Shown: positions 1 to 64,000 of the stretch, in pieces | Layout: each line of letters starts with the position of its first letter | Position numbering within the stretch: the first letter of the stretch is position 1 | Assembly: GCA_028714315.1 (NCBI GenBank) | Contig: JAQTMN010000003.1 | Coordinates: 1 to 64,000 of the forward strand | Length of the DNA: 64,000 nucleotides | Direction: 5' to 3' | From: Sulfuricella sp. | GTDB taxonomy: Bacteria > Pseudomonadota > Gammaproteobacteria > Burkholderiales > Sulfuricellaceae | Notes under the pieces: model-generated | Told to the model about the DNA's origin: nothing | Database searches by the model: none | Seen by the model: the letters and a program-made list of their open reading frames with translations, nothing else | Position numbers and translations under genes: made by a program

Positions 1-141
1 TGCGCTCATGATGGGTCTCCTATTCAACGGTCGTTATCGCCCGCACCGGGAGGTGCGACAAGGCATGGTGCGATGATATTCCGCTTGCCATATTTCGCAA
101 AAGAATATTAAATTACTTACTTATTTCGTTTGGTTATTAAT

Positions 142-1059
142 ATGAAATTGCAGCAGTTGCGCTACCTGGTGGAAGTGGCGGAGCGCGGGCTCAACGTGAC
201 CGACGCCGCGCAGGCGCTGCACACCTCGCAACCGGGCATCAGCAAGCAGATCGCGCTGATCGAGGCGGAGCTCGGCGTCGAAATCTTCCTGCGCGCGGGC
301 AAGCGTTTTACCGGGGTGACCGAACCGGGCGTGGAAATCATCAAGGTGGCGCGACGCATGCTGCTCGACGCGGGCAACCTGAAACGGGTGGCGCAGCAGT
401 TCGGCGACCAGGCCGCCGGCAGCCTGACCATCGCCACCACCCACACCCAGGCTCGCTACGCCCTGCCCGATGCGATCCGGCAATTCACCGCGCGTTATCC
501 GCACGTGCGCCTCAGCCTGCGTCAGGGCAACCCGACCTGGATCGCGCAGCAGGTGGCGTCGGGCGAGGCGGACATCGCTATCGCCACCGAGGCGATCGAG
601 CTGTTCGACGATCTGGCGATGCTGCCCTGCTACCAGTGGAACCGCTGCATCATCGCGCCGCCGGGGCATCCCATCCTGCGGCGCGAGAAGCCGACCATCG
701 CGGATGTCGCCGCCTATCCCATCGTCACCTACGATTTCGCCTTCACCGGGCGCTCCCGCATCAATGCCGCGTTCGAGGCCGCCGGCGTGGTGCCCAACGT
801 GGTGCTGACGGCGATCGACGCCGACGTGATCAAGACCTATGTGGCGCTCGGGCTGGGCATCGGCATCATCGCCAAGATGGCGTTCGACCCGGCGCAGGAC
901 CGGAATCTGCGCGCGCTCGACGCGGCCCATCTGTTCGAGCCCAGCACCACGCGCATCGGCCTGCGGCGCAATTTCTACCTGCGCGGCTACGTCTACGATT
1001 TCATTGAAATGTTCGCGCCGCATCTCGACCGCGCGACGGTGGACGCGGCGATGAAATGA
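142..1059 (+). CDS. cysB: LysR-family transcriptional regulator, CysB/Cbl-like
   Basis: MKLQQLRYLVEVAERGLNVTDAAQALHTSQPGISKQ N-terminal HTH typical of CysB; LysR substrate-binding domain; ORF 130..1059 with ATG at 142. Confidence 0.88.
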   Translation: MKLQQLRYLVEVAERGLNVTDAAQALHTSQPGISKQIALIEAELGVEIFLRAGKRFTGVTEPGVEIIKVARRMLLDAGNLKRVAQQFGDQAAGSLTIATTHTQARYALPDAIRQFTARYPHVRLSLRQGNPTWIAQQVASGEADIAIATEAIELFDDLAMLPCYQWNRCIIAPPGHPILRREKPTIADVAAYPIVTYDFAFTGRSRINAAFEAAGVVPNVVLTAIDADVIKTYVALGLGIGIIAKMAFDPAQDRNLRALDAAHLFEPSTTRIGLRRNFYLRGYVYDFIEMFAPHLDRATVDAAMK

Positions 1060-1089
1060 GCCTAGGGAAACGCCGATCAAGTCTTTTTC

Positions 1090-1155
1090 GTCGTTCCCGC
1101 GAAGGCGGGAACCCAGTCAAATCAGAATCCTGGATCCCCGCCTCCGCCGGGGGGG
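1090..1155. repeat. Dispersed 'TTCCCGCGAAGGCGGGAA...CCCGCCTCCGCCGGGGGG' palindromic intergenic repeat
   Basis: CGTTCCCGCGAAGGCGGGAACCCAG...GGATCCCCGCCTCCGCCGGGGGG between two convergent genes; self-complementary arms. Confidence 0.6.
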
Positions 1156-1167
1156 ACGACTATTCAG

Positions 1168-1833
1168 CTATTTATGCCGGATATAGCGCAGGTCGTCGAA
1201 GGTGCCGACCCACTGCGGACGGTAAACCACCATCATGGTCAGCGCCATGCCGGTGGTGACCGCTTCCGACCAAGCCATCAGGATGAAGTAGGGCAGGTAG
1301 TCGTGGTAGAGATAGGCCGCCAGGTAGACGCCGGACAGATGCAGCACCAGCGTCGCGCCCATCCCGGCGACGAGCATGGCCAGGGCGCCGCCAAGAAAGG
1401 CGCTGAGGAAGGTGTAGATGAAGAAGTTGTTGGGCAGTTTGTGGTCTGCCAGCCAGTAAATGCCGTAGCTGATCGCCACCGGGAAAACGTCCATGCACAG
1501 GGCGTTCCAGCCGAATCCCTGCCAGCCGCTCATGCCCGCCAGGGTAACGGCGGCAAGGACGATAACGAGGCCGATGACGGCCAATTGCGGCCCGAACATC
1601 AGCGTCATCGCGGTGGCGCCGAGCAGGTGGAAGTTCAGCCCTGGCTTGATGCCGGTCTTGATGCTCCACAGCGCCATCAGGGCGACGCACGCGCCGAGCC
1701 AGATGTTGAGCTGGCTGGCATCCTTGAGCCGGTGCCAGGGCGCGCTCCGAACCGCCCAGACCAAGGCCAGCGCGAACAAGGCCCATCCCGGCCAGAGCCA
1801 GTCGAAGGGCAGGAGGTTGTCGGGGAAATTCAT
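1168..1833 (-). CDS. Energy-coupling factor-type ABC transporter permease (CbiM-like integral membrane protein)
   Basis: 221 aa, multiple TM segments, FHLLGATAMTLMFGPQLAVIG resembling CbiM/NikM core. Confidence 0.7.
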   Translation of the reverse strand: MNFPDNLLPFDWLWPGWALFALALVWAVRSAPWHRLKDASQLNIWLGACVALMALWSIKTGIKPGLNFHLLGATAMTLMFGPQLAVIGLVIVLAAVTLAGMSGWQGFGWNALCMDVFPVAISYGIYWLADHKLPNNFFIYTFLSAFLGGALAMLVAGMGATLVLHLSGVYLAAYLYHDYLPYFILMAWSEAVTTGMALTMMVVYRPQWVGTFDDLRYIRHK

Positions 1834-1910
1834 GGCGGGGGTGTATCTGGAATGGCCTCTTTTTATTTTACGATATACTTCACCATTATTTTTAGAGGCG
1901 GAGCCAAATT

Positions 1911-2573
1911 TTGAAGCTAGTGCTATTCGACCTGGACAACACGCTGCTGGCCGGCGACAGCGATTTCGAGTGGGCCCAGTTCCTGATCGAGCGCGGCGTG
2001 CTCGACCGCGAAGTGTACGAGGCGCGCAACCAGGAATTTTACGACCAGTACAAGGCCGGCACGCTGGATATCCACGAGTTTCTGGATTTCCAGCTCAAGC
2101 CGCTGGCACGCCATTCGCGTGCGCAGCTGGACGCCTGGCACCACCAGTTCATGCGCGAGAAAATCCTGCCGATCGTCAATCCCAAGGCACGTGAGCTGGT
2201 CAAGTCCAGCCTCGAATCGGCCGACCTGGTGGCGATCGTCACCGCCACCAACAGCTTCGTCACCGCGCCGATCGCTCGCGAATTCGGCGTCGCCCACCTG
2301 ATCGCCACCGACCCGGCACAAAACGGCGGCGAATTCACCGGCCTGGTCGCCGGCACGCCCTGCTTCCGCGAAGGCAAGATCGCCCGGCTCGACGACTGGC
2401 TGGCCGGGCGCGGATTAAGCTGGGGAAGCGTCAGGGAAAGCTGGTTCTACAGCGATTCCCTCAACGACCTGCCGCTGCTCGCCCGCGTCAGCCGGCCGGT
2501 GGCGGTCGATCCCGACCCGACCCTGAAGGCGCATGCCGAGAAGAGCGGCTGGCCGGTGATCAGCCTGCGCTGA
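1911..2573 (+). CDS. HAD-superfamily hydrolase, subfamily IB (SerB-like)
   Basis: LVLFDLDNTLLAGDSD motif I and WFYSDSLNDLPLL motif IV. Confidence 0.85.
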   Translation: MKLVLFDLDNTLLAGDSDFEWAQFLIERGVLDREVYEARNQEFYDQYKAGTLDIHEFLDFQLKPLARHSRAQLDAWHHQFMREKILPIVNPKARELVKSSLESADLVAIVTATNSFVTAPIAREFGVAHLIATDPAQNGGEFTGLVAGTPCFREGKIARLDDWLAGRGLSWGSVRESWFYSDSLNDLPLLARVSRPVAVDPDPTLKAHAEKSGWPVISLR

Positions 2574-2577
2574 TCGA

Positions 2578-3561
2578 ATGGCGACCCAACGCCATGTGCG
2601 AATGAATTCGCACCTACCGTGGCTCGCGGTCGTCATTGCCCTTTGTTCCTTATTGGCCGGCGTCGCCCTTGGCAGCGTCGATCTGCCTTTCGCCACGGTA
2701 TTGCGCGCGCTGACCGGCCACGAAGCCGGGCTGACGGCGGACATCGTGTGGCAGCTGCGGCTGCCGCGCGCGCTCGCCGCCTTTGCCTGCGGCGGCTTGC
2801 TGGCGCTGGCCGGTGCGCTGCTTCAGGCGCTGCTGCGCAATCCCCTGGCCGATCCTTACATTTTGGGCATTTCCGGCGGCTCCGCCGTGGCGGCGCTGGC
2901 GGCGATGCTGTTGGGCCTGGCCGCCGCGGCGGTCAATCTCGCCGCGCTCGGCGGGGCGCTGGGCGCGGTCGGGCTGGTGTTCGTCCTGGGGTTTGGCCGT
3001 GGCGGCAACATGGTGCGTCTGCTGCTTACCGGCGTGGTGCTGTCGGCCGGATTCGGCGCGCTGATCAGCCTGCTGCTCACCCTGGCGCCGGGGGGCGAAG
3101 TGCGCGGCATGCTGTTCTGGCTGATGGGCGACCTGTCGCAGGCGCAGGCACCGGGGCCGGCCTGGGCCATCCTGCTGGCGGCGCTGGCGCTGGCCTGGTG
3201 GCAGGCGGGCAGCCTGGACATCCTCGGCCTGGGCGAGATCAAGGCGAAGTCCCTTGGCGTGGCGGTGCGGCCGTTGCAGTTCGGCATCTACTTCACCGCT
3301 TCCGCCGCCACCGCGGCGGTGGTGGTCGAGGCCGGCGCGATTGGCTTCGTCGGCCTGATCGTGCCGCATTTCGTCCGCCTGCTCGGGGTCGCCGGCCATC
3401 GCCGCCTGCTGCCGCTCGCCGTGCTGGCCGGCGGCAGCTTCCTCACCCTGGCCGACACCCTGGCGCGCACCGTGGCCGCGCCGCAGCAGCTGCCGGTCGG
3501 CGTGCTCACGGCGTTGCTCGGCGTGCCGTTGCTGTTGTTCTTGCTGACGCGGAAAGTTTGA
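2578..3561 (+). CDS. FecCD-family ABC transporter permease (iron/cobalamin)
   Basis: LRLPRALAAFACGGLLALAGALLQALLRNPLADPYILGISGGSA; alternative ATG at 2602 lies in a palindromic repeat. Confidence 0.88.
   Translation: MATQRHVRMNSHLPWLAVVIALCSLLAGVALGSVDLPFATVLRALTGHEAGLTADIVWQLRLPRALAAFACGGLLALAGALLQALLRNPLADPYILGISGGSAVAALAAMLLGLAAAAVNLAALGGALGAVGLVFVLGFGRGGNMVRLLLTGVVLSAGFGALISLLLTLAPGGEVRGMLFWLMGDLSQAQAPGPAWAILLAALALAWWQAGSLDILGLGEIKAKSLGVAVRPLQFGIYFTASAATAAVVVEAGAIGFVGLIVPHFVRLLGVAGHRRLLPLAVLAGGSFLTLADTLARTVAAPQQLPVGVLTALLGVPLLLFLLTRKV
2596..2617 (+). repeat. GTGCGAATGAATTCGCACCTAC hairpin repeat, copy 1
   Basis: Identical 22-mer at 27091, 45674 and 60615; stem GTGCGAA/TTCGCAC. Confidence 0.85.
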
Positions 3562-3562
3562 T

Positions 3563-4324
3563 ATGGCTCTGAGCGCCGACCGCCTCAACCTGTCCGTTCC
3601 CGGCAAAACCTTGTGCCGCGATTTGACGCTGACGGTTCAGCCGGGCGAATGCTGGGGCATTCTCGGGCGCAACGGCAGCGGCAAGACCACCCTGCTTCAC
3701 GCCCTTGCCGGGTTGAGTTCGCCCGACAGCGGCGCGGTCAGCTGGGCCGGCCGGCCGCTGGCGGACTATCCCCGGCGCGAGCTGGCGCGGCGGATCGGCG
3801 TGCTGCCGCAGGACGAAGGGCATGAATTTTTTGGCACAGTGCGGGAATACGCGCTGCTCGGGCGTTATCCCCACAGCTCCGGTTTTGCGCTTGGCGCGGA
3901 AGACGAGGAAGCTGCGCTGGCGGCGCTGCACCAGGTCGGCATGGCCGGTCTGGCGGGACGCGCGCTGAATACCCTGTCCGGCGGCGAGCGCCAGCGGGTG
4001 CGCATCGCCATGCTGCTGGCCCAGGCGCCGCAGCTTTACTGTCTGGACGAACCCTTGCAGCATCTCGACCTCGGCCATCAGGCGGAAGCGTTGAACCTGC
4101 TGCGCGAGCTCGCCGCGAAGCAGGGAAAAGCGGTGCTGATGGTACTGCACGAAACCCTGTGGGCCGGGCGTTACTGCGACCGCATCCTGTTGTTGTATGA
4201 TGGAGGAAAGATCCTGGCCGGGCCGAGTGCGGAGCTGATGACGTTAAAAAACCTGGAGGAACTCTATCAGTGCCCATTACAGAAAATAGATACCGCTACC
4301 GGCGGCTTTTTTTTGCCGGCGTGA
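3563..4324 (+). CDS. ABC transporter ATP-binding protein (FecE/BtuD type)
   Basis: Walker A GRNGSGKTT, signature LSGGERQRV, Walker B LYCLDEP. Confidence 0.88.
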   Translation: MALSADRLNLSVPGKTLCRDLTLTVQPGECWGILGRNGSGKTTLLHALAGLSSPDSGAVSWAGRPLADYPRRELARRIGVLPQDEGHEFFGTVREYALLGRYPHSSGFALGAEDEEAALAALHQVGMAGLAGRALNTLSGGERQRVRIAMLLAQAPQLYCLDEPLQHLDLGHQAEALNLLRELAAKQGKAVLMVLHETLWAGRYCDRILLLYDGGKILAGPSAELMTLKNLEELYQCPLQKIDTATGGFFLPA

Positions 4325-5340
4325 CGCTCGCGCTGTCCGGGCTCCTGACGGTATCGGCGTGGGCGGACCGCCTGCCGGCGCAGGCAGTGGACACTTCCGA
4401 AACGCCCGACATCGCCGTCCGCGCGTCCGATCCCGACAGCAAGCCGCTGCCCTATTACAGCCTGGCCCCGGATATATATTTCCTGTACGGCAATATTGCC
4501 GAGGTGGACCGCAGGAACCGCGGCTTCAACGGCAATGCAGGCTTCGTGGTGACCCGCGAGGGAGTGGTGGTGATCGACAGCCTGGGCACACCCAAGCTGG
4601 GGCGGCGGTTGATCGCCACGGTGCGCAAGGTGACGGACAAGCCGATCCGGTACCTGATCCTTACCCACAACCATCCCGATCATTCCTACGGGGCGGCGGC
4701 ATTTCGCCGGCTGCCCGGCATCACGATCGTGGGACACGCGGGCACGCTGGAGTATCTCGATTCGCCCAATCTGCCGGCGTCGGTCGCCTTTCGCCGTCGC
4801 ACCCTCACCCAGGACATGAAGGGTTTCAAGGGGGTGGAGCCGGATATCCTGGTCGGCGGGGAAATCCATGGCCATTACGATTTCACTTTGGGCGGCAAAA
4901 CCTTCGCCGTGTATAATGCCGACCACCACCATTCGTTCGGCGATCTCGTGATTTATCAGGTGGAAGACCGCGTGCTGTGGATTTCCGACCTGGCGTTCAA
5001 CAATCGCGCCACGTTCATGGGCGACGGCCATTCCGGCGCCGCCCTGGAAACGATGGACTGGCTGCGGAAGACCTTTCCGGATGCCCGGCTGATGATTCCC
5101 GGCCACGGCAGCGCCCAGACGCCGCCGTTTCCGATGGTGGAAAGAACCTACAGCTACATCAAGCGGTTGCGCGACGAAATGCGCAATGCCGTGGAGGCGG
5201 GGCAGGACCTCGAAAGCGCGGTGCGCCAGTCCGATTTTCCGGATTGGCACGGAACCCCGCTCTATCATGAGAACCATAAAAAGAATGCCAATTTCGTTTA
5301 CCGTGAAATGGAACAGGAAATTTACTTCGGCGGCAACTAG
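4270..5340 (+). CDS. MBL-fold metallo-hydrolase, putatively exported
   Basis: GTG start; N-terminal RYRRLFFAGVTLALSG signal-like segment; THNHPDHSYG metal motif and IPGHG; overlaps upstream ATPase by 55 nt. Confidence 0.8.
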   Translation: MPITENRYRYRRLFFAGVTLALSGLLTVSAWADRLPAQAVDTSETPDIAVRASDPDSKPLPYYSLAPDIYFLYGNIAEVDRRNRGFNGNAGFVVTREGVVVIDSLGTPKLGRRLIATVRKVTDKPIRYLILTHNHPDHSYGAAAFRRLPGITIVGHAGTLEYLDSPNLPASVAFRRRTLTQDMKGFKGVEPDILVGGEIHGHYDFTLGGKTFAVYNADHHHSFGDLVIYQVEDRVLWISDLAFNNRATFMGDGHSGAALETMDWLRKTFPDARLMIPGHGSAQTPPFPMVERTYSYIKRLRDEMRNAVEAGQDLESAVRQSDFPDWHGTPLYHENHKKNANFVYREMEQEIYFGGN

Positions 5341-5394
5341 TGCCAATTCGCTCCTTGCCGCGCCCATCCGCTTCTCCCCCGATGTTCAAACAGC

Positions 5395-6738
5395 ATGATC
5401 CGTAAATTCATACGCAGCGTTTTTAAAAAATCGTCCAGGCAGGACGGCAGCCCGCGCGTTTTCCGCCTGAAATCGCACGGCATCACCGCCGACCACCTCA
5501 CGCCGTGCGCGCTCAAGGTGGCGACCACCTTGCAGCAGGCCGGTTTCAAGGCATTCGTCGTTGGCGGTGCGGTGCGCGACCTGCTGCTCGGCCGGGAGCC
5601 GAAGGACTTCGACGTGGCCACCGACGCCGAGCCGGAAGAGGTGCGCAACCTGTTTCGTCGCTCGCGCATCATCGGCCGGCGCTTTCGCATCGTCCACGTG
5701 ATGTGCGGGGCGGAAACCATCGAGGTGTCCACCTTCCGCGCGGCGGCCGCCGACAACAGCGAGGAGGGCCGCCACACCGACGACAGCGGGCGGGTGCTGC
5801 GCGACAACGTGTTCGGCCCCCAGGTGGAAGACGCCAAGCGCCGCGACTTCACCATCAACGCGCTGTACTACGACCCGGTCAGTCAGGAAATCTGGGATTA
5901 CCACGACGGCGTGGCCGACCTCAAGGCCGGCGTGATGCGGGTGATCGGCGACCCGGCCCGGCGCTACCGCGAAGACCCGGTGCGCATGCTGCGCGCGGTG
6001 CGCCTCGCCGCCAAGCTGGGCTTGAAGCTGGACGACGCGGCGAAAAAACCTATACGCGAACTGGCGCCGCTGCTGGGGCAGGTGCCGGCGGCGCGGCTGT
6101 TCGACGAAATGATCAAGCTGCTGTTCTCCGGCCACGCCGTGCAGAGCGTTTTGCAGTTGCGCCGCGAGGGGCTGCACCACGGCCTGCTGCCGATGCTCGA
6201 CGTGATCCTGGAGCAGCCGCTGGGCGAGCGCTTCATCATGCTGGCGCTGGAAAAGACCGACCAGCGCATCGAGGAGGACAAGCCGGTTTCACCCGCCTTC
6301 CTGTTTGCTGCGCTGCTCTGGCACGAAGTGCTGGCCGCCTGGCAGCAGATTCAGGACGGCGGCGAGAAGCCGGCGCCGGCGCTGCACCTGGCGATGGACC
6401 AGATCTTGTCGGCGCAGCAGGAAAAGCTCGCGATTCCGCACCGCTACGATGCGGTGATGAAGGAAATCTGGACGATGCAGCCGCGCTTCTGGCAGCGCGG
6501 CGGCCAGCGCCCGTTCCGCCTGCTCGAACACCCGCGCTTCCGCGCCGCCTTCGATTTTCTGATGATGCGCTGCGAAAGCGGCGAAGTGGAGGCCGAAGTC
6601 GGCCGCTGGTGGGAGGCTTTCCAGGACGCCGGCGAATCGGAGCGCGGCCGCATGCTGATCAAGGACGAGGCCGCGCCGAAGAAACGGCGCCGGCGCAAAC
6701 CCAAGGCGGCTGCGGCGGCAGTTGCGGCGCCGGATTGA
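5395..6738 (+). CDS. pcnB: Poly(A) polymerase / polynucleotide adenylyltransferase
   Basis: AFVVGGAVRDLLLGREPKDFDVATDAEPEEVRNLF; basic C-terminus KKRRRRKPK. Confidence 0.93.
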   Translation: MIRKFIRSVFKKSSRQDGSPRVFRLKSHGITADHLTPCALKVATTLQQAGFKAFVVGGAVRDLLLGREPKDFDVATDAEPEEVRNLFRRSRIIGRRFRIVHVMCGAETIEVSTFRAAAADNSEEGRHTDDSGRVLRDNVFGPQVEDAKRRDFTINALYYDPVSQEIWDYHDGVADLKAGVMRVIGDPARRYREDPVRMLRAVRLAAKLGLKLDDAAKKPIRELAPLLGQVPAARLFDEMIKLLFSGHAVQSVLQLRREGLHHGLLPMLDVILEQPLGERFIMLALEKTDQRIEEDKPVSPAFLFAALLWHEVLAAWQQIQDGGEKPAPALHLAMDQILSAQQEKLAIPHRYDAVMKEIWTMQPRFWQRGGQRPFRLLEHPRFRAAFDFLMMRCESGEVEAEVGRWWEAFQDAGESERGRMLIKDEAAPKKRRRRKPKAAAAAVAAPD

Positions 6739-6763
6739 AAAGCCATACATAGAGTTTACAGAT

Positions 6764-6897
6764 TTAACCGCCGATAAACGCGGATGAACGCAGATGATTC
6801 AAATTCTTACGGATGCAAGCTGGCCCGCTTCGCAAGCAGCCTGAGACACCTGGATAGCGCCATGAAATATCGGCGTTCATCGGCGGCAAATAGATTT
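6764..6897. repeat. Inverted-repeat intergenic element (AACCGCCGATAAACGCGGATGAACGC ... GGCGTTCATCGGCGGC)
   Basis: Complementary arms flank about 90 bp between pcnB and folK. Confidence 0.6.
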
Positions 6898-6910
6898 TTT
6901 AGGTTGATCC

Positions 6911-7411
6911 ATGTTGCAGCAAACACATTTCAAACGCGCCTTTATCGGCCTGGGCAGCAATCTGGCCGATCCCGACGCGCAGATCCATAAAGCCTTCGCC
7001 GAACTCGGCAAGCTGCCGCGCACCCGCCTGCTGGCGCAGTCTTCGCTGTACCGCAGCGCACCGGTGGGCTACGCCGACCAGCCCGACTTCATCAATGCGG
7101 TGGCCGAGATCGAAACCGGCCTCGAACCCCATCAGCTGCTGGAGGTTCTGCTCGACATGGAGCATCGCCACGGCCGCGTGCGCGAATTCCGCAACGCGCC
7201 GCGCATCCTCGATCTGGATATTCTGCTCTACAACGACCTGGCCTGCCACGAGCATGGGCTGACCCTGCCGCACCCGCGCATGCACGAGCGCGCCTTCGTC
7301 CTCCAGCCGCTGCACGAGATCGCGCCGCAGTGCGTCATCGGCGGGCATGGACCGGTAGCGGATTGTCTGGAAAAATGCGCCGGCCAGCGGGTGGAACGGA
7401 TATGTGTTTGA
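6911..7411 (+). CDS. folK: 2-amino-4-hydroxy-6-hydroxymethyldihydropteridine pyrophosphokinase
   Basis: FIGLGSNLADP...RNAPRILDLDILLYND; LPHPRMHERAFVLQPL. Confidence 0.94.
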   Translation: MLQQTHFKRAFIGLGSNLADPDAQIHKAFAELGKLPRTRLLAQSSLYRSAPVGYADQPDFINAVAEIETGLEPHQLLEVLLDMEHRHGRVREFRNAPRILDLDILLYNDLACHEHGLTLPHPRMHERAFVLQPLHEIAPQCVIGGHGPVADCLEKCAGQRVERICV

Positions 7412-7529
7412 AAAACGCAGCCGAAACCGCAGGGTGCAATAACCAACGGGCATTGCGCCGGGTGCGCGCGTTCGGTGCAATGCGCTACGCTTATTGCACC
7501 CTACGATATTCTTCATTGCTTGGCTTGGG

Positions 7530-8174
7530 ATGAGCAAGCTCGACAAATATCGCTATATCGCCATCGAAGGGCCGATCGGCGCGGGCAAGACCAGCCTGGC
7601 GAAGCTGTTGTCGGAACGGCTCCAGGCCGGGCTGATGCTGGAGGATGCCGGCGCCAATCCATTTCTGCCGCTGTTTTATCAGGACGCGGCACGCTATGCC
7701 TTGCCGACCCAGCTGTTTTTCCTGTTTCAGCGCGCCGACCAGGTGCAGGACCTGAAGCAGCTGGAATTGTTCGGCCGCACCACGGTCAGCGATTTCCTGC
7801 TCGACAAGGACAGCCTGTTCGCCCAGCTCAACCTGGGCGACGAGGAATACCGCCTGTACCAGCAGATCTACGCCCACCTGCGACCGCAAACGCCGGTTCC
7901 CGATCTGGTGATCTATTTGCAGGCGCCGGTCGAGGCGCTGGTCGAGCGCGTCCGCCGCCGCGGCATCGGCTACGAAATGCCGATCACGTCGGATTACCTG
8001 GAGCGCCTGGCGGAAAGTTACAGCCGTTATTTCTATAATTACGACGCATCGCCGCTGTTGATCGTCAATAGCGAGAATCTTAATTTCGTCGATCAGCCGG
8101 CGGATTTCGAGCTGCTGCTGGAACGGATCGGCCAGATGCGAGGCGGCCGCGAGTTTTTCAACCGGGCGGGATAA
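7530..8174 (+). CDS. Deoxynucleoside kinase family protein
   Basis: YIAIEGPIGAGKTSLAKLL P-loop; dNK-type fold; between folK and panB. Confidence 0.88.
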   Translation: MSKLDKYRYIAIEGPIGAGKTSLAKLLSERLQAGLMLEDAGANPFLPLFYQDAARYALPTQLFFLFQRADQVQDLKQLELFGRTTVSDFLLDKDSLFAQLNLGDEEYRLYQQIYAHLRPQTPVPDLVIYLQAPVEALVERVRRRGIGYEMPITSDYLERLAESYSRYFYNYDASPLLIVNSENLNFVDQPADFELLLERIGQMRGGREFFNRAG

Positions 8175-8177
8175 ATC

Positions 8178-8969
8178 ATGCGCACCACCTTGAGCACTTT
8201 GCAGAAAATGGCCGGCGCCGGCGAGAAGATCGCGGTGCTGACCTGTTACGACGCCAGTTTCGCCTCCCTGCTGGAAAATGCCGGAGTGGACGTGCTGCTG
8301 GTGGGCGATTCCCTCGGCATGGTGCTGCAGGGCGAGGAAACCACCCTGCCGGTGAGCATGGACGACATGGTCTACCATACTCGCTGCGTGGCGCGCGGCG
8401 CGAAGCAGGCGTTCATCGTCGCCGACCTGCCGTTCGGCAGCTACCAGCAGAGCCCGCAACAGGCGCTGGCGAATGCCGCGCGGCTGATGGCGGCGGGGGC
8501 GCACATGGTCAAGCTGGAAGGCGGCGCGGCGATGGCCGAGACGGTGGCTTTCCTGGTGGAGCGCGGCATTCCGGTGTGCGGCCATGTCGGCCTGACGCCG
8601 CAGTCGGTCCACCAATTGGGCGGCTACCGGGTGCAGGGCAAGACCGACGAGGCGGCGCAGCGCCTGATGTGCGATGCCAAAGCGCTGCAACAGGCGGGTG
8701 CGGCCCTTTTGGTGCTGGAGGCGATCCCGGCCGCACTGGGGCGGCAGGTGACGGCCGAACTGGCGATTCCCACCATTGGCATCGGCGCCGGGCCGGGCTG
8801 TTCCGGCCAGGTGCTGGTGCTGTATGACCTGCTTGGCATCTACCCCGGCAAGCCGCCGAAATTCGCGCGTAATTTCCTCGACGGCGGCGGTAGCATCCAG
8901 GCGGCGGCGGTGCAATACGTGCGGGCGGTGAAAAGCGGAGAATTCCCCTCTGTTGAACATGGTTTTTAA
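8178..8969 (+). CDS. panB: 3-methyl-2-oxobutanoate hydroxymethyltransferase
   Basis: [33 protein letters not shown]. Confidence 0.95.
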
Positions 8970-9067
8970 GGAAATTCCCGATTGACGGCGCCAGCCGCAT
9001 GCATATAGTGGAGGAATTTCCCATTGCGGCGTGATGGGTGACGGCGGCTATCTCAAGGAGGAACGCG

Positions 9068-11057
<1,990 letters not shown>

Positions 11058-11090
11058 TACGCCTCCCTTTGTTCCGAGCGGAGCGAGCTA

Positions 11091-11471
11091 ATGCAACGAC
11101 TGATGCTCAAATCCAAACTGCACCGCGTCACCGTCACCCATTCCGAGCTGCATTACGAAGGCTCGTGCGCGATCGACGAAACCCTGCTGGAAGCGGCCGA
11201 CATCCGCGAATACCAGCAGATCGACATCTACAACGTCACCAACGGCGAACGCTTCACCACCTACGCCATCCGCGCCGAGCGCAACTCCGGCACCATTTCC
11301 GTGAACGGCGCCGCCGCGCACAAGGCCAATCCGGGCGACCTCATCATCATCGCCACCTATGCCATGTACAACGAACTGGAGCTGCAAAAATTCCAGCCGG
11401 AGCTGGTGTACGTGGACGCCAATAACTGCATCGTGGACAAACGCCGCGAAATCCCCGTACAAGCTGCGTAA
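11091..11471 (+). CDS. panD: Aspartate 1-decarboxylase
   Basis: [25 protein letters not shown] (YEGS processing site). Confidence 0.95.
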
Positions 11472-11472
11472 T

Positions 11473-11550
11473 CAGTTGTCAGTTGTCAGTTCGTAGTAGT
11501 GCGCGGCAAAGCCGCGCCGCTTTGTTTTTACTGATAACTGACAACTGAAC
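11473..11550. terminator. Long inverted repeat between convergent panD and UPF0149 gene; possible bidirectional terminator
   Basis: CAGTTGTCAGTTGTCAGT ... ACTGATAACTGACAACTG arms. Confidence 0.5.
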
Positions 11551-11554
11551 TGCT

Positions 11555-12256
11555 TCAATGCAGCGTCTGTTCCTTGCCGCAGCACAGCTTGAATTTCTTG
11601 CCGCTGCCGCAGGGGCAGGGATCGTTGCGGCCGACCTTGGGCGACTCCCGCCTGATCGTGCCGGGCGCCGCGGTCTGGGCGCGCCAGAACTGGTAGATCG
11701 CGCCGATGGTGTCGGGAAAATCCTCTTCGGCCTGGGCCAGCGCCCTTTCTTCCTCTTTCGGTGAGAGCCACGGTTCCTTGTGCTTGAGCGCGTCTTCCTT
11801 GAGCATGCCGTTGAGCAAGAAGAACACTTCCATCTTCTCGCTCAAGTCGGTCATGTATTCGCCGGCCGCCTCGAACCAGTTCGACTCCCCCATCTGCGAG
11901 CCGTAGACATATCCCTCCGACCACGCGGCATAATCCAGCCGCTCCGGGTCTTCTTCCAGGCCGTAGAGAATCAGGTCGAATCCTTCGCCGCTGGCGAGCG
12001 ACGAGGCGATGCCGTTGTAGAACTTCATCAATAAATCGGCCGTTTCCCGCGCCTGCTCCTCTGATTCGTAGACCGGCGATTCGCCCAGCACGGCCGGCAG
12101 CCAGACGCTCGGCGAAATCGTGTCGGGGCCGCTGACCACCGCGCAAAGGAAGCCCTGCAGGAAATCCAGCGTCATCGCTTCGCCCTTGAAGGCGTCCGAA
12201 GCCAGCAGATCTTCGAGACGGTCGAGTTCCTGTTCGGTCATGGTCGGGGTTTGCAT
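11555..12256 (-). CDS. UPF0149 (YecA/YgfB) family protein with C-terminal SEC-C zinc motif
   Basis: [20 protein letters not shown]. Confidence 0.85.
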
Positions 12257-12318
12257 GGCGGGTTCCTTGTCGGATGGAGCAAATGTTAGCGTGAAACTCG
12301 CGAAACAGGATGCGCGGT

Positions 12319-12368
12319 CTGTGGGTCAGGCTTTAGCCTGACTGTACGGCTGAAGCCGTACCCACAGC
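12319..12368. repeat. Double-hairpin repeat P1 (GTGGGTCAGGCT..AGCCTGACTGTACGGCT..AGCCGTACCCACA)
   Basis: Outer stem CTGTGGGT/ACCCACAG enclosing TCAGGCT-TT-AGCCTGA and GTACGGCT-GA-AGCCGTAC. Confidence 0.85.
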
Positions 12369-12419
12369 AGACGCCGTTTCATGATTCGGGTGGCGATTCG
12401 CCATGACCGTTTGGTCGGG

Positions 12420-12686
12420 CTAAGCGCCGCTATCCAGGCCCTTCTTCAGCAGCTCGGCCACCACTTCGTTGAGGCTGGCCTGGCGTTCCTGGGCCAGCGC
12501 ATGCAGCTGCTTCACCAGATCGCCGTTGAGCTTGACCGCGAACGGCACCAGGCCGAGCGCCTGATCGAGCTTGCGCTGCCCACGCCGGTCGATGGTGGCT
12601 TCCTTGCCGAAGCGCCCGGCCGCGCCGGTATTGATTTTGCTGTTGATTTTCAGGCCGAGGTTTTTTTCCAGATCGGTGCGTTTCAC
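12420..12686 (-). CDS. Small hypothetical protein with C-terminal ribbon-helix-helix-like segment
   Basis: VKLNGDLVKQLHALAQERQASLNEVVAELLKKGL. Confidence 0.55.
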   Translation of the reverse strand: MKRTDLEKNLGLKINSKINTGAAGRFGKEATIDRRGQRKLDQALGLVPFAVKLNGDLVKQLHALAQERQASLNEVVAELLKKGLDSGA

Positions 12687-12819
12687 GGTTGTATTTTCCT
12701 TGTCGAATCGGGCTATTATATGTCACCGCGTCCATCCGATCGACGAAACATTCCCGCGCTGTTCCTACCGCGCGGTCAACGTCCGGGAACGGCGCTGCGG
12801 CGGGTGTTTCTGAACTCGA

Positions 12820-13212
12820 TCAGGACGGCTGGAGGGCGACTTCAGGCGCGCCGCTTCCCGCCGTGTGCCGTTCGATGAAGCTGTCGAGGAAGCGGCGCAA
12901 AAAACCTTCGGTCTGCGAGCTGAAAAAGCGGTCGATTTCCACCCCGCGGCTGTAGGCGATCACCGTCGGAAAGCCGCGCACGCCGTGGCGGCCGGCGATG
13001 CGCATGTTCTCGTCGGCATCCACCTTGGCCAGCACGAAGGCGCCGTCGTATTCCCTGACCAGCTTTTCCAGCAGCGGCCCCAGCACCCGGCACGGCGAGC
13101 ACCATTCCGCGCCGATATCCATCAGCACCGGCACGTCGTGCGAGCGTGCCACCACGAGTTGTTCAAAATCGGCTTCTTCGACGTCGTAGGAGAGGTTCAT
13201 GGTGTTGGGCAA
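12820..13212 (-). CDS. Thioredoxin-family protein
   Basis: DIGAEWCSPCRVLGPLLEKL (WCxPC), GVRGFPTVIAY. Confidence 0.85.
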   Translation of the reverse strand: MPNTMNLSYDVEEADFEQLVVARSHDVPVLMDIGAEWCSPCRVLGPLLEKLVREYDGAFVLAKVDADENMRIAGRHGVRGFPTVIAYSRGVEIDRFFSSQTEGFLRRFLDSFIERHTAGSGAPEVALQPS

Positions 13213-13298
13213 TCCGAATAAATAACTTGCAGTTTAAACAAGCCATTCATTCCGCGACACTGCCCAAATGGGCTACGGCGCCAAACGACGGATAAAGT

Positions 13299-13692
13299 TG
13301 GTCGCGAAAAGGCACAAAAAGCACAAAAAGGTTTCTCCCTTCTCCCGCAGGCGGGATAACCATCGACTTGGCTGGCGTAGTAGTTTGCCAGCCTAGTCGA
13401 ATGGCTAGTAGTTCCATCAGAAGGGCCGGGGATGAGGGTGTTTGCGTCTTTGCAGGCATTAACCAAGCGCAAAGTCCCTCACCCCAACCCCTCTCCCTGC
13501 ACCCGCACGGAGTGGCAGCAAGCTGCACTCCGACTTTCTATCGACTAAAGTCGATGAAAGATCGTATGTCCCCGCCGGGTTCCCGCTGCTGCGCAGCGAC
13601 CACGGCGAGACGGGCGAGGGGCTATCGCGGGGTGTTCGAGTTTGGTCAGGGCAGGCTTTTTTTTTGTGTTTTTTGTGCCTTTTCGCGGCCAA
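13299..13692. repeat. Composite nested palindromic repeat cluster A
   Basis: Outer arms GTCGCGAAAAGGCACAAAAAGCACAAAAAG / CTTTTTTTTTGTGTTTTTTGTGCCTTTTCGCGGCC enclose host hairpins that are themselves interrupted at 13356..13418 and 13501..13612. Confidence 0.8.
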
Positions 13693-13702
13693 GATTTTGG
13701 GC

Positions 13703-14311
13703 TCACCGTGTTCGGCGACCGCCCGTATCCTCGCTCATCAGCGCCTGAATCCGCGCCGCAATCTCCTGCGGCGGCGTGGCATAGGCGAACTTGACGAGAA
13801 AGCGCCCGTCCGGCCCCAGCAGGTACATGCCCGCCGAATGGTCGACCGAATACTGGTCCTTTGCCGCGCCGGGTTCCCAGTGCTTCTCGTAGCGCACCTT
13901 GAAGTGGTCGGCCACGCGGCGCACCAGGTCGGGCGAGCCGGTGAGGCCGACGATGCGCGGGTCGAAGAATTTGGTGTAGCGGTTCAGCGCCTCGGGCGTG
14001 TCGCGCTCCGGGTCCACGGTGACGAACAGCGGCTGCAGGCGGCTGGCCTGGCTGCCCAGCTTCTGCATCACCAGCGACACTTCCGCCAGCGTGGTCGGGC
14101 AGATGTCCGGGCAAAAGGTGTAGCCGAACGCGATCAGCTGGAATCGGCCGGGGAAATCCTGGTCGGAAACCGCCTGTCCGTGCGTGTCCATCAGCAGGTA
14201 GCGGGGAACGATCCCGGTTTCGGTTTGCTCGTCAGGGGCGGCATCGGCCCCTGCGGCGGGCGCGCCCAGCAGGATGGCGCAGCAGGCGATAACGCGCAGC
14301 CGTTTGATCAT
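13703..14311 (-). CDS. SCO1/SenC family protein
   Basis: FGYTFCPDICPTTLAEVSLVMQKL (CxxxC) and VTVDPERDTPE. Confidence 0.9.
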   Translation of the reverse strand: MIKRLRVIACCAILLGAPAAGADAAPDEQTETGIVPRYLLMDTHGQAVSDQDFPGRFQLIAFGYTFCPDICPTTLAEVSLVMQKLGSQASRLQPLFVTVDPERDTPEALNRYTKFFDPRIVGLTGSPDLVRRVADHFKVRYEKHWEPGAAKDQYSVDHSAGMYLLGPDGRFLVKFAYATPPQEIAARIQALMSEDTGGRRTR

Positions 14312-14318
14312 GTGGCGC

Positions 14319-14666
14319 CTACTTTACGGCGCCGGCCGGAAGCGCGGCTTGCAAAAGCCCGACCAGTTCCTCGACTTTGCCGTTGAGCGTGGGGCCGTCG
14401 GGGCAGGCGGTCGGTTCCAGTTTGGATTGGGCAAGGAAGGATTCGTTGGTGGCTTCCTCGAAAATCGCGCCATAGCGCCGCGACTTGGGTGCGCGCTCGA
14501 TCATTTCCTTTTTGATGCGGGCGGCGGTTTCTCCAAAGGAACAGGCCAGCGCCTGGCCGTTGAGGCGGCCCAGATCGCGGATTTCCGCCAGTCCGGCATC
14601 GGCGGCGGGCGCGGCAAGGGCTGGAAGCGCGCCCAAGGCGCATAGCAGGGGAATAAAACGCTTCAT
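14319..14666 (-). CDS. Hypothetical secreted protein
   Basis: 115 aa with N-terminal signal MKRFIPLLCALGALPALAAPA. Confidence 0.55.
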   Translation of the reverse strand: MKRFIPLLCALGALPALAAPAADAGLAEIRDLGRLNGQALACSFGETAARIKKEMIERAPKSRRYGAIFEEATNESFLAQSKLEPTACPDGPTLNGKVEELVGLLQAALPAGAVK

Positions 14667-14731
14667 AATTTACGGCTCCCGAGGTTTGTCGATGGCGATA
14701 GTCTACCGGATTGCAGGCCGAATATAGAGGC

Positions 14732-15793
14732 CTATTTCAGCAGTTTCCTGATCGCTCCCCCGATGCCTTGCGCGGCGTTGCCGATGCCGCGTGAAAGTCC
14801 CTCGATATCGATGCCCAGGCTTTGCGCCAGGGAAGCGCCGAGGCGCTTGGCGAGGCTTTCGTTGAGGGAGAACCTGGGGTCGTTGATGTCGCCTTCCAGC
14901 GTGAATTGGATCGTGATCTGGTCCTGGTGGTTTTGGAGGGCGCTCACCACGGCCTGGCGCGGCATGCCCATGAAGCCGCTGCCGCTGGAGAGTTCCAGAT
15001 GGCTGAGCGTCAACTTGCCCGGCGCCCGCAGCCGGTTGTCGTGCACGGCGGATTTCAGGTCGAGGTCGAGCGTACCCCGCTTCACGCCGGTTTCCGCCGT
15101 CTTGATGAGGTAAGGCTGAAGCGCGATCAGGTCCACGCCCCGCAGCCTGATATCGATTTCGGAATCCCGGCTGGCGAGCTCGATCCAGCCCTGTGTGAGC
15201 ACGCTGCCGTCCTGCCGCACCCCCTTGACGACGCCTTCCAGCTTGAGCCGGGTCTTGCTTTTGAGGTCGGGCAGATTGAGGTCGTCCAGGGTGGCGTTAA
15301 TTTGCTCCAGCCGCAGCTTATGCGGCGCCTGGCGGATGGATGCGTCGTAAAACTCGATGGCGCAAGGCTTCAGCTCGACGGTGCCGATGGCGATGGACGG
15401 CGGCGGGGTGCTCGATTCGGCCGGTTTGCCGAGCAGGCTGGGCAGCACCCGCAGGCGGCCATCGCGGGTGCGCAGGAGAGAGAGGTAGCCGTCCTCCACC
15501 GCGATGCGCTTGATCCTGACCTGGGCGGACAGCAGCCCGCGCAAATCCGGTTCGATGACGATGCGCCTGGCGCGCAGCGTATCTTCCGCCGGCCAGTCCT
15601 TCGGCGCATGAATCCGGACGTTGCGCACTTCGATGGTGGACCAGCCGACCACGATCTCGCCCACTTCGCTTTCCGCACCCAAGGCATGCTCCACCTGGCC
15701 CTTGAGGGCCTTGACGGCGTAGGGAAATGCCAGCATGGCCGCCGCGGCCAGCATGATGACCATTGCCAGCAGGATCAGGGCCAGCCGTTTCAT
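14732..15793 (-). CDS. AsmA/DUF748-like periplasmic repeat protein
   Basis: Start MKRLALILLAMVIMLAAAAMLAF; repetitive beta-strand regions VRNVRIHAP, VRIKRIAVEDGYLSLLR. Confidence 0.65.
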   Translation of the reverse strand: MKRLALILLAMVIMLAAAAMLAFPYAVKALKGQVEHALGAESEVGEIVVGWSTIEVRNVRIHAPKDWPAEDTLRARRIVIEPDLRGLLSAQVRIKRIAVEDGYLSLLRTRDGRLRVLPSLLGKPAESSTPPPSIAIGTVELKPCAIEFYDASIRQAPHKLRLEQINATLDDLNLPDLKSKTRLKLEGVVKGVRQDGSVLTQGWIELASRDSEIDIRLRGVDLIALQPYLIKTAETGVKRGTLDLDLKSAVHDNRLRAPGKLTLSHLELSSGSGFMGMPRQAVVSALQNHQDQITIQFTLEGDINDPRFSLNESLAKRLGASLAQSLGIDIEGLSRGIGNAAQGIGGAIRKLLK

Positions 15794-15967
15794 TTGTGGC
15801 TCGTCATGGTAAGGGTAATCGCCGATGGGCAGTGCGAGAGCGCAAAGTGTAGCGCATCGCGCCGGATCTGCGAAGTTGCGATCAATGAGGCCGGGAGCGG
15901 CCTTGAAAGCGGCGGGGCGGGCGCTATGCTGAAAAATATCGCCGTTCAACCCATAGAGGAGATTCCC

Positions 15968-16453
15968 ATGAAAACCGCACGTATTTTTTCCACCGTCGCC
16001 CTGTCCGCCGCCCTGACCCTGGGTGCGGCGCTATCGCCCGCTATCGCCGACGACGATCCCAGTCCTCGGGGCCAAGGCATGATGATGGGGGGAATGGGAG
16101 GCGGTGGCATGATGGGCCAGGAAATGATGGGGGGCATGATGGGCCCCGGCATGATGGGGCTGGACTTGACCGACGAGCAGCGCGCCAGGATCGAACGAAT
16201 TACCTACGAGGCCCATAAAAAGCACCTGGAACTGATGTCCGCGATGCTGGAGGAATCCCATAAGCTGCAGGAAACCATGGCGGCAAAGAAACCCGACCCG
16301 GCCACGGTGGGCAACGCCACCCTCCGGGTGCACGACCTCAAGCGGCAGACGAAGGAGCTTCACGCCGATACCCACAAGCGCATCGAAGCGCTGCTGACCA
16401 AGGAGCAGCGCGAAAAACTCGAACATGCCGGACACGGCTGCATGATGAAGTGA
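15968..16453 (+). CDS. Spy/CpxP-like periplasmic protein with Met/Gly-rich N-terminal segment
   Basis: Signal peptide; GQGMMMGGMGGGGMMGQEMMGGMMGPGMMGL then LTDEQRARIERI...HKKHLELM. Confidence 0.7.
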   Translation: MKTARIFSTVALSAALTLGAALSPAIADDDPSPRGQGMMMGGMGGGGMMGQEMMGGMMGPGMMGLDLTDEQRARIERITYEAHKKHLELMSAMLEESHKLQETMAAKKPDPATVGNATLRVHDLKRQTKELHADTHKRIEALLTKEQREKLEHAGHGCMMK

Positions 16454-16491
16454 GGCCGGAGGTTTCGGTTTCCCGCGGCCAGCGGTGACTG

Positions 16492-16833
16492 CTACTCCAC
16501 CAGCGCAACCGCGGCCGCCGCGCTGGATTTATCGATGTCCAGCCGCACTTCGCAGTACTCGTCGTTTTCGCCGATGGGGGTAGGGTCGTCCGCGCAACTG
16601 CAACCGGCGATCACCCCTTTGTAGAAAATCCCGGCTTTCACGCGGATGGCGTCTTCCGTTTCTGCGACGCCGAGCACCACCACCGTGACCGGCGCATCGA
16701 CCACATAGGCGCTGCCCGACAACCCTTGCTGCAGCGGCAGCTGGTCGATGCCCAGCCGCGCGACTTCCTGCTTGAGGACGGCCTCGAAATTGGGCGTTCC
16801 CCAGGCGCGCAAGGATTTGTCGAGTCGGATCAT
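16492..16833 (-). CDS. Conserved hypothetical protein
   Basis: 113 aa ORF, MIRLDKSLRAWGTPNFEAVLKQEVARL; codon pattern consistent with coding. Confidence 0.55.
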   Translation of the reverse strand: MIRLDKSLRAWGTPNFEAVLKQEVARLGIDQLPLQQGLSGSAYVVDAPVTVVVLGVAETEDAIRVKAGIFYKGVIAGCSCADDPTPIGENDEYCEVRLDIDKSSAAAAVALVE

Positions 16834-16905
16834 GGCGTAACCTCGGCCTTTCTGTAGGGTGCAATAAGCGAAGCGCATTGCACCGGATGACTGATGCGCA
16901 GTGGA

Positions 16906-18471
16906 TTATGCCGGTTTCGCGAGCGCCTGCAACACCGCCTTGAGCAGCCGCCAGCAGCGTTCCACCGAGGCGATTTCGACGCGCTCGCCGGGCGCATGCG
17001 CGCCGCGGATGTCCGGGCCGAAGGATATCATGTCCAGATGCGGATGGCTGGCGGCAAGCAGGCCGCATTCCAGCCCGGCATGGATTACCTGCAATCCGGC
17101 CGGCTGGCCGAACTCCCGTGTATACACATGTTGGCACAAGGCCAGGAGAGGCGAGTCCGGATTCGGCGTCCAGCCGGGGTAAGCGCCTGCTTTCGAGGCG
17201 CGCAGGCCGTGGCTTTCGGCGTGATCGACCAGCGCGTCGGCCAGCGCATCCGCGCGGCCATCGTGCAGCGAACGCACCTTGAAGGTGGCGCGGAATTCAC
17301 CTTGTTCGAGGGCAACCACGCCGAGATTATCGGAAGTATCGACCACGCCCGGAAAATTCTCGCTCATGCGCGCCACACCGTTGGCCGCGCTGTTGAGGAA
17401 GGTGAGCAGGCGATCCTGCTCTGCTTTGTTGATGGCCTTCTCCGTAATTTCGTTCCCTCCCTCCTCGGAGGAGAGGGCCGTAATTTCGTTCCCTCTCCCC
17501 TCCGGGGAGAGGGCTAGGGAGAGGGGAAGATCATCCGCACCCGGATGAAGACGTTCCTGCCGAACCGCCAAGTTTACCTTCGCATCCGCCCCCGCAAACC
17601 GCGACTGCCATACCGCATGTTTCTCCCGCACCCATGCCTCTATCCGGGCGCCATCGGCGGCGGGCAGCGCCAACACCGCGAACGCTTCGCGCGGAATGGC
17701 ATTGCGCGCCGTGCCGCCGGCAAGCGCAATCAGGCGCGGATCGGCAATCTCGGCCAGCCCGTCCAGCGCCTCCGCCAGCAGCTTGATCGCATTGCCGCGC
17801 CCGAGATGGATATCGATGCCGGAATGCCCGCCTTTCAGCCCGGCCACTTCCAGCCGCCACACAGCATAACCCGGCGGGACGGCTTCCGGCGGACAGGCAT
17901 GGCGCACCTCCACGTCCACCCCGCCGGCGCAGCCGAGATAGAAATGGCCCCATTCTTCGGTGTCCAGGTTGATCAGGGTTTTGCCTTGCAGCGTGCCCGG
18001 CGCCAGCCCGCGTGCCCCGTCCATGCCGGATTCCTCATTGACCGTGAGCAGCACTTCCAGCGCCGGATGATTCAGGTCCGGTTCCTCCAGCGCCGCCAGC
18101 GCCAGCGCCACCCCGATACCGTTGTCCGCGCCCAGCGTGGTGTTCTCCGCCACCACCCAGCCGTCGCGCACCACCGCGTTAATTGGGTCGCGCTCGAAAT
18201 CGTGCTGGGTGCCGGTGTTGGCCTGGCACACCATGTCGAGATGGCCTTGCAGGATCACGCCCGGCATTCCTTCGCAGCCGGGGCTGGCGGGCTTTGTGAG
18301 GATCAGGTTGCCGGCGGCATCGACGGTGGATGCGATGTGGTGACTCTTCGCCCAATCGATCAGGTGCCGGCGCATGGTGGCTTCGTGCAGCGAGGCGCGC
18401 GGGATGGCGCACAGCGTGGCGAAGTGGGACCAGACGGAGCGAGGGGGCAAGTTTTTCAAATCGTTACTCAA
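16906..18471 (-). CDS. pepD: Aminoacyl-histidine dipeptidase (peptidase D) with in-frame repeat insert
   Basis: LQGHLDMVCQ, NTTLGADNGIGVA, LTVNEESGMDGA, LINLDTEEWG. Confidence 0.9.
   Translation of the reverse strand: MSNDLKNLPPRSVWSHFATLCAIPRASLHEATMRRHLIDWAKSHHIASTVDAAGNLILTKPASPGCEGMPGVILQGHLDMVCQANTGTQHDFERDPINAVVRDGWVVAENTTLGADNGIGVALALAALEEPDLNHPALEVLLTVNEESGMDGARGLAPGTLQGKTLINLDTEEWGHFYLGCAGGVDVEVRHACPPEAVPPGYAVWRLEVAGLKGGHSGIDIHLGRGNAIKLLAEALDGLAEIADPRLIALAGGTARNAIPREAFAVLALPAADGARIEAWVREKHAVWQSRFAGADAKVNLAVRQERLHPGADDLPLSLALSPEGRGNEITALSSEEGGNEITEKAINKAEQDRLLTFLNSAANGVARMSENFPGVVDTSDNLGVVALEQGEFRATFKVRSLHDGRADALADALVDHAESHGLRASKAGAYPGWTPNPDSPLLALCQHVYTREFGQPAGLQVIHAGLECGLLAASHPHLDMISFGPDIRGAHAPGERVEIASVERCWRLLKAVLQALAKPA
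17443..17528. repeat. Two tandem palindromic repeats inside pepD, in frame
   Basis: CGTAATTTCGTTCCCTC..GAGAGGGC twice; encodes ALSPEGRGNEIT/ALSSEEGGNEIT. Confidence 0.85.
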
Positions 18472-18584
18472 TTACTATTTCGGAACCCGCGATTTTTTAT
18501 CATTTTACAAGCCACCGCAAGCCGCCGGCCCCGCTTGGCAAGCGGAAGCTTGATTGATGTAGGCCAATGAACTACACTTGAGTC

Positions 18585-18866
18585 ATGAATTTCGAATGGG
18601 ACGAATCCAAAAGCGAGGCATGCTTCCGCCAGCGCGGTTTCGACTTTGCCTACGCTGCGCAGGCTTTTTTCGACCCCAGCCGGATTGTCCACGCCGATAT
18701 TCGTCACAGCTACGGGGAAGACCGCTACCGGTTGATGGGTATGGTCGAGCAGCGCCTGTTCGTGGTGGTTTACACACCGCGACATGACGCGATGCGCATC
18801 ATTTCGGCGCGCAAAGCCAACTTACGAGAGGTCCGGCATTATGAAGACAGTACGCGTAACGATTGA
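18585..18866 (+). CDS. brnT: BrnT-family toxin
   Basis: FEWDESKSEACFRQRGFDFAYAAQAFFDP...RYRLMGMVEQRLFVVVYTPR...RIISARKANLREVRHY. Confidence 0.85.
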   Translation: MNFEWDESKSEACFRQRGFDFAYAAQAFFDPSRIVHADIRHSYGEDRYRLMGMVEQRLFVVVYTPRHDAMRIISARKANLREVRHYEDSTRND

Positions 18867-19173
18867 TCCCGCCGCGCTTTCCGAGGCGCATGGGCGCATT
18901 GACCCTACTCGCGTGGACGCCACCACCGAGGAGGAAATTGCCCTGCACCAGGCGGCTGACGAAGCCGAAGCGATGCTGGATGCCGCCAAATTCGCGCGCC
19001 GGGTGAGAAGGCGCCTGGGGTTGAGCCAGACGGAGTTTTCGCAACGGATCGATGTGCCGCTTGACACCATCCGCAACTGGGAGCAAGGCAAACGCCGCCC
19101 GACCGGCGCGGCCAAGGCGTTGCTCAAGGTGCTGGACAAAGCCCCCGAAGCCGCCCTGGCGGCACTCGGCTGA
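18841..19173 (+). CDS. HTH (XRE-type) antitoxin partner of BrnT
   Basis: RRRLGLSQTEFSQRIDVPLDTIRNWEQGKRRPTGAAKALLKVL; overlaps brnT by 26 nt. Confidence 0.8.
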   Translation: MKTVRVTIDPAALSEAHGRIDPTRVDATTEEEIALHQAADEAEAMLDAAKFARRVRRRLGLSQTEFSQRIDVPLDTIRNWEQGKRRPTGAAKALLKVLDKAPEAALAALG

Positions 19174-19344
19174 GAGCGGGTTGGTGAAGTGATTGGGGGT
19201 GCGGAACGAACAGGGACAATGTGAGCGGGGGATTGGAAACCATGGTCTGTCCCGGATTTTCGGATTTTCTCTGATTAAGCGTAGCGCATTGCACTGGATG
19301 TTTGGTGTGCGTGGCGGCGCTATGCCGACACAATTGGGCTCGTT

Positions 19345-20400
19345 TTAAATTGAAGCAAGAATGGTCTTTAAATATCCTCCCCTGGTTATGCGCTCCTGTT
19401 TGTTGTTAACAGCCTCTCTAGCGGCCAGTTCAAAATCTTCAGGGACATCCTGTTCGAACTTAATCAGAGCGTCCCGCAAGCTATCCCTGGCAACGGGTTT
19501 ATCTGAACGAAGATGCTCTGCCAGTTCAGTATGTAAAGTAAAAAATGGGGCTTTCTTTAACCAAAGACTTTTTTGTGGAAGTTGTAGTGCCAGAATTTCT
19601 TTAGCCGTCTTATCCATGATCGATGTTACTAAGTCTTTGGCTGGAAATTGCTCGGCATAATTGTCCAAACACTCTCTTGAGCCTTCATTGCGATGGAAAT
19701 AACCAGATAAAATGGTTGCCATCAGATTTAGCGCATATTGGAGAGGTACCTTTCTAATTATCTCTCTATCCGAGAAAATTTCATTGTTAAGCAATAGCTC
19801 TTGGATGGAAGTAATATTTTGCTTCTTTCCCCAATCAATAAGCTGTGGCGGTATATTCGGATCAATTTGAAACTCCTCTGAATTTTCAAGATCAACATCG
19901 TCAACAAACAACCGTGCAACAAACATAAACTCTGAAGGGGCGTACTGGGACGCCATCTTTTCTATTGCCGTCAATGAATTGGCCGTTCTATTGATTCTTT
20001 GGAATATCTCCTTAACAGCGGGGTCGTTGTTGTCTATATCCAGTTCAATTACAGCAACATCATACTTAAGAAATGTCTCTTTTTCCGCTCCAGTTAAATC
20101 TTTAAAGTATCTACCATCTACCGGGAATCCATTTTCTATGAAATTAACAATGGCATTCGTTCTTTGCTGTCCATCAACGATGCAAGATGTCGTTACCATG
20201 TTTTCAATATCAACAGATCCTTTTGATATAAATATTTGTGGAAACGGAAAACCTAGAAGAATGGTCTTAATAAAATCTTGTTTATGAATATCTCGCCAAA
20301 CAAGGTTTCTTTGGAAATAAGCATCTGGAATAAGTCGTTTTGCTTTTATTTCATTGTAGATTCCAATAAGGTCGCGTGACCGAACATTATATTTAATCAT
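19345..20400 (-). CDS. DUF262-domain protein
   Basis: LIPDAYFQRNLVWRDIHKQDFIKTILLGFPFPQIFI...CIVDGQQRTNAIVNFIENGF...FQRINRTANSLTAIEKMAS. Confidence 0.82.
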   Translation of the reverse strand: MIKYNVRSRDLIGIYNEIKAKRLIPDAYFQRNLVWRDIHKQDFIKTILLGFPFPQIFISKGSVDIENMVTTSCIVDGQQRTNAIVNFIENGFPVDGRYFKDLTGAEKETFLKYDVAVIELDIDNNDPAVKEIFQRINRTANSLTAIEKMASQYAPSEFMFVARLFVDDVDLENSEEFQIDPNIPPQLIDWGKKQNITSIQELLLNNEIFSDREIIRKVPLQYALNLMATILSGYFHRNEGSRECLDNYAEQFPAKDLVTSIMDKTAKEILALQLPQKSLWLKKAPFFTLHTELAEHLRSDKPVARDSLRDALIKFEQDVPEDFELAAREAVNNKQERITRGGYLKTILASI

Positions 20401-20972
20401 ACGATTTCAATCTCCTGAGATTGTATAGAGCTTCTCTGTTTTAACGTGTAAATGGTTTCAGAAAGATATATTCCTGCATTGATGTTCTTAAAGCGTTCGG
20501 CATATTCATTCGAAAGACGGTTAAAGAAAGACCAGATTCTTTGTTTTTCCGGCCCTTTTGGCATAAGGTCTGGTCTAAGAATTCCTCGTCCGGAATAGTT
20601 TAAAAATTGGTTTCTCAGTGATTTCCCTTCCTCGGTTGGAAACATATCCGGCCTAAATCCTTCAGACCTCTCATAGCACTGTTCTAGGAGTTGCTGAAAA
20701 AGTCGTGCATCGATTATCGCTACATCAAGATCAGATTCCCTTTCGAGGAAAGGTCTCTTTTTTATAAAACTGTAACCGGTATGCGCTGAGCCGGATATCC
20801 TGATAGATGAGAAAGGTATTTTGAACTCACAGGATATCTTGTTAAAGATTTCAAACTGAACTTCCGGATGATCAAGGAAATAATTGCATGGGTATGATAA
20901 AAATACTTTTTTTACATTACCATAGTTCGAGGAGCCAGATTCAATAGCTCTTTTATGAATGTTGTTGGGCAT
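20397..20972 (-). CDS. Putative nucleotidyltransferase-fold protein upstream of and coupled to DUF262 gene
   Basis: IRISGSAHTGYSFIKKRPFLERESDLDVAII fits hGS...DxD; 4-nt ATGA overlap with 19345..20400. Confidence 0.55.
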   Translation of the reverse strand: MPNNIHKRAIESGSSNYGNVKKVFLSYPCNYFLDHPEVQFEIFNKISCEFKIPFSSIRISGSAHTGYSFIKKRPFLERESDLDVAIIDARLFQQLLEQCYERSEGFRPDMFPTEEGKSLRNQFLNYSGRGILRPDLMPKGPEKQRIWSFFNRLSNEYAERFKNINAGIYLSETIYTLKQRSSIQSQEIEIV

Positions 20973-20995
20973 TATTTAAGTTCTCTTCAAGAAGC

Positions 20996-21091
20996 TTCTG
21001 TAGCCCCGGATGGAGCTTCGCGTAATCCGGGATTGTGTCTCGACGCCATAATTGTCTCGTATTTCGCTCCGCTTCATACGGGCTACAATCT
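20996..21091. repeat. Dispersed intergenic repeat P10 (GTAGCCCGTATGAAGCG...ATCCGGG), reverse copy
   Basis: Related copies at about 25593..25683 and 57339..57427. Confidence 0.7.
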
Positions 21092-21102
21092 TTCGTTTCC
21101 CA

Positions 21103-21483
21103 TCACCCCTTTGTCACCCCATCCAACCCCAGCGCCAGAATCGCGGCATTACGGGTCAACAGTGTCAGCCTTTCGTCGTAAGCCTGGGCGATCAGCAGCC
21201 GGTCGAACGGGTCGGGGTGGGTGCAGGTCAGGCTGCGCGCCGCTTCGATGTGGCGCGGCAGGATGGGCAGCAGGACGAAGCCTTGTGTTTCCAGTTGTTC
21301 CGTCAGCGAGCCTTCCGGCAAAGGCAATTTGCCTTTTGCGTTTTTCAGTACCATTTCCCAGATGCTGGCGGTGCTGACCACGATTTCGGTTTTGGCGATG
21401 ACGCGCTGTGTCGCTTTGGTCAGGCGTTTGTCCGCCGTCATCCACCAGTAGATCAGGTGGGTGTCGAGCAGATGGCGCTTCAA
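21103..21483 (-). CDS. PIN-domain toxin (VapC-like)
   Basis: LLDTHLIYWWMTADKRL...PDPFDRLLIAQAYDERLTLLTRN. Confidence 0.88.
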   Translation of the reverse strand: MKRHLLDTHLIYWWMTADKRLTKATQRVIAKTEIVVSTASIWEMVLKNAKGKLPLPEGSLTEQLETQGFVLLPILPRHIEAARSLTCTHPDPFDRLLIAQAYDERLTLLTRNAAILALGLDGVTKG

Positions 21484-21752
21484 GGCAGGTCGCCGCCTGT
21501 CAGTTCATCGGCGATGGCGGTGTTGGTTTCAGGCGAGTCCCAATCGGCTTTGGCCTTGGGCAGCCCGGCCCATGCGCCCGGCTTGCGCGAGAAATCCTGT
21601 GGGCCGATCTTGACCAGCCTGACGACGGGAACGCCTTTGTTGGCGATTACCACGTCCTCGCCATCCAGCGCGGCCTGGACGAGTTTGGAAAGCTGGCTTT
21701 TGGCTTCAAGCATATTGCATTGCATGGTTGCCTCCGAAGGAAGTTGCATCAT
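21480..21752 (-). CDS. Phd/YefM-type antitoxin
   Basis: MQCNMLEAKSQLSKLVQAALDGEDVVIANKGVPVVRLV; overlaps toxin start. Confidence 0.87.
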   Translation of the reverse strand: MMQLPSEATMQCNMLEAKSQLSKLVQAALDGEDVVIANKGVPVVRLVKIGPQDFSRKPGAWAGLPKAKADWDSPETNTAIADELTGGDLP

Positions 21753-21779
21753 GCATAAAGTTTACACCGGCTGGCTAAG

Positions 21780-22163
21780 TTAGCCAATGATTGCCGTTGC
21801 CCAGTCCAGCGTTTGCGCTGCTATGACATCGACTTCTTCACTGCTGAGATTGGAGATGACTTCATCTCCATAGCGGAACTCCACCGCATAAGGATTGATT
21901 TGCGCTAACACTTCGGCGTTGCTGGGCGGCGAGATACCGGCTTTTTCAAGCTGGTCGGCCAGTTCGTAAAGGTCGTGGGTCTTGCGGAACGCCTCGCCGC
22001 GCGTGAAAAGCACGGCTTTCAGGCTTTTCTCGATAGCCTGTTGGGCATGGAAGAAAGCGAGGGCCGGGCGGATGTGGGGAATGGCTGCCAATATCCGAAA
22101 AGCGGCCAAGTCGTCGCCGGCCAGTTTCAGGAAACGCCGGGCTTCGTCAAGCGAGGTTGTCAT
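21780..22163 (-). CDS. HEPN-domain toxin
   Basis: FFHAQQAIEKSLKAVLFTRGEAFRKTHDLYELADQLEKAG. Confidence 0.87.
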   Translation of the reverse strand: MTTSLDEARRFLKLAGDDLAAFRILAAIPHIRPALAFFHAQQAIEKSLKAVLFTRGEAFRKTHDLYELADQLEKAGISPPSNAEVLAQINPYAVEFRYGDEVISNLSSEEVDVIAAQTLDWATAIIG

Positions 22164-22470
22164 GCAGCACCTGGCCTTCCTTGATCGCCCAATATGGCAG
22201 GGTGCCGGGAACCTGGCTGCGGCGCAGGGCTTCTTCTTCCGAATAGACCAGCACGTCCACGCCGGCGCCGATGCCACCGATGGCGCGGCGTAGGCGCAGA
22301 TATTCCGCCGCCTTGTCCGGCAGATCCTTTTCGATAACCATCAGGTCCAGGTCAGAATCTTCGTCTGCGGTTTCGCGCGCATAGGAGCCGAACAGGATTA
22401 CGCGGCAGGGTGAACTGGCGGCGGCAACCAGCCGGGCGGTGGCAGCACGTATGGTTTCCATGTTGATCAT
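22147..22470 (-). CDS. MNT-type nucleotidyltransferase antitoxin
   Basis: VILFGSYARETADEDSDLDLMVIEKDL. Confidence 0.88.
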   Translation of the reverse strand: MINMETIRAATARLVAAASSPCRVILFGSYARETADEDSDLDLMVIEKDLPDKAAEYLRLRRAIGGIGAGVDVLVYSEEEALRRSQVPGTLPYWAIKEGQVLHDNLA

Positions 22471-22606
22471 TCAGACTCTCCCAATGGTCGTGCCCCTTAG
22501 TTTACCTTCTTGTCGGCTTGTACCGTGCCCCGCTCTTGGCGCGTTTTAATGGCTAATCAGGAGGCTTGGCCATTTCCTGGTCGATACGATTTTCCCAGGC
22601 GAAAAA

Positions 22607-22972
22607 TCAAGCCGCAGCCTTCAACGTGAAGTCCGCGTGAATTTCATCCCATGGCACGAATACCTTGCCGCTGGAGTTTTTTTCGATGAGGCCTAATGCC
22701 AGCAATTTCGCGGCGTCGGAATGGACATTGCTGTAGTTGCGCTTAAGCTGTTTGGCCAGTGCGTATAGCGTGGTTGGGCCACACGCCTTGAGCGCTTCCA
22801 GCATTGCCCAGCGAGTCGGGGTCAGCGCCGTGAGCAGTTGGGGCATGTTGGCAAAATTCAGCGTCTCGCGTGGCGTGATGCTTTGCCCTGACTCGGCGGC
22901 TTTCCACGCTTCAAGAACATCTTCACCCATCTGCTTCAGGGTTTTGGTTCCGATTTCAAGTTTCTTCATCAT
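22607..22972 (-). CDS. Winged-helix/HTH protein, putative antitoxin
   Basis: LTPTRWAMLEALKACGPTTLYALAKQLKRNYSNVHSDAAKLLALGLIEK; overlaps upstream DUF6516 gene. Confidence 0.72.
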   Translation of the reverse strand: MMKKLEIGTKTLKQMGEDVLEAWKAAESGQSITPRETLNFANMPQLLTALTPTRWAMLEALKACGPTTLYALAKQLKRNYSNVHSDAAKLLALGLIEKNSSGKVFVPWDEIHADFTLKAAA

Positions 22973-23255
22973 CGACCTCCGCCAGTTTTGCAACGTCGCC
23001 AAGAAAATCTGCTACCAAGCGCTCCGGCGATACAAATACATAAGGGTGTTCTTCATTCCCGTAGTGGATGTGATCGCCTTTGCCGCTTTCGTTGTCGTAA
23101 CGCACAATGCAACGATCATTCCGGCCGCAATAAAACCGGTATTTCAATCCATGCGGCCGGTCGCCGGTTGGTTTGGGCAATTGCCAAAGCACCATCTCCA
23201 CCAGCACGCCGTTAGCGTAAATCTTTTTGAGATGGCGGATTAGCCTGGCTTTCAT
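22956..23255 (-). CDS. DUF6516 (TumE-like) putative toxin
   Basis: VEMVLWQLPKPTGDRPHGLKYRFYCGRNDRCIVRYDNESGKGDHIHYG. Confidence 0.65.
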   Translation of the reverse strand: MKARLIRHLKKIYANGVLVEMVLWQLPKPTGDRPHGLKYRFYCGRNDRCIVRYDNESGKGDHIHYGNEEHPYVFVSPERLVADFLGDVAKLAEVDDEET

Positions 23256-23303
23256 ATATTGTATTTTAGCAATATATTGCCGGCTTGCAATAGGTTGGCG
23301 GCG

Positions 23304-24968
<1,665 letters not shown>

Positions 24969-25139
24969 GGCGGTTTTTCGGTGCAATGAGGAAGCCGCAA
25001 GCTTAACCCAAGGCGGGTTGTTTGGGGAGGTGGGAAAGGAACGTCTTATGCCTGCAGAAAGGATACAATTCTCATGCCGAACCCATGCGGCGCGGGTTCT
25101 GGTCAGCGGTACCAGCCGAGGAACTCAGGGAGAGTTGCA

Positions 25140-25562
25140 ATGAAAATCACCAAGAAGAAATTGCTGTCGGAACTCAACAAGGACCTGGAATGGGAATACG
25201 CGGCAGCCGTGCAGTACGTGCAGCACGCGGCGGCGATCAGCGGCGCGCAGTTCGATTCCATCCAGAAAGAGCTGCTGATCCACGCCCAGGAGGAATTGCA
25301 GCATGCCGTCATGCTGTCCGAACAGATCGACTTCCTTGGCGGTGTGCCCACCGTGGACGTGGAAAAGCGCGAAATTTCGGCGGACAGCCTGGAGATGCTC
25401 AAGCAGGATCTGTGGGGCGAGCAGAACGCCATCGACCGCTACAAGGAGCGCATCGGCCAGGCTGAAGCGCTCAAGGAATACGGTTTGCGCCGGGTGCTGG
25501 AGGATATCCTGATCCAGGAAGAAGAGCACAAGCGCGATATCGCGAATGCGCTGACGAAGTAG
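25140..25562 (+). CDS. Ferritin-like / bacterioferritin-type protein
   Basis: LEWEYAAAVQYVQHAAAI...ELLIHAQEELQHAVMLSEQI...ILIQEEEHKRDI. Confidence 0.8.
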   Translation: MKITKKKLLSELNKDLEWEYAAAVQYVQHAAAISGAQFDSIQKELLIHAQEELQHAVMLSEQIDFLGGVPTVDVEKREISADSLEMLKQDLWGEQNAIDRYKERIGQAEALKEYGLRRVLEDILIQEEEHKRDIANALTK

Positions 25563-25592
25563 GGCCGTGGCGCCCTCGGACGGGGCGTCGGA

Positions 25593-25683
25593 ATGTAGCC
25601 CGTATGAAGCGCAGCGGAATACGGGGTCGGTCTTGGCTTCGAGACGCAATCCCGGATTCCGCAAAGCTTCATCCGGGCTACGT
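25593..25683. repeat. Dispersed intergenic repeat P10, forward copy
   Basis: TGTAGCCCGTATGAAGCGCAGCGGAATACGGGG...CATCCGGGCTAC. Confidence 0.7.
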
Positions 25684-25698
25684 CCCTATGGAAAAAAA

Positions 25699-25858
25699 GC
25701 CCCTCCCCCGTCTCGCCGTGGTCGCTGCGCAGCAGCGGGAACCCGGCGGGGACATACGATCTTTCATCGACTTTAGTCGATAGAAAGTCGGAGTGCAGCT
25801 TGCTGCCACTCCTTGCGGGTGCAGGGAGAGGGGCTGGGGTGAGGGACTTTGCGCTTGG
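25699..25858. repeat. 160-bp composite repeat, inverted relative to 13463..13622
   Basis: Reverse complement matches 13463..13622 with about 3 mismatches by eye. Confidence 0.88.
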
Positions 25859-25937
25859 GCAACGCTTGCAGTGATGCAAACGCCCTCATCCCCGGCCCTT
25901 CTCCCGCCCACGGGAGAAGGGAGTCGGAGCAGTAACT

Positions 25938-26918
25938 TTATTTCTGAAAAACCTCCAGCATTTTTTCCACCACGTCCGGATCGCGTTCGGCGCGCAGCAC
26001 GCGGTGCAGGGCTTCCGCTTCCGGGTAGGCGCTGCCCAGCATGCCGAGCCATTGCTTGAGCCGGCCCGGCGCGTGGCGCAAATCCATCCTGGCGCGCAGT
26101 TGAGCGTAGAAATCCACCACCCAGGGCTGCAATTCGGCCCAGCCCATTGCCGCCGCTCCGGTTTTGATGCGCAGCGCCAGATCCGGCCGGGTGACGGCGC
26201 CGCGCCCGGTCATCACGTCGGCGCAGCCGCTGACCTGGCGGATTCTTTCCCAGTCCTGCGGCGTCCATACGTCGCCGTTCGCCACCAGCGGCAGGCTGAC
26301 TTCCTCGCGGATGCGGGCGAGCCATTCCCAGCGCGCGGGCGGGCGATAGCGGTCCGCACCGGTGCGGGCGTGGACGGTGAGTTCGGCGGCGCCGCCGGCT
26401 TCGATGGCGCGGGCGCAATCCAGCGCTAGTTCGGTATTCTCAAGGCCGAGGCGCATCTTGGCGGTGACGGGGATGGCTTGCGGCACAGCGCGGCGCACGG
26501 CGGCGACGATGGCGCGGATGCGCTCCGGCTCGGCCAGCAAGGCCGCGCCGCCGCCGTGGCGGTTGACCACCGGGGCGGGGCAGCCGAAATTGAGGTCGAC
26601 GCCCGGCGCGCCGAGGCCGGCGGCGAGGGCGGCATTCTCGGCCATGCAGACCGGGTCGCTGCCCAGCAATTGCACCCGCACCGGCACCCCGGCGCGGGTG
26701 CGGCCGCCGTTGGCCAGTTCCGGCACGGTGCGCAAGACGAATTTTTCGGTGAGCAGATGGTGGGTGACGCGCACGAATTCGGCGACGCACAGGTCGAAGC
26801 CGCCCAGCCTCGTCAGCACGTCGCGCATGGATACGTCGGCAAGCCCCTCCATCGGCGCGAGGATCAGGCGCATGGCCGATTCCAGCGCGGGAGAAGGAGT
26901 CTGGTGAGTTGATGCCAT
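25938..26918 (-). CDS. dusC: tRNA-dihydrouridine synthase (DusC-like)
   Basis: MRLILAPMEGLADVSMRDVLTRLGGFDLCVAEF; LNFGCPAPVVNRHGGGAALL. Confidence 0.87.
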   Translation of the reverse strand: MASTHQTPSPALESAMRLILAPMEGLADVSMRDVLTRLGGFDLCVAEFVRVTHHLLTEKFVLRTVPELANGGRTRAGVPVRVQLLGSDPVCMAENAALAAGLGAPGVDLNFGCPAPVVNRHGGGAALLAEPERIRAIVAAVRRAVPQAIPVTAKMRLGLENTELALDCARAIEAGGAAELTVHARTGADRYRPPARWEWLARIREEVSLPLVANGDVWTPQDWERIRQVSGCADVMTGRGAVTRPDLALRIKTGAAAMGWAELQPWVVDFYAQLRARMDLRHAPGRLKQWLGMLGSAYPEAEALHRVLRAERDPDVVEKMLEVFQK

Positions 26919-27090
26919 GATGCGGTTGAAATTCGGGAAATTGGGCGCAAGTTTAACCCAGATAATTCGAATGATGGCGAGGCGTTTTGCGAGGCAGTGC
27001 CCGACAAGCTCGCCGGAGCTCCGCGTTCTCCGCGTCTCCGCGTGGGCATCCGGATTCACGCGGAAGCGCGGGGGGCGCGGAGAGCGGGTT

Positions 27091-27112
27091 GTGCGAATGA
27101 ATTCGCACCTAC
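27091..27112 (+). repeat. GTGCGAATGAATTCGCACCTAC hairpin repeat, copy 2
   Basis: Exact match to copy 1. Confidence 0.85.
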
Positions 27113-27204
27113 ATCGGTAGATGCGGTGAGGAATGAAACGCATCGTTTTCGATTGATGCGGTTCGCGATGCTCACCGCATCCTACGTATCTTGGCAGAAA
27201 CTCA

Positions 27205-27253
27205 TGTAGGTCGGGCTTTAGCCTGACATGTACGGCTAAAGCCGCACCCACAA
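27205..27253. repeat. Double-hairpin repeat P1, diverged copy
   Basis: GTAGGTCGGGCTTTAGCCTGACATGTACGGCTAAAGCCGCACCCAC. Confidence 0.75.
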
Positions 27254-27307
27254 GCCGCGCCCGCGAAACTGGCATAGAATGGACACTTATCGAGATGCGG
27301 AGTGGCG

Positions 27308-27931
27308 ATGGAAAACCTGGCCGCCAATTTTGTCCTGCTGTTCATCGTGATCGACCCCATCGGGGTGGCGGCCCTATTCGCGCCGCTCACCCATGGCGCC
27401 GACCCGGCGTTCCAGCGCCGCACTGCGTTGCGCGGCGTGCTGCTGTCGGCGGGCATCCTGTTCGCCTTTGGTCTTGGCGGGCGCGGGCTGCTGCATGCCC
27501 TGGGCATCGGCATCCCCGCTTTTCGCATCGCCGGCGGGCTGCTTTTGCTCATGCTCTCGCTGGACCTGATCATCGCGCGCCGCACCGGGCTCAGCTCGGC
27601 CACCAGCAGCGAGAAACGCGAAGCCGCGCAGCGGGAGGACATTTCGGTGTTTCCGCTGGCTTTTCCGCTGATCGCCGGGCCGGGCGCGCTGACCACTGTG
27701 CTGCTCATGGCGGCGGCGGGCGAGGGCTGGGCTTTTTATGGCGGCCTGGCGGCGGTGCTGGCCGTCGTGCTGGGCCTGACCCTGGCCGCCCTGATTTACG
27801 CGCCCTCGATCCGGCGCCTGCTGGGCGAAACCGGCATCAATGTGTTGAATCGCCTGATGGGTGTGATCCTGACCGCGCTGGCGGTGCAGTATATGCTGGA
27901 TGGGCTCAAGAACAGCTTGTTTCCCGGTTAG
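27308..27931 (+). CDS. MarC-family (UPF0056) integral membrane protein
   Basis: FVLLFIVIDPIGVAALFAPLT...FRIAGGLLLLMLSLDLI...FPLIAGPGALTTVLL. Confidence 0.88.
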   Translation: MENLAANFVLLFIVIDPIGVAALFAPLTHGADPAFQRRTALRGVLLSAGILFAFGLGGRGLLHALGIGIPAFRIAGGLLLLMLSLDLIIARRTGLSSATSSEKREAAQREDISVFPLAFPLIAGPGALTTVLLMAAAGEGWAFYGGLAAVLAVVLGLTLAALIYAPSIRRLLGETGINVLNRLMGVILTALAVQYMLDGLKNSLFPG

Positions 27932-27946
27932 CCGGGCAGCCGCGCC

Positions 27947-28297
27947 TCAACCCTGCGTCGGATACGGCGCCTCTTCATACGGCGAAAGCCCGAGCGCCAT
28001 GGCCCACGTCGCCACTATCCATTCTGCCTGGCTTACGCTGAGACCCGATATGCGGCGTTGAAAATAATCGCGCAGGCGCTGGGCGACGAAAAACGGTTGC
28101 GATTTGTTGCTCAGCCTGAGCAGTTCGGGCGGCACTTCGAGCCGGACCGATTCGCCGAGAAGATCGAGCAGGACCGGGTGGCCTATTTCGTGGGCGAGCA
28201 GGGCGGTCTTGAACTGCTCGGGGCAATAATAAACCGCGCTCCCATGCCTGCGGATGATTTCTATCAGGGCTTTTCTGAGCAGGATGCTGTTTGGCAT
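27947..28297 (-). CDS. Small hypothetical helical protein
   Basis: 116 aa from ATG at 28297; [18 protein letters not shown]...[14 protein letters not shown]. Confidence 0.5.
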
Positions 28298-28326
28298 GGC
28301 GCGCCGGTTGGGCGTTGAAAGTCGGC

Positions 28327-28929
28327 TTATGCGCCGGCTTCGGCGAGCTGCCAATGGCCGCAGTGCTCCTGCCGCGACGGCGGCGTGAGCGTTTGCAGGA
28401 TATTTATTCCACGATCGGCCCGTTCGCGGCAGATACCCTCGCTGTCCTCGACGATGTTGAACACGCCGGAGCGCAGCTCCCTTGCACCCTGCCAAAAGGA
28501 GCAGGTACCGCAGGCGCGAATTTCCGGACCCATGGTGATGAGATACATGTCGGACAGGTTTTCCGGGGCAGGCTCCGAAGGGGGCGGCCGATCCGGATCG
28601 CCGGCAATTCGCTCCAGCAGTTTCAGGTATTTGGAAAACAGCCGGTTGCCCAGCGGGGTGACTTTGAGTTCCAGCATGCGCCCGTCGCTCGGGTTGCTGT
28701 CTTTCCGTATGACACCGAGGGCGATCAACCGGTTGAGCCGCCTCTGGACGGTGGCGGAGGAAGAAAGGCCGAGCAGAAGCAGGCGCTTGAGGGTCAACGG
28801 ACTGCCGGCTTCCTGATGGAAGCCGATGGTGATCGCGATGTGGTAGTCCACCAGGGTCTGGAGCATGGGCAGGCGTTTTATCTGCAAGGAGCAGACCCGG
28901 TGGAGGATGGAGTACATATTGTTCTTCAT
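28327..28929 (-). CDS. MarR-like winged-helix regulator with Cys/His-rich C-terminal extension
   Basis: [43 protein letters not shown]-terminal CGTC...C...HC. Confidence 0.72.
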
Positions 28930-29115
28930 ATATGGCTGACTTTACCCCAAGACGGCCGCCGCTTAGCAGCAATCTATAATCAAATTGATTAAGATATACC
29001 TTGCGGACACCGGGACCGCCGATGAGACATCCTTCGGCGCGAGATAAAACCTGGAAAGGAAACAGGGCGCCGATTTCTGGTTCCCTCCCTCCATATTGAG
29101 GCAGGCCAGGGGCGG

Positions 29116-29284
29116 CTAGTCCGGATGTTGCATAAATTCGCGTGATGATCGCGCAGGATTTTGTTTTGTAGGGGGATTTTGTGAAGGAGCGGCGTAGTGG
29201 TTCATACGCCCGACTGAACAAAATTTCCATACGAAACAAAAGACCAGCGAGGGCGCGCGTCAATTTATGCAACATCCGGGCTAG
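29116..29284. mobile_element. MITE-like element with about 23-bp terminal inverted repeats
   Basis: CTAGTCCGGATGTTGCATAAATT ... AATTTATGCAACATCCGGGCTAG (22/23 complementary), no coding capacity. Confidence 0.7.
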
Positions 29285-31140
29285 GAGCCGGCCTCTTCTT
29301 CCGACCCATACTCCTTCAGCATTTTGAGGAACGATTCCCCGTAGCGCGCCAGCTTGGCCTGGCCGACGCCGCTGATCTGCCCCAGTTCGGCCAGGGTTCC
29401 CGGCTTGGCATTCAAAATTTCCAGCAAGGTGCTGTCGTGGAAGATCACGTAAGGCGGCACCCCCTGCTCGCGGGCGAGCTCCATGCGTTTGGCCTTGAGC
29501 GCGGTCCACAGCGGATCGTCGCTGGCGCCGGCGAAAGCTTCGCGCGCACGGGCGCCGCGCTCGGCTTTGCTGATTTTGCGCTTGGCCGGCTCGGCGTCGC
29601 GCCGCAGCCATACTTCCCGCTCGCCGCGCAGCACCGGGCGGGCGGCTTCGGTCAGGCGCAGGCCGCCGTAGGCTTCCATGTCCACCTCGAGCAGGCCGGC
29701 GGCGACCAGCTGGCGGTAGACGCTGCTCCATTGCGGCTGGCTCAAGGTTTGCCCGATGCCGAAGGTGGTGAGCTGCTGATGGCGGAATTTTTCGACCTGC
29801 GGCGTGGCTTTGCCGAGCAGCACGTCGATCAGGTGGCCGACGCCGAAGCGCTGGCCGGTGCGGTAGACGCAGGACAACGCCATCTGCGCGGCCTGGGTGG
29901 CGTCCCAGCTGTCCACCGGTTCGAGGCAGTTGTCGCACTGGGCGCAGCCGCCGGGATGTTCCTCGCCGAAATAGCGCAGGATCGCCTGATGGCGGCAGGC
30001 GGTGGATTCGCAGAAGCCGAGCAGCGCGTCGAGCTTGGCGAGTTCGACCCGCTTGCGCTCTTCCGGCGCGTCGCCGGAACTGAGCATCTGGCGCATCGAC
30101 ACCACGTCGCCCAGGCCGTAGGTCATCCAGGCGTCGGCGGGCAGGCCGTCGCGGCCGGCGCGGCCGGTTTCCTGGTAGTAGCCTTCCATGCTCTTGGGCA
30201 GGTCGAGGTGGGCGACGAAGCGCACGTTGGGCTTGTCGATGCCCATGCCGAAGGCGACCGTGGCGACCATGATCACGCCTTCTTCGCGCAGGAAGCGCTT
30301 CTGGTTGGCGGCGCGCACCGCGGCGTCGAGCCCGGCGTGGTAGGGCAGCGCGTCCCAGCCCTGTTCCTTGAGCCAGGCGGCGGTTTCCTCGACCTTCCTG
30401 CGCGACAGGCAGTATACGATCCCCGCGTCGTTGGCGTGCTCGGCTTCGAGAAAGGCTGCCAGCTGCTTGCGCGCATTGGCTTTCTGCGTGACGCGGTAGC
30501 GGATGTTGGGCCGGTCGAAGCTGGAGACGAACTGGCGCGCCTCGGCAAGCCCCAGCCGCTCGACGATCTCGCGCCGGGTCGGCGCGTCCGCCGTGGCGGT
30601 GAGCGCGATGCGCGGCACCGCCGGAAAGCGTTCGTGCAGCACCGTCAGCTCGCGGTATTCCGGCCGGAAATCGTGGCCCCACTGCGACACGCAGTGCGCC
30701 TCGTCGATGGCGAACAAGGCCAGGCCCGGCCCGGCTTCGACCTGTTCCAGCGCAGCGAGGAAATTCGCCATCAGCAGCCGTTCCGGCGCGACATACAGGA
30801 TATCCAGCTCGCCGCGCATCAGGCGGCCGAATACCTCGCGCCCTTCGTCGGCGGACAGGCTCGAATTGAGGAAGGCGGCCTTGACGCCGAGCTGGCGGAG
30901 GGCGTCCACCTGGTCCTGCATCAGCGCGATCAGCGGCGAGACGACGATGCCGACGCCGGCGCGCAGCAGGGCGGGAATCTGGTAGCACAGCGACTTGCCG
31001 CCGCCGGTCGGCATCAGCACCAGCGCGTCGCCGCCGGCCGCGACATGCTCGACGATGGACTGCTGCTCGCCGCGGAAGGAGGGGTAGCCGAAGACGTCGA
31101 GAAGAATGCGCTGGGCGGAAGTAGGCATCGAAATGGCCAA
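29281..31140 (-). CDS. recQ: ATP-dependent DNA helicase RecQ
   Basis: [60 protein letters not shown]-like C-terminus. Confidence 0.95.
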
Positions 31141-31272
31141 TGGGTAAAGCGCCTAGTTTACCAGCGCGCGCCGGCACGTTGCGGCAACTTTTGCGAAATG
31201 ACGGAGTCTACCGGTCGCGAATATTTACAGTACAATCGTCGCTTTCTAAATTAACCTAAAAACCTCATTTGA

Positions 31273-31401
31273 ACCACGGAGATCACGGAGACCACGGAGC
31301 AAAACAAAGCATTCGAGAAATGTCGAGCACTCACCCAGGTGAAACGCAAGCTCGTTGCAATATCTTGATTTTTCTCCGTGGCCTCCGTGATCTCCGTGGT
31401 T
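31273..31401. repeat. Inverted repeat GAACCACGGAGATCACGGAGaCCACGGAG...CTCCGTGgCCTCCGTGATCTCCGTGGTT
   Basis: Complementary arms between recQ and ccmA. Confidence 0.8.
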
Positions 31402-31442
31402 AACTGCTTTTTTTGGATTAGAACACCGTCTTGGGTACATCG

Positions 31443-32057
31443 ATGCTGGAAGGGAAAGACCTCACCTGCGTACGGGGCGAGCGCACGTTGTTCAGCCACC
31501 TGGATTTTGTCTTGCGCGAGGGCGAACTCTTGCTCGTTCAGGGCGCCAATGGCAGCGGCAAGACCAGCCTGCTGCGCATGGCGTGCGGCCTGCTGGCGCC
31601 GGAGTTCGGCGAAATCTCGTGGCGTGGCGAGAAGATCGGCGCGGCGCGCGAAACCTACCATGCCGAGATGATCTATTTCGGCCATGCCCCGGCCGTCAAG
31701 GAGGACCTGAGCGCGTTCGAAAACCTCGATCTGGCCTGCCGGCTCGCCGGCGCGCCAGCCGGGCGGGACGACGTGAAGGGCGCGCTGGGACACCTCGGCC
31801 TGGGCCACTGCCTGGATTTGCCGGCCAAATCGCTGTCGCAGGGGCAGCGCCGCCGCGTCGCGCTGGCCCGCCTGCTGCTCACCCGAGCCCGGCTGTGGAT
31901 ACTCGACGAACCGCTAACGGCGCTCGACCAGGCCGCCCTGCAACTGGTGCAATCCCTGCTCGGCGAGCATTTGTCGAAGGGCGGCATGGTCATGCTCACC
32001 ACCCACCAGCCGGTCGCGATTCCGGGCGTCGAGCCCAAGACGGTGCAATTGTGCTGA
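31443..32057 (+). CDS. ccmA: Heme exporter ATP-binding protein CcmA
   Basis: GANGSGKTSLLRMACGLL, SLSQGQRRRVALARL, LWILDEP; start of ccm cluster. Confidence 0.92.
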   Translation: MLEGKDLTCVRGERTLFSHLDFVLREGELLLVQGANGSGKTSLLRMACGLLAPEFGEISWRGEKIGAARETYHAEMIYFGHAPAVKEDLSAFENLDLACRLAGAPAGRDDVKGALGHLGLGHCLDLPAKSLSQGQRRRVALARLLLTRARLWILDEPLTALDQAALQLVQSLLGEHLSKGGMVMLTTHQPVAIPGVEPKTVQLC

Positions 32058-32066
32058 AGCAGAAAT

Positions 32067-32417
32067 TTAGCCGCGAAAAGGCACAAAATTCGCAAAAAGA
32101 AAACAGCCGCTCTTTTTTTGTAACGGCTCAGGTTGGTTTTCTTCCTTCTCCCGCATACGACTCCACGCGGGCTTCAGTCCGCAGTGGATCGGAGTCCTTT
32201 AGGGCAGGCGGGATAACCATCGACTTGGCTGGCGTAGTTTGCCAGCCTAGTCGAATGGCTAGTAGTTCCATCAGAAGGGCCGGGGATGAGGGTGTTTGCG
32301 TCACTGCAAACGTTGACTCTGTGCAAAGTCCCTCTCCCCAACCCCTCTCCCGCCTGCGGGCGAGGGGCTTTAAGCCGTTGGCTCTTTTTGTGGCTTTTGT
32401 GCCTTTTTGCGGCCAAG
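32067..32417. repeat. Composite nested palindromic repeat cluster B
   Basis: Outer arms AGCCGCGAAAAGGCACAAAA / TTTTGTGCCTTTTTGCGGC enclose host hairpins interrupted at 32155..32205 and 32213..32272. Confidence 0.85.
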
Positions 32418-32448
32418 AAAAAAGCTCATATTTTTCGGGGCATTGCGA

Positions 32449-33114
32449 TTGAACGCCATTTCCGCCCTGCTGCGGCGCGAATTGACGCTGGCCATGCGGC
32501 GGCGCGGCGACGTGCTGACCGTGCTGTTTTTCTTCGTCATCGTCGCCAGCCTGTTCCCGCTCGGCGTCGGGCCGGAGCCCAAGCTGCTGCGCCTGATGGG
32601 CGGCGGGGTGGTGTGGGTGGCGGCCCTTTTGGCGGCGATGCTTTCGCTCGGCCGGCTGTTCGCGGCAGACTATGCCGACGGCACGCTGGAGCAGCTGATT
32701 CTGACGCCAACGCCGCCGGTGGCATGGATTACCGGTAAAATACTGGCGCATTGGCTGGTGAGCGGGGTGCCTCTGATCCTGATGGCGCCGGTGCTGGGCA
32801 TCCAGTTCGGTTTGTCCGGCGCGGAACTGGCGGTGCTGATGTCGTCGCTGCTGCTCGGCACGCCGGTGCTGTCCCTGATCGGGGCGATTGGCGCCGCCCT
32901 GACGCTGGGCCTGCGCGGCGGCGGGGTGCTGGTGTCGCTGCTGGTGCTGCCGCTTTACATCCCGGTGCTGATCTTCGGCGCCGGCGCGGTGGACGGCGCG
33001 ATCTCCGGTTTGGGCAGCGAAGCGCACCTGTCACTGCTCGGCGGCATCCTGATCCTGGCGTTCATGCTGACGCCGTGGGCGGTGGCGGCGGCGTTGCGGA
33101 TATCCATTGAATGA
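32449..33114 (+). CDS. ccmB: Heme exporter permease CcmB
   Basis: LLRRELTLAMRRRGDVLTVLFFFVIVASLFPLGVGPEPKLLR; probable TTG start. Confidence 0.9.
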   Translation: MNAISALLRRELTLAMRRRGDVLTVLFFFVIVASLFPLGVGPEPKLLRLMGGGVVWVAALLAAMLSLGRLFAADYADGTLEQLILTPTPPVAWITGKILAHWLVSGVPLILMAPVLGIQFGLSGAELAVLMSSLLLGTPVLSLIGAIGAALTLGLRGGGVLVSLLVLPLYIPVLIFGAGAVDGAISGLGSEAHLSLLGGILILAFMLTPWAVAAALRISIE

Positions 33115-33121
33115 GAGGGAT

Positions 33122-33182
33122 TTGTAGGAGCGGCCTCCCGGCCGCGATACGCTGTTTCGCGGCCGGGAGGCCGCTCCTACGC
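33122..33182. repeat. Near-perfect hairpin TGTAGGAGCGGCCTCCCGGCCGCGA-loop-TCGCGGCCGGGAGGCCGCTCCTACG
   Basis: 25-bp complementary arms; second copy at 46304..46362. Confidence 0.9.
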
Positions 33183-33190
33183 CAATGTGA

Positions 33191-33937
33191 ATGATGAGCG
33201 GATTCAACCTGTACAAATATTCTTCTCCGGCGACCTTCTACGCCTTGGCCGGCCGGCTGATTCCCTGGTTCTACGGCGCGGCGGCGCTGCTCGGCGCAGC
33301 GGGGCTGTATGTCTCGTTTTTTCTGGCGCCCACCGATTTCCAGCAGAGCGAGGCTTACCGCATCATCTTCATCCACGTGCCGGCGGCGTGGATGTCGATG
33401 TTCATCTACATCGTGATGGCGGGCTGGGCGGCTTTGGGGCTGGCCTTCAACACCCGGCTGTCGTTCATGATGGCGAGCGCGCTGGCGCCGACCGGCGCCA
33501 TGCTGACCTTCGTTTCGCTGTGGACCGGCGCGCTGTGGGGCAAGCCGACCTGGGGCGCGTGGTGGGTATGGGATGCGCGGCTGACTTCCGAGCTGATCCT
33601 GTTTTTCCTCTATCTCGGCTTCATGGCCCTGCAAGCGGCGATCGACGACCCGCGCCGCGCCGACCGCGCCGGGGCGCTGATCGCGCTGGTGGGCGTGGTC
33701 AACGTGCCGATCATCTATTTTTCGGTCAAATGGTGGAACACCCTGCACCAGGGCGCTTCGGTGAGCCTGACCAAGGCGCCGAGCATGGCCGCCGTCATGC
33801 TGGCGGGGATGCTGGTGATGGCGCTGGCGGTGTGGATGTATGCCATCGCGGCGGCGCTGTCGCGGGTGCGCTGCATCATCCTGGAGCGCGAACGCAACAG
33901 CCAGTGGGTGGCGCAGATGCTGGAGGCGGAAGAATGA
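33191..33937 (+). CDS. ccmC: Heme exporter protein CcmC
   Basis: RIIFIHVPAAWMSMFIY, WGKPTWGAWWVWDARLTSELILFFLY. Confidence 0.95.
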   Translation: MMSGFNLYKYSSPATFYALAGRLIPWFYGAAALLGAAGLYVSFFLAPTDFQQSEAYRIIFIHVPAAWMSMFIYIVMAGWAALGLAFNTRLSFMMASALAPTGAMLTFVSLWTGALWGKPTWGAWWVWDARLTSELILFFLYLGFMALQAAIDDPRRADRAGALIALVGVVNVPIIYFSVKWWNTLHQGASVSLTKAPSMAAVMLAGMLVMALAVWMYAIAAALSRVRCIILERERNSQWVAQMLEAEE

Positions 33938-33955
33938 TCTCAAAAACGGCATTTC

Positions 33956-34034
33956 ACCGCGGAGGACGCAAAGGACGCAGAGGAAAAACAAAGCCTTTGA
34001 ATTCCTTCGTGTCCTTTGCGTCCTCCGTGGTTAA
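33956..34034. repeat. Inverted repeat CACCGCGGAGGACGCAAAGGACGCAGAGG ... GTGTCCTTTGCGTCCTCCGTGGTT
   Basis: Complementary arms between ccmC and ccmD. Confidence 0.8.
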
Positions 34035-34049
34035 ACAGGGGTTTTTTGG

Positions 34050-34232
34050 ATGAACTGGCAAACCTGGTCCGAATTCATTCACATGGGCGGCTATGCCCTG
34101 TATGTGTGGGGCTCGTTCGGCGTGACCGCGCTGCTGATCGCCGGAGAAATCGTGCTGTTGGGGGCGCACCGGAGAAAGGCGCTGACCTTGGCACGGCGCA
34201 CGGTCCAATATGGGAAGGCGGAGAGGTTGTGA
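34050..34232 (+). CDS. ccmD: Heme exporter protein CcmD
   Basis: 60 aa, [29 protein letters not shown]. Confidence 0.88.
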
Positions 34233-34245
34233 AAACTTCAAAATC

Positions 34246-34350
34246 TACCGCAAAGGCGCGAAGGCGCAGAGTTTACGCAAAGGAAATCTTTTTTATTTTA
34301 CTTGGGTTTTCTTTGCGAGTCCTTGGCGTCTTCGCGCCTTTGCGGTGGGG
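34246..34350. repeat. Inverted repeat ACCGCAAAGGCGCGAAGGCGC ... CGTCTTCGCGCCTTTGCGGT
   Basis: Complementary arms between ccmD and ccmE; similar structure at 40222..40312. Confidence 0.85.
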
Positions 34351-34380
34351 TTTCATTTTTTTTTACGGGCTTGGAGAACA

Positions 34381-34827
34381 ATGAAGACGCGGCATAAAAA
34401 ACTGCTGCTGGTGGTCGTGGCGGTGCTCGGCCTGGGCGCCGTGGCCGCGCTGGTGCTCAACGCGTTCCGCAGCAACCTGGTATTTTTCTTCACCCCGACT
34501 CAGGTGGTGAAGGGCGAAGCGCCGCACGAGCGCGCGTTCCGCGTCGGCGGGCTGGTCGAAGCGGGCAGCCTGTCGCGCGAGGCGGACGGTGTCACCGCCC
34601 ATTTTCGCGTCACCGATACGGCCAATACCATCCCGGTGACCTACAAGGGCATCCTGCCCGACCTGTTCAAGGAAGGTAAAGGGGTGGTGGCGGAAGGTCG
34701 CCTGGAAAGCGGCGGCGTGTTCGCGGCGGAACAGGTGCTGGCCAAGCACGACGAAAACTACATGCCGCCGGAAGCGGCGAGCGCGCTGGATCAGGCGCAG
34801 AAGGCACAGAAAACGTTGAAGCAGTGA
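34381..34827 (+). CDS. ccmE: Cytochrome c maturation protein CcmE
   Basis: [36 protein letters not shown]...[13 protein letters not shown]. Confidence 0.95.
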
Positions 34828-34980
34828 GGAGTGAGGAGCCTCCCGACTTTTTGCTCCTCACTCCTCACTAACGCTCATGGCGAATCGCCACCCCCGAATC
34901 ATGAAACGGCGTCCGTTGTGAGTACGCCACAGATCGCGCATCCTGTTTCGCGAGTTTCACGCTAATACTTTGGAGATTCA

Positions 34981-37008
34981 ATGATTCCCGAACTCGGCCA
35001 TTTCGCGCTCATCCTGGCGCTCCTGATGGCGCTGACGCAGAGTATTTTCCCTCTGGCCGGCGCCGCGCGCGGCATTCCGGCCTGGATCGCGCTGGCCCGG
35101 CCGGCGGCGCGCGCCCAGTTTTTGTTCCTGGCTATCGCTTTCGGCTGCCTGGCCTGGTCGTTCCTGGCCAGCGATTTTTCGGTCCTGAACGTCGCCCAGC
35201 ATTCCTCGTCCCGCCTGCCCGCGGTTTACCGCTTCACCGCCACCTGGGGCTCGCACGAAGGCTCGCTCTTGCTGTGGGCCACTCTCCTCGGCTTGTGGAC
35301 GGTGGCGGTGAGCGTATTCAGCCGCCATCTGCCGGACGACATGGTGGCGCGGGTGATCGGCGTGATGGGGCTGATCAGCTGCGGTTTCCTGCTGTTCATG
35401 CTGACCACCTCCAACCCCTTCATCCGCCTGCTGCCCGCCGCGATGGAAGGCTCCGACCTGAACCCGCTGCTGCAGGATCCGGGCATGGTGGCGCATCCGC
35501 CCATGCTGTACATGGGCTATGTCGGATTTTCCGTGGCATTCGCCTTCGCCATTGCCGCCTTGCTGTCGGGCAAGCTGGACGCCAGCTGGGCGCGCTGGTC
35601 GCGTCCCTGGACCACGGCGGCATGGGTATTTCTGACCCTGGGCATCATGATGGGCAGCTGGTGGGCGTATTACGAACTGGGCTGGGGCGGCTGGTGGTTC
35701 TGGGATCCGACCGAGAACGCGTCGCTGATGCCCTGGCTGGTGGGCACGGGGCTGATCCACTCGCTGGCGGTGACGGAGAAGCGCGGCAGCTTCAAGGCGT
35801 GGACCGTGTTCCTCGCCATCGCCGCGTTTTCGCTGTCGCTGCTCGGCACGTTCCTGGTGCGCTCCGGCGTGCTCTCGTCGGTGCACGCCTTCGCCACCGA
35901 CCCGGCGCGCGGGCTGTTCATCCTGGCCTTTCTCGCCGTCGTGATCGGCGGCTCGCTCCTGCTGTTTGCCGTGCGCGCCGCTCAGGTCGGCCTGGGCGGG
36001 CGCTTCGCGCTGGTGTCGCGCGAATCCTTCCTGATGGCCAACAACATCCTGCTGCTGACGGCGACCGCGTCGGTGCTGCTCGGCACGCTCTACCCGCTGT
36101 TCGTCGATGCGCTGGGACTGGGCAAGATTTCGGTCGGGGCGCCCTATTTCAACAGCGTGTTCGTGCCGCTGGTGCTGCCGCTGTTGTTTTTGACCGGCGT
36201 CGGCCCGCTGGCGCGGTGGAAACAGGCCGATGTGCCGGAGCTGGCTTCCCGCCTGAAATGGGGCTTCGGCGCCAGCGCCGCCGTGGCCTTGCTGCTGCCG
36301 CTGACGCTGGGGGCGTGGAAGCCGATGGTTTCGCTCGGCATCCTGCTCGCGCTGTGGATCGCGGCGGCCGTCGCTGCCAACCTGCGCGGCCGCCTGCGTA
36401 GCGGCGCCGGCTGGTCGGCTAACTTCTACGGCATGAACCTCGCTCATCTGGGCGTCGCGGTCACGGTGATCGGCATCACCATGGTGTCGTCCTACGAAAC
36501 CGAGCGCAACCTGCGCATGAACCCGAGCGACACCGCCACCCTGCAGGGCTACACCTTCCGCTTCGTCGGCGTGACCAGCCTGGAAGGCCCCAATTACACC
36601 GCCGCGCGCGGCACCCTGGAAGTCAGCCGCGACGGCCGGCCGGTGGCCACGCTGCACCCGGAAAAACGCAACTACCCCGCGTCGGGCATGCCGATGACCG
36701 AATCGGCGATCGACTACGGCTTCACCCGCGACCTGTACGCCGCGCTGGGCGAACCGCTGGACGGCGGTGCCTGGAGCGTGCGGCTGTTCCACAAGCCGTT
36801 CGTGGTGTGGATCTGGATCGGCGCGGTGCTGATGGCGCTGGGGGGATTGCTGGCGATCGCCGACCGGCGCTACCGTGTTTCACGCAAGGAAGCCTTGGAT
36901 CACCCCCCTTTGCAAAAGGGGGGCAGGGGGGATTTGCCGGCCGCTGAAATCCCCCCCATCCCCCCTTTTTCAAAGGGGGGAGTCGTGGCGGAGGAGGGAA
37001 CGCCATGA
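34981..37008 (+). CDS. ccmF: Heme lyase CcmF
   Basis: TWGSHEGSLLLWATLLGLW; GWGGWWFWDPTENASLMPWLVGT; repeat-derived C-terminus. Confidence 0.95.
   Translation: MIPELGHFALILALLMALTQSIFPLAGAARGIPAWIALARPAARAQFLFLAIAFGCLAWSFLASDFSVLNVAQHSSSRLPAVYRFTATWGSHEGSLLLWATLLGLWTVAVSVFSRHLPDDMVARVIGVMGLISCGFLLFMLTTSNPFIRLLPAAMEGSDLNPLLQDPGMVAHPPMLYMGYVGFSVAFAFAIAALLSGKLDASWARWSRPWTTAAWVFLTLGIMMGSWWAYYELGWGGWWFWDPTENASLMPWLVGTGLIHSLAVTEKRGSFKAWTVFLAIAAFSLSLLGTFLVRSGVLSSVHAFATDPARGLFILAFLAVVIGGSLLLFAVRAAQVGLGGRFALVSRESFLMANNILLLTATASVLLGTLYPLFVDALGLGKISVGAPYFNSVFVPLVLPLLFLTGVGPLARWKQADVPELASRLKWGFGASAAVALLLPLTLGAWKPMVSLGILLALWIAAAVAANLRGRLRSGAGWSANFYGMNLAHLGVAVTVIGITMVSSYETERNLRMNPSDTATLQGYTFRFVGVTSLEGPNYTAARGTLEVSRDGRPVATLHPEKRNYPASGMPMTESAIDYGFTRDLYAALGEPLDGGAWSVRLFHKPFVVWIWIGAVLMALGGLLAIADRRYRVSRKEALDHPPLQKGGRGDLPAAEIPPIPPFSKGGVVAEEGTP
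36901..36981. repeat. CCCCCCTTTGCAAAAGGGGGGC / CCCCCCTTTTTCAAAGGGGGG repeat pair in 3' end of ccmF
   Basis: In-frame, encodes HPPLQKGGRGDLPAAEIPPIPPFSKGG. Confidence 0.88.
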
Positions 37009-37529
37009 AACGTTTCCTGATTCCCTTGGCGCTCTTCATCGTCCTGGTGGGCTTTCTCGCCCGCGGCCTCAAGCTCGATCCGCACGAAGTGCCCTCGCCG
37101 CTGATCGGCAAGCCGGCGCCCGCTTTCAGCCTTCCCCTGCTGTCCGATCCGGCCCGCCGCTTCGGTCCCGCCGAGATGCGCGGCAAGGTGTGGCTGCTCA
37201 ACGTGTGGGCGTCGTGGTGCGCCTCCTGCCGGCAGGAGCACGAAACGCTGCTGGACCTGGTGCAGCGGGGCATCGTGCCGGTCTACGGCATGGACTACAA
37301 GGACCAGCCCGCCGACGCGCAAGCCTGGCTCGACCGGCTGGGCAATCCCTACGCGGCGACCGCGGTCGATCGCGACGGGCGGGTGGGGATCGATTTCGGG
37401 GTCTACGGCGTGCCGGAAACCTACGTGATCGATAAAACCGGCGTGATCCGCTACAAACTGACCGGCCCTCTCACACGGGAAAACCTGGAGGACAAGATCC
37501 TGCCGCTGGTGAGGGAGCTGAAAAAATGA
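37005..37529 (+). CDS. ccmG: Thiol:disulfide interchange protein CcmG/DsbE
   Basis: WLLNVWASWCASCRQEHETLL; YGVPETYVIDKTGVIRYKLTGPL. Confidence 0.94.
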   Translation: MKRFLIPLALFIVLVGFLARGLKLDPHEVPSPLIGKPAPAFSLPLLSDPARRFGPAEMRGKVWLLNVWASWCASCRQEHETLLDLVQRGIVPVYGMDYKDQPADAQAWLDRLGNPYAATAVDRDGRVGIDFGVYGVPETYVIDKTGVIRYKLTGPLTRENLEDKILPLVRELKK

Positions 37530-38065
37530 GGAAAAAGCATAACTATTGCGAACCCCCCTTTGAAAAAGGGGGGAGCTTTCGGCGCTGTGTGCCCCGCGCA
37601 GTCACGGCTTTACTGATCTGTACATTTAGCTTGGCCTCCCTCGCCGTCCAGGCGGGCGAAGCCAAGCCGCTGGCCCAGGATCCGGTATTGGAGCAGCGCA
37701 TGATCAAGCTGTCCGAAGACCTGCGCTGCCTGGTCTGCCAGAACGAATCGCTGGCCGGCTCCCATGCCGATCTGGCGGAGGACTTGCGCCGCGAGATTCG
37801 CGAGCAGATGCGCGCCGGCAAGAGCGACGAGGAGGTCGTCGCCTACCTCACCCAGCGTTACGGCGATTTCGTGCTATACAAGCCGCCGGTCAAGCCGCTG
37901 ACCTGGCTGCTGTGGTTCGGCCCATTCGCGCTGCTGGCCGGCGCGGCGGGCGGTTTTTATGTCTATTTCAAGCGGCGCGGAGAGCGCCTGTCAGATGAAT
38001 CCCTGTCCGAGGAAGAGAAAAAGCGCGTGGCCGCGCTCCTCGGCAACGACGGAAACGAGTCATGA
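37526..38065 (+). CDS. ccmH: Cytochrome c maturation protein CcmH
   Basis: LSEDLRCLVCQNESLAGSHADLAEDLRREIREQM; N-terminus carries repeat-derived EPPFEKGGSF. Confidence 0.93.
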   Translation: MRKKHNYCEPPFEKGGSFRRCVPRAVTALLICTFSLASLAVQAGEAKPLAQDPVLEQRMIKLSEDLRCLVCQNESLAGSHADLAEDLRREIREQMRAGKSDEEVVAYLTQRYGDFVLYKPPVKPLTWLLWFGPFALLAGAAGGFYVYFKRRGERLSDESLSEEEKKRVAALLGNDGNES

Positions 38066-38940
38066 TCAATTTCTGGACCCTATCGCTGTTCGCGGCGAGC
38101 TTTCTCGCGCTGATCGGCGCGGCGCTGGCCTTCGTCCTGCCGCCGCTGCTGCGGCGCAATCCGCGGCTTGGCCAGGTTGACGGCAAGGAAACCAATATCG
38201 CCATCTATCGCGATCAGCTGGCCGAGTTGCAGGCCGACCTCGACAGCGGCGAACTGGCCGCGCAGCAATATGAGGAAGCCCGGCGCGAAATCGAAAAACG
38301 CCTGAGCCAGGACGTCCCGCGCGAATCCGCCGCCGAATCGGGCGGTCCGGCCGGACGTTGGGCGGGATACGCTCTGACGCTGGCGATACCGGTGTTGGCC
38401 GGCGCGATGTATCTGGTGCTGGGCAATCCCGGCGCGCTGCTGACGCCGCCGCCCGGCGCCGAGGCGGACGAGCGGCACGATGTGGCGCCGCTGCTGGCCT
38501 CCCTCGAAGCCAAGCTGAAAAAGCAGCCGGACAATGCCGAAGGCTGGGCCATGCTGGGGCGTTCCTACGCCGCGCTCGGCCGCTTCGACGAGGCTGCGCG
38601 GGCAATGGCCCAGGCCGCCGCGCGGCTGCCGGACGATCCCCGCGTCCTGGCGGACTACGCCGAAGCGCTCGCCATGACGCAGGGCGGGAACCTCCACGGC
38701 AAGCCGCTGGAGCTGATCGGCAAGGCGCTGAAGCTGGACGGGAAAGACGAAAAGGCGCTGAGCCTGGCGGGCGCCGCCGCCTACCAGGACGGGAAATTCG
38801 CCGAGGCGGCTGCGTACTGGCGCCGGCTGCTGAACGTCATGCCCAAGGACGCCGACGACTACCGGCAGATTGCCGACGCGGCCGAAAAGGCCGAGCAGGC
38901 AGCCCGTTCCAGCCCGGACAAGGCGGCAAAAAACCGCTGA
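38062..38940 (+). CDS. ccmI: c-type cytochrome biogenesis protein CcmI (TPR)
   Basis: IYRDQLAELQADLDSGELAAQQYEEARREIEKRL; TPR WAMLGRSYAALGRFDEA. Confidence 0.92.
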   Translation: MINFWTLSLFAASFLALIGAALAFVLPPLLRRNPRLGQVDGKETNIAIYRDQLAELQADLDSGELAAQQYEEARREIEKRLSQDVPRESAAESGGPAGRWAGYALTLAIPVLAGAMYLVLGNPGALLTPPPGAEADERHDVAPLLASLEAKLKKQPDNAEGWAMLGRSYAALGRFDEAARAMAQAAARLPDDPRVLADYAEALAMTQGGNLHGKPLELIGKALKLDGKDEKALSLAGAAAYQDGKFAEAAAYWRRLLNVMPKDADDYRQIADAAEKAEQAARSSPDKAAKNR

Positions 38941-39023
38941 TCGATCCATGCCCCGATCCCGCGGAGAAGAGCAGCGCTCCCCATAAGTTGAATAAACCCG
39001 GCGTCGTCGAATTAGTTCGGCGT

Positions 39024-39137
39024 TCTCCCTCTCCCGCGGGCGGGAGAGGGCCGGGGTGAGGGCATGTCGCATGCCGACACACTTGCGAAGGGCGACGTCC
39101 CCCACCCCAACCCCTCCCCCGCCTGCGGGAGAGGGGC
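39024..39137. repeat. Uninterrupted copy of host repeat (CTCTCCCGCGGGCGGGAGAG...CCTGCGGGAGAGGGGC)
   Basis: Downstream of ccmI; both hairpins intact. Confidence 0.8.
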
Positions 39138-39212
39138 TAAGTGAATGATCCCGGATAAATCGGCGTTTCCCTAACTATGGCGAATCGCCGCCCCGAATCA
39201 TGAAACAGCGAT

Positions 39213-39262
39213 TTGTGGGTCAGGCTTCAGCCTGACTGTACGGCTTAAGCCGTACCCCACAA
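39213..39262. repeat. Double-hairpin repeat P1, uninterrupted copy
   Basis: TTGTGGGTCAGGCTTCAGCCTGACTGTACGGCTTAAGCCGTACCCCACAA. Confidence 0.85.
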
Positions 39263-39562
39263 TGGCTCGCGTACCCCTGCGCGATGTTTTTACGCTAAAT
39301 CTCCGCGGCCTCCGCGTCTCGGCGTGAGAAGCCCTCACGGGCTCACGCGGAGGCGCGGAGGCCGTTTTCCTGACGGACAAGCCATCGCCTGATCCATACG
39401 GCTGCGCCCAAAAGGGCACAAGAGCCGTACCCGCGAGCACACCTACAAACCGGGAGGTAGTCCGCCTCTCGCCATCCCGACCGGCGGTTGTAGGGGCGAA
39501 AATGACGGCTACAATTTGATGCATGGGCCGTGTCCTTCCGGCAGGCGCAACGGGAGCACCGC

Positions 39563-40213
39563 ATGGCGCAGATATTCCAGCCGCAGTCCGTTCTGTTACT
39601 GAAAATCGGCGCCGGCGCGGTGGTCTTGGGCGTGGTCGCGCTGGTGCTGATCTGGCGCGAGAGCATCGCGCAGCGCCCGCCGGTCGATGCGCCGGTCGAA
39701 CAGGTGCCGCCTTTCAGCCACAAGCATCACGTCGGCGACGTCGGGCTTGATTGCCGCTTCTGCCATGCGTCGGTGGAAACCTCGGCGTTCGCCGGCATCC
39801 CGCCGACCTCGACCTGCATGACCTGCCACTCGCAGCTGTTCACCGATCAGGCCATGCTCTCGCCGCTGGCCGCGAGCTTGCGCGAGAACCGGCCGCTGCG
39901 CTGGAAACGCGTGCATCGCCTGCCGGATTTCGTCTATTTCAACCATGGCATCCATGTCGCCAAGGGTGTCGGCTGCTCGACCTGCCACGGCCCGGTCGAG
40001 CGGATGCCGCTGATGTGGCGCGTCCAATCGTTGGAAATGAAATGGTGCCTGGCCTGCCACCGCGCGCCGGAGAATTTCGTCCGCCCGCGCGAGCGGGTCT
40101 TCGACATGGGCTGGCGCCCGCCCCAGGATCAGGCCGCTCAAGGGAAGAAGCTGCTGGGCGCGTACCGGATCGATGCCAAACGGCTGGCGGATTGCTCGAA
40201 TTGCCATCGCTGA
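39563..40213 (+). CDS. actA: Alternative complex III subunit A, pentaheme cytochrome c
   Basis: Five CxxCH motifs (CRFCH, CMTCH, CSTCH, CLACH, CSNCH) plus one N-terminal TM; followed by actB. Confidence 0.88.
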   Translation: MAQIFQPQSVLLLKIGAGAVVLGVVALVLIWRESIAQRPPVDAPVEQVPPFSHKHHVGDVGLDCRFCHASVETSAFAGIPPTSTCMTCHSQLFTDQAMLSPLAASLRENRPLRWKRVHRLPDFVYFNHGIHVAKGVGCSTCHGPVERMPLMWRVQSLEMKWCLACHRAPENFVRPRERVFDMGWRPPQDQAAQGKKLLGAYRIDAKRLADCSNCHR

Positions 40214-40221
40214 CGGCTGGT

Positions 40222-40312
40222 GAAACCGCAAAGGCGCGAAGGTGCAAAGAATATATTTTGTTTTAAATGGTTTTTTCTTTGCGATTCCTTGGCGTCTTTG
40301 CGCCTTTGCGGT
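40222..40312. repeat. Inverted repeat ACCGCAAAGGCGCGAAGGTGCAAAG ... CTTTGCGCCTTTGCGGT
   Basis: Complementary arms between actA and actB. Confidence 0.85.
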
Positions 40313-40345
40313 GGATGTTCCGGTTTTTTTATAAAAGGCCCCATC

Positions 40346-43276
40346 ATGCCCCACGCACCGCTCGATCCGCCGTTCGACCGCCGGAATTTTCTGAAGCTGA
40401 TGGCGGCTTCGCTGGCGCTGGCCGGGGTCGGCGCCTGCTCCCGCCGGGTGCCGGAAGAGATCCTGCCCTACGTGTACGCGCCGCCGCCGTTGACGCCGGC
40501 GCAGCCCCTTTACTTCGCGACCGCGGCGAACTTGTGCGGCTCCGCGATGGGCTTGCTGGTCCAGAGCAACATGGGGCGGCCGACCAAGATCGAAGGCAAT
40601 CCGTCCCATCCGGCGAGCCTGGGCGCCACCGATATTTTCGCGCAGGCGGCAGTGCTGGAAGTGTGGGATCCCGACCGCTCGCAGGCCGTCATGCGCGACG
40701 GCCAGGCCAGCACCTGGGACGCCTTCCTGGCGACGCTGAGCGGTATCGACGGCAAGGGTTCGGGGCTGCGTATCCTCACCGAGGCCGTCACCTCGCCGAC
40801 GCTGATAGAGCAGATGCGGGCGCTGCTGCGCCGCTATCCGGCGGCGCGCTGGCATCAATACCAGCCGATCAACCCGGATCAGGCCTACGTGGGCAGCGTT
40901 CTCGCGTTCGGCGAAGCGCTGGAAACCGCCTGCCGGTTCGACCGCAGCCGCGTGGTGCTGAGCCTGGACGCGGATTTCATCGGCCACGGCGTGCGCCATG
41001 CCCGCGACTTCGCGGCTGCCCGGCGCGGCGTGGACGGCGAGCCCGATCCGGGCCGTCTGTACGTGGTCGAAGCCACGCCGACGCTGACCGGGGCGATGGC
41101 CGATCACCGGCTTGCCGTGCGGCCGTCGGAGGTCGAGGCGGTCGCGCGCGGGATCGCCCGCGCGCTGGGCTTGCCGGTCGCGGAATCCCATGCGGCGGCG
41201 CTTTCCGCGCAATGGATCGCCGCCTGCGCGGACGACCTCCGGCAAAACGGCCGCCGCTCGCTGGTGGTGGCCGGCGCGGCGCAGCCGCCGTTCGTCCATG
41301 CCCTGGCCCACGCCATCAATCACGCGCTCGGCGGCGTCGGCTCCACGGTTTCATACCATGCGCCGCTGTTCCCGGACGCGACGCGGCAGACCGATTCGCT
41401 GCGCGAACTGGCGGCGGAGATGGCGGCGGGCGCGGTCGAAACGCTGGTCATCCTCGGCGGCAACCCGGTCTACAACGCGCCGGCCGATTCCGGCTTCGCC
41501 GAACATCTGGCGAAAGTCGCGGCGTCGGTTCATCTGAGCCTTTACCAGGACGAAACCTCGGCGCGCTGCCGCTGGCACATCCCGGCGGCGCATTTCCTGG
41601 AAAGCTGGTCGGACACGCGCGCTTTCGACGGCACGGTGTCGCTGCAGCAGCCGCTGATGGCGCCGCTGTATGACGGCAAGTCGGCGCACCAGTTGCTGGC
41701 CGCCCTGCTCGGCGAAAATACGGCGAGCGACTACGGGGTGGTGCGGGATTATTGGCGCAAGCGCCATCCCTCCCTCTCCCCTAACCCTCTCCCGCAAGCG
41801 GGCGAGGGGGACGAGGTCTCGCTTCGCGAGGTTCGTGCTAATGCCGATTTCGATGCCTTCTGGAACGGCGCGCTGCGCACCGGTGTGATCGATGGCACGC
41901 GTTTGCCTGGCCGGAAAGCCGTGCTGAAAACCGGTTTCCTGGTGACGCCGCCGCGAACGGGCGGCGAAGGGATCGAACTTGTTTTCGCGCCGGACCCGAC
42001 GATCTGGGACGGGCGCTTTGCCAACAATGCCTGGCTGCAGGAATTGCCTAAGCCGCTGACCAAGCTCACCTGGGACAACGCCGCGCTGATCGGGCCGGTG
42101 CTCGCCGCCCGTCTCGGGCTCGACAATGGGGACGTCGTCGAACTCGGTTATCGCGGCGTCCGCCTTGCTGCGCCGGTCTGGATCATGCCCGGCCATGCCG
42201 ACGGCGCGGCAACGATCACCCTCGGCTACGGCCGCCGCCGCGCCGGGAGCGTCGGCAACGGCGCCGGCTTCAACGCCTACTTGCTGCGCCGGTCGGACGA
42301 GCCGTGGGGCGGGGGCGGGCTGGAAATCCGCAAGACCGGCGGCCGCCATCCGCTGGCAGTGACCCAGCACCATCATGTGATGGAGGGGCGCCGCCCGGTG
42401 CGGGCCATCACGCTCACCCGGTTCCGGCTCGACCCGGCCGCGGCTGTGACCGTCCCCCTCTCCCCTAACCCTCTCCCGCAAGCGGGCGAGGGGGACGAGG
42501 TCTCGCTTCGCGAGGTCCACGCTAATGCCAGCCTGTACTCGGCGGCCAAGTCGGAGGGGCACGCCTGGGCGATGAGCATCGACCTCGGCGCCTGCACCGG
42601 TTGCAGCGCCTGCACCATCGCCTGCCAGGCCGAGAACAACATCCCGGTGGTCGGCAAGACCGAGGTGGCGCGCGGCCGGGAAATGCACTGGATCCGCGTG
42701 GACCGCTATTACCAGGGCGATCCGGACCATCCGCGCACGCACTTCCAGCCGGTGCCGTGCATGCATTGCGAGCATGCGCCGTGCGAGGTCGTGTGCCCGG
42801 TCGAGGCCACGCTGCACGATTCCGACGGGCTGAATTTACAGGTTTACAACCGCTGCGTCGGCACGCGCTTCTGCTCGAACAACTGCCCGTACAAGGTGCG
42901 CCGTTTCAACTTTCTCCAGTATGCCGACACGGAAACCGAAAGCCTCAAGGCGCAGCGCAACCCCGAGGTCACCGTGCGCATGCGCGGCGTGATGGAAAAG
43001 TGTACCTACTGCATCCAGCGCATCGCCGGCGCGCGCATCGAAGCCGAAAAGTCCGGCCGGGGCATCCAGGACGGGGATGTCGTCACCGCCTGCCAGGCGG
43101 CATGCCCGACCGGCGCGATCGTCTTCGGCGATCTCAACGACCCGGACAGCCGCGTCGCGCGGGCCAAGCGCTCGCCGCTGAACTATGCGCTGCTGGCCGA
43201 GTTGAACACCCGGCCGCGCACCACTTACCTGGCCAAGGTGGGCAACCCGAATCCGAAGCTGGGATTTGAATTCTAA
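40346..43276 (+). CDS. actB: Alternative complex III subunit B (molybdopterin-oxidoreductase-like + FeS domains)
   Basis: TAT-like DRRNFLKLMAASLALAGVGAC; CTGCSACTIACQAENN, CMHCEHAPCEVVCP, CSNNCPYKVRRF. Confidence 0.92.
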   Translation: MPHAPLDPPFDRRNFLKLMAASLALAGVGACSRRVPEEILPYVYAPPPLTPAQPLYFATAANLCGSAMGLLVQSNMGRPTKIEGNPSHPASLGATDIFAQAAVLEVWDPDRSQAVMRDGQASTWDAFLATLSGIDGKGSGLRILTEAVTSPTLIEQMRALLRRYPAARWHQYQPINPDQAYVGSVLAFGEALETACRFDRSRVVLSLDADFIGHGVRHARDFAAARRGVDGEPDPGRLYVVEATPTLTGAMADHRLAVRPSEVEAVARGIARALGLPVAESHAAALSAQWIAACADDLRQNGRRSLVVAGAAQPPFVHALAHAINHALGGVGSTVSYHAPLFPDATRQTDSLRELAAEMAAGAVETLVILGGNPVYNAPADSGFAEHLAKVAASVHLSLYQDETSARCRWHIPAAHFLESWSDTRAFDGTVSLQQPLMAPLYDGKSAHQLLAALLGENTASDYGVVRDYWRKRHPSLSPNPLPQAGEGDEVSLREVRANADFDAFWNGALRTGVIDGTRLPGRKAVLKTGFLVTPPRTGGEGIELVFAPDPTIWDGRFANNAWLQELPKPLTKLTWDNAALIGPVLAARLGLDNGDVVELGYRGVRLAAPVWIMPGHADGAATITLGYGRRRAGSVGNGAGFNAYLLRRSDEPWGGGGLEIRKTGGRHPLAVTQHHHVMEGRRPVRAITLTRFRLDPAAAVTVPLSPNPLPQAGEGDEVSLREVHANASLYSAAKSEGHAWAMSIDLGACTGCSACTIACQAENNIPVVGKTEVARGREMHWIRVDRYYQGDPDHPRTHFQPVPCMHCEHAPCEVVCPVEATLHDSDGLNLQVYNRCVGTRFCSNNCPYKVRRFNFLQYADTETESLKAQRNPEVTVRMRGVMEKCTYCIQRIAGARIEAEKSGRGIQDGDVVTACQAACPTGAIVFGDLNDPDSRVARAKRSPLNYALLAELNTRPRTTYLAKVGNPNPKLGFEF
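41772..41845. repeat. In-frame 74-bp palindromic repeat in actB, copy 1
   Basis: CCCTCTCCCCTAACCCTCTCCCGCAAGCGGGCGAGGGGGACGAGGTCTCGCTTCGCGAGGTTCGTGCTAATGCC. Confidence 0.93.
42456..42529. repeat. In-frame 74-bp palindromic repeat in actB, copy 2
   Basis: 71/74 identical to 41772..41845, same reading frame. Confidence 0.93.
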
Positions 43277-43309
43277 ACTTGTAACGACACGGGGGGCGGG
43301 CGGTTTTCT

Positions 43310-43472
43310 CCCTTCTCCCGCATACGACTCCACATGGGCTTCAGCCCATAGTGGATCGGAGTCCTTTAGGGCAGGCGGGAGAAGGGCCGGGGATGAGGGT
43401 GTTTGCATCCCAGAAGCGTCGCCAAAGCGTGCACAGTCCCTCACCCCTGCCCCTCTCCCGCCTGCGGGAGAG
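43310..43472. repeat. Host repeat with 51-bp hairpin insert at 43322..43372
   Basis: CTTCTCCCGC[ATACGACTCCACATGGGCTTCAGCCCATAGTGGATCGGAGTCCTTTAGGGC]AGGCGGGAGAAGGGCC. Confidence 0.88.
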
Positions 43473-43535
43473 GGGTTTATGCCGCATGCATGAATGGCTA
43501 CTCTAGTAGTCAGTCAAGATGAAACAGCGGGGTCG

Positions 43536-43662
43536 CTGTTGTGGGTACGGCTCTTGTGCCCTTTAGGGCGCAGCCGTACATGTCAGGCTGCACCCGCAAG
43601 GAGTGTCCCCGCCGCGAGCGGCAGCAGAGCTGCTCGCACGGGCGAGAAAGCCTGACCCACAG
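43536..43662. repeat. P1 double-hairpin with both loops expanded by extra hairpin elements
   Basis: GTACGGCT[CTTGTGCCCTTTAGGGCGC]AGCCGTAC and GTCAGGCT[GCACCCGCAAGG...GGGCGAGA]AAGCCTGAC. Confidence 0.87.
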
Positions 43663-43728
43663 ATCACCGCGAATCAAACTGAGTGACTACTTAGGTTTTG
43701 AATTTGAAGTTCAAAATTCAAGGATGAC

Positions 43729-45096
43729 ATGGCTCCCACAGAACTCCCCACCTCCGCGCCAGACCCGGTTTTCCCGGGCGCCCACTCCTACGCGTCGATC
43801 TCGGACAAGATCGGCGACATCGTGCTCAAAGGCCCGTCTGGCTGGTGGTGGCACGCCGCGTTCGCGCTGAGTTCGGCGCTGACGCTGCTCTTTTTCGGTT
43901 CCATCGGCTACCTGTTTTACAAGGGCGTCGGCATCTGGGGCCTGAACGTGCCGGTCGTCTGGGCATTCGACATCACCAACTACGTGTGGTGGATCGCCAT
44001 CGCCATGTCGGGGACTTTCATCTCGGCGGCCCTTCACCTCACGCGCCAGGACTGGGGCGCTTCGATCAGCCGGTTCGCGGAGGCGATGACCGTCTTCGCC
44101 CTGGCCATCGCCGGCCTATTCCCGATCATTCACCTTGGCCGCCCCTGGTTTTTCTACTGGCTGGCGCCCTATCCGGACGCGATGGGCCTCTGGCCGCAAT
44201 GGTGCAGCCCGCTGGTATGGGATTTTTTCGCCATTCTGGCCTATCTGCTGCTGTCGCTGATGTTCTGGTACCAGGGCCTGCTGCCCGACCTGGCGACGCT
44301 GCGCGACCGTGCGGCCGGACGCTTCGGGCGCTTTGTCTATGGCGTTCTCGCCCTCGGCTGGCGGGGCGAGGCGCGCCACTGGGAGCGCCGCCGCAGCGCG
44401 CATCTGCTCCTCGCCGGGCTGGCGGTGCCGCTGGTCGTCTCCGTCCACAGCGTGGTGGGGCTGGACTTCGCCGCCGGCAACACGCCGGGCTGGCATTCCA
44501 CCATCTTCCCGCCGTTTTTCGTCGCCGGCGCGATGTTCTCCGGCTTCGCCATGGCGATGACGATCGCCGTGCCGCTGCGCCGCGCTTTCGGCCTGCACGA
44601 TTTCATCACCGGCCGCCACCTCGACCGCCTGGCGCAACTGATCTTGGCGATGGGTCTGATTCTCGCCTACAGTTACTTGATGGAGGTGTTCATGGCCTGG
44701 TACAGCGCCGATCGATACGAGGTGTACACCGCGTTGAACCGGATGCGCGGGCCCTATGCGCCGGTCTACTGGACCCTGATTTTCTGCGTCGTCGCGGTGC
44801 CGCAGGCACTGTGGTTCGCCCGCGTGCGCCGCTCGCCCTGGACGCTGTTTTGCATCGGTATCGTGATCAATATCGGCATGTGGCTGGAGCGGTTCATGCT
44901 GATCGTCACCAGTACGCATCGCGATTTCCTGCCTTCCGCCTGGGGCATGTTCTACCCGACGGTCTGGGACTGGGCCATCCTGGCCGGCTCGCTCGGGTTT
45001 TTCGCTTGGCTGTTCCTGTTGTTCGTCCGGTTCGTGCCGCTCATCCCGATGAGCGAAATGCGCGGGCTCGCGCACCGTCAAGGCGGCGCGCCATGA
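43729..45096 (+). CDS. actC: Alternative complex III subunit C (NrfD-like quinol-binding membrane protein)
   Basis: 454-455 aa polytopic; NrfD/PsrC-type; ATGA overlap with actD. Confidence 0.9.
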   Translation: MAPTELPTSAPDPVFPGAHSYASISDKIGDIVLKGPSGWWWHAAFALSSALTLLFFGSIGYLFYKGVGIWGLNVPVVWAFDITNYVWWIAIAMSGTFISAALHLTRQDWGASISRFAEAMTVFALAIAGLFPIIHLGRPWFFYWLAPYPDAMGLWPQWCSPLVWDFFAILAYLLLSLMFWYQGLLPDLATLRDRAAGRFGRFVYGVLALGWRGEARHWERRRSAHLLLAGLAVPLVVSVHSVVGLDFAAGNTPGWHSTIFPPFFVAGAMFSGFAMAMTIAVPLRRAFGLHDFITGRHLDRLAQLILAMGLILAYSYLMEVFMAWYSADRYEVYTALNRMRGPYAPVYWTLIFCVVAVPQALWFARVRRSPWTLFCIGIVINIGMWLERFMLIVTSTHRDFLPSAWGMFYPTVWDWAILAGSLGFFAWLFLLFVRFVPLIPMSEMRGLAHRQGGAP

Positions 45097-45623
45097 ACGT
45101 CGTCTACGGCCTGGTCGCCGAGTTTCCCGGTGCGGCGGCCCTGCTCAGGGCAGCGCGGGCCGCCGGCGCCGCCGGATACCGGCGCATCGACGCCTATTCG
45201 CCGATGCCGGTCGAGGGGCTGGCCGACGCCCTCGGCCATCGCCGCGACCGGATTCCCCTGTTCGCCCTGGCGGGCGGCATCGCCGGCAGCGCCGGAACCT
45301 TCGCCATGCAATGGTACAGCGCGGCGATTGCCTATCCGCTCGTCATCGGCGGACGGACGCCGGCCTGGCCCGGACTGATTCCGGCAACGTTTGAAATGAC
45401 CGTGCTCGGCGCGGCGCTGTGCGCATTCTTCGGCATGCTGTTCCTGAACGGGCTGCCCCGGCTCCGCCACCCGATCTTCGATGCGCCGGGCTTCGAGCGC
45501 GCGTCGCGCGACGGCTTCTTCCTGTGCATCGAAGCGCGCGATTCCCGGTTCGACGCGACGCGGACCAGGCAATTCCTGGACGGGCTCCAGCCGCGGGCGG
45601 TCGCGGAGGTGCCGTGTCAATGA
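45093..45623 (+). CDS. actD: Alternative complex III subunit D (DUF3341)
   Basis: YRRIDAYSPMPVEGLADALGHRRDRIPLFALAGGIAGSAGTFAMQWYSAAIAYPLVIGGR. Confidence 0.9.
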   Translation: MNVVYGLVAEFPGAAALLRAARAAGAAGYRRIDAYSPMPVEGLADALGHRRDRIPLFALAGGIAGSAGTFAMQWYSAAIAYPLVIGGRTPAWPGLIPATFEMTVLGAALCAFFGMLFLNGLPRLRHPIFDAPGFERASRDGFFLCIEARDSRFDATRTRQFLDGLQPRAVAEVPCQ

Positions 45624-45640
45624 TGGGATGTCTGTCCGTG

Positions 45641-45695
45641 GGTGCGAATTCATTCGCACCATCGGCGTGTGTTGTGCGAATGAATTCGCACCTAC
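45641..45695. repeat. Inverted pair of GTGCGAATGAATTCGCACCTAC repeats at the 5' end of actE
   Basis: GGTGCGAATTCATTCGCAC (45641) and GTGCGAATGAATTCGCACCTAC (45674). Confidence 0.88.
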
Positions 45696-46252
45696 GGGTG
45701 GTCGTCATCGTCGCGGTGTTGGTGCAGTTGTCCGGCTGCGAAAAGGCCATGCGGAACATGTACGAGCAGCCCAAATACAAGCCGCTGGCCGCCAGTGCTC
45801 TGTGGCCGGACGGCCAATCGGCGCGGCCCCTGGAGCCGGGCGTGGTGGCGCATGGCGCCGGAGTGCCGGCGGCGGCGTCGAGCGGACGCCGGGGAGAGCT
45901 GCCGGCGGCCAGCGTGAAGCCGCCGGTCACGCTCGAAACCCTGCGGCGGGGGCGGGAGCGCTTCGACATCTATTGCGCCCCGTGCCACAGCGTCGCCGGC
46001 GACGGCGACGGCATGGTCGTGCGGCGCGGCTTTCCGCGCCCGCGCTCGCTGCACGCCGAACCGCTGCGCCGTGCGCCGGACGCGCAATTGTTCGATGCGA
46101 TCACCGCCGGCTACGGCGCGATGTACCCATTCGCCGACCGCATCGCGGTGCCGGACCGCTGGGCCATCGTCGCCTACCTGCGCGCCCTGCAGCTGAGCCA
46201 GCATGCGCGCCTCGGCGACGTGCCGGCGGCGGAGCGGAACGAGTTGAAATAG
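45680..46252 (+). CDS. actE: Alternative complex III subunit E, monoheme cytochrome c lipoprotein
   Basis: MNSHLRVVVIVAVLVQLSGC lipobox; FDIYCAPCHSVAGDGDGMVVRRGF. Confidence 0.87.
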   Translation: MNSHLRVVVIVAVLVQLSGCEKAMRNMYEQPKYKPLAASALWPDGQSARPLEPGVVAHGAGVPAAASSGRRGELPAASVKPPVTLETLRRGRERFDIYCAPCHSVAGDGDGMVVRRGFPRPRSLHAEPLRRAPDAQLFDAITAGYGAMYPFADRIAVPDRWAIVAYLRALQLSQHARLGDVPAAERNELK

Positions 46253-46303
46253 TGCTGAGCCGCAAAGGCGCGAAGGGATTAGCCACAATGTTGAGCAGAA
46301 CGA

Positions 46304-46362
46304 TGTAGGAGCGGCCTCCTGGCCGCGATAGTCCGCCTCGCGGCCGGGAGGCCGCTCCTACG
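46304..46362. repeat. Hairpin TGTAGGAGCGGCCTCCTGGCCGCGA...TCGCGGCCGGGAGGCCGCTCCTACG
   Basis: Second copy of 33122..33182. Confidence 0.88.
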
Positions 46363-46380
46363 ACAATCGGGGTTTACAGG

Positions 46381-47478
46381 ATGAATTCGCTGCCGATATC
46401 CGCTGCAAATCGCGCGTCCGCGGCCGCCTGGCTGGTCGGCGCGGCCGGCGCCGCGGCGCTGTTTTTTCACGCGGATTACGGCGGGCAGGCGTTCGCGCCG
46501 TCGTGGCTTTTCGCGTGGCTGTTTTTTCTCGGCCTGTCGCTGGGCGGCATGGCGCTCGTCCTGATCCACAACCTGACCGGGGGCGCCTGGGCGGAGCCGG
46601 TCCGGCCGCTGTTCGAAGGGGCGTTGCGCCTCTTTCCGTTGTCCGCCCTGCTGGCCGTTCCGCTGCTGTTCCGGCTGCCGGAGCTTTATCCGTGGATGCG
46701 GCCGGCCGATCCCGAGCTCCTGGAACTGGTCAGGCACAAGGCCTGGTACCTGAACGACGCCTTTTTCGGGATGCGCGCCGCCATCTATTTTTCGATCTGG
46801 ATCGCGCTTGCCCGGCTGCTGCGCGCCCCCCCGGCAGGCGCGGCATCGGTGCGCGCCGTGTCTTCGGCCGGTTTCATCCTCTACGCGCTGACGACGACGT
46901 TCGCCGCCATCGACTGGATCATGTCGATCACGCCGCAATGGCGTTCGACCGGATTCGGCCTGCTCGTCGGCGCGGGCCAGACCCTGGCGGCGTTGGCCGG
47001 CGCCGTCGCCGGCGCGGCGTGGTCCGGGCGCGGCGGGCGGGATGCGCTGCACGATCTCGGCAACCTGCTGCTGGTGCTGGTCATGGTCTGGGCCTATCTC
47101 GCCTTCATGCAATTCCTGATCATCTGGATGGAGGACTTGCCGGACGAAATCGCCTGGTACGCGCCGCGCCTGCAAACCAGCTGGCGCGGCCTGGCGTTGT
47201 TCCTGGTGCTCGCCAACCTGGTGCTGCCGTTCCTCGCCTTGCTGTCGCGCGGCGTGAAGCGGTCGCCGCGCGCCCTGGCGGCGGTGGCCGGCGTCCTGCT
47301 GTTCGCCTGCCTGGCCGATACGTTCTGGCTGGTGATGCCTTCCCTGAGGCCGGACGGATTCTCGCTCGAATGGAACGACCTGTTCGCGCTGCTCGCGGTT
47401 GGCGGCATCTGGCTGGGCGGGCTGCTGCGCGGCCAGATGCGCGCCCCGATTCCGGCCGAGGTGGCGGATCATGGCTGA
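46381..47478 (+). CDS. actF: Alternative complex III subunit F (membrane protein)
   Basis: Polytopic, AFMQFLIIWMEDLPDEIAWYAPRL; position in act cluster. Confidence 0.85.
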   Translation: MNSLPISAANRASAAAWLVGAAGAAALFFHADYGGQAFAPSWLFAWLFFLGLSLGGMALVLIHNLTGGAWAEPVRPLFEGALRLFPLSALLAVPLLFRLPELYPWMRPADPELLELVRHKAWYLNDAFFGMRAAIYFSIWIALARLLRAPPAGAASVRAVSSAGFILYALTTTFAAIDWIMSITPQWRSTGFGLLVGAGQTLAALAGAVAGAAWSGRGGRDALHDLGNLLLVLVMVWAYLAFMQFLIIWMEDLPDEIAWYAPRLQTSWRGLALFLVLANLVLPFLALLSRGVKRSPRALAAVAGVLLFACLADTFWLVMPSLRPDGFSLEWNDLFALLAVGGIWLGGLLRGQMRAPIPAEVADHG

Positions 47479-47845
47479 AATATCGCCTCCGGAAACGCGG
47501 CCCGGCCACGAGCCTTCCCGCGTCGATGCCCGCCGCATTGCCTGGTTCTCCGCCGGATTGGCGGCGCTGATCGCCGCCTCCGCGCTGGCCGCGTTCGCGC
47601 TGCTGGGCGGGTTTCGGCCGCCACGGCCGCCGATTGGCCAGCTGCCGCCGCCGGCCGGCGCGCCGATGCTGCAAAGCGCGCCGGCGGGCGACCTGCAAGC
47701 CTATCGCCAAAGCAAGGAGAGCCTACTCCACGGCTATCGCTGGATCGACCGCAAGGCGGGCCTGGTGCAGATTCCGATCGAGCGGGCGATGCAGCTGACC
47801 GCCGAACGCAATGCGGCCCGCGCCGCAAGCGAGGCGCCGCGATGA
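47471..47845 (+). CDS. Small membrane-anchored protein of the ACIII/oxidase cluster
   Basis: Single TM; SLLHGYRWIDRKAGLVQIPIERAMQL motif, often seen near SCO/oxidase genes. Confidence 0.65.
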   Translation: MAEISPPETRPGHEPSRVDARRIAWFSAGLAALIAASALAAFALLGGFRPPRPPIGQLPPPAGAPMLQSAPAGDLQAYRQSKESLLHGYRWIDRKAGLVQIPIERAMQLTAERNAARAASEAPR

Positions 47846-48615
47846 GTGCGCCGTCGGCGTCGGCTCTGTTGCTGTGCCTGATGGCCGCGGCCGGGAGCGC
47901 CATGGCGGCGCCTGACAGGATCGACGAGCTTGCACGCCGCGCGGGCTTCGAGCAGCACCTGAACCGAGCCATTCCCGCCGAACTGCGGTTTCGCGACGAG
48001 GCGGGACGGAGCGTGCGCCTGGCGGATTACCTTGGCGCCGCGCCGGCAGTGCTGGTGTTTTCCTATTACGGTTGCGCGAATTTGTGCCCGACCGTCATCG
48101 GCAACCTGGCCGGTCGGCTCGGAGCGATCACGCTGCCGGCCGCCGAGAATCCGCAAGTCGTCGTGGTCAGCATCGACCCGGCCGATTCCCCCGCGCTGGC
48201 CGCCCGGATGAAAGCGCGTTTCATCGGCCGGCCCGGCGCCGCGCGCCTGCACCTGCTGACCGGCGACGCCGCCAGCATCGCGCGGCTCGCCGACGCGGCG
48301 GGATTCCGCTATGCCTACGACACCGCCACCCATCAATATGCGCACCCGGCCGGCATCGTCCTGCTGACGCCGCAGGGCAGGATCGCGCGCTACCTGTTCG
48401 GCTTCGACTTCACGCCGGGTCAGCTGGCGCGGGCGCTGCACGAGGCCGCCGCGCAGCGCATCGCGTCGCCCGCCGAGCGCCTGCTGCTGCTCTGCTTCCA
48501 CTACGACCCGGCGACCGGGCGCTATTCGGCGACGGTGCTGTCGGTGCTGCAAGGTCTGGCGCTGGCTTTGCTGGCGGGGTTGATCGCCATGGTGGCCGTC
48601 AGGCGAGGTCCCTGA
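47842..48615 (+). CDS. SCO1/SenC family protein
   Basis: VFSYYGCANLCPTVIGNL; VVVSIDPADSP. Confidence 0.87.
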   Translation: MSAPSASALLLCLMAAAGSAMAAPDRIDELARRAGFEQHLNRAIPAELRFRDEAGRSVRLADYLGAAPAVLVFSYYGCANLCPTVIGNLAGRLGAITLPAAENPQVVVVSIDPADSPALAARMKARFIGRPGAARLHLLTGDAASIARLADAAGFRYAYDTATHQYAHPAGIVLLTPQGRIARYLFGFDFTPGQLARALHEAAAQRIASPAERLLLLCFHYDPATGRYSATVLSVLQGLALALLAGLIAMVAVRRGP

Positions 48616-48617
48616 CC

Positions 48618-49580
48618 ATGGAACACCTGCCGTTCTTTCCCGAGCGCGCCTCGTCGATCGCGGCCGAGGTGGACGATCTCTATTTTTCCTGGCTGGGGCT
48701 GTCGGGGCTGGTGCTGGCCGCAGTCGCGGTGGTGATCGTGGTGTTCGCGGTCAAGTACCGCGCCGGCTCGCAGGCTGATCGCGGCATCCCCGACCGCGCG
48801 GCGCACGAGCGCGCGACGCACTGGATCGAGATCGCCTGGATGGCGATTCCGCTGGCGATTTTTCTCGCCATGTACGTCTGGGCCGCGGCGGTGTACCTCA
48901 AGCATGCGACCGTGCCGGCGGATGCGCTGCCGATCTACGTGGTCGGCAAGCAATGGATGTGGCACGTGCGGCATCCGGGCGGGCGGCGCGAGATCGACGA
49001 ACTGCATGTCCCGGTCGGCCGGCCGGTGGAGCTGGTGATGACCTCGCAGGACGTGATCCACAGCTTTTCCCTGCCCGCCTTCCGGGTCAAGCAGGATGTC
49101 CTGCCGGGGCGCTACACCACGCTCTGGTTCGAAGCGACGCGGGCCGGCGAGTATCGCCTGTTTTGCACGCAATACTGCGGTACCGCCCATTCGCGCATGA
49201 TCGGCCGCGTCGTTGCGATGGAACCCGCTGCGTTCGCTCGCTGGCTGAGCGGCGGCAACCAGGCCGGCACCATGGCGGCGCGGGGCGCGGCGCGTTTCCG
49301 GCAGCTCGGCTGCGGCGGCTGCCACGGCCCGAACGCCGCGGTCCACGCGCCCCGGCTCGAAGGTCTGTTCGGCAAGCCCGTTCCGCTGCGGGGCGGCGGA
49401 ACCGTGATTGCCGACGAAGGCTACATCCGCGACGCGATATTGCTGCCGGGCAAGGATGTCCGCGCCGGCTACGAGCCGACCATGCCGACTTTCCGCGGCC
49501 AGATCGGCGAAGAGGATTTGCTCGATATCGTCGAGTACCTCAAGTCGATCGGCAGCAACGCGCCGGAGGAAATGCGATGA
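48618..49580 (+). CDS. coxB: Cytochrome c oxidase subunit II with C-terminal cytochrome c domain (caa3-type)
   Basis: [34 protein letters not shown] (CuA), [11 protein letters not shown] (heme). Confidence 0.93.
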
Positions 49581-51172
49581 AGACCAGCTACCTGACCGCC
49601 GGTTTCGGCCTGTGGAGCTGGCTCGCCACGCGCGATCACAAGCGCATCGCGATCCTGTACACGATCTCCATCACCCTGCTTTTTTTTATCGGCGGCGCGG
49701 CGGTGGCGCTGATCCGCCTCGATCTCCTGACGCCCCATTCCGAGCTGGTCAGCATCGAGACCTACAACAAGCTGTTTTCGATGCACGGCGTCATCATGGT
49801 GTGGTTCTTCCTGATTCCCTCGATCCCGGCCACGCTCGGCAATTTTCTCGTGCCGATGATGATCGGCGCGCGGGATCTGGCTTTCCCGCGCCTGAATCTG
49901 CTCAGCTGGTATCTCTACCTCCTCGGCGCGCTGTTCGCGATCGGTGCGCTGCTCGCCGGCGGCGTCGATACGGGATGGACGTTCTACACGCCGTTTTCGA
50001 CGATGTTTTCCAACACCCACGTCTTCGCCGTGGTGGCGGGCGTGTTCGTCGCCGGGTTTTCGTCCATCCTGACCGGCCTCAACTTCATCGTCACCATCCA
50101 CGAGATGCGCGCCCCCGGTCTGACCTGGTTCCGCCTGCCGCTGTTCGTCTGGTCGATGTACGCGACCAGCCTGATCCTGGTGCTGGCCACGCCGGTGCTG
50201 GCGATGACCCTGTTTTTGATCGCCGTCGAGCGCTTGTTCGGCATTGGCGTTTTCGATCCGGCGCTGGGCGGCGGCCCGCTGCTGTTTCAGCATCTGTTCT
50301 GGTTCTATTCGCACCCGGCGGTGTACATCATGATCGTGCCTGCGATGGGCGTGGCGAGCGAAATCATCGGCTGTTTCGCCCGCAACGGCATCTTCGGCTA
50401 CCGCTTCATGGCCTACGCGATGCTCGCCATCGCCGGCTTCGGCTTCCTGGTGTGGGGGCACCATATGTTCGTCAGCGGCCAGTCCGCCTATGCGGGGACG
50501 GTGTTTTCGCTGCTGACGTTCCTGGTGTCGGTGCCGTCGGCGGTCAAGGTGTTCAACTGGGCGGCGACGCTCTACAAGGGGCGGATTTCGTTCGACGCGC
50601 CGATGCTCTATGCGCTCGGCTTCATCGGCCTGTTCACGGTGGGCGGCCTGACCGGCCTGTTTCTCGCCTCGCTCGGCCTCGACGTGCATCTGCACGATAC
50701 CTATTTCGTCGTCGCCCACTTCCACTACATCATGGTTGGCGGGGCGGTGATGGCGTTCTTCGGCGGCATCCACTTCTGGTGGCCGAAGGTGACCGGGCGC
50801 CTGTATCCGGACGCCTGGGCGCGCTTCGCCGCCTTGCTGTCCTTTTTCGGCTTCAACCTGACGTTCTTTCCGCAGTTCATCGTCGGCTACCTCGGCATGC
50901 CGCGCCGCTATCCCGAGTACCCGCCGGAATTCCAGGTATGGAACGTGCTGTCCTCGGCGGGCGCGTCGGTTCTTGCCGTGGGCTACGCGCTGCCGCTCTT
51001 CTACCTGTTCTGGTCGCTGCGCTACGGCCCGCCCGCGCCGGACAATCCGTGGCGCGCGAAAGGGCTGGAATGGCAGACTCCGTCGCCGCCGCCGCCGGAG
51101 AATTTCCTGGCTACGCCGGTTGTCGCCGCCGAACCCTACGCCTATGCCGACGAGGATTCCAGAAGTGGCTAG
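49577..51172 (+). CDS. coxA: Cytochrome c oxidase subunit I
   Basis: [64 protein letters not shown]. Confidence 0.96.
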
Positions 51173-51809
51173 CGTGCTCTCGACCGTTGCGCCGCAGTTC
51201 GACGACGCCGAGCAGCAGCGCGCCGCGGCGACTTTGGGGATGTGGATTTTCCTGGCCACCGAGATCCTGTTTTTCGGCGTGCTTTTCGCCGCCTACACCC
51301 TCACCCGCGTGCGCCACCCCGAAGCGTTCGCCGCCGGCAGCCGGCTTACCCACGTCACCCTCGCCAGCCTCAATACCGGCGTGCTCCTGACCAGCAGCCT
51401 GACCATGGCGCTGGCCGGCCACGCCGCCCGAACCGGGGCGCGGCGGGCGCTGGTCGCCTGGCTGGGCCTGACGGTGGCGCTGGGAGCCGGCTTCCTTGCG
51501 ATCAAGGGGATCGAATACCGTCTCGACTTCACCGAGCATCTGGTGCCGGCGTTGAACTTCGCCTACGCCGGGCCGCGGGCCGATCAGGTCGAGCTGTTCT
51601 TTTTCGTCTATTTCCTGGTGACCGGCGTGCATGCGCTGCACGTGTTCATCGGCGTCGCCGCCATCGCCGCGATCGCCGTCATGGCGTCGCGCCGCGCGTT
51701 TACACCGGCGTACTTTACGCCGGTCGAGGTGACCGGGCTGTACTGGCACCTGGTCGATATCGTCTGGCTGTTCGTTTATCCGCTGCTGTACCTGGTGTCG
51801 CGAGCATGA
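51144..51809 (+). CDS. coxC: Cytochrome c oxidase subunit III
   Basis: [50 protein letters not shown]. Confidence 0.92.
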
Positions 51810-52069
51810 CCGGGCCCAGGAACGATGTTCTCGTCTGGCTCGCCCTGCTGGCGCTGCTGTTGCTGACCCTGGGCAGCGCCTATGTGCCGCTTGGCCGCTT
51901 CAATACGACGCTGCATCTGGCGATCGCGGCGACGCAGGCCGCACTGGTGCTTTTGTTTTCGATGCATTTGCGCACCGCCCACCCCTTGCTGCGGGCGGTC
52001 GCCGCCGTCGGCTTTTTCGGCATCGCGATCCTGATCGCCTTGTCCCTCGCCGACGTGATGACGAGGTAG
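51806..52069 (+). CDS. Cytochrome c oxidase subunit IV-like small membrane protein
   Basis: 87 aa, three TM segments, LLLTLGSAYVPLGRFNTTLHLAIAATQAALVLLFSMHLR. Confidence 0.82.
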   Translation: MTGPRNDVLVWLALLALLLLTLGSAYVPLGRFNTTLHLAIAATQAALVLLFSMHLRTAHPLLRAVAAVGFFGIAILIALSLADVMTR

Positions 52070-52074
52070 CCCTC

Positions 52075-52617
52075 TTGCGCGCCGTGTCGTTGAAATTGGT
52101 TATGACCGCCTGGCTCGCGGCAATCGCGCTGGTATGCGCGTGCGGCTCGGCCTGGGCCAAACCGGCGGAGCATGCGCACAAGGTCGAGAAGAGGAAGGCG
52201 CACCATCATCATCCGCCGCGGATCGACCGCTCGGGCAAGAAGCGAAGGGGAATCGCGTCGTATTATGGCAAGGGATTCGTCGGCAAGCCCATGGCAAGCG
52301 GCGTGCCGATGGATCCGAATTCCAATACGGCCGCGAGCAGGACGCTGCCGCTAGGCACCCGGGCCAGGGTGAAGAATCTGCGCACCGGAAAAAGCGCGAT
52401 AGTCAGGATCCAGGACCGCGGCCCCTACGTCAAGGGGCGCATCCTCGATCTGACGCCCAGGACCGCCAGGAAGCTGGGCATCAAGAAATCGGGCATCGCG
52501 CCGGTCGAAGTCACGCCGCTCGAGATTCCGCCGCCGGATGTCAGGTCGGATATCGGCGAGCCGGCATTGGAAAAGCAAAAGGGCAGGGATGGACGCGAGG
52601 GCGGCAATTTGCCGTGA
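52075..52617 (+). CDS. RlpA-like septal ring lytic transglycosylase family protein
   Basis: GIASYYGKGFVGKPMASGVPMDPNSNTAASRTLPLGTRARVKNLRTGKSAIVRIQDRGPYVKGRILDLT. Confidence 0.87.
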   Translation: MRAVSLKLVMTAWLAAIALVCACGSAWAKPAEHAHKVEKRKAHHHHPPRIDRSGKKRRGIASYYGKGFVGKPMASGVPMDPNSNTAASRTLPLGTRARVKNLRTGKSAIVRIQDRGPYVKGRILDLTPRTARKLGIKKSGIAPVEVTPLEIPPPDVRSDIGEPALEKQKGRDGREGGNLP

Positions 52618-52718
52618 GGGCGAGAGCCCTGGTCAAATCCGGTCGTTTTTTCGTGGGGGAATTCGGTAATGGCCGGTATAATCGCTCATACCTTGTTGAA
52701 CCCAAACCCCTTGTTTGC

Positions 52719-52805
52719 TGGTGCCGGGAGCCGGAATCGAACCGGCACGCTATTGCTAGCGCGGGATTTTGAGTCCCGTGCGTCTACCAGTTCCGCCATC
52801 CCGGC
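52719..52805 (-). tRNA. tRNA-Leu(CAA)
   Basis: Reverse complement GCCGGGATGGCGGAACTGGTAGACGCACGGGACTCAAAATCCCGCGCTAGCAATAGCGTGCCGGTTCGAATCCGGCTCCCGGCACCA; 7-bp acceptor stem, long variable arm, CCA encoded. Confidence 0.95.
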
Positions 52806-52884
52806 TGGTCTGGAAGCTGCGAATTATCATCCAAAAAAAAATTATCGGCAAGTTTATTCGCGCATCATTCTTTGCTGCCTCGCT

Positions 52885-53724
52885 ATGAACCTCACCCTGC
52901 GCGGGCTGGCGAATGTCCGCATCCTGCTCAGGAACGTGATGACCACCACGCTTGATTCCGAACAGAGGGCCGGGCTGGGTATTCCCGTCGAGGGCTACCA
53001 TGTCGTGCTCGCCAATCCGCCCTTCGCCGGCCGGGTGGACGAGGATCGCGTGGTCGAGGAAGTCAGGGTCGGCACCTCCACCGCCACCGAACTGCTGTTT
53101 CTCAAATACATGATGGACTCCCTACGAAACCCCTCGCCCGCCGGCGTGCGAGGGGAAGGGGGAGAGGGTGGCCGCTGCGGCGTGATCGTGCCCGAGGGCG
53201 TACTGTTCGGTTCCACCGGCGCCCACAAGGAACTGCGGCGGCAACTGATCGAGAACAACCGCGTCGAGGTCGTCATGAGCCTGCCCGGCGGCGTGTTCCA
53301 GCCCTATTCGGGGGTGAAGACTTCGGTGCTGCTGTTCAGGAAAGGCGGCACAACGGAAAACGTATTGTTCATACATGCCGACAACGACGGCTACAAGCTC
53401 GATGCCAACCACGATACGCCCATCACGGCCGACGATCTGCCGGGGCTGATCGAAGCCTACCGCCGCAAGGGTGCCTGCCGGACTGAGTGGCAGGCGCGTG
53501 ATGCCAATGCCGAGTGGACAGCGAAGTGGTGGTTCGCCGACGCCGCCACCCTGCGCGCCAACGATTTTAACCTCTCGGCGGGGCGCTATCGGCCCATGAG
53601 CCAGACGGCGGTGGCGCATCGCGATCCGCGCGAACTGCTGGACGAACTGGCGGCGATCGAGGCGGAGATCGCGGAGGAGGTGGAGGCGTTGCGGGAGGTG
53701 CTGGCAAATGGTGGGGCCAACTAA
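52885..53724 (+). pseudogene. hsdM: 5'-truncated type I restriction-modification methyltransferase (HsdM C-terminal part)
   Basis: MNLTLRGLANVRI...VVLANPPFAGRV...GVLFGSTGAHKELRRQLIENNRVEVVMSLPGGVFQPYSGVKTSVLLF; N-terminal domain missing. Confidence 0.85.
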
Positions 53725-53725
53725 G

Positions 53726-54471
53726 ATGGCGTTGATTCGACTTGGCGACTTTCTCGATGTGCAGGCAGGCTTCGCATTTAAGACTGAATTCTTCACGTCT
53801 GGTGAAGGGATGCCGCTGATACGAATCCGAGACTTGGCAAGCTCGAAGACCGAAATCAACTACGCTGGCGAATACAAGCCAGATTTCGTCGTCAATAACG
53901 GCGACTATTTGATTGGAATGGATGGTAACTTTCGCTGCTACCGTTGGCAGGGAGGAGCGAGCCTTCTCGATCAACGAGTCTGCCGATTGAGGAACTTCCG
54001 TGATGGCATTGATCCGGAATATGTGCTCTATGGTATTCAGCGAAAACTACAAGAGATCGAAGGAAACACCTCGTTCGTCACTGTAAAACATCTCTCAGCA
54101 AAGCAAGTTCAGAACATCGAGATGCCGTTGCCCCCGCTCCCCGAGTAGCGCCGCATCGTCGATATCCTTTCCCGCGCCGAGGGCATCGTTCGCTTGTGGC
54201 GGTAGAGCCGGCCTACATGCACGCATTATTTCAGTCGTCTGATGTGCGGCGCGAATTGGGCAAGCTTTCTTCCGGCACCAGCGCGTCAATGCGCTATATC
54301 TCTCAATGTAAGCTGTTTGATCTTGCGCTACCAATCGTTCCTTATGCCGCGCAGAAAGCCTTCGCTGAACAAGCGACTGCGATCCGCTCCATCCAATCCC
54401 AACAAACCGCTGCCACCGCCAAGGCACAAGTTGCCTTCGATGCCCTGCTGGCACAGATTTTCCATCCATAG
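53726..54471 (+). pseudogene. hsdS: Degraded type I specificity subunit HsdS (premature TAG, frameshift/deletion)
   Basis: ...MPLPPLPE*RRIVDILSRAEGIVRLWR* then AVEPAYMHALFQSSDVRRELGKLSSGTSASMRYISQCKLFDLALPIVP in another frame. Confidence 0.82.
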
Positions 54472-54487
54472 TGCTGGATTTTTTTGG

Positions 54488-54533
54488 TTTAACTCATATA
54501 ATGAACAACATTTTGTTGATTACATGAGTTAAA
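54488..54533 (+). promoter_or_regulatory. Inverted-repeat operator-like site around a TATAAT upstream of the ATPase gene
   Basis: TTTAACTCATATAATGAACAACATTTTGTTGATTACATGAGTTAAA; right arm abuts the RBS of 54544. Confidence 0.5.
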
Positions 54534-54543
54534 CGAGGAATCC

Positions 54544-55722
54544 ATGCTTCATAGCTATGCGTTCTCCAATTTCCAATCTTTTCGGAATCGGGTTGAGGTT
54601 GACCTGATGCTGAGCCGCAAGGTGGTACCGACCCATTGGATGGCCGAGTCGTCTACGGGCGAGCGGGTATCCAAGCTGATGGCCGTCGTCGGCCCGAACG
54701 GCAGCGGCAAGACTGCTTTGCTCAAGCCCATGGCTTTTTTGAGCTGGTTCGTCGGCCAGTCGTTCCAGAACCAGCCGGGCGCGGGAATTCCGCTCACGCC
54801 GCATTTCGCGGCGCCGGGCGAGCCGAGCGGATTCGAGTGCATGCTGGATTTCGACGGCATGCTGTGGCGCTACGTGCTGCGCTGCACGCCGGAGCGGGTG
54901 CTGCACGAGGCGCTTTACCGGAAGCGGGAGCGGTTCGGCTATGTCTTCGTGCGCGATTGGGACGCCGCCGCCAATGCCTATGTGGTGAAGCAGCAGGATT
55001 TCGGCCTCGCGGCATCGGAGGCGCGCAAGGTGCGCCCGAATGTTTCTCTGGTTTCATGGGCGGCCCAGTTCGGCGTGCCGCTGGCGATGCGCGCCGCCGC
55101 GCTGGGCGTGATCACCAACGTCAACGTGCTTGGCCGGATGCCGATGGGCGATCAGGTGGTGTTGTCGGCTGCGCAGCATTTCTCGGCTTATCCCGATCAG
55201 CATGAGCGGATGAATCGGTTGCTCTCGGCGTGGGATTTGGGTCTGTCCGGTGTCGAGTTGCTTGAGATGCCGGCCAATTCGCAGGAACCTGGCCAGAAAA
55301 TATGGATGCCATTCGGCAAGCACCGAAGCCGGGAGGCCGAGTACAGCTTGCCGTTTGCCTTTGAATCCAGCGGCACGCAGGGCGCTTTCGTGTTATTGTC
55401 GCGCCTGCTGCAAGCGCTGGAAATGGGCGGCCTCGCGGTCATAGACGAGTTCGAGAATGACCTGCACCCGCACATGCTGGAACCGATCCTCGATCTGTTT
55501 GCCAACCCCGACACGAATCCCCGCAACGCCCAGTTGATTTTCACTTGTCATGCCATCGAGGTTCTGAATCTGGTGAACAAGTCGCAGGTGATGCTGGTAC
55601 AGAAGGATGAGAACTGCGAAAGTTCCGCCTGCCGGCTCGATGCGGTTGCCGGCATCCGTAGCGACGACAATTACTACGCCAAATACATGGCCGGTGCTTA
55701 TGGCGCCATTCCCAACCTGTAA
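54544..55722 (+). CDS. AAA-family ATPase (AAA_15/RloA/OLD-like)
   Basis: FSNFQSFRNRVEVDL; VVGPNGSGKTALLKPMAFL; GGLAVIDEFENDLHPHMLEPILDLF; LIFTCHAIEVLN. Confidence 0.85.
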   Translation: MLHSYAFSNFQSFRNRVEVDLMLSRKVVPTHWMAESSTGERVSKLMAVVGPNGSGKTALLKPMAFLSWFVGQSFQNQPGAGIPLTPHFAAPGEPSGFECMLDFDGMLWRYVLRCTPERVLHEALYRKRERFGYVFVRDWDAAANAYVVKQQDFGLAASEARKVRPNVSLVSWAAQFGVPLAMRAAALGVITNVNVLGRMPMGDQVVLSAAQHFSAYPDQHERMNRLLSAWDLGLSGVELLEMPANSQEPGQKIWMPFGKHRSREAEYSLPFAFESSGTQGAFVLLSRLLQALEMGGLAVIDEFENDLHPHMLEPILDLFANPDTNPRNAQLIFTCHAIEVLNLVNKSQVMLVQKDENCESSACRLDAVAGIRSDDNYYAKYMAGAYGAIPNL

Positions 55723-55734
55723 GCGGTACGTGCC

Positions 55735-56229
55735 ATGGTGAAATGGGCAACGCGAAAAACCCTTTTGATTGTCGGCGAGGGCTACGATGAGGTGGCTTTT
55801 TTGAACCACATCAAGCAGTTTCCGGGTGTCTGTGGCCAGGGGGTGCAAATTACCATCAAGAATGCGCGCGGAAAGGGCGCATTGGGCGTCATCGATTGGA
55901 CGACAAAGCAAATCGCCAACGTGGCCTACGATAAGGTGGCCGTCTTACTGGACACCGATACGGACTGGACACCCAAGGTGGCCAAGCTGGCGAAAACCGG
56001 CGGGATACAGGTATTGACCTCCGAGCCATGCCTGGAAGCCCTGCTGTTGAGAGTGCTCGGCCAGATACCGGGGGAATCGAAAGATTTGAAAAAGCAGTTC
56101 GCCCCGTTCGCCAAAAATAATGCCACGCGGACCGAGAACTATGCGGATAATTTTAGCAGGCCGGTTCTGGCTAAAGCACGCGCCTATGAACCGACAATCG
56201 ACGCTCTGTTGAAACTGTTCGGCATTTGA
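55735..56229 (+). CDS. RloB/TOPRIM-like partner protein
   Basis: LLIVGEGYDEVAFLNHI (E) and AVLLDTDTDW (DxD); immediately downstream of the ATPase. Confidence 0.65.
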   Translation: MVKWATRKTLLIVGEGYDEVAFLNHIKQFPGVCGQGVQITIKNARGKGALGVIDWTTKQIANVAYDKVAVLLDTDTDWTPKVAKLAKTGGIQVLTSEPCLEALLLRVLGQIPGESKDLKKQFAPFAKNNATRTENYADNFSRPVLAKARAYEPTIDALLKLFGI

Positions 56230-56268
56230 GTCGATACGCTTTATCCAACAACCGATTGCCGACTTGCC

Positions 56269-57297
56269 ATGAAAACCAGCGATTTCGATTTCGACCTTCC
56301 TCCCGACCTGATTGCCCAGACTCCCGCTCCGGAGCGCCGCCAGAGCCGCCTGCTCTGCCTTGATGGCGCCGGCGGCGCGCTGGAAGACCGCCAATTCGCC
56401 GAGTTGCCCCAATTTCTCCGGGCCGGCGACGTGCTGGTGTTCAACGACACCAGGGTGATCAAGGCGCGGCTGTTCGGGATGAAAGACAGCGGCGGCAAGC
56501 TGGAGGTGCTGGTGGAGCGGGTGCTCGATGCGCATCATGCGCTCGCCCACATCCGCGCCAGCCACGCGCCCAAGCCGGGTTCCGGGCTGTTGCTGGCGGG
56601 CAGGGTGGCGGTGACGGTGGAGGAGCGGCAGGGCGAGCTTTATCGCCTGCGCTTTGCCGGGGAAACGCCGCTGCTGGAGCTGCTGGAGCAGTATGGCAGC
56701 CTGCCGTTGCCGCCCTACATCACCCATGCTCCGGAAGCCTTGGACGAGACCCGCTACCAGACGGTCTATGCGCGCGAACCCGGCGCCGTTGCCGCGCCGA
56801 CGGCGGGATTGCATTTCGATCCGGCGATGCTCGCCGCACTCGAAGGCATGGGCGTAAAAACCGCCTACGTCACGCTCCACGTCGGCGCCGGCACGTTTCA
56901 GCCGGTGCGGGTGGAGACGATCGCCGAGCACCACATGCACAGCGAGTGCTATACCGTGCCGCAGCGCACGGTAGATTTGATCCGCCAAGCCAAGGCGGCC
57001 GGCGGGCGGGTGGTGGCGGTAGGTACGACCTCCCTGCGCGCGCTCGAATCCGCCGCGGCCGGCGGCGAGCTGGCGGCGGGCAGCGGCGACACCAACATCT
57101 TCATTTTTCCCGGCTACCGCTTCCGGGTGGTCGAGCGCCTGCTCACCAATTTCCACCTGCCCAAGTCCACGCTGCTGATGCTGGTATCGGCGTTCGGCGG
57201 CATGGAGAATATCCGCCGTGCCTATCGCCACGCGGTGGCGGAGCGTTACCGGTTCTTCAGCTATGGCGATGCGATGCTGATAGAGAGGCAGTGCTGA
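56269..57297 (+). CDS. queA: S-adenosylmethionine:tRNA ribosyltransferase-isomerase
   Basis: [56 protein letters not shown]. Confidence 0.96.
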
Positions 57298-57338
57298 GTG
57301 CTGAAAAACTCTTTCAACCGCAGATAAACGCAGTAAGC

Positions 57339-57427
57339 GTAGCCCGTATGGAGCGTAGCGGAATGCGGGATGGGTCGTGGCATCGAGATGCAACCCCGGA
57401 TTTCACGTTGTTCCATCCGGGCTATTG
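57339..57427. repeat. Dispersed intergenic repeat P10, third copy
   Basis: GTAGCCCGTATGGAGCGTAGCGGAATGCGGG...CATCCGGGCTAT. Confidence 0.7.
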
Positions 57428-57499
57428 TGCCGGTGCCGAGTAAAATCGCATTCGGGACTTATCTGTTAAGATTGGGCCAACAAAAAAAGGGAACAACAA

Positions 57500-57913
57500 A
57501 TGGCACCCTACGTTTACTGGTTTCTGCTGGCCTTGGGTTTGCTGGCGCTGGAGATGGCGACCGGCACGTTTTACCTGTTGATGCTGTCGATTGCCTTGTC
57601 TCTCGGCGGCATTGCGGCGTTGCTGGGTTTGGGCGTGCCGGCGCAGCTCATCTTGAGTGCCGTAGCCGGCGTTGCCGGCATCGCGATTTTGCGGCGTTCG
57701 AAGGGCGCCCGCCCGGCCCGGCCCGACAGCCAGAGCCTGGACATCGGTCAACCGGTGCAGGTTGTGGCCTGGCGCGAAAACGGCTCGGCGCGGGTGAATT
57801 ACCGCGGCGCGGAATGGGACGCCGAACTTGCGTCAGCCGACACGCCGCGTGAAGGGCCGCTTTACATCAAGGCCATGCGCAGTTCCATGCTGATTCTGAC
57901 CCATCGTAAATGA
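57500..57913 (+). CDS. NfeD-family protein
   Basis: Two N-terminal TM segments and C-terminal OB-like GQPVQVVAWRENGSARVNYRGAEWDAEL; upstream of SPFH gene. Confidence 0.85.
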   Translation: MAPYVYWFLLALGLLALEMATGTFYLLMLSIALSLGGIAALLGLGVPAQLILSAVAGVAGIAILRRSKGARPARPDSQSLDIGQPVQVVAWRENGSARVNYRGAEWDAELASADTPREGPLYIKAMRSSMLILTHRK

Positions 57914-58009
57914 GTTTTCAGTCGTCAGTCGAACCCAACGCGACGAACTGGCCGTTACTGACAACTGACCACTGAAAACTCAAAACTGAACACTCAAAAG
58001 GAGGTTCTC

Positions 58010-58915
58010 ATGGAAATCGGACTTTTCATCCTGCTCGCGGCGGTGGTTTTCATCGTGCAGGCGCTCAAGGTCGTTCCCCAGCAGCATGCCTGGGTGGTCG
58101 AACGGCTGGGGCGCTTTCATGGCGTGCTGCAGCCCGGCCTCAATATTGTCGTGCCGTTCATCGACCGGGTCGCCTACCGGCACATCCTCAAGGAAGTGCC
58201 GCTCGACGTACCGAGCCAGATCTGCATCACCCGGGATAACACCCAGCTCCAGGTGGACGGCATTCTCTATTTCCAGGTGACCGATCCGCAACGGGCGTCC
58301 TACGGCACCAGCGACTACGTCCTTGCCATCACGCAACTGGCGCAGACCACGCTGCGTTCGGTGATCGGCAAGATGGAGCTGGACAAGACCTTCGAGGAGC
58401 GCGACGACATCAACCGCGCGGTGGTTGCGGCGCTGGACGAGGCGGCTTCGAGCTGGGGCGTGAAGGTGCTGCGTTACGAGATCAAGGATTTGACCCCGCC
58501 CAAGGAAATTCTTCATGCCATGCAGGCGCAGATCACCGCCGAGCGCGAAAAGCGCGCTCTGATCGCCGCCTCCGAGGGGCGCAAGCAGGAGCAGATCAAC
58601 ATCGCCGCCGGGCAACGCGAGGCGTCCATCCAGCGCTCGGAAGGCGAGAAGCAGGCGGCGATCAACCAGGCTCAGGGCGAGGCCGAAGCGATCAAGGCGG
58701 TGGCCGACGCCAATGCCCAGGCGATCCGCAAGGTGGCCGAGGCGATCGAAGCGCCCGGCGGCATGAACGCGGTCAACCTCAAGGTTGCCGAGAAATACGT
58801 GGAAGCTTTCGCCGGCGTGGCCAAGGAAGGCAACACCTTGATCCTGCCGGGCAACATGGCCGAGATGGGAACCATGGTCGCCGCGGCGATGAGTATCATG
58901 AAGACGCAGAAATAA
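58010..58915 (+). CDS. SPFH/Band 7 (stomatin/QmcA-like) protein
   Basis: VVPQQHAWVVERLGRFHGVLQPGLNIVVPFIDRVAYRHILKEVPLDVPSQ. Confidence 0.92.
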   Translation: MEIGLFILLAAVVFIVQALKVVPQQHAWVVERLGRFHGVLQPGLNIVVPFIDRVAYRHILKEVPLDVPSQICITRDNTQLQVDGILYFQVTDPQRASYGTSDYVLAITQLAQTTLRSVIGKMELDKTFEERDDINRAVVAALDEAASSWGVKVLRYEIKDLTPPKEILHAMQAQITAEREKRALIAASEGRKQEQINIAAGQREASIQRSEGEKQAAINQAQGEAEAIKAVADANAQAIRKVAEAIEAPGGMNAVNLKVAEKYVEAFAGVAKEGNTLILPGNMAEMGTMVAAAMSIMKTQK

Positions 58916-58921
58916 AAAGTC

Positions 58922-60158
<1,237 letters not shown>

Positions 60159-60247
60159 ACGTGCTGTTTCATTATTTGGCACGGCGATACGCCGTGACCG
60201 TTGGCATGTTAGAATGCGCCGTCAATTTTTCATGATGGAGAACCGAT

Positions 60248-60574
60248 ATGCTATTTAGCCTCGCACACGCCGCCGACGGCGCGCCGGCCGACCCGATGAG
60301 CGGCCTGACGCAGTTCCTGCCCCTGATCGTGATTTTCGTGCTGTTCTACTTCATGATGATCCGGCCGCAGATGAAGCGTGCCAAGGAACAGAAGAACATG
60401 ATCGACTCGCTGCAGAAGGGTGACGAAGTGGTCACCGCCGGCGGCGAACTGGGCAAGGTGGTGAAAGTGAGTGAAGCCTATATCGGCCTGGAAGTCGCCG
60501 ACGGCGTGGTGATCAACGTGCAGAAATCGGCCGTTACCACTTTGCTGCCGAAGGGTACGATCAAAGGCATTTGA
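60248..60574 (+). CDS. yajC: Sec translocase accessory subunit YajC
   Basis: FVLFYFMMIRPQMKRAKEQKNMIDSLQKGDEVVTAGGELGKV. Confidence 0.95.
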   Translation: MLFSLAHAADGAPADPMSGLTQFLPLIVIFVLFYFMMIRPQMKRAKEQKNMIDSLQKGDEVVTAGGELGKVVKVSEAYIGLEVADGVVINVQKSAVTTLLPKGTIKGI

Positions 60575-60614
60575 GCGAGTGGCTTTCAATGTAGGGCCGA
60601 ATTTATTTGGGTCA

Positions 60615-60636
60615 GTGCGAATGAATTCGCACCTAC
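60615..60636 (+). repeat. GTGCGAATGAATTCGCACCTAC hairpin repeat, copy 4
   Basis: Exact match. Confidence 0.85.
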
Positions 60637-60665
60637 ATCAGGATTCATACATCTAAGGTTGTGCA

Positions 60666-62483
60666 ATGAACCGTTACCCCCTCTGGAAATATCTCGTCAT
60701 CGCCGCGGCGATCCTGTTCGGCCTGATCTACACCCTGCCCAATTTCTTTGGCGAATCGCCCGCAGTACAGGTTTCGCCGCTGCGAGGCATGACCAAGGTG
60801 GATCAGTCGCTGCTGAACCAGGTCGAGGATACGCTGAAGAAAAACAATCTCGCCGACCAGGGCATTTCGTTCGACAGCACCGGGGTGAAGGCGCGCTTTG
60901 CCGACACCGACACCCAGATCAAGGCCAAGGACCTGCTCCAGACCCAGCTGGGCGAAAATTTCGTGGTGGCGCTCAACCTGCTTCCGAGTTCGCCTAAGTG
61001 GTTGTCCAGCTTGGGCGCGCTGCCGATGTATCTCGGCCTGGACTTGCGCGGCGGCGTGCATTTCCTGCTGCAGGTGGACATGAAAGGCGCCATTACCAAG
61101 TCGCTCGAAAGCCACGTGGGCGACATCCGCACCACGCTGCGCGAGAAGAAAATCGCTTATGCCGGGGTCTCGCGCCAGGACCAGGCGGTGGAGGTCAAAT
61201 TCCGCGACGCCGATTCGCGCGCCAAGGCGGAGGAGGAATTGCAGAAGACCTCGCCGGACCTGCTGTTGAAAGACTTGGATGAGGGGGCCGAATTCAAGCT
61301 GCTCGGCACGCTCAAGCTCGAAGCGCAGAAGCGCATCCAGGAATTCGCCCTGCAACAGAACATCACCACCCTCAGGAACCGCATCAACGAGCTCGGCGTG
61401 GCCGAGCCGATCATCCAGCAGCAGGGCATCGACCGGGTCGTGGTGCAGTTGCCCGGCGTGCAGGACACCGCCAAGGCGAAGGATATTCTCGGCCGCACCG
61501 CCACCCTGGAAATCCGCATGGTGGATGAGGAACACGACGTGGTTTCAGCCGTCCAGACCGGCCAGATTCCGTTCGGCGACGAGCTCTACACCGAGCGCAA
61601 GGGCGCGCCCCTGCTGGTGAAGAAAGGCGTGGTGCTGACCGGCGACTACATCAGCGACGCCCAGCCCGGCTTCGAAGGCCAGAGCGGCGAACCGGCCGTG
61701 CACATCACGCTGAACGGCAGCGGCGCGCGCATCTTCAAGCAGGTGACGCGCGAGAACGTGGGCAAGCGCATGGCGATCCTGCTGATCGAAAAAGGCAAGG
61801 GCGAGGTCATCACCGCACCGGTGATCCGCGAAGAAATCGGCGGCGGCCGGGTGCAGATTTCCGGCCGCATGACCACCGCCGAGGCCAGCGACACCGCGCT
61901 GTTGCTGCGCGCCGGCGCCCTCGCCGCGCCGATGGACATCATCGAGGAGCGAACCGTCGGCCCGAGCATGGGCGCGGAGAACATCGCCAAGGGCTTCAAT
62001 TCGAACATCTACGGTTTCATCGCGATTTCGGTGTTCATGATTTTCTACTACCGCTTCTTCGGGCTGATCTCGACCACCTCGCTGGCCGTCAACGTCCTGC
62101 TGCTGGTCGGCCTGCTGTCGCTGCTGCAAGCCACGCTGACCCTGCCCGGCATGGCGGGCATCGCGCTCACGGTGGGCATGGCGATCGACGCCAACGTGCT
62201 GATCAACGAGCGCATCCGCGAGGAAATCCGCAATGGCGCATCGCCTCATGCGGCGATTCATGCCGGTTACGAGCGTGCGTTCGCCACCATTCTCGACTCC
62301 AACGTCACTACCTTCATCGCCGGCGTGGCCCTGTTCTGGCTCGGTTCCGGCCCGGTGCGCGGCTTCGCCGTGGTGCTGTGCCTCGGCATCCTGACTTCGA
62401 TGTTCAGTGCCGTGCTGGTGTCGCGCGGGATCGTTAATTTGACATACGGACGCAAGGCCAGGCTGGAGAAGGTTTCGATCTAA
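60666..62483 (+). CDS. secD: Protein translocase subunit SecD
   Basis: MNRYPLWKYLVIAAAILFGLIYTLPNFFGESPAVQVSP; LGLDLRGGVHFLLQVDM. Confidence 0.96.
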   Translation: MNRYPLWKYLVIAAAILFGLIYTLPNFFGESPAVQVSPLRGMTKVDQSLLNQVEDTLKKNNLADQGISFDSTGVKARFADTDTQIKAKDLLQTQLGENFVVALNLLPSSPKWLSSLGALPMYLGLDLRGGVHFLLQVDMKGAITKSLESHVGDIRTTLREKKIAYAGVSRQDQAVEVKFRDADSRAKAEEELQKTSPDLLLKDLDEGAEFKLLGTLKLEAQKRIQEFALQQNITTLRNRINELGVAEPIIQQQGIDRVVVQLPGVQDTAKAKDILGRTATLEIRMVDEEHDVVSAVQTGQIPFGDELYTERKGAPLLVKKGVVLTGDYISDAQPGFEGQSGEPAVHITLNGSGARIFKQVTRENVGKRMAILLIEKGKGEVITAPVIREEIGGGRVQISGRMTTAEASDTALLLRAGALAAPMDIIEERTVGPSMGAENIAKGFNSNIYGFIAISVFMIFYYRFFGLISTTSLAVNVLLLVGLLSLLQATLTLPGMAGIALTVGMAIDANVLINERIREEIRNGASPHAAIHAGYERAFATILDSNVTTFIAGVALFWLGSGPVRGFAVVLCLGILTSMFSAVLVSRGIVNLTYGRKARLEKVSI

Positions 62484-62661
62484 ACAAGCGCCCTTTCGCG
62501 TTCGCTCCCTCGCCCGCTTGCGGGAGAGGGTTGGGGAGAGGGCAAAACAAGCGCCCTTTCACGTTCGCTCCCTCGCCCGCTTGCGGGATAACCAGCGACT
62601 TGGCGGCTGTGCCGCCTAGTCGAATGGCTAGTAGTTGCATCAGAGGGTGGGGAGAGGGCAA
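62484..62661. repeat. Tandem duplicate of host repeat, second unit interrupted by 54-bp hairpin element (62588..62641)
   Basis: Unit 1 ...CGCTTGCGGG|AGAGGGTTGGGGAGAGGGC; unit 2 ...CGCTTGCGGG[54 bp]AGAGGGTGGGGAGAGGGC. Confidence 0.93.
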
Positions 62662-62761
62662 CGCCTGCAGCGATGCAAGCACCCTCATCCCCGGCCCTTC
62701 TCCCGCCTGCGGGAGAAGGGAGAAAACCAGCCTGAGCTGTTAGAAAAACCAAGGAAACAAC

Positions 62762-63703
62762 ATGATTGAATTTTTTCACATCAAGCGCGATATCCCGTTC
62801 ATGAGCTACGCCAAGGTGACGACGATCATCTCGTTGGTGACCTTCATCGCGGCGGTCGCGGCGTTGGGCCTGAAAGGGCTCAACCTGGGCGTGGACTTCA
62901 CCGGCGGTACGGTGATGGAAGTGAGCTACAGCCAACAGGCGGACGTGCACAAGATTCGCGAAACCCTGGCCGGGGCCGGCATGCACGACGCCGCGGTGCA
63001 GAACTTCGGCACCGCGCGCGATGTCATGATCCGCCTGCCGCTCAAGGCCGAAGTCAGCACCGCCAAGCTGTCCGAACAGGTATTCCAGGCGCTGAAAGCC
63101 GCGGACAGCACCGTCACCCTGAAACGCGTCGAGTTCGTCGGCCCGCAGGTCGGCAAGGAACTGTATGAAAACGGCTCGCTCGCCCTCCTGGTGGTGTGCC
63201 TGGGCATCATGGCCTACCTTGCCATGCGCTTCGAATGGCGCTTCTCGGTGGCCGCGATCATCGCCAACATGCACGACGTGGTGATCATCCTCGGCTTCTT
63301 CGCCTTCTTCCAGTGGGAATTCTCGCTGACTGTGCTGGCTGGCGTACTGGCGGTGCTGGGCTATTCGGTCAACGAATCCGTGGTGGTGTTCGACCGGGTG
63401 CGCGAGAACTTCCGCAAGATGCGCAAGGCCTCGGTGCCGGAAGTAATCGACAATGCCATCACCCGCACCATGTCGCGCACCATCATCACCCACACCATGA
63501 CCGAACTGATGGTCCTGTCGATGCTGTTCTTCGGCGGCGAGGCGCTGTACTACTTCGCCCTGGCGCTGACCATCGGCATCGTGTTCGGCATTTACTCTTC
63601 CGTGCTGGTGGCGAGCCCGATCGTGATGTGGCTGGGCGTGTCGCGCGAGGATTTCCTCAAGCCGGAGAAGAAGGAAGGCGAAGAGGCCGAAGCGCTGCCC
63701 TGA
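62762..63703 (+). CDS. secF: Protein translocase subunit SecF
   Basis: LKGLNLGVDFTGGTVMEVSY; VLGYSVNESVVVFDRVREN. Confidence 0.96.
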   Translation: MIEFFHIKRDIPFMSYAKVTTIISLVTFIAAVAALGLKGLNLGVDFTGGTVMEVSYSQQADVHKIRETLAGAGMHDAAVQNFGTARDVMIRLPLKAEVSTAKLSEQVFQALKAADSTVTLKRVEFVGPQVGKELYENGSLALLVVCLGIMAYLAMRFEWRFSVAAIIANMHDVVIILGFFAFFQWEFSLTVLAGVLAVLGYSVNESVVVFDRVRENFRKMRKASVPEVIDNAITRTMSRTIITHTMTELMVLSMLFFGGEALYYFALALTIGIVFGIYSSVLVASPIVMWLGVSREDFLKPEKKEGEEAEALP

Positions 63704-64000
63704 TGGAACTGCTGACCTATTTCATCGATCTGGTCCTGCACCTCGACAAGCACCTGCTGCTGCTTACGCAGGAGTACGGCGCCTGGATCTACCTGATCCT
63801 GTTCCTGATCATTTTCTGCGAAACCGGCTTGGTGGTGGCGCCCTTCCTGCCGGGTGATTCGCTGCTGTTCGTCGCCGGCGCGTTGACCGCCACCGGCGCC
63901 CTGGAACTCCAGGCGCTGGCCGGCTTGCTGATGGCCGCGTCGTTCCTCGGCGACAACACCAATTACTGGATCGGCCGTTACGTCGGGCCGAGAGTGTTCA
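63703..64000 (+). CDS. DedA-family membrane protein (partial, runs off window)
   Basis: LILFLIIFCETGLVVAPFLPGDSLLFVAGAL...FLGDNTNYWIGRYVG. Confidence 0.92.
   Translation, partial: MELLTYFIDLVLHLDKHLLLLTQEYGAWIYLILFLIIFCETGLVVAPFLPGDSLLFVAGALTATGALELQALAGLLMAASFLGDNTNYWIGRYVGPRVF

Follow-up and report, generated by a model that had tools for sequence, protein, structure and literature searches.

Results

Identification and borders of the hairpin

Near 13.36 kb in a 64,000-nucleotide stretch of a Sulfuricella sp. genome (the window), a small hairpin lies between a thioredoxin-domain gene on one side and a SCO1/SenC gene on the other. The question raised by this locus is what kind of element the hairpin represents and by what means it reached its site. 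The first-pass annotation had viewed it as one copy of a single hairpin element, referred to here as E4, that occupies a common junction at three places and keeps its fold while its sequence drifts. Indeed, the copies at 32.2 and 62.6 kb display both the sequence and the junction that had been described. The 13.36 kb copy had been placed at 13356-13418, which is the correct sequence and the same insertion displaced by one base; its exact borders are T13357 and A13419 (Table 1). The final A is part of E4 because copies whose left neighbor is G or C show it (L028, L059, L060, L076, L294, and the G147 set, with an empty site of GGGG^GTGAGG), and with the one-base ambiguity thus settled the element has the form [T/C]A...CATCA. 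With the border placed after the final A, a candidate role for GTnG in selecting a C|A joint was dropped.

The 13.36 kb hairpin is not a chance structure. It matches covariance model R2 with a score of 61.9 bits, and when folded as DNA it has a z value of -3.9, approximately four standard deviations below shuffled sequences.

Table 1 Features of the window relevant to E4
Feature	Positions	Strand	Description
Host repeat cluster	13298-13692		Bounded by 32-nt inverted repeats, 13298-13329 and 13661-13692
E4 copy	13357-13419	+	63 nt, loop 3 nt longer; from empty-site alignment
Hairpin of the 13.36 kb copy	13357-13407	+	Foot TAaCCA/TGGcTA, then CGACT/AGTCG, apical stem GGCTGGC/GCCAGCC
3' tail, 12 nt, GTAGTTCCATCA	13408-13419	+	E4 ends after CA, followed by G
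Empty site, host repeat lacking E4	25895-25910	-	Junction GGCGGG^AGAAGGG; 95% over 205 bp versus 13.36 kb
E4 copy	32214-32273	+	60 nt; between an ABC-transporter ATPase (ccmA-like) gene and ccmB
Empty site for the flanks of the 32.2 kb copy (GGGCAGGCGGGAGAAGGGCCGGGG)	43360-43400	+	Flank match, ~43.38 kb
E4 copy	62589-62642	+	Short form, 54 nt, apical stem of 6 bp; between secD and secF

Fold, covariation, and conserved positions

The base of the E4 hairpin is formed by nucleotide 1, and above it lie conserved mismatches, an apical stem that drifts in sequence, and a conserved loop, GTnnTTT, with a 12-nt tail, GTnGTTNCATCA, extending from the 3' side. Whereas the paired letters drift, the tail and the unpaired positions are kept: A3·C46 in 81 of 82 copies, G7 opposite A41A42 in 76 of 82, and T13·T35 likewise in 76 of 82. 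The most variable base of the tail is the third position of GTnG.

A proposed structure of 17 pairs was evaluated in 45 distinct 60-nt copies. Pairing is maintained in 97.3% of the pair cells, and falls to 10-39% when the partners are slid by one to three columns. Nine pairs contain changes on both sides, with 80 such cells versus 22±4 in shuffles, and the covariation score is 0.346 versus 0.137. Of the distinct apical stems, 36 of 62 are fully paired. The covarying pairs include not only those of the apical stem but also two basal ones, 8-40 and 9-39. The internal stem had indeed been predicted to covary, and these data uphold that claim along with the broader view of one element whose fold is retained. 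The outer sequence, which had been regarded as conserved, is not wholly fixed, for GCGACT/AGTCGAA, ATGACT/AGTCAGA, GCCACT/AGTGGAA, and ACCACT/AGTGGGA are all observed. Given the number of distinct stems, common descent alone is unlikely to have produced the covariation; note that the shuffle controls preserve relatedness.

Which strand folds can be judged from the mismatches, given that a G·T on one strand is an A·C on the other. On the + strand, the apical stems contain 45 G·T versus 8 A·C mismatches, a count free of search bias since the copy set was filtered by basal pairs only. Among distinct stems, and with pair 14-34 left aside, the numbers are 23 and 6 (p = 0.002). Selection thus acts on the E4 + strand folded as a single strand, either ssDNA or RNA. 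A bias with respect to the replication strand, as judged by GC skew, was not significant.

Filled and empty insertion sites

In addition to the empty sites of the window (Table 1), filled sites at L071, L109, L293, and L373 can be compared with empty ones at L062, L365, and L121 and with an E4-free paralogue in L373 (CTCAGACA^GTCCTCGCC). The site in these loci is a conserved repeat, GGCTGCGGAACTCGCGCTNCGCGCTCAGACAGTCCTCGCCGAC, present in several species. A further pair, L139 filled and L104 empty, has orthologous flanks of ~500 bp on either side, with the sequence at the site itself having diverged, and a filled/empty pair is also available for the G147 group. No target duplication is seen in the filled/empty pairs. 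The joint is A^G at 108 of 136 sites against an AG background of 5%, with G^G or A^A at times, and the left flank is conserved just at its last one or two bases. E4 has thus been shown to insert precisely and without target duplication, and copies of it are scattered through many species.

Palindromic repeats, such as CCCGCnnGCGGG^AGAGGG, often act as the host sites. The sequence CCCGCnnGCGGGAGA has 22 matches in the window with at most one mismatch, where 0.5 are expected, although each palindrome may count on both strands. Repeats of the CGTC type also serve as hosts (CGCCGG^AATGACG), and copies of E4 nest in one another at CTA^GTAG or stand in tandem. No gene was found to adjoin E4 recurrently in a meaningful manner.

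The repeat clusters that house two of the window copies, 13298-13692 and 32067-32416, are bounded by inverted repeats of 32-34 nt (GCGAAAAGGCACAAAA...). These clusters had been thought unrelated. This holds for the 62.6 kb context, which is different, but the 13.36 and 32.2 kb clusters are related (91% over ~150 bp), and their two junctions therefore need not be independent insertions. In the closest relative, G007, the two gene matches that flank the 13.36 kb site (89-91% identity) are separated by 39 bp rather than ~455, so the whole 13.3 kb cluster was gained or lost recently. Judging from this orthologous site, the cluster could itself constitute a mobile or composite repeat.

Distribution and variants

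In the genome that contains the window, a 2.92 Mb draft of 148 contigs, a 22-mer pattern allowing up to three mismatches located 22 places (reversed control, 0), and the covariance model counted 23. A search of GTDB genomes with a 19-base pattern gave at least 113 matching stretches. Of the matches listed, nearly all belong to Gallionella, Sideroxydans, Sideroxyarcus, Ferrigenium, Nitrosomonadales, Thiobacillus, Sulfuricella, or Hydrogenophilus, and some are from MAGs labeled just Proteobacteria or Gammaproteobacteria. E4 is, then, a mobile DNA element of ~60 bases that extends across the Gallionellaceae and their relatives. Within the family, it was found in 6 of 22 genomes and was missing from G004 and G014, which are 99-100% complete; such patchy presence is as expected of a mobile element. 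The exact pattern had no match in the viral contigs of IMG/VR, nor did E4 match in plasmid and phage collections. A description of the family, or a name for it, was not found in the literature searched, which covered few subscription journals.

Several variants were observed. A second type of tail, B (TGCAAAGC), occurs at L133, L149, and L161 and in G007. In G147 the foot reads CAGCCA/TGGCTG, and in G020 and G021 a foot of TAAGC/GCTTA is combined with the tail GGGGCTTCATCA. The tail-B copies of G007 lie within a GTAG REP and were amplified along with it. This REP family, GTAGGAGCCCGATT^CATCGGGCGATTGC, is located near a 151-residue RAYT (L182/L259 on contig C15 and L260 on contig C9 of G007), and several of its copies carry E4 tail-B in the loop as an amplified composite REP.

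E4 also serves as a target. Other MITEs are inserted inside copies at L046, L165, L030, and L132; those of L046 and L165 share ends resembling GGAGCCTGTCNGACTT and show an apparent duplication of CTAG, and that of L132 has an apparent TA duplication. At L277 (G197), a near-perfect palindrome, TTGGCATACGACTAGACTGCGTCCT/AAGGACGCAGTCTAGTCGTATGCCAA, is followed by GTAG and is possibly unrelated.

Search for the mobilizing enzyme

Covariance-model and pattern scans revealed no E4 or E4-like hairpin at the ends of the Y1 genes of 14 E4-bearing genomes, in a survey where a few loci end at contig ends and one match was left out. The IS200-type tnpA loci of G236, G206, and G020 had no E4 match, and G265, which is 99% complete, has E4 copies and no Y1 match. 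A RAYT gene flanked by E4 was rejected for the genes seen; the tail-B sequence near the RAYT of L182 is a passenger inside the GTAG REPs of G007. No E4-like hairpin lies near Y2 (IS91) genes, which are present in three of nine genomes, or near the IS110 genes of the two genomes out of nine that have them. None of the loci scanned for end patterns held an autonomous copy with E4 ends, and orphan ends were traced either to truncation or to nested MITEs with duplicated CTAG or TA.

Chromosomal integron integrases with scores of 435-491 bits are encoded in E4-bearing genomes at L393 (G044, contig C5, 126000-139000), L394, and L396. Seven 82-nt attC-like repeats accompany the first of these, and a looser attC-like set the last.

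Discussion

The clean insertion with no duplication, the single-strand fold and its conserved unpaired bases, and the C|T on the complement of the joint are as single-strand transposition by an HUH enzyme would give. Such transposition is known for IS200/IS605 elements and TnpAREP (PMC8266576; PMC6006769), where IS608, ISDra2, and TnpAREP recognize a loop together with mismatched bases and the cleavage dinucleotide of TnpAREP is C|T (PMC8266576). The explanation that we tentatively prefer, at slightly less than an even chance, is that E4, itself non-autonomous, is mobilized as ssDNA by an HUH/Y1 enzyme acting in trans. The + strand would fold as a single strand, and an HUH tyrosine enzyme of the Y1 kind (IS200/IS605 or TnpAREP), supplied in trans, would read the mismatches and the loop. 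It would cut at both ends of E4, on the right 3' of ...CA, and would join the freed strand to an R^G sequence that lies open in single-stranded form, hairpin-forming repeats being favored. Several observations run against this model. None of the Y1 genes examined in the 14 E4-bearing genomes carries E4 or an E4-like hairpin at its ends, and G265 has E4 copies with no Y1 match. A guide tetranucleotide is missing 5' of the foot on the + strand; a CTAG lies beside the foot, on the opposite strand. No replication-strand bias reached significance, and the cut sequence is not shared in full by the two ends of E4 (SA^ in the flank, ATCA^ in the tail). As for the joint, C|T is the complementary reading of A^G, whereas the mismatch counts favor the opposite strand as the folded one.

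It is also conceivable, although we hold it as doubtful, that E4 represents a new class of single-hairpin ssDNA element whose enzyme has not yet been tied to any such element. A blunt-based hairpin with a 12-nt 3' tail, in which one hairpin fixes both borders, is a layout unlike that of IS200/IS605, REP/RAYT, IS91, or integrons.

Folded strands are likewise the substrates of the integron integrase, and a tyrosine recombinase that reads them might move E4 as that integrase does attC. The length of ~60, the variable terminal stem, and the conserved extrahelical bases of E4 are attC-like, and five of the nine E4-bearing genomes encode an integron integrase scoring above the curated cut-off. The own genome, G171, G294, and G265, however, have none above that cut-off. 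The R boxes (RYYYAAC/GTTRRRY) are absent, the borders are not G^TT, and E4 lies outside of cassette arrays; it matches no integron integrase locus, and the attC-like arrays of G044 (L393) differ from it in sequence and length. We judge this route unlikely. Somewhat less likely still is a double-stranded MITE whose transposase, of the DDE or another type, generates either no duplication or one of a single base. DDE-type MITEs with CTAG or TA duplications do occur in the same genomes, and the imperfect terminal complementarity, TAaCCA/TGGcTA, would be in keeping with such an element. Covarying inner stems, however, are needless for the recognition of ends in dsDNA, and the G·T versus A·C asymmetry, the one-sided 12-nt tail, and the lack of a duplication argue against it, as does the absence of an IS110 gene from seven of nine genomes.

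The + strand tolerates G·U, which suits RNA and ssDNA equally, and E4 could in principle have spread SINE-like via an RNA copy of that strand, the fold acting as RNA. Both the 5' and 3' borders are nevertheless exact, as a rule with no A-tract, truncation, or duplication, and no Rfam family reaches its gathering score for E4, just microRNA chance matches lying under threshold. The orientation to neighboring genes, as given by a crude ORF caller, is nearly random (35 antisense-antisense, 20 sense-sense, and 31 mixed), which is evidence against a cis role as RNA. An RNA route is accordingly assigned a very low probability. Finally, E4 might no longer be mobile, its old insertions having been copied with host repeats by gene conversion or composite duplication. 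The 13.36 and 32.2 kb copies share a common cluster, and both the G147 copies and the G007 tail-B copies were amplified inside larger repeats. Yet the contexts of E4 are many and unrelated, with non-repeat sites and other copies of the element among them, and orthologous empty sites exist; loss of mobility is, in our estimation, improbable.

Among known systems, PATEs are palindrome-associated, non-autonomous relatives of IS200/IS605 that have palindromic ends and generate no target duplication. E4 resembles them in all three respects, but each copy is a single hairpin of ~60 nt, and the search turned up no autonomous partner sharing its ends. Non-autonomous IS200/IS605 elements insert 3' of a fixed tetra- or pentanucleotide, also without target duplication. 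REPs and IS608 have a guide tetranucleotide 5' of the foot, whereas the hairpin of E4 starts at nucleotide 1 and thus has none there on the + strand. GTAG REPs and their TnpAREP/RAYT enzymes, of the IS200/IS605 superfamily, share with E4 a small palindrome with a conserved mismatch or bulge, an intergenic location, many copies, and single-strand specificity, and the A^G joint of E4 may correspond to their joining site, C|T, its complement. E4 differs in that it is longer, has a 3' tail, places GTnG 3' of the foot with no GTAG 5' of it, and flanks no RAYT gene in the 14 E4-bearing genomes. With respect to IS91/Helitron-like elements, a 3' hairpin end common to a Y2 element was not encountered at the Y2 genes of the three genomes that have them. 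CGTC REPs (dRS3-like) are, as is E4, dispersed palindromic repeats, and no dedicated transposase has been reported for them (Di Nocera 2013, PMC3733652). Their CGTC/TGTC/CCTC end and stem of 8-9 bp have no counterpart in the E4 alignment, and E4 inserts into CGTC-type palindromes rather than being one.

E4 provides a clear example from nature of a very small mobile element in which the fold of one strand is visibly selected while the stem drifts. Its clean filled and empty sites and many independent copies make the mover of transposase-less hairpin repeats, the CGTC REPs included, directly testable, and numerous intergenic repeats of Gallionellaceae and Sulfuricella-type genomes are explained by the element.

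Follow-up and report, generated by a model that had tools for sequence, protein, structure and literature searches.

Proteins with a DUF262 domain recur in anti-phage systems, and the members that have been studied mostly act through an HNH nuclease that is either fused to the domain or paired with it. GrwAB and TgvAB are two-protein DUF262 systems in which the second subunit is not a nuclease (PMC12409362). Anti-phage activity is abolished when the arginine of the DGQQR motif is mutated in GrwA or GrwB (PMC12137116). Menshen consists of a DUF262 gene and a gene for an OLD-type nuclease (PMC10952713), and operons that join DUF262 with HEPN genes were predicted in 2013 (PMC3710099). Nucleotidyltransferases (NTases) form a second group of relevant proteins. 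The toxins AbiEii and MenT have a nucleotidyltransferase fold and are encoded in small conflict operons (PMC3985639, PMC11541572). The MntA protein has a GSX10DXD motif, holds its metals by D39, D41, and D71, and works through GS, S38, D39, and D41 (PMC7641770). Here, a gene pair is described in which a DUF262 protein without an HNH nuclease is joined to a protein that looks like a nucleotidyltransferase.

The pair lies in a stretch of 64,000 nucleotides from Sulfuricella sp. (contig JAQTMN010000003.1), which is referred to as the window. Sequence and ORF calls place two open reading frames on the minus strand. The first gene of the operon (20397..20972) encodes the NTase-like protein of 191 aa (P0002), and the second gene (19345..20400) encodes the DUF262 (GmrSD_N) protein of 351 aa (P0001). 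They are coupled by an ATGA start/stop overlap on the same strand (20397..20400). The same 4-base overlap is present in 12 of 70 homologous pairs, and the stop and start codons are at most 20 nt apart in 62 of the 70. The GC content of the pair is 38.4% compared with 62.8% for the window, and the pair is the most AT-rich 1.6-kb stretch in it. An earlier note on this DNA had pointed to both the ATGA-coupled frames and the AT-richness relative to the surroundings, and both were confirmed. Just beyond the NTase start, a segment of about 90 bp (21000-21090) has copies with 80–83% identity in several places of the genome, including 25591-25681 in the window; the AT-rich island is thus bordered by a dispersed repeat. 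Other short sequences (window 16853-16890 and 17490-17530) have many copies in this genome and in its relatives and resemble REP-like or intragenic repeats.

The DUF262 protein is readily recognized. The Pfam model GmrSD_N matches residues 14–153 (E=2.8e-19), and the characteristic motifs are strongly conserved. The QR motif (Q30 R31; 20308..20313, minus strand, as are all motifs given here) is found in 70 of 71 homologues, while the DGQQR motif at residues 76–80 (20161..20175), which is predicted to form an NTP pocket, is found in all 71. F133, R135, and N137 of the FxRxN motif (F133–N137; 19990..20004) are equally invariant (71/71), and so are both arginines of a C-terminal RxxR (R337 and R340; 19381..19392) that follows an all-helical region. 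No match to DUF1524 (PF07510) was found in the protein at E<=1, and no DUF1524 protein, and hence no GmrD, is present in the genome assembly (85% complete), in which this is the sole DUF262 protein. The structural model matches BrxU with a Z score of 9.2 over 282 residues, a match that spans the DUF262 and the helical parts, and the next structural matches are ParB CTPases, SspE, and DndI. The DUF262 motif set without a DUF1524 HNH segment, as read in the earlier note, is borne out, and the ParB matches agree with the ParB-like fold expected there. The best PADLOC matches are PD-T4-2_A and NsnA, which we take to be a component of Menshen; they cover only about the first 90–150 residues.

Since its motifs, the order of its structural elements, and the direction of all weak matches agree, we regard the 191-aa protein as a divergent nucleotidyltransferase of the pol-beta type. 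Its GS helix carries the sequence GSAHTGYS (residues 61–68; 20769..20792), in which G61, S62, and S68 are each conserved in 72 of 73 homologues and G66 in 71. The SDLD sequence (residues 80–83; 20724..20735) contains the predicted metal-binding DxD, and S80, D81, and D83 are invariant (73/73). Across the family, the spacing between GS and DxD is mostly 16–19 residues, and the proteins are 190–210 aa long. In the AlphaFold2 model (pLDDT 82, pTM 0.78), a strand is followed by the GS helix and then by the DxD strand, with the DxD at the start of a predicted strand at residues 82–87. The two top matches in VIA-align are the MNT antitoxins 7bxo (Z 5.6) and 8xeh (Z 5.4). These scores are modest; AadA, CdnD, pol beta, and TUT7 rank below, and unrelated folds score about equally, so that the fold match alone is not conclusive for an NTase. 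Foldseek alone found no significant match for the model in PDB or BFVD. Searched singly, neither protein of the pair had a sequence match to solved structures, and no Pfam, PADLOC, NCBIfam, or PHROG model matched or describes the 191-aa protein. Among its homologues, Pfam NTP_transf_2 matches 10 of 45 at E<=0.1 (best 4e-4). The best PDB profile match is an NTase, with a weak E value of 0.17. The hGS...DxD signature proposed earlier is present and conserved, and of the proposed NTase fold, the motifs and an NTase-like predicted structure were found, with weak statistical support.

This protein is probably an active enzyme, but its activity is uncertain as judged from the sequence, because no conserved third metal-binding acid was found. 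Across the 73 homologues, D81 and D83 are the only acidic positions that never vary. Residue 79 is acidic (E/D) in 67 of 73 but adjoins the DxD. A partly conserved acid, D135 of the RPDLMP motif (20568..20570), is an aspartate in 64 of 73; it is the best candidate for the third catalytic acid but was rejected as a general answer, since it is replaced in close relatives of the window protein (L026, L028, and L030).

The NTase and DUF262 genes form a conserved and mobile two-gene module, arranged as one operon with the NTase gene first. In phages, viral contigs, genome contigs, and 200 related genomes, no direct protein relative of the 191-aa protein was found except the protein itself. A tblastn search gave one relative, on the Cronobacter plasmid pA84-3, where it is encoded next to a homologue of the DUF262 protein. 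The NTase family was found through this plasmid pair and then with profiles of two to eight rows, which revealed rare members in Pseudomonadota genomes and also on viral contigs and plasmids. A scan of one genome per species, for the NTase only, gave 63 loci in about ten phyla, namely Pseudomonadota, Cyanobacteriota, Bacteroidota, Bacillota, Actinomycetota, Planctomycetota, Poribacteria, Acidobacteriota, Spirochaetota, and Chloroflexota. In 60 of the 63, a DUF262 gene lies directly downstream on the same strand. These are all 60 of the evaluable loci, i.e., those in which the NTase is intact and the contig extends far enough; two loci at contig ends (L047 and L049) and a decayed remnant (L073) were left out. 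A few of the 60 paired loci contain frameshifted genes (e.g., L032, L036, L037, and L042). Since the searches used the NTase only, the DUF262 partner is an independent test, and the pairing supposed in the earlier note is thus conserved in other genomes. Evolutionary distances of the two proteins are correlated (r=0.93 for 59 pairs; the best of 5000 permutations gave 0.23), which, as the permutations ignore shared ancestry, means that the two are inherited together and need not imply contact between them. No third conserved gene recurred among the neighbours of 46 loci. A more distant NTase relative on the Aliarcobacter plasmid pM830MA (L004:5932-8591) has a DUF4365+TPR protein after it where DUF262 would be expected; partners of the NTase may thus not be limited to DUF262.

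Horizontal acquisition, which the earlier note had deduced from base composition, is well supported. The AT bias is a property of the whole family: in 56 of 57 measurable pairs, the AT content exceeds that of the flanks, with a mean difference of 13 points. None of 199 related genomes has the pair, and its site varies within the genus: same-genus genomes keep the dipeptidase and ABC-F genes on either side, but what lies between these two genes differs and does not include the pair. In the tree, the window pair adjoins that of a betaproteobacterial MAG, in a clade that also has members from Acidobacteriota, Spirochaetota, and Bacteroidota. In one of the same-genus genomes (G002, L128:2649-4366), the same interval holds a DUF262 gene with 41% GC, followed by a gene that was assigned to HEPN because its product has an RNHIAH motif, as is typical for HEPN RNases, and weakly matches another DUF262 partner in BLAST. 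Phage 689R6 (L022:2492-4203) has, beside its integrase, a DUF262 gene with a 216-aa partner that has no Pfam match and carries a HEPN-type RNACAH motif.

In the window, the pair sits amid four toxin-antitoxin (TA) loci (18585-23255). On one side, there is a BrnT toxin with an HTH antitoxin (18585..19173, plus strand; Pfam BrnT_toxin 4e-25, HTH_3 1.3e-8). On the other side, all on the minus strand, there are a PIN toxin with a Phd/YefM-like antitoxin (21103..21752; PIN 2.5e-12, PhdYeFM 1.1e-5, the latter below its cut-off), a HEPN gene with a canonical MNT (21780..22470; HEPN 2.5e-18, NTP_transf_2 1.4e-9), and a TumE toxin with an HTH partner (22607..23255; TumE 6.1e-15, HVO_A0114 3.4e-22). In other genomes, the 147 nearest neighbours are mostly housekeeping genes with scattered defence domains (two cytosine methylases, DarT, SWI2/SNF2, and two RVT; raw counts without a control set). 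Placement in defence islands was therefore rejected, and the neighbourhood survey suggested in the earlier note yielded conserved pairing and no clear defence islands around the pair. Small TA and Abi modules frequently move by themselves; for this reason, the lack of clear islands weakens a defence role but does not exclude it.

Taken together, the analysis indicates that the pair is most likely a virus-defence or self-poisoning module. We tentatively favour, at somewhat less than an even chance, a stand-alone, mobile, two-protein conflict module, probably anti-phage, in which the DUF262 protein would be the NTPase sensor or switch and the NTase would be the effector. The scheme starts from the conserved operon, with the NTase gene first and the DUF262 gene second. 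By analogy with BrxU, SspE, and GrwAB, the DUF262 protein would bind and hydrolyse NTP as a switch and would sense DNA that is foreign or modified, or some other sign of infection. The NTase-fold partner would be the output, a role that the HNH nuclease has in GmrSD enzymes. When released or activated, it would transfer a nucleotide to an essential target, for example, tRNA ends or a protein; the infected cell would then stop growing or die, which would protect the population. The division into sensor and executor follows the analogy of the partners that related DUF262 proteins have.

Several lines of evidence speak for this sensor and effector module. The NTase-only search returned complete pairing, the two proteins are co-inherited, and their stop and start codons lie close together. 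The DGQQR, FxRxN, and RxxR motifs are invariant and QR is nearly so, and the DGQQR arginine is the one whose mutants are inactive in GrwA and GrwB. The model of the DUF262 protein covers both the DUF262 and helical parts of BrxU. Other HNH-less DUF262 proteins of similar length have small partners of the effector type: they are followed by a HEPN gene at two loci (L021 and L025), and on the Asticcacaulis plasmid pASTEX02 (L024:3001-5143), the DUF262 gene overlaps a gene for a Ser/Thr protein kinase. The pair with a HEPN signature in the same variable interval of the same-genus genome points in the same direction. The presence of the NTase–DUF262 pair on viral contigs and plasmids and the nearly universal AT-richness of its loci favour a mobile conflict module. 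Against the sensor and effector module stand the missing third catalytic acid and the mostly housekeeping neighbours in other genomes. A bolder form of the proposal, possible and held with less confidence than the general one, is a hitherto undescribed, widespread anti-phage family in which nucleotidyl transfer, and not DNA cleavage, would be under the control of a DUF262 DNA sensor of the BrxU/SspE type, as one version of a wider plug-in design whereby HNH-less DUF262 switches drive a HEPN RNase, a kinase, or a nucleotidyltransferase.

The main rival, unlikely but of real weight, is a TA pair in which the DUF262 protein would act as a toxin, either a ParB-like nuclease or an NTPase, and would be silenced by the NTase as antitoxin, which would attach a nucleotide to it, as MntA does to HepT. 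The folds nearest to the NTase model are precisely MNT antitoxins, and the GS, S38, D39, and D41 of MntA match G61, S62, S80, D81, and D83 here. The gene order, with the antitoxin-like gene leading and the other coupled to it, and the position of the locus among TA genes are further points, both of which fit an antitoxin equally well and count against the effector role. However, when the NTase profile is aligned (hhalign) with that of the MNT in the window, no more than 19 columns in the DxD region are covered, at a probability of 45%. D71, the third acid of MntA, has no conserved counterpart, and the NTase is longer than the MNTs (190–210 versus 80–150 aa). Furthermore, no DUF262 protein that acts as a free-standing toxin was found in the literature searched. 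Sequence data cannot choose between the NTase as an effector and the NTase as an antitoxin.

It is rather improbable that the NTase is an inactive, nucleotide-binding regulatory subunit and that the DUF262 protein itself is the effector (a ParB-like DNase or nickase) of a two-subunit restriction factor without HNH. The missing third acid, the non-nuclease second subunits of GrwAB and TgvAB, and the invariant, unexplained RxxR at the DUF262 C terminus agree with it, but the nuclease of GrwAB is still a DUF1524 domain, which is absent here, and an invariant DxD and GS would not be expected for a dead enzyme. A CBASS-like pair, with the NTase making a nucleotide second messenger and the DUF262 protein serving as receptor and effector, is very unlikely. 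CdnD and other CD-NTases are among the weaker fold matches, and the DUF262 protein has a nucleotide pocket; nevertheless, about 190 aa is far below the 300–350 aa of the CD-NTases in the fold-match list, the PADLOC Cyclase model weakly matches only 1 of 11 NTase members (E=0.023), and there is no third acid. Finally, the view that this is a GmrSD relic, i.e., an orphan GmrS-like gene beside an unrelated gene by chance, is almost certainly wrong. A length limited to DUF262 resembles that of a separate GmrS, and the assembly has no GmrD, but pairing and motif conservation over about ten phyla, together with the distance correlation, rule out chance neighbours.

A conserved partnership of DUF262 with an NTase-like protein in about ten phyla, unnamed in the catalogues checked, would mean that the DUF262 switch can operate through a chemistry other than that of a nuclease. 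The pair is small and clonable, has evident point mutants (D81A/D83A in the NTase; R80A and R337A/R340A in the DUF262 protein), and is suited to studies of how a separate effector is governed by a sensor of DNA modification.

Compared with known systems, the pair shares the DUF262 domain with its QR, DGQQR, and FxRxN motifs with GmrSD, BrxU, SspE, TgvAB, and GrwAB, of which BrxU is the top structural match. It differs from the GmrSD family in that neither protein, nor the assembly, has a DUF1524/HNH nuclease, and from TgvAB and GrwAB in that the partner is an NTase-fold protein and not a second DUF262 protein. HEPN-MNT (HepT-MntA) is similar as a two-gene module with a pol-beta-type GS...DxD nucleotidyltransferase, but the partner here is always DUF262 in the evaluable loci and never HEPN, the NTase is larger, the GS–DxD spacing is typically 16–19 instead of 10 residues, and a third acid is not conserved. 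Menshen and PD-T4-2 also have a DUF262 component, which resembles the present protein over the N-terminal part only; no OLD nuclease lies next to the pair, whose window neighbours are TA genes, and the NTase family matches no PADLOC model of PD-T4-2. AbiEii and the MenT toxins are likewise NTase-fold proteins in small conflict operons, but no family match to them was found, and the partner is DUF262 and not an AbiEi or MenA antitoxin. In PADLOC 2.0.0, matches were confined to the generic part of DUF262 and did not amount to a complete system, and the pair is described nowhere in the open-access papers searched (preprints and subscription papers fell largely outside this search), which agrees with the earlier note that it is not a named system; unpublished or machine-generated candidate lists may include it. 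The operons of DUF262 with HEPN (RiboL-PSP-HEPN and MAE_28990 types) are alike in combining an HNH-less DUF262 protein of about 350–380 aa with a small partner and in their occurrence on plasmids and phages, while they have a HEPN RNase downstream where the present pair has an NTase-like protein upstream. The pair is thus set apart from GmrSD by its nuclease-free composition and from HEPN-MNT and Menshen by its partner, and, by the catalogues and papers checked, it is filed as a previously uncatalogued variant among DUF262-centred conflict systems.

Follow-up and report, generated by a model that had tools for sequence, protein, structure and literature searches.

Two families of short hairpin elements inserted in one host hairpin of a MITE-like repeat in Sulfuricella

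How does a single hairpin come to be interrupted by two other hairpins that differ from it and from each other? The question is raised by a block located between ccmA and ccmB, in the cytochrome c maturation cluster of Sulfuricella sp., where a host hairpin (H1) carries one element of 51 bp (E3) and another of 60 bp (E4). The window, that is, the whole stretch of 64,000 nucleotides that was analyzed, belongs to contig 3 of a draft genome (G000; 2.92 Mb in 148 contigs, 85% complete), for which a genome-wide catalogue was built from sequence searches and retrieved stretches. The locus comprises the following features.

32067-32100, no strand assigned: left arm (TTAGCCGCGAAAAGGCACAAAA...) of the outer inverted repeat O, which encloses the block; 85% complementary to the right arm.
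32120-32379, plus strand: H, the MITE-like host element, with left end GTAACGGCTCAGG and right end AAGCCGTT; H1 holds two inserts and H2 is uninterrupted.
32144-32154, plus strand: 5' arm of the host hairpin H1 (CCTTCTCCCGC).
32155-32205, plus strand: E3, hairpin element of 51 bp with a 14-pair stem, inside the H1 loop.
32206-32212, plus strand: AGGCGGG, remnant of the H1 loop and inner portion of the 3' arm.
32213-32272, plus strand: E4, hairpin element of 60 bp inside the H1 3' arm (GGGA^GA), following CT in the REP-like reading direction.
32273-32292, plus strand: remaining H1 3' arm and conserved downstream portion of H (AGAAGGGCCGGGGATGAGGG).
32342-32367, plus strand: H2, the second hairpin of H, here without an insert; other copies have E4 or E5 inside it.
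32383-32416, no strand assigned: right arm of O, pairing with 32067-32100.

The locus is ordered as CTTCTCCCGC (to 32154), 51 bp, AGGCGGG, 60 bp and AGAAGGGCCGGGGATGAGGG, and the uninterrupted H1 hairpin is CCTTCTCCCGC-AG-GCGGGAGAAGG; the letters and coordinates of this double interruption are as the first-pass annotation had given them. Letters shared by host and element leave an ambiguity of 1-2 bases at the ends of E3 and E4. Nothing in Rfam reached its gathering score within 31000-33500. Other copies of these elements occur in the window.

13356-13418, plus strand: E4 alone (63-bp variant, TAG repeated in the loop) inside an H1 hairpin.
13498-13611, plus strand: E5 in the H2 of the H copy whose H1 carries E4 at 13356, with an E3-family element within (about 13515-13569).
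43322-43372, plus strand: E3 alone inside an H1 hairpin.
62589-62642, plus strand: 54-bp variant of E4 within a tandemly repeated hairpin that serves as another host, present in one unit and not in its neighbor; common to the nearest relative.
62691-62722, minus strand: uninterrupted H1 hairpin of a truncated H element.

The first-pass annotation had placed the 51-bp piece alone at 43322, the 60-bp piece alone at 13356 and an intact host at 62691..62722. The first is indeed an E3-only copy and the second an E4-only copy, of 63 bp rather than 60, whereas the third is an uninterrupted hairpin in an H that is itself truncated and joined to another repeat; this hairpin is missing from the corresponding place in the nearest relative. 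The arrangement at 13498-13611, in which E5 holds an E3-family element, recurs as an inverted copy at 25698-25902, and the outer inverted repeat O (GGCCGCGAAAAGGCACAAA) is found empty once (58923-59006) and enclosing a filled H twice (13298-13692 and 32067-32416). Further long A+G-rich inverted repeats, belonging to other families, are found at 31272-31401, 33952-34035 and 34232-34361 (CCACGGAG..., CGCGGAGGACGC... and CCGCAAAGGCGCG...), near or inside the ccm gene region.

The host element H is about 200 bp long, with ends fitting GTAACTACTCAGG...CCTGAGTAGTTAC; in it, H1 is followed by a middle portion (GGGATGAGGG...CCCTCACCCC) and then by H2 (CCCCTCTCCCGC..GCGGGAGAGGGG), both hairpins being rich in G+C. 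It has the terminal inverted repeats, the size class (70-300 bp) and the lack of coding capacity of a MITE, and is represented by about 50 copies in G000 vs. about four in G007, the nearest relative as judged by best protein match. The ends of E3 and E4 are constant across places, and the right flank of H gave 54 matches within 3 mismatches vs. 2 for a reversed control pattern; recurrence by chance is thus excluded. A terminal-repeat search for an autonomous parent of H returned H copies and collapsed forms, and no transposase was present at the two non-H1 loci inspected. Beside the block, the ccmA-ccmB ortholog is too diverged for a target-site duplication of H to be read and provides no clean empty site. 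In one intergenic region common to G000 (L053) and G007 (L341), H lies in opposite orientations, by independent insertion or by inversion.

The 50 copies of H display about 13 states, a count that includes one copy (L042) scored as E4 in H2 but belonging to another host repeat. Empty, E3-only, E4-only and double forms all exist, together with combinations that include a third insert, E5, in H2, and the proposal of two separate families, each with an exact insertion point, is borne out by this catalogue. Both hairpins are intact in 22 of the 50 copies (scripted count), with perfect short loops. H1 is filled by E3, by E4, by E3 plus E4 or by E3 plus a truncated E4; H2 is filled by E4, by E5 or by E5 holding E6; and mixed states have E3 in H1 with E4 in H2 (one H copy, L009) or E3 plus E4 in H1 with E5 in H2. 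As E6 belongs to the E3 family, at least four levels are nested (outer repeat > H > E5 > E3 family). The complete double insert is repeated at C50:22317-22485, in a second copy that is 94% identical, and a third copy, in which E4 is truncated, is found at C70:10523. In relatives, E3 apparently has E5 within its second small hairpin (CCCCTTG..; L140 in G005 and L163 in G001), so that nesting would be mutual among families.

The first-pass annotation also viewed E3 and E4 as site-specific families using one host palindrome. Each does have a fixed entry position; however, insertions are not confined to that palindrome. E4 occurs at about 23 places of the 2.9-Mb genome, with constant ends, and its hosts include several hairpin types, both arms of H2 and many non-hairpin sites, CT being the shared feature. 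In the reading direction GATGGAAC..ACTAGCCATTCGACTAG..., CT precedes 84 of the 106 copies with a clear leader, and in one copy (L008 of G000) the insertion point has moved by two bases and CT is adjacent again. The dinucleotide stands on one side of E4 only, its right end not being CT; an IS110-type core dinucleotide, which would be on both sides, was ruled out on this ground. Comparison of E4 by eye with the attC sites of integrons found the conserved attC boxes missing. The element was detected in at least 115 stretches of named genomes, mostly of Gallionella, Sideroxydans and Ferrigenium but also of Thiobacillus, Sulfuricaulis and Accumulibacter; dimers occur in named relatives (L198, L199, L275), with two different units head to tail and the second without leader.

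E3 is found at about 22 places of the same genome, with the same ends throughout, one of the 22 catalogued (in L050) being spurious. It has entered four or more host hairpins, in their loops, as well as one coding gene and a tandem copy of itself, and its junction is followed by G and often preceded by T. Wherever an E3 copy is within a recognizable stem (score of at least 6), it is in the loop, both in G000 (11/11) and in G007 (6/6), whereas elsewhere in the genus about 12% of 17 copies are within a stem scoring at least 8 and the sites are mostly not hairpins; the strong loop preference is limited to G000 and G007. For E4, a stem scoring at least 7 spans the junction in 36% of 47 copies from named genomes that fit a strict pattern, vs. 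2.8% of random CT sites. Taken together, the stem statistics of E3 and E4 indicate that hairpins are favored and not required.

The cleanest empty/filled comparison obtained is that of a gene encoding the periplasmic adaptor of an RND efflux system, in which an E3 copy lies in frame and adds about 19 residues (L034 1484-1541 on contig 63 of G000; L366 in G007). This gene is uninterrupted in seven members of the genus, which therefore provide an exact empty site for E3, whereas in G002 it carries a diverged version of the element. In G007 the insertion measures exactly 57 nt, with zero host letters lost, a single ambiguous T and no further target duplication.

Single-strand folding of both E3 and E4 is well beyond that of shuffled sequence. 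In the 14-pair stem of E3, 5 pairs exhibit two-sided compensatory change over 18 copies, and in that of E4 two-sided changes affect 10 of 14 pairs over 78 copies in an alignment that was fitted to the structure and so favors such a result; 0 of 500 shuffles matched in either case. The alignments show that the hairpin has been kept in both elements, and the compensatory changes could reflect selection or hairpin-templated repair.

Between ccmA and ccmB, the block at 32.1 kb is wholly absent from G007, G002, G003, G005, G006, G009, G010 and G011 (spacers read) and from G014, of another genus. Among the E3 and E4 places retrieved from G007, few have flanks in common with the E3, E4 or H loci retrieved from G000, which implies a turnover of positions between species whose DNA is about 90% identical. 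Another shared site is the 62.5-kb tandem hairpin array, in which G000 has E4 in one unit and not in the next; the array consists of more units in G007, where the same E4 is found.

On this basis, and with moderate confidence, E3 and E4 are regarded as two unrelated families of non-autonomous, REP-like hairpin elements of 50-63 bp that would insert as exact units, the resulting composites then being copied and the inserts exchanged. Both would enter weakly specified sites without target duplication, E4 after CT and E3 before G. H may be a frequent landing place in that the loops of its hairpins are exposed as single strands, the target letters are available there and the intergenic DNA around them is dispensable; filled H would then be copied as a composite to new places (for instance, the ccmA-ccmB block), and inserts could pass between H copies by recombination, which would generate the combinatorial states. 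Insertion as exact units, the lack of target duplication, the short target motif, the imperfect hairpin and the in-frame insertion in a gene all recall REP-type elements and transposition through single-stranded DNA, for which a trans-acting enzyme of the HUH/Y1 type or similar is inferred; REP-like non-autonomous elements moved as single-stranded DNA are most likely.

Insertion is exact and has occurred several times independently, hosts are nested within hosts and the block is absent from relatives. The fixed ends, the combinatorial states, the in-frame E3, the filled and empty array units, the CT before E4 and the scatter of E3-bearing H copies (see below) speak for the explanation given here, as do the stems that span E4 junctions, the copy numbers of H in G000 and G007, the compensatory changes and the cleavage at CT documented for TnpA-REP. 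Against it stand the right end of E4, which is not CT, the loop preference of E3, strong in G000 and G007 only, the match between E3 subtype and host type (see below) and the enzyme search: neither the 7 Y1 matches of G000 nor the 36 of six relatives, inspected for all but six of the weakest, include a Y1/RAYT gene with E3, E4 or H at its flanks, and G044 combines 32 E4 matches with one weak Y1 match. Two RAYT-like Y1 genes of G000 (L100, L104) adjoin REP families of their own (TGTAGGAGCGGCC... and GTGGGTACGGCTTCAGCC...), copies of which also occur in the window (33123 and 46304; 12314 and 39208). A bolder version, in which E3 and E4 would be self-nesting palindromic mobile DNA that uses the extruded single-strand hairpins of other repeats as landing pads, is moved by an enzyme unlike RAYT and builds composites stepwise (O > H > E5 > E3 family), is considered doubtful.

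How many true insertions are needed is the point on which a competing account differs. Each element could have inserted once, or on a few occasions, into each type of host hairpin, the states arising from the copying of composite H and from recombination or gene conversion, with E3 and E4 now mostly passengers; this is possible, if less probable than not. The subtype of E3 matches the type of its host, with CCAC/GTGG in 9/9 H1 copies and CCGC/GCGG in other hairpin hosts (9:0 vs. 0:10, p = 1e-5), from which it follows that states have also spread by composites or conversion and not by fresh site-specific insertion each time; this association suggests that insertions were fewer and that composite copying or conversion played a larger part. 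In the same direction point the confinement of the E3 loop preference to G000 and G007, double composites of the same arrangement at non-orthologous places in two species and two loci of G000 (L392 and L395, on contigs 5 and 10) with a collapsed H of single hairpin, at least one of which joins the left arm of H1 to the right arm of H2 as if by recombination between both hairpins. However, separate insertions are needed for E4 in the two arms of H2 (5' arm in four copies, L007, L009, L024 and L029; 3' arm in one, L012), for E3 in the H1 of G000 vs. the H2 of one G007 copy whose H1 is empty, and for inserts in several unrelated hairpins and in the adaptor gene. Moreover, the E3-bearing copies do not form one group in the H tree, which scatters them with 7 changes (bootstrap range 7-9), although it is poorly resolved, with one well-supported branch, and too weak for counting gains. 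On the simplest reading, true insertions were limited in number and were followed by composite copying and exchange between H copies.

An account without transposition, in which replication forks stall at G+C-rich hairpins and template switching copies one hairpin into another via short shared letters, is improbable: the host hairpins are stable (-12.2 kcal/mol as DNA), element ends and host arms have a few letters in common, dimers and collapsed hairpins occur and the compensatory changes in the stems would fit hairpin-templated repair, but the identical ends across unrelated hosts and at non-hairpin sites, as well as the CT preference of E4, are against it. That the double-insert form is ancestral and the simpler forms are ragged deletions from it, the outcome that the first-pass annotation named as its refutation, is rejected as very remote, since the ends are identical in separate families that each occur singly in other hosts, intact hairpins with perfect short loops are found in 22 of 50 H copies and E3 is missing without footprint from the adaptor genes of seven relatives, while no support was found for it beyond the fact that deletions do occur in H (collapsed copies).

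Insertion of exact elements followed by composite copying thus leaves in one genome a natural record, with empty, single and double states, of the stepwise assembly of complex intergenic hairpins from small mobile palindromes. It makes two questions testable in bacteria, namely whether hairpins attract insertion of the single-stranded DNA type and what moves REP-like elements without a linked transposase. It also shows E3 entering a coding gene in frame, and elements lying between two cytochrome c maturation genes.

Among known systems, the GTAG REPs and BIMEs associated with RAYT (TnpA-REP) are like E3 and E4 in being short imperfect palindromes with many intergenic copies; the stem of E4 is preceded by an unpaired leader (...CTAG), target duplication is lacking and the CT that adjoins E4 recalls the cleavage of TnpA-REP at CT (PMC8266576). 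In contrast, E3 and E4 are longer (50-63 bp) and no conserved GTAG stands 5' of the stem, E4 having CTAG with a variable base three before the stem and E3 none; unlike in REPtrons, no RAYT gene is flanked by them, whereas the RAYT genes of G000 adjoin two other REP families. REPs of the CGTC group exist without a dedicated transposase, including in S. lithotrophicus (taken as Sideroxydans), and are defined by an unpaired CGTC tag at one end and a loop of 4-5 nt (PMC3733652); the tag is at neither end of E3 or E4. The palindromic elements of Rickettsia (RPE), cited in the same paper as palindromic repeats in frame within genes, resemble the E3 copy in the RND adaptor gene but differ in sequence and host group, and most of the E3 copies found are in other settings. 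Insertion sequences that target REPs (PMC1525189) likewise use palindromic repeats as landing sites; unlike E3 and E4, each of them is a complete insertion sequence that brings its own transposase. The mobile GC clusters of yeast mitochondria, for which the enzyme is not known, are also short palindromes rich in G+C, with rapid turnover, fusion into larger clusters and shuffling (PMC4478555), but they belong to organelle DNA, are unrelated in sequence and have a putative AG target duplication, none being seen for E3 and E4.

No description of the E3 and E4 families, of two inserts in one host or of the full set of states was found in the open-access literature, nor any literature on the repeats of Gallionellaceae, and the two families appear to be undescribed. 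Nesting of this general kind is already known, as REPs inserted within palindromic repeats have been reported in A. variabilis, T. roseum and H. neapolitanus (PMC3733652); the present case differs from these in having two families in one host hairpin, at least four levels of nesting and combinatorial states.

Follow-up and report, generated by a model that had tools for sequence, protein, structure and literature searches.

REPINs and BIMEs, which together with a cognate RAYT make up a REPtron, consist of REPs paired in an inverted doublet with a tag adjacent to the stem; they reach a high copy number, and the RAYT gene is flanked by its own REPs. How REPs and REPINs spread and change is still an open question according to the available part of PMC8266576. 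The same source reports that single-stranded REP is cleaved by TnpAREP at C|T, that cuts beside the REP fall at CT or CA, and that a GTGG tag shifted cutting to CC in one system. In GTAG-family REPs with long self-complementary loops, the accessible text of PMC3733652 describes loop variants, some of them self-complementary, that coexist in one species, and GTGG tags occur among them. The REP palindrome is also the target of IS1397/ISKpn1/ISPa11-type insertion (PMC1525189, as far as available), and small mobile hairpins are known as mitochondrial double-hairpin elements, GC clusters and sponge RHE. The repeat described here, P1, is very probably a REPIN with exchangeable loop cassettes.

Results

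The window analyzed is a stretch of 64,000 nucleotides (positions 1 to 64,000 of contig JAQTMN010000003.1, assembly GCA_028714315.1) from Sulfuricella sp.; its genome, G000, is a 2.92-Mb assembly of 148 contigs that is 85% complete. G, C and L numbers denote genomes, contigs and loci, and window features lie on the forward strand unless stated. By its arms and fold, the segment at 43540–43661 is a REPIN-like P1 REP doublet with both loops loaded, the first with cassette A and the second with cassette B. A GTGG tag (43541–43544) stands ahead of the first REP hairpin (43545–43579; 8-bp arms GTACGGCT/AGCCGTAC), the two bases AT (43580–43581) join it to the second REP hairpin (43582–43656; 8-bp arms GTCAGGCT/AGCCTGAC), and CCAC (43657–43660), the inverted tag, follows on the 3' side. 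Both pairs of arms (43545–43552/43572–43579 and 43582–43589/43649–43656) are exact inverted repeats, and a short outer stem, TGTGG/CCACA, surrounds both hairpins. Cassette A (43553–43571) places 19 nt between the arms, 17 nt beyond the 2-nt loop, and is itself a small hairpin; cassette B (43590–43648) places 59 nt between them. The 127-nt strand folds at −39.9 kcal/mol, compared with a shuffle mean of −24.9 kcal/mol (z −4.98; none of 200 shuffles equaled it). The sequence-only reading had described a double-hairpin repeat with both loops expanded, and the exact arms, the 19- and 59-nt inserts and the folding score bear this out. The expansions are not special to this copy: A and B recur in the genome and stand together in 17 of 134 aligned P1 copies. 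In the genome, cassette A has 62 matches at three or fewer mismatches (2 for the reversed-pattern control), and the B tail has 47 (control, 0).

This copy lies in a 452-nt gap between an ORF at 40220–43276 and another at 43729–45096; next to it stand a P3 loaded with C and a P2-like palindrome. An outer inverted repeat, whose left arm (43505–43516) is 92% complementary to the right arm (43680–43691), surrounds it as a possible MITE-like outer frame. The two ORFs that bound the repeat cluster (40220–45096) are both large and, with their translations read by eye, resemble successive respiratory-complex subunits. None of the 23 Rfam matches (E ≤ 1) in 43200–43900 reached the gathering score, and nearly all were to eukaryotic miRNA models. 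In the GTDB species set, which may omit records very close to this genome, the A hairpin was matched exactly in just one MAG, Sulfuricella sp. nzgw577, on three of its contigs.

Each half of P1 consists of GTGG, an 8-bp palindrome and a 2-nt loop, and the two halves are inverted and 1–2 nt apart; P1 is thus a palindromic REP with a GTAG-like tag, of the GTGG variant. The linker pattern, which marks linker-intact doublets, has 109 matches in the genome (47 + 62; control, 0), giving at least 109 P1 copies, and occurs in 6 of the 22 genomes of the family, including its own, with no more than 10 matches in any other genome. These 109 doublets and the long-hairpin fold described below correspond to two inverted REPs that together form one hairpin. 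The short conserved loop of a REP is missing from 74 of the 134 aligned copies, including that in the window, each of which has at least one loaded loop.

Three short-loop copies lie in the window, at 12320–12366, at 27205–27252 and, on the reverse strand, at 39214–39259. The uninterrupted copies placed by the sequence-only reading at 12319 and 39213 are therefore real, within about one base, and the copy at 27205 is additional to its list. That reading took uninterrupted P1 to be an outer stem enclosing two hairpins with 2-nt loops; the 2-nt loops are there, but the single strand slightly prefers one long hairpin (−18.6 kcal/mol) to two hairpins (−16.1 kcal/mol), and the long hairpin has both loops paired within its stem.

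A cognate RAYT lies beside P1 copies on contig C6. The gene (G000:C6:46455–46901) is an intact 149-amino acid ORF that scores 158 bits against NF047646 (cut-off 80) and is above the cut-off for PF01797, a family with 7 loci in this genome. P1s with short loops flank it on both sides, and all three complete adjoining copies are short-looped. RAYT homologues in four other genomes (L175, L176, L178 and L182) are likewise flanked by GTGG- or GTAG-type hairpins with 2-nt loops and 8-bp arms (10 bp in one case); of the nine homologue loci scanned, tagged hairpins were not found beside five (L177, L179, L180, L181 and L183). The C6 gene with its flanking short-loop P1s, together with the homologues beside similar hairpins, argues that P1 is a REPIN of the C6 RAYT. 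As a side observation, the four homologues share 53–59% identity with the C6 protein, and their tagged hairpins differ while following one design; these pairs are useful for the study of RAYT/REP co-evolution.

Because short loops also accompany the RAYT homologues of four other genomes, the short P1 loop is probably ancestral. The opposite order, in which the long form came first and short loops arose by deletion of palindrome centers, has in its favor that such centers are known deletion spots and that a C12 copy of B resembles a deletion between short repeats. It sits poorly with the 2-nt loops around the C6 RAYT and its four homologues, and with the presence of B in unrelated hosts. We consider this order highly improbable, and an origin of the short loops by deletion only was judged unlikely.

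Loop content was scored in 134 P1 copies from fetched loci, which are fewer than the genome holds. Both cassettes were present in 17, A only in 33, B only in 24 and neither in 60 (A total 50, B total 41), frequencies that are biased because A, B and linker patterns were used for retrieval. The presence of A in a copy is independent of that of B (Fisher p = 0.56, odds ratio 1.29). With linker A as with linker AT, all four states were found, and they recur in flank group F1 (10 none, 8 A, 8 AB, 7 B) and in flank group F2 (4 none, 1 A, 1 AB, 3 B). By the four-gamete argument, their presence in all of these contexts means that clonal copying of single insertions is insufficient and that recombination or repeated insertion is needed.

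Polarity, in the forward reading, is fixed: A adjoins the 5' arm in 50 of 50 copies and B the 3' arm in 41 of 41, so that both cassettes are oriented alike with respect to the host REP's tag. The same cassettes recur with constant boundaries in many P1 copies and in both REP types. A resides mostly in AC-type hairpins, with a CA-type minority of at least 4 of 50, and the A copies seen in the relative G010 are of the CA type; B occurs in an AC-type hairpin at C4:57898 and at two G010 loci. In the most frequent form of empty loop the two bases are G and A; B separates them as a clean insertion of 57 nt, with nothing lost.

Half-hairpin stutters were noted at C60:15417, C53:14205, C4:57848, C106:1585 and C84:4185, in which P1 begins, stops at a hairpin tip or close to one, and is directly followed by a full P1, or short half-units stand in tandem. 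At window position 34921 a P1 flank frame is present, but only a few bases stand where P1 would be, so that a copy may have collapsed or been excised there.

When the 134 copies were aligned end to end and insertions of at least 5 nt were scored, 95 of 99 sat at the two P1 loops (45 and 50). Three of the four others were in one tandem copy (C4:11693), and the fourth was cassette A beside a mutated arm (C2:6977). The check proposed in the sequence-only reading, a comparison of insert positions with loops, thus comes out in favor of loops; however, the copies are amplified families and do not represent independent insertion events.

Cassettes also occur in palindromes other than P1. The tip of P2 (CTCTCCC..GGGAGAG) contains B, complete with its inner tip, at C1:1028, C27 and C36, at L172 of relatives and, less cleanly, at L173. 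The joined pattern of P2 arm and B head was matched 20 times in G000, 21 times in G010, and 5, 3 and 4 times in G009, G004 and G015; beyond the family, G055 has 11 matches and G099 has one. The pattern spans two bacterial families and 11 of the 200 genomes searched, four of these with one weak match each. B tails of the P2 side, ending in GAGAC, are common throughout the three genera, whereas the exact GAGAA tail of the P1 side is found mainly in genus g1 and has a single exact match in g3, in G021. This distribution, together with B in P2 of several genomes, suggests that B probably resided in P2 before P1. A P2 dimer of 57–141 nt in turn occupies the inner tip of B in several copies and in two orientations. 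A P3 palindrome (CTTCTCCCGC..GCGGGAGAAG) carries cassette C (51 nt; 43323–43373, 170 nt ahead of P1) in its tip, and C occupies P3 tips also at 32156, C28:19165 and C59:5726.

Two modules are off-tip. I1 (53–54 nt, 12 matches) enters B at a constant point between its two hairpins; the window example (13514–13566) is in a B-like cassette that is itself inside a P2 palindrome (CCTCTCCC arm at 13490). I3, of about 60 nt with a strong hairpin (z −7.7), is always found in P2- or P3-type palindromes, directly behind a GGGA of the 3' arm. Its seven places are 13357 (13357–13420, in P3), 32214 (32214–32274, in a P3 that also has C in its tip) and 62589 in the window, and C10:12490, C10:14560, C65:1461 and C66:10301. 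I3 looks like a tiny site-specific element with base-precise insertion. An eighth match, C59:6815, was dismissed as unrelated coding-like sequence.

A module-level test was performed with one row per module-host combination, insertion points that we set from the alignments, a tip defined as within 2 nt, and a null of uniform placement, which ignores the poor amplification of stem-broken insertions. Six of nine combinations were at tips (P = 0.0028 by simulation, 0.0026 exact). Since C in P2 was seen only with half-arms or an imperfect right arm, the test is also given without that weak row (5 of 8, P = 0.011); with each module counted once, 4 of 6 were at tips (P = 0.027). P1 in the tip of a P4 hairpin (C12:13207 versus C57:9411) was left out of the count, P1 actually being in the linker between two P4 hairpins, as were 44- and 75-nt cases (e.g. 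C5:40418, C46:8879), which contained flank copies or were single examples. Two initial scans scored 40 candidates each; 20 extra stretches, mostly away from the listed P1 matches, held few P1 copies, and no claim is based on their being random.

Empty and filled sites were also compared in 18760 pairs, of which 2218 were dropped as tandem-like. The pair G000:C20:35666 (L144) and C56:5547 is clean and reveals a 140-nt element with inverted ends (GGATTGTCCATTAGCC..) and P1 in its middle. G000:C16:21215 and C16:21382 (L045) apparently represent the empty and filled states of a site for a unit that carries P1; its ends resemble CTAGTAGTCAG and match the outer inverted repeat around the window P1.

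Discussion

The sequence-only reading proposed tip-directed insertion. The concentration of 95 of 99 insertions at loops, and B, C and the P2 dimer in tips, speak for it; the amplified families, the off-tip I1 and I3 and a filter against stem breakage speak against it. Tip-biased insertion is supported but not proven, and a filter for stem-preserving insertions together with recombination between copies explains much. Insertions may have fallen anywhere, with only those in loops keeping the arms intact and amplifying, so that no tip-directed enzyme is needed; gene conversion, template switching or homologous recombination between copies would then have spread the loop states. We regard this as a real possibility, although a less than even one. 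The free assortment of A, B, linker and flank fits it, as do the off-tip I1 and I3, the stutters adjoining full copies at C60, C53, C4, C84 and C106, and two arm-hybrid hairpins in G000, with similar ones in L131 and L168. Homologous exchange, however, does not explain how B moved between the unrelated arms of P1 and P2, and A in CA-type hairpins would need exchange within 4-bp arms. Apart from one tandem copy, the 134 copies contain no singleton non-tip insertion, in a retrieval that favored intact copies.

We propose that the P1 hairpin loops serve as docking positions for the small hairpin cassettes A and B. A and B would first have entered single-stranded DNA in a few founding insertions, at unpaired hairpin tips and most likely through an HUH single-strand transposase such as RAYT; loaded P1s would then have been amplified as whole units, and their loop states reshuffled among copies through strand exchange at shared arms. 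Since loop states are shuffled among copies, the window copy may have acquired A and B other than by two insertions of its own, and it would be one product of amplification and reshuffling rather than the site of two fresh insertions. For the founding entry of the cassettes, we consider the chances of tip-directed insertion to be evenly balanced. The favored single-strand fold of empty P1, which buries the loops in a stem, weighs against it, as does the small number of independent events (module-level p from 0.0026 to 0.027, depending on the counting scheme). The rarity of arm-hybrid hairpins (2 of 151 short-loop hairpins) also counts against the proposal as a whole.

RAYT is the preferred candidate for the enzyme of the founding insertions, albeit a doubtful one. 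An intact RAYT flanked by P1, the fixed polarity and the clean insertion of B point toward an HUH enzyme. At the junctions of A and B, inspected by eye, simple C|T joins do not account for both sides, as the right-hand junctions do not fit. The available part of PMC8266576 states that loop bases are important for RAYT action in group-3 REPs, and loaded REPs are therefore expected to be poorer RAYT substrates; despite this, AB-loaded P1 copies were amplified. The short loops of all three complete P1s beside the C6 gene likewise count against this scheme.

Alternatively, A, B and C may be tiny non-autonomous elements of an ordinary (DDE) transposase that favors REP loops, as in the case of IS1397 and palindromic units. 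REPs are known IS targets (PMC1525189, in the part available), and cassette C is perhaps flanked by a 3-nt direct repeat, TGC, when read by eye. B, however, entered without target duplication, as a clean 57-nt insertion, no common terminal inverted repeats were noticed among A, B and C, and cassette polarity is fixed. We judge this explanation very unlikely. In the tip-directed reading with a RAYT or related HUH enzyme, that enzyme would cut unpaired palindrome tips in single-stranded DNA and join small hairpins to them with fixed polarity, and repeat families would grow inward and trade tips. This general scheme is speculative, and we think it rather unlikely as a whole; if true, hairpin-tip-to-hairpin-tip single-strand transposition would be a mode without description in the available parts of PMC3733652, PMC8266576, PMC1525189, PMC3116915, PMC2800124 and PMC4478555.

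The genome offers a natural series, in which the same REP doublet is empty, loaded with A, with B or with both, or has B expanded further, at many loci and in several species. Next to it lies an intact RAYT, and relatives of this RAYT adjoin other short-loop REPs; two questions thereby become testable, namely whether RAYT cuts and rejoins at hairpin tips and whether a loaded loop is mobile. These data raise the possibility that tiny mobile DNA pieces dock at hairpin tips.

To our knowledge, no RAYT is known from the organelle genomes that bear double-hairpin elements, GC clusters or RHE. Those elements differ from P1 in belonging to organelle genomes, and tip nesting is without description there in the portions of the sources available; merging and shuffling of palindromic clusters is reported for yeast GC42 (PMC4478555, in part). 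Our literature search found no hairpin cassettes exchanging between REP loops and nothing on repetitive palindromic sequences of Sulfuricella. IS1397, ISKpn1 and ISPa11 are kilobase insertion sequences with a transposase (PMC1525189, available part), whereas the P1 cassettes are gene-free and of 19–60 nt; the window copy has no transposase-coding insert, its inserts being 19 and 59 nt. The GTAG-family REPs, as described in the accessible text of PMC3733652, have small loops that pair over up to 6–7 bp, whereas the P1 cassettes are separate modules that also occur in other hairpin families and are nested several levels deep. Compared with the REPIN/BIME of a REPtron, P1 has the tag GTGG, a linker of 1–2 nt and loops with interchangeable cassettes of 17 to ∼250 nt. 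A REPIN with its RAYT is a known arrangement; the exchangeable, nested loop cassettes are new.

Follow-up and report, generated by a model that had tools for sequence, protein, structure and literature searches.

A short hairpin element, probably mobile, that interrupts palindromic repeats before AG in Sulfuricella sp. and related bacteria

Results

The insertion between the secD-like and secF-like genes

The window is the whole stretch of DNA that was analysed, 64,000 nucleotides of a Sulfuricella sp. contig. Its source genome (G000) is a 2.9-Mb MAG, 85% complete. Near the right end of the window, two protein-coding genes enclose a repetitive intergenic region with the following features.

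60666..62483, + strand, secD-like gene, 605 aa, upstream of the locus (name from position and sequence reading)
62484..62545, + strand, host repeat unit 1, empty, with palindrome CCCTCGCCCGCTTGCGGGAGAGGG (from sequence; dispersed repeat in the genus)
62547..62587, + strand, host repeat unit 2, part left of the insertion, ending in GCTTGCGGG (from sequence)
62588..62641, + strand, element A, 54-nt hairpin insertion (from sequence and fold; 71.1 bits to model R1)
62642..62661, + strand, host repeat unit 2, part right of the insertion, starting with AGAGGG (from sequence)
62695..62720, + strand, related host palindrome CCCTTCTCCCGCCTGCGGGAGAAGGG, empty (from sequence)
62762..63703, + strand, secF-like gene, 313 aa, downstream of the locus (name from position and sequence reading)

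The region contains a 62-bp host unit in two tandem copies, the second of which (62547-62661) is split by a 54-bp insert. When 62588-62641 is cut out of unit 2, what is left differs from unit 1 only by a substitution (GCG/ACG) and the lack of one T; the pair of empty and occupied units reported in a preliminary description of this DNA is therefore exact apart from these two differences. The central claim of that description, that a small non-coding palindromic element precisely interrupts another palindrome, is borne out as well. The upstream copy had also been taken as the empty site; unit 1 is indeed intact, but it is a tandem paralogue and not an allelic empty site. The boundary of the insert is ambiguous by one base, with A on both sides, and consequently the lack of an obvious target duplication, correctly noted earlier, means 0 or at most 1 bp. 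The insert folds into a hairpin as originally claimed, with a longer stem than was seen at first (CCA.CGACT.T.GGCGGC / GCCGCC.T.AGTCG.AA.TGG; DNA z-score -4.1); overall, the hairpin is long and mismatched, its 5' foot measuring 4 nt and its 3' tail 14 nt.

By comparing the orthologous secD-secF regions of relatives, the direction of the change may be read. Genome G007, whose secD is 93% identical, has three host units, the third of which is occupied by the same A as in G000. One empty host unit is present in G001, G010 and G004, a more divergent one in G011, and none in the others. Because the element is shared with G007 and the units of other relatives are empty, the insertion is older than the split of G000 and G007, and a private deletion does not explain the empty state. 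The earlier worry that the empty form might never be seen in relatives is answered by these single empty units. For the copies of genome G044 and for window 42900-43900, no clean orthologous empty sites were found, because the intergenic DNA around them is replaced or repetitive.

Copies and distribution of element A

Further copies of A, together with a second hairpin (element B) and their host palindromes, lie elsewhere in the window.

13337..13355, + strand, host palindrome, left part, CCCTTCTCCCGCAGGCGGG (from sequence)
13356..13418, + strand, element A copy, 63 nt, right flank AGAAGGG (from sequence and covariance model)
25896..25921, + strand, host palindrome CCCTTCTCCCGCCCACGGGAGAAGGG, empty (from sequence)
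32155..32205, + strand, element B copy, 51-nt hairpin, ATACGACTCC...TTTAGGGC, in the loop of a host palindrome (from sequence)
32213..32272, + strand, element A copy, 60 nt, in the 3' arm of the host palindrome that holds B at 32155 (from sequence and covariance model)
43322..43372, + strand, element B copy, in a host palindrome without A (from sequence)

The recurrence of the right end of A in the window and in the genome is not due to chance: the window contains the right-end 26-mer three times, against an expectation of 0.00, and the right-end motif has 21 copies in G000, which therefore holds at least 21 copies of A, against 0 for a reversed control pattern. Of 100 relatives, 9 carry the same motif, and public genome contigs contain at least 111 stretches with it, most of them from Gallionella, Sideroxydans, Ferrigenium, Thiobacillus and other Nitrosomonadales MAGs, and also from Sulfuricella-type genomes; a few public matches are labelled gammaproteobacterial or Sulfuricaulis. 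With a covariance model built from 64 copies, 20 of 250 order-sampled genomes (one genome per species) were positive, with at most 23 copies per genome. Overall, the carriers of A comprise at least dozens of iron- and sulphur-oxidising bacteria and relatives of these. It had no match in plasmid, phage and viral collections, and an Rfam scan returned only sub-threshold chance matches. In the loci that were read, its positions are intergenic.

Structure and covariation of the stem

The copies of A are 54-63 nt long, with clusters at 54 and 59-60 nt, and are laid out as ATAACCAGCGACTTG, a variable inner stem-loop and YTAGTCGAATGGCTAGTAGTTNCATC. The outer sequence is near invariant; the inner stem is variable yet still paired. 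In fact, 95% of the cells of the stem are paired, and two-sided changes are found at 10 of the 15 pairs. In total, 109 double-changed cells were counted versus 30 in shuffles, and 0 of 500 shuffles reached the observed value; these shuffles ignore relatedness, which is taken into account by controls with slid partners, where nothing comparable to the real pairing appeared. Read on the top strand, there are 72 G-T wobbles and 12 A-C mismatches, with 32 of the 72 wobbles at a single pair. From this excess of G-T over A-C, selection on the fold seems to act on the top strand, which suggests that the selected fold is that of the strand opposite to the one carrying the CT^ target described below.

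The feet of the stem read ATAA on the top strand (57 of 64 copies in alignment A1) and CTAG on the other strand (60 of 64), and the ends of the element, ATAACC and CATC, are unrelated to each other, so that terminal inverted repeats are lacking. In many 54-nt copies of the same alignment, the inner stem CCCGCTTGCGGG is the core of the common host palindrome, an identity that perhaps arose by gene conversion.

Insertion rule and preference for palindromes

Among 203 distinct insertions of A, 180 are followed on the right by AG and 16 by AA (196 together), and the left flank is unconstrained, mostly G or C. On the complementary strand, the target sequence reads CT in 180/203 and TT in 16/203. 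Host bases are neither gained nor lost, save for the one-base (A) ambiguity. The junction first proposed as GCGGG^AGA is conserved only as N^A(G/A); its GCGGG part mirrors an abundant host palindrome.

A perfect stem of at least 8 bp encloses 26% of the A sites, versus 1.6% of nearby AG sites, and within host stems 43 copies lie in the 3' arm, 10 in the loop and 0 in the 5' arm. The hosts include CTCCCGC-GCGGG palindromes and CCGGCG-type (CGTC-like), TTCGAC-AAGCTC and CACAGAG repeats. Repeated palindromes are favoured, most of all CTCCCGC-GCGGG hairpins, where A enters the 3' arm, and other A copies, whose tail it enters (GGCT^AGTAG). The displayed copies of G000 sit in host palindromes, which answers the initial concern that nearly all copies might lie in unrelated flanks; across species, many flanks are unrelated to the GCGGG host palindrome.

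Nesting of A within A at GGCT^AGTAG was found at five loci (L249, L250, L101, L093 and L097), and at L249 an exact 60-mer is left once the inner copy is taken out. These loci could be read as tandem arrays of units ending in GGCT and followed by ATAA; this reading was dropped, because the tail AGTAGTTCCATC persists after the inner copy, as expected of nested insertions and not of an array. Separately, two A copies (L193 8229-8462, minus strand; L199 1908-2110) are themselves interrupted at CTAG. The longer inserts found there have inverted ends and apparently duplicate CTAG; they are MITE-like, with A as their target.

Clustering of the flanks of the 203 insertions gave 122 groups, of which 103 are singletons, and an identical 54-mer is found unchanged in 10 unrelated flank contexts. 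These observations bear on two explanations that require little or no movement of A itself. In the first, A is an old RNA or DNA structural element that is immobile now and held by selection, for example as a transcript end or stability signal. The strong structural constraint on the stem, the intergenic positions and the secD-secF insertion common to G000 and G007 agree with this, but identical copies in unrelated flanks, nested insertions and precise empty host units in relatives do not, and the explanation is highly improbable. In the second, much of the copy number of A results from the copying of composites (host palindrome plus A) by recombination, gene conversion or a mover of the host repeat. 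Such copying does occur: G147 (L241-L247) and G107 (L216, L233, L252, L253) have identical A copies whose flanks are nearly identical too, the host repeat and A being amplified together. Likewise, 13380-13497 and 32234-32351 of the window are 91% identical beyond A, and in G007 copies of A lie within a REP whose repeats surround a RAYT gene. As the source of much of the copy number, however, composite copying is quite unlikely in view of the many singleton flank clusters, the five A-in-A insertions and the same rule at different host palindromes. We therefore regard A, with high confidence, as a mobile hairpin family.

Element B and other repeats of the window

Element B is at least 51 nt long (ATACGAYTCC...GGAGTCCTTTAGGGC, ending in GGGC) and was found at 22 places in G000 (including L254-L275). 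It lies in the loop of the host palindromes of A, after C and usually after GC, a rule that differs from that of A. Tandem B-B copies occur, and among 100 relatives B is confined to one genus. One type of palindrome is present in all four states in the window: empty (25896-25921 and 62695-62720), with A only (13356), with B only (43322) and with both (32155 and 32213).

Other repeats were also observed. The REP pairs TGTAGGAGCGGCCTCC... at window 33123-33186 and 46304-46367 match REPs around a RAYT gene of G000 (G000:C58; L185), and GTAG-type palindromic repeat families lie at 2595, 27090, 45673 and 60614 (TGTGCGAATGAATTCGCACCTAC) and at 25595 and 57339 (GTAGCCCGTATG...).

Search for a mover

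A RAYT/IS200-like carrier with the ends of A, proposed at the outset, was sought and none was found, nor was any tnpA or tnpB copy with these ends. In about 20 genomes, both A-bearing and A-free, none of the Y1_Tnp (PF01797) loci is flanked by A, and other REPs are found there. Y1 genes are present in every A-bearing genome searched; they are common anyway, and occur also in genomes without detected A. Genome G044, rated 100% complete and carrying 23 A copies, has one detected Y1 gene, set between a different REP. This RAYT gene (L173 1391-2036) is flanked by GTAGGTCGGGTTAGCGCAGCGTAACCCGAC REPs and forms a textbook REPtron unrelated to A. In G007, divergent copies of A lie inside a GTAGGAGCCCGAT...ATCGGGCGA REP that is repeated around the RAYT gene G007:C15:455258, as if A had been captured into the REP of a RAYT:

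L235 2336-2397, 5050-5110, 8732-8793 and 16733-16795, divergent A in the G007 REP

Clustering of the ORFs within 3 kb of A at 141 loci gave no gene family linked to A, the largest clusters being likely chained via ORFs read across A itself. No longer autonomous form with distant A ends was found, except A copies split by other inserts, and the IS110 N-terminal domain is absent from G000, G007, G044 and G107, all rich in A. IS608-type elements are strand-biased. The orientation of A relative to the replication strand showed no bias (39/82, p = 0.74), with local GC skew over 20 kb as a weak proxy for that strand.

Discussion

Based on the results presented above, the best explanation for A is a non-autonomous, REP-like hairpin that depends on a single-strand HUH-type enzyme acting in trans; we give this explanation a probability of roughly 0.5. 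The element would move as a folded single strand, and an HUH/tyrosine (Y1-like) enzyme would cut and rejoin it in trans. On the complementary strand, the site reads CT^ (or TT^) and the stem has a CTAG foot, an arrangement analogous to that of TnpAREP, which picks CT through the last two bases of its GTAG foot (PMC8266576). The exposure of single-stranded or cruciform DNA at palindromes would make them hot spots. HUH enzymes account better than DDE transposases for the hairpin, the dinucleotide target and the absence of target duplications and terminal inverted repeats. On the other hand, neither a Y1 gene nor any other gene is flanked by A, the Y1 gene of G044 has its own REP, strand bias is lacking and the wobbles are asymmetric; the odds that the mover is an HUH enzyme are thus about even.

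The main rival is movement through RNA, in which a hairpin transcript would be reverse-transcribed and joined to DNA before AG, as proposed for the GC clusters of yeast mitochondria. The top-strand fold, which tolerates 72 G-U/G-T wobbles versus 12 A-C, and the absence of replication-strand bias by the crude GC-skew proxy speak for this route, and GC42 of yeast mtDNA is a 42-nt hairpin flanked by AG for which RNA-mediated movement has been discussed (PMC4478555). GC clusters, however, have AG on both sides and A on one, a conserved 5' end and clean junctions are unusual for products of reverse transcription, and no linked reverse transcriptase gene was seen among the ORFs near A copies (within 3 kb at 141 loci). 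We consider this route unlikely. A trans substrate of an IS110/IS1111-type (DEDD, bridge-RNA) or other palindrome-targeting site-specific recombinase is very unlikely: such insertion sequences enter REPs without large duplications (Tobes and Pareja 2006, as cited in PMC2817692), but the domain is missing in the four A-rich genomes named above, and the left and right junctions of A have one base in common, not a two-base core. A broader and tentative proposal, which we rate as doubtful, is that A and B belong to an undescribed class of single-hairpin mobile elements with their own dinucleotide rules (^AG for A, GC^ for B) and a dedicated trans enzyme not yet recognised as a transposase, specialised to repetitive palindromes, including their own copies.

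Compared to known systems, A is close to the REP/REPIN sequences of the GTAG superfamily moved by TnpAREP (RAYT), being very short and intergenic, with a mismatched stem, many copies and no target duplication; its target, if read as CT on the complementary strand, would also match the cleavage of TnpAREP at CT (PMC8266576). Unlike GTAG REPs, it has no GT[AG]G foot (CTAG on one strand, ATAA on the other), and it has a constant 14-nt single-stranded tail and fixed ends; unlike REPtrons, it flanks no RAYT gene, and the RAYTs of A-bearing genomes carry other REPs. CGTC-tagged REPs are likewise short palindromes without an associated transposase gene, characterised by the CGTC tag, an 8-9 bp stem and a 4-5 nt loop (PMC3733652). 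When alignment A1 is set against this published description, A differs by lacking the tag and by its longer mismatched stem and 3' tail; CGTC-type repeats (CGTCATWCCGGCG...) are often entered by A, i.e., they are hosts here.

The ends of IS200/IS605 elements and their derived miniatures share with A a hairpin with unpaired bases, the lack of target duplication and a short specific adjoining site. In contrast to them, A is one hairpin only, not hairpins at both ends around tnpA or a remnant, its target is two bases and not four or five, and the lagging-strand orientation bias is undetected (39/82 by the crude proxy). It differs from DDE-type MITEs in having neither terminal inverted repeats nor target duplication (at most 1 bp shared), and by eye its ends do not resemble the integron attC consensus. 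Yeast mitochondrial GC clusters (GC42, about 42 nt, PMC4478555) are also intergenic mobile hairpins with AG at the insertion site; A has AG on the right only, the left being mostly G or C, and resides in a different type of genome. Cyanobacterial SDRs (Elhai et al. 2008, cited in PMC3116915) are likewise very small non-coding mobile repeats, a likeness drawn from the title and citation of that work.

Sequence strings of A gave no relevant match in paper texts among the matches listed, and no published description of the family, its ends, the ^AG rule or self-nesting was found in open-licence full texts. Palindromic repeats inside palindromes were noted earlier, with REP families inside other palindromes in T. 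roseum (GTAG-23) and A. variabilis (GTAG-15) (PMC3733652); together with the known very small mobile repeats, these cases mean that the kind of element to which A belongs is already known.

The spread of REP-like hairpins has been called poorly understood (PMC8266576). Element A provides a natural data set for it: empty and occupied sites can be told apart clearly, the insertion rule is sharp, the ends are exact, copies nest in one another and the stems covary, so that substrate and product are known to the base. Since small palindromic repeats serve as landing pads for other small elements, the palindrome mosaics of intergenic regions can be read as layered insertions.
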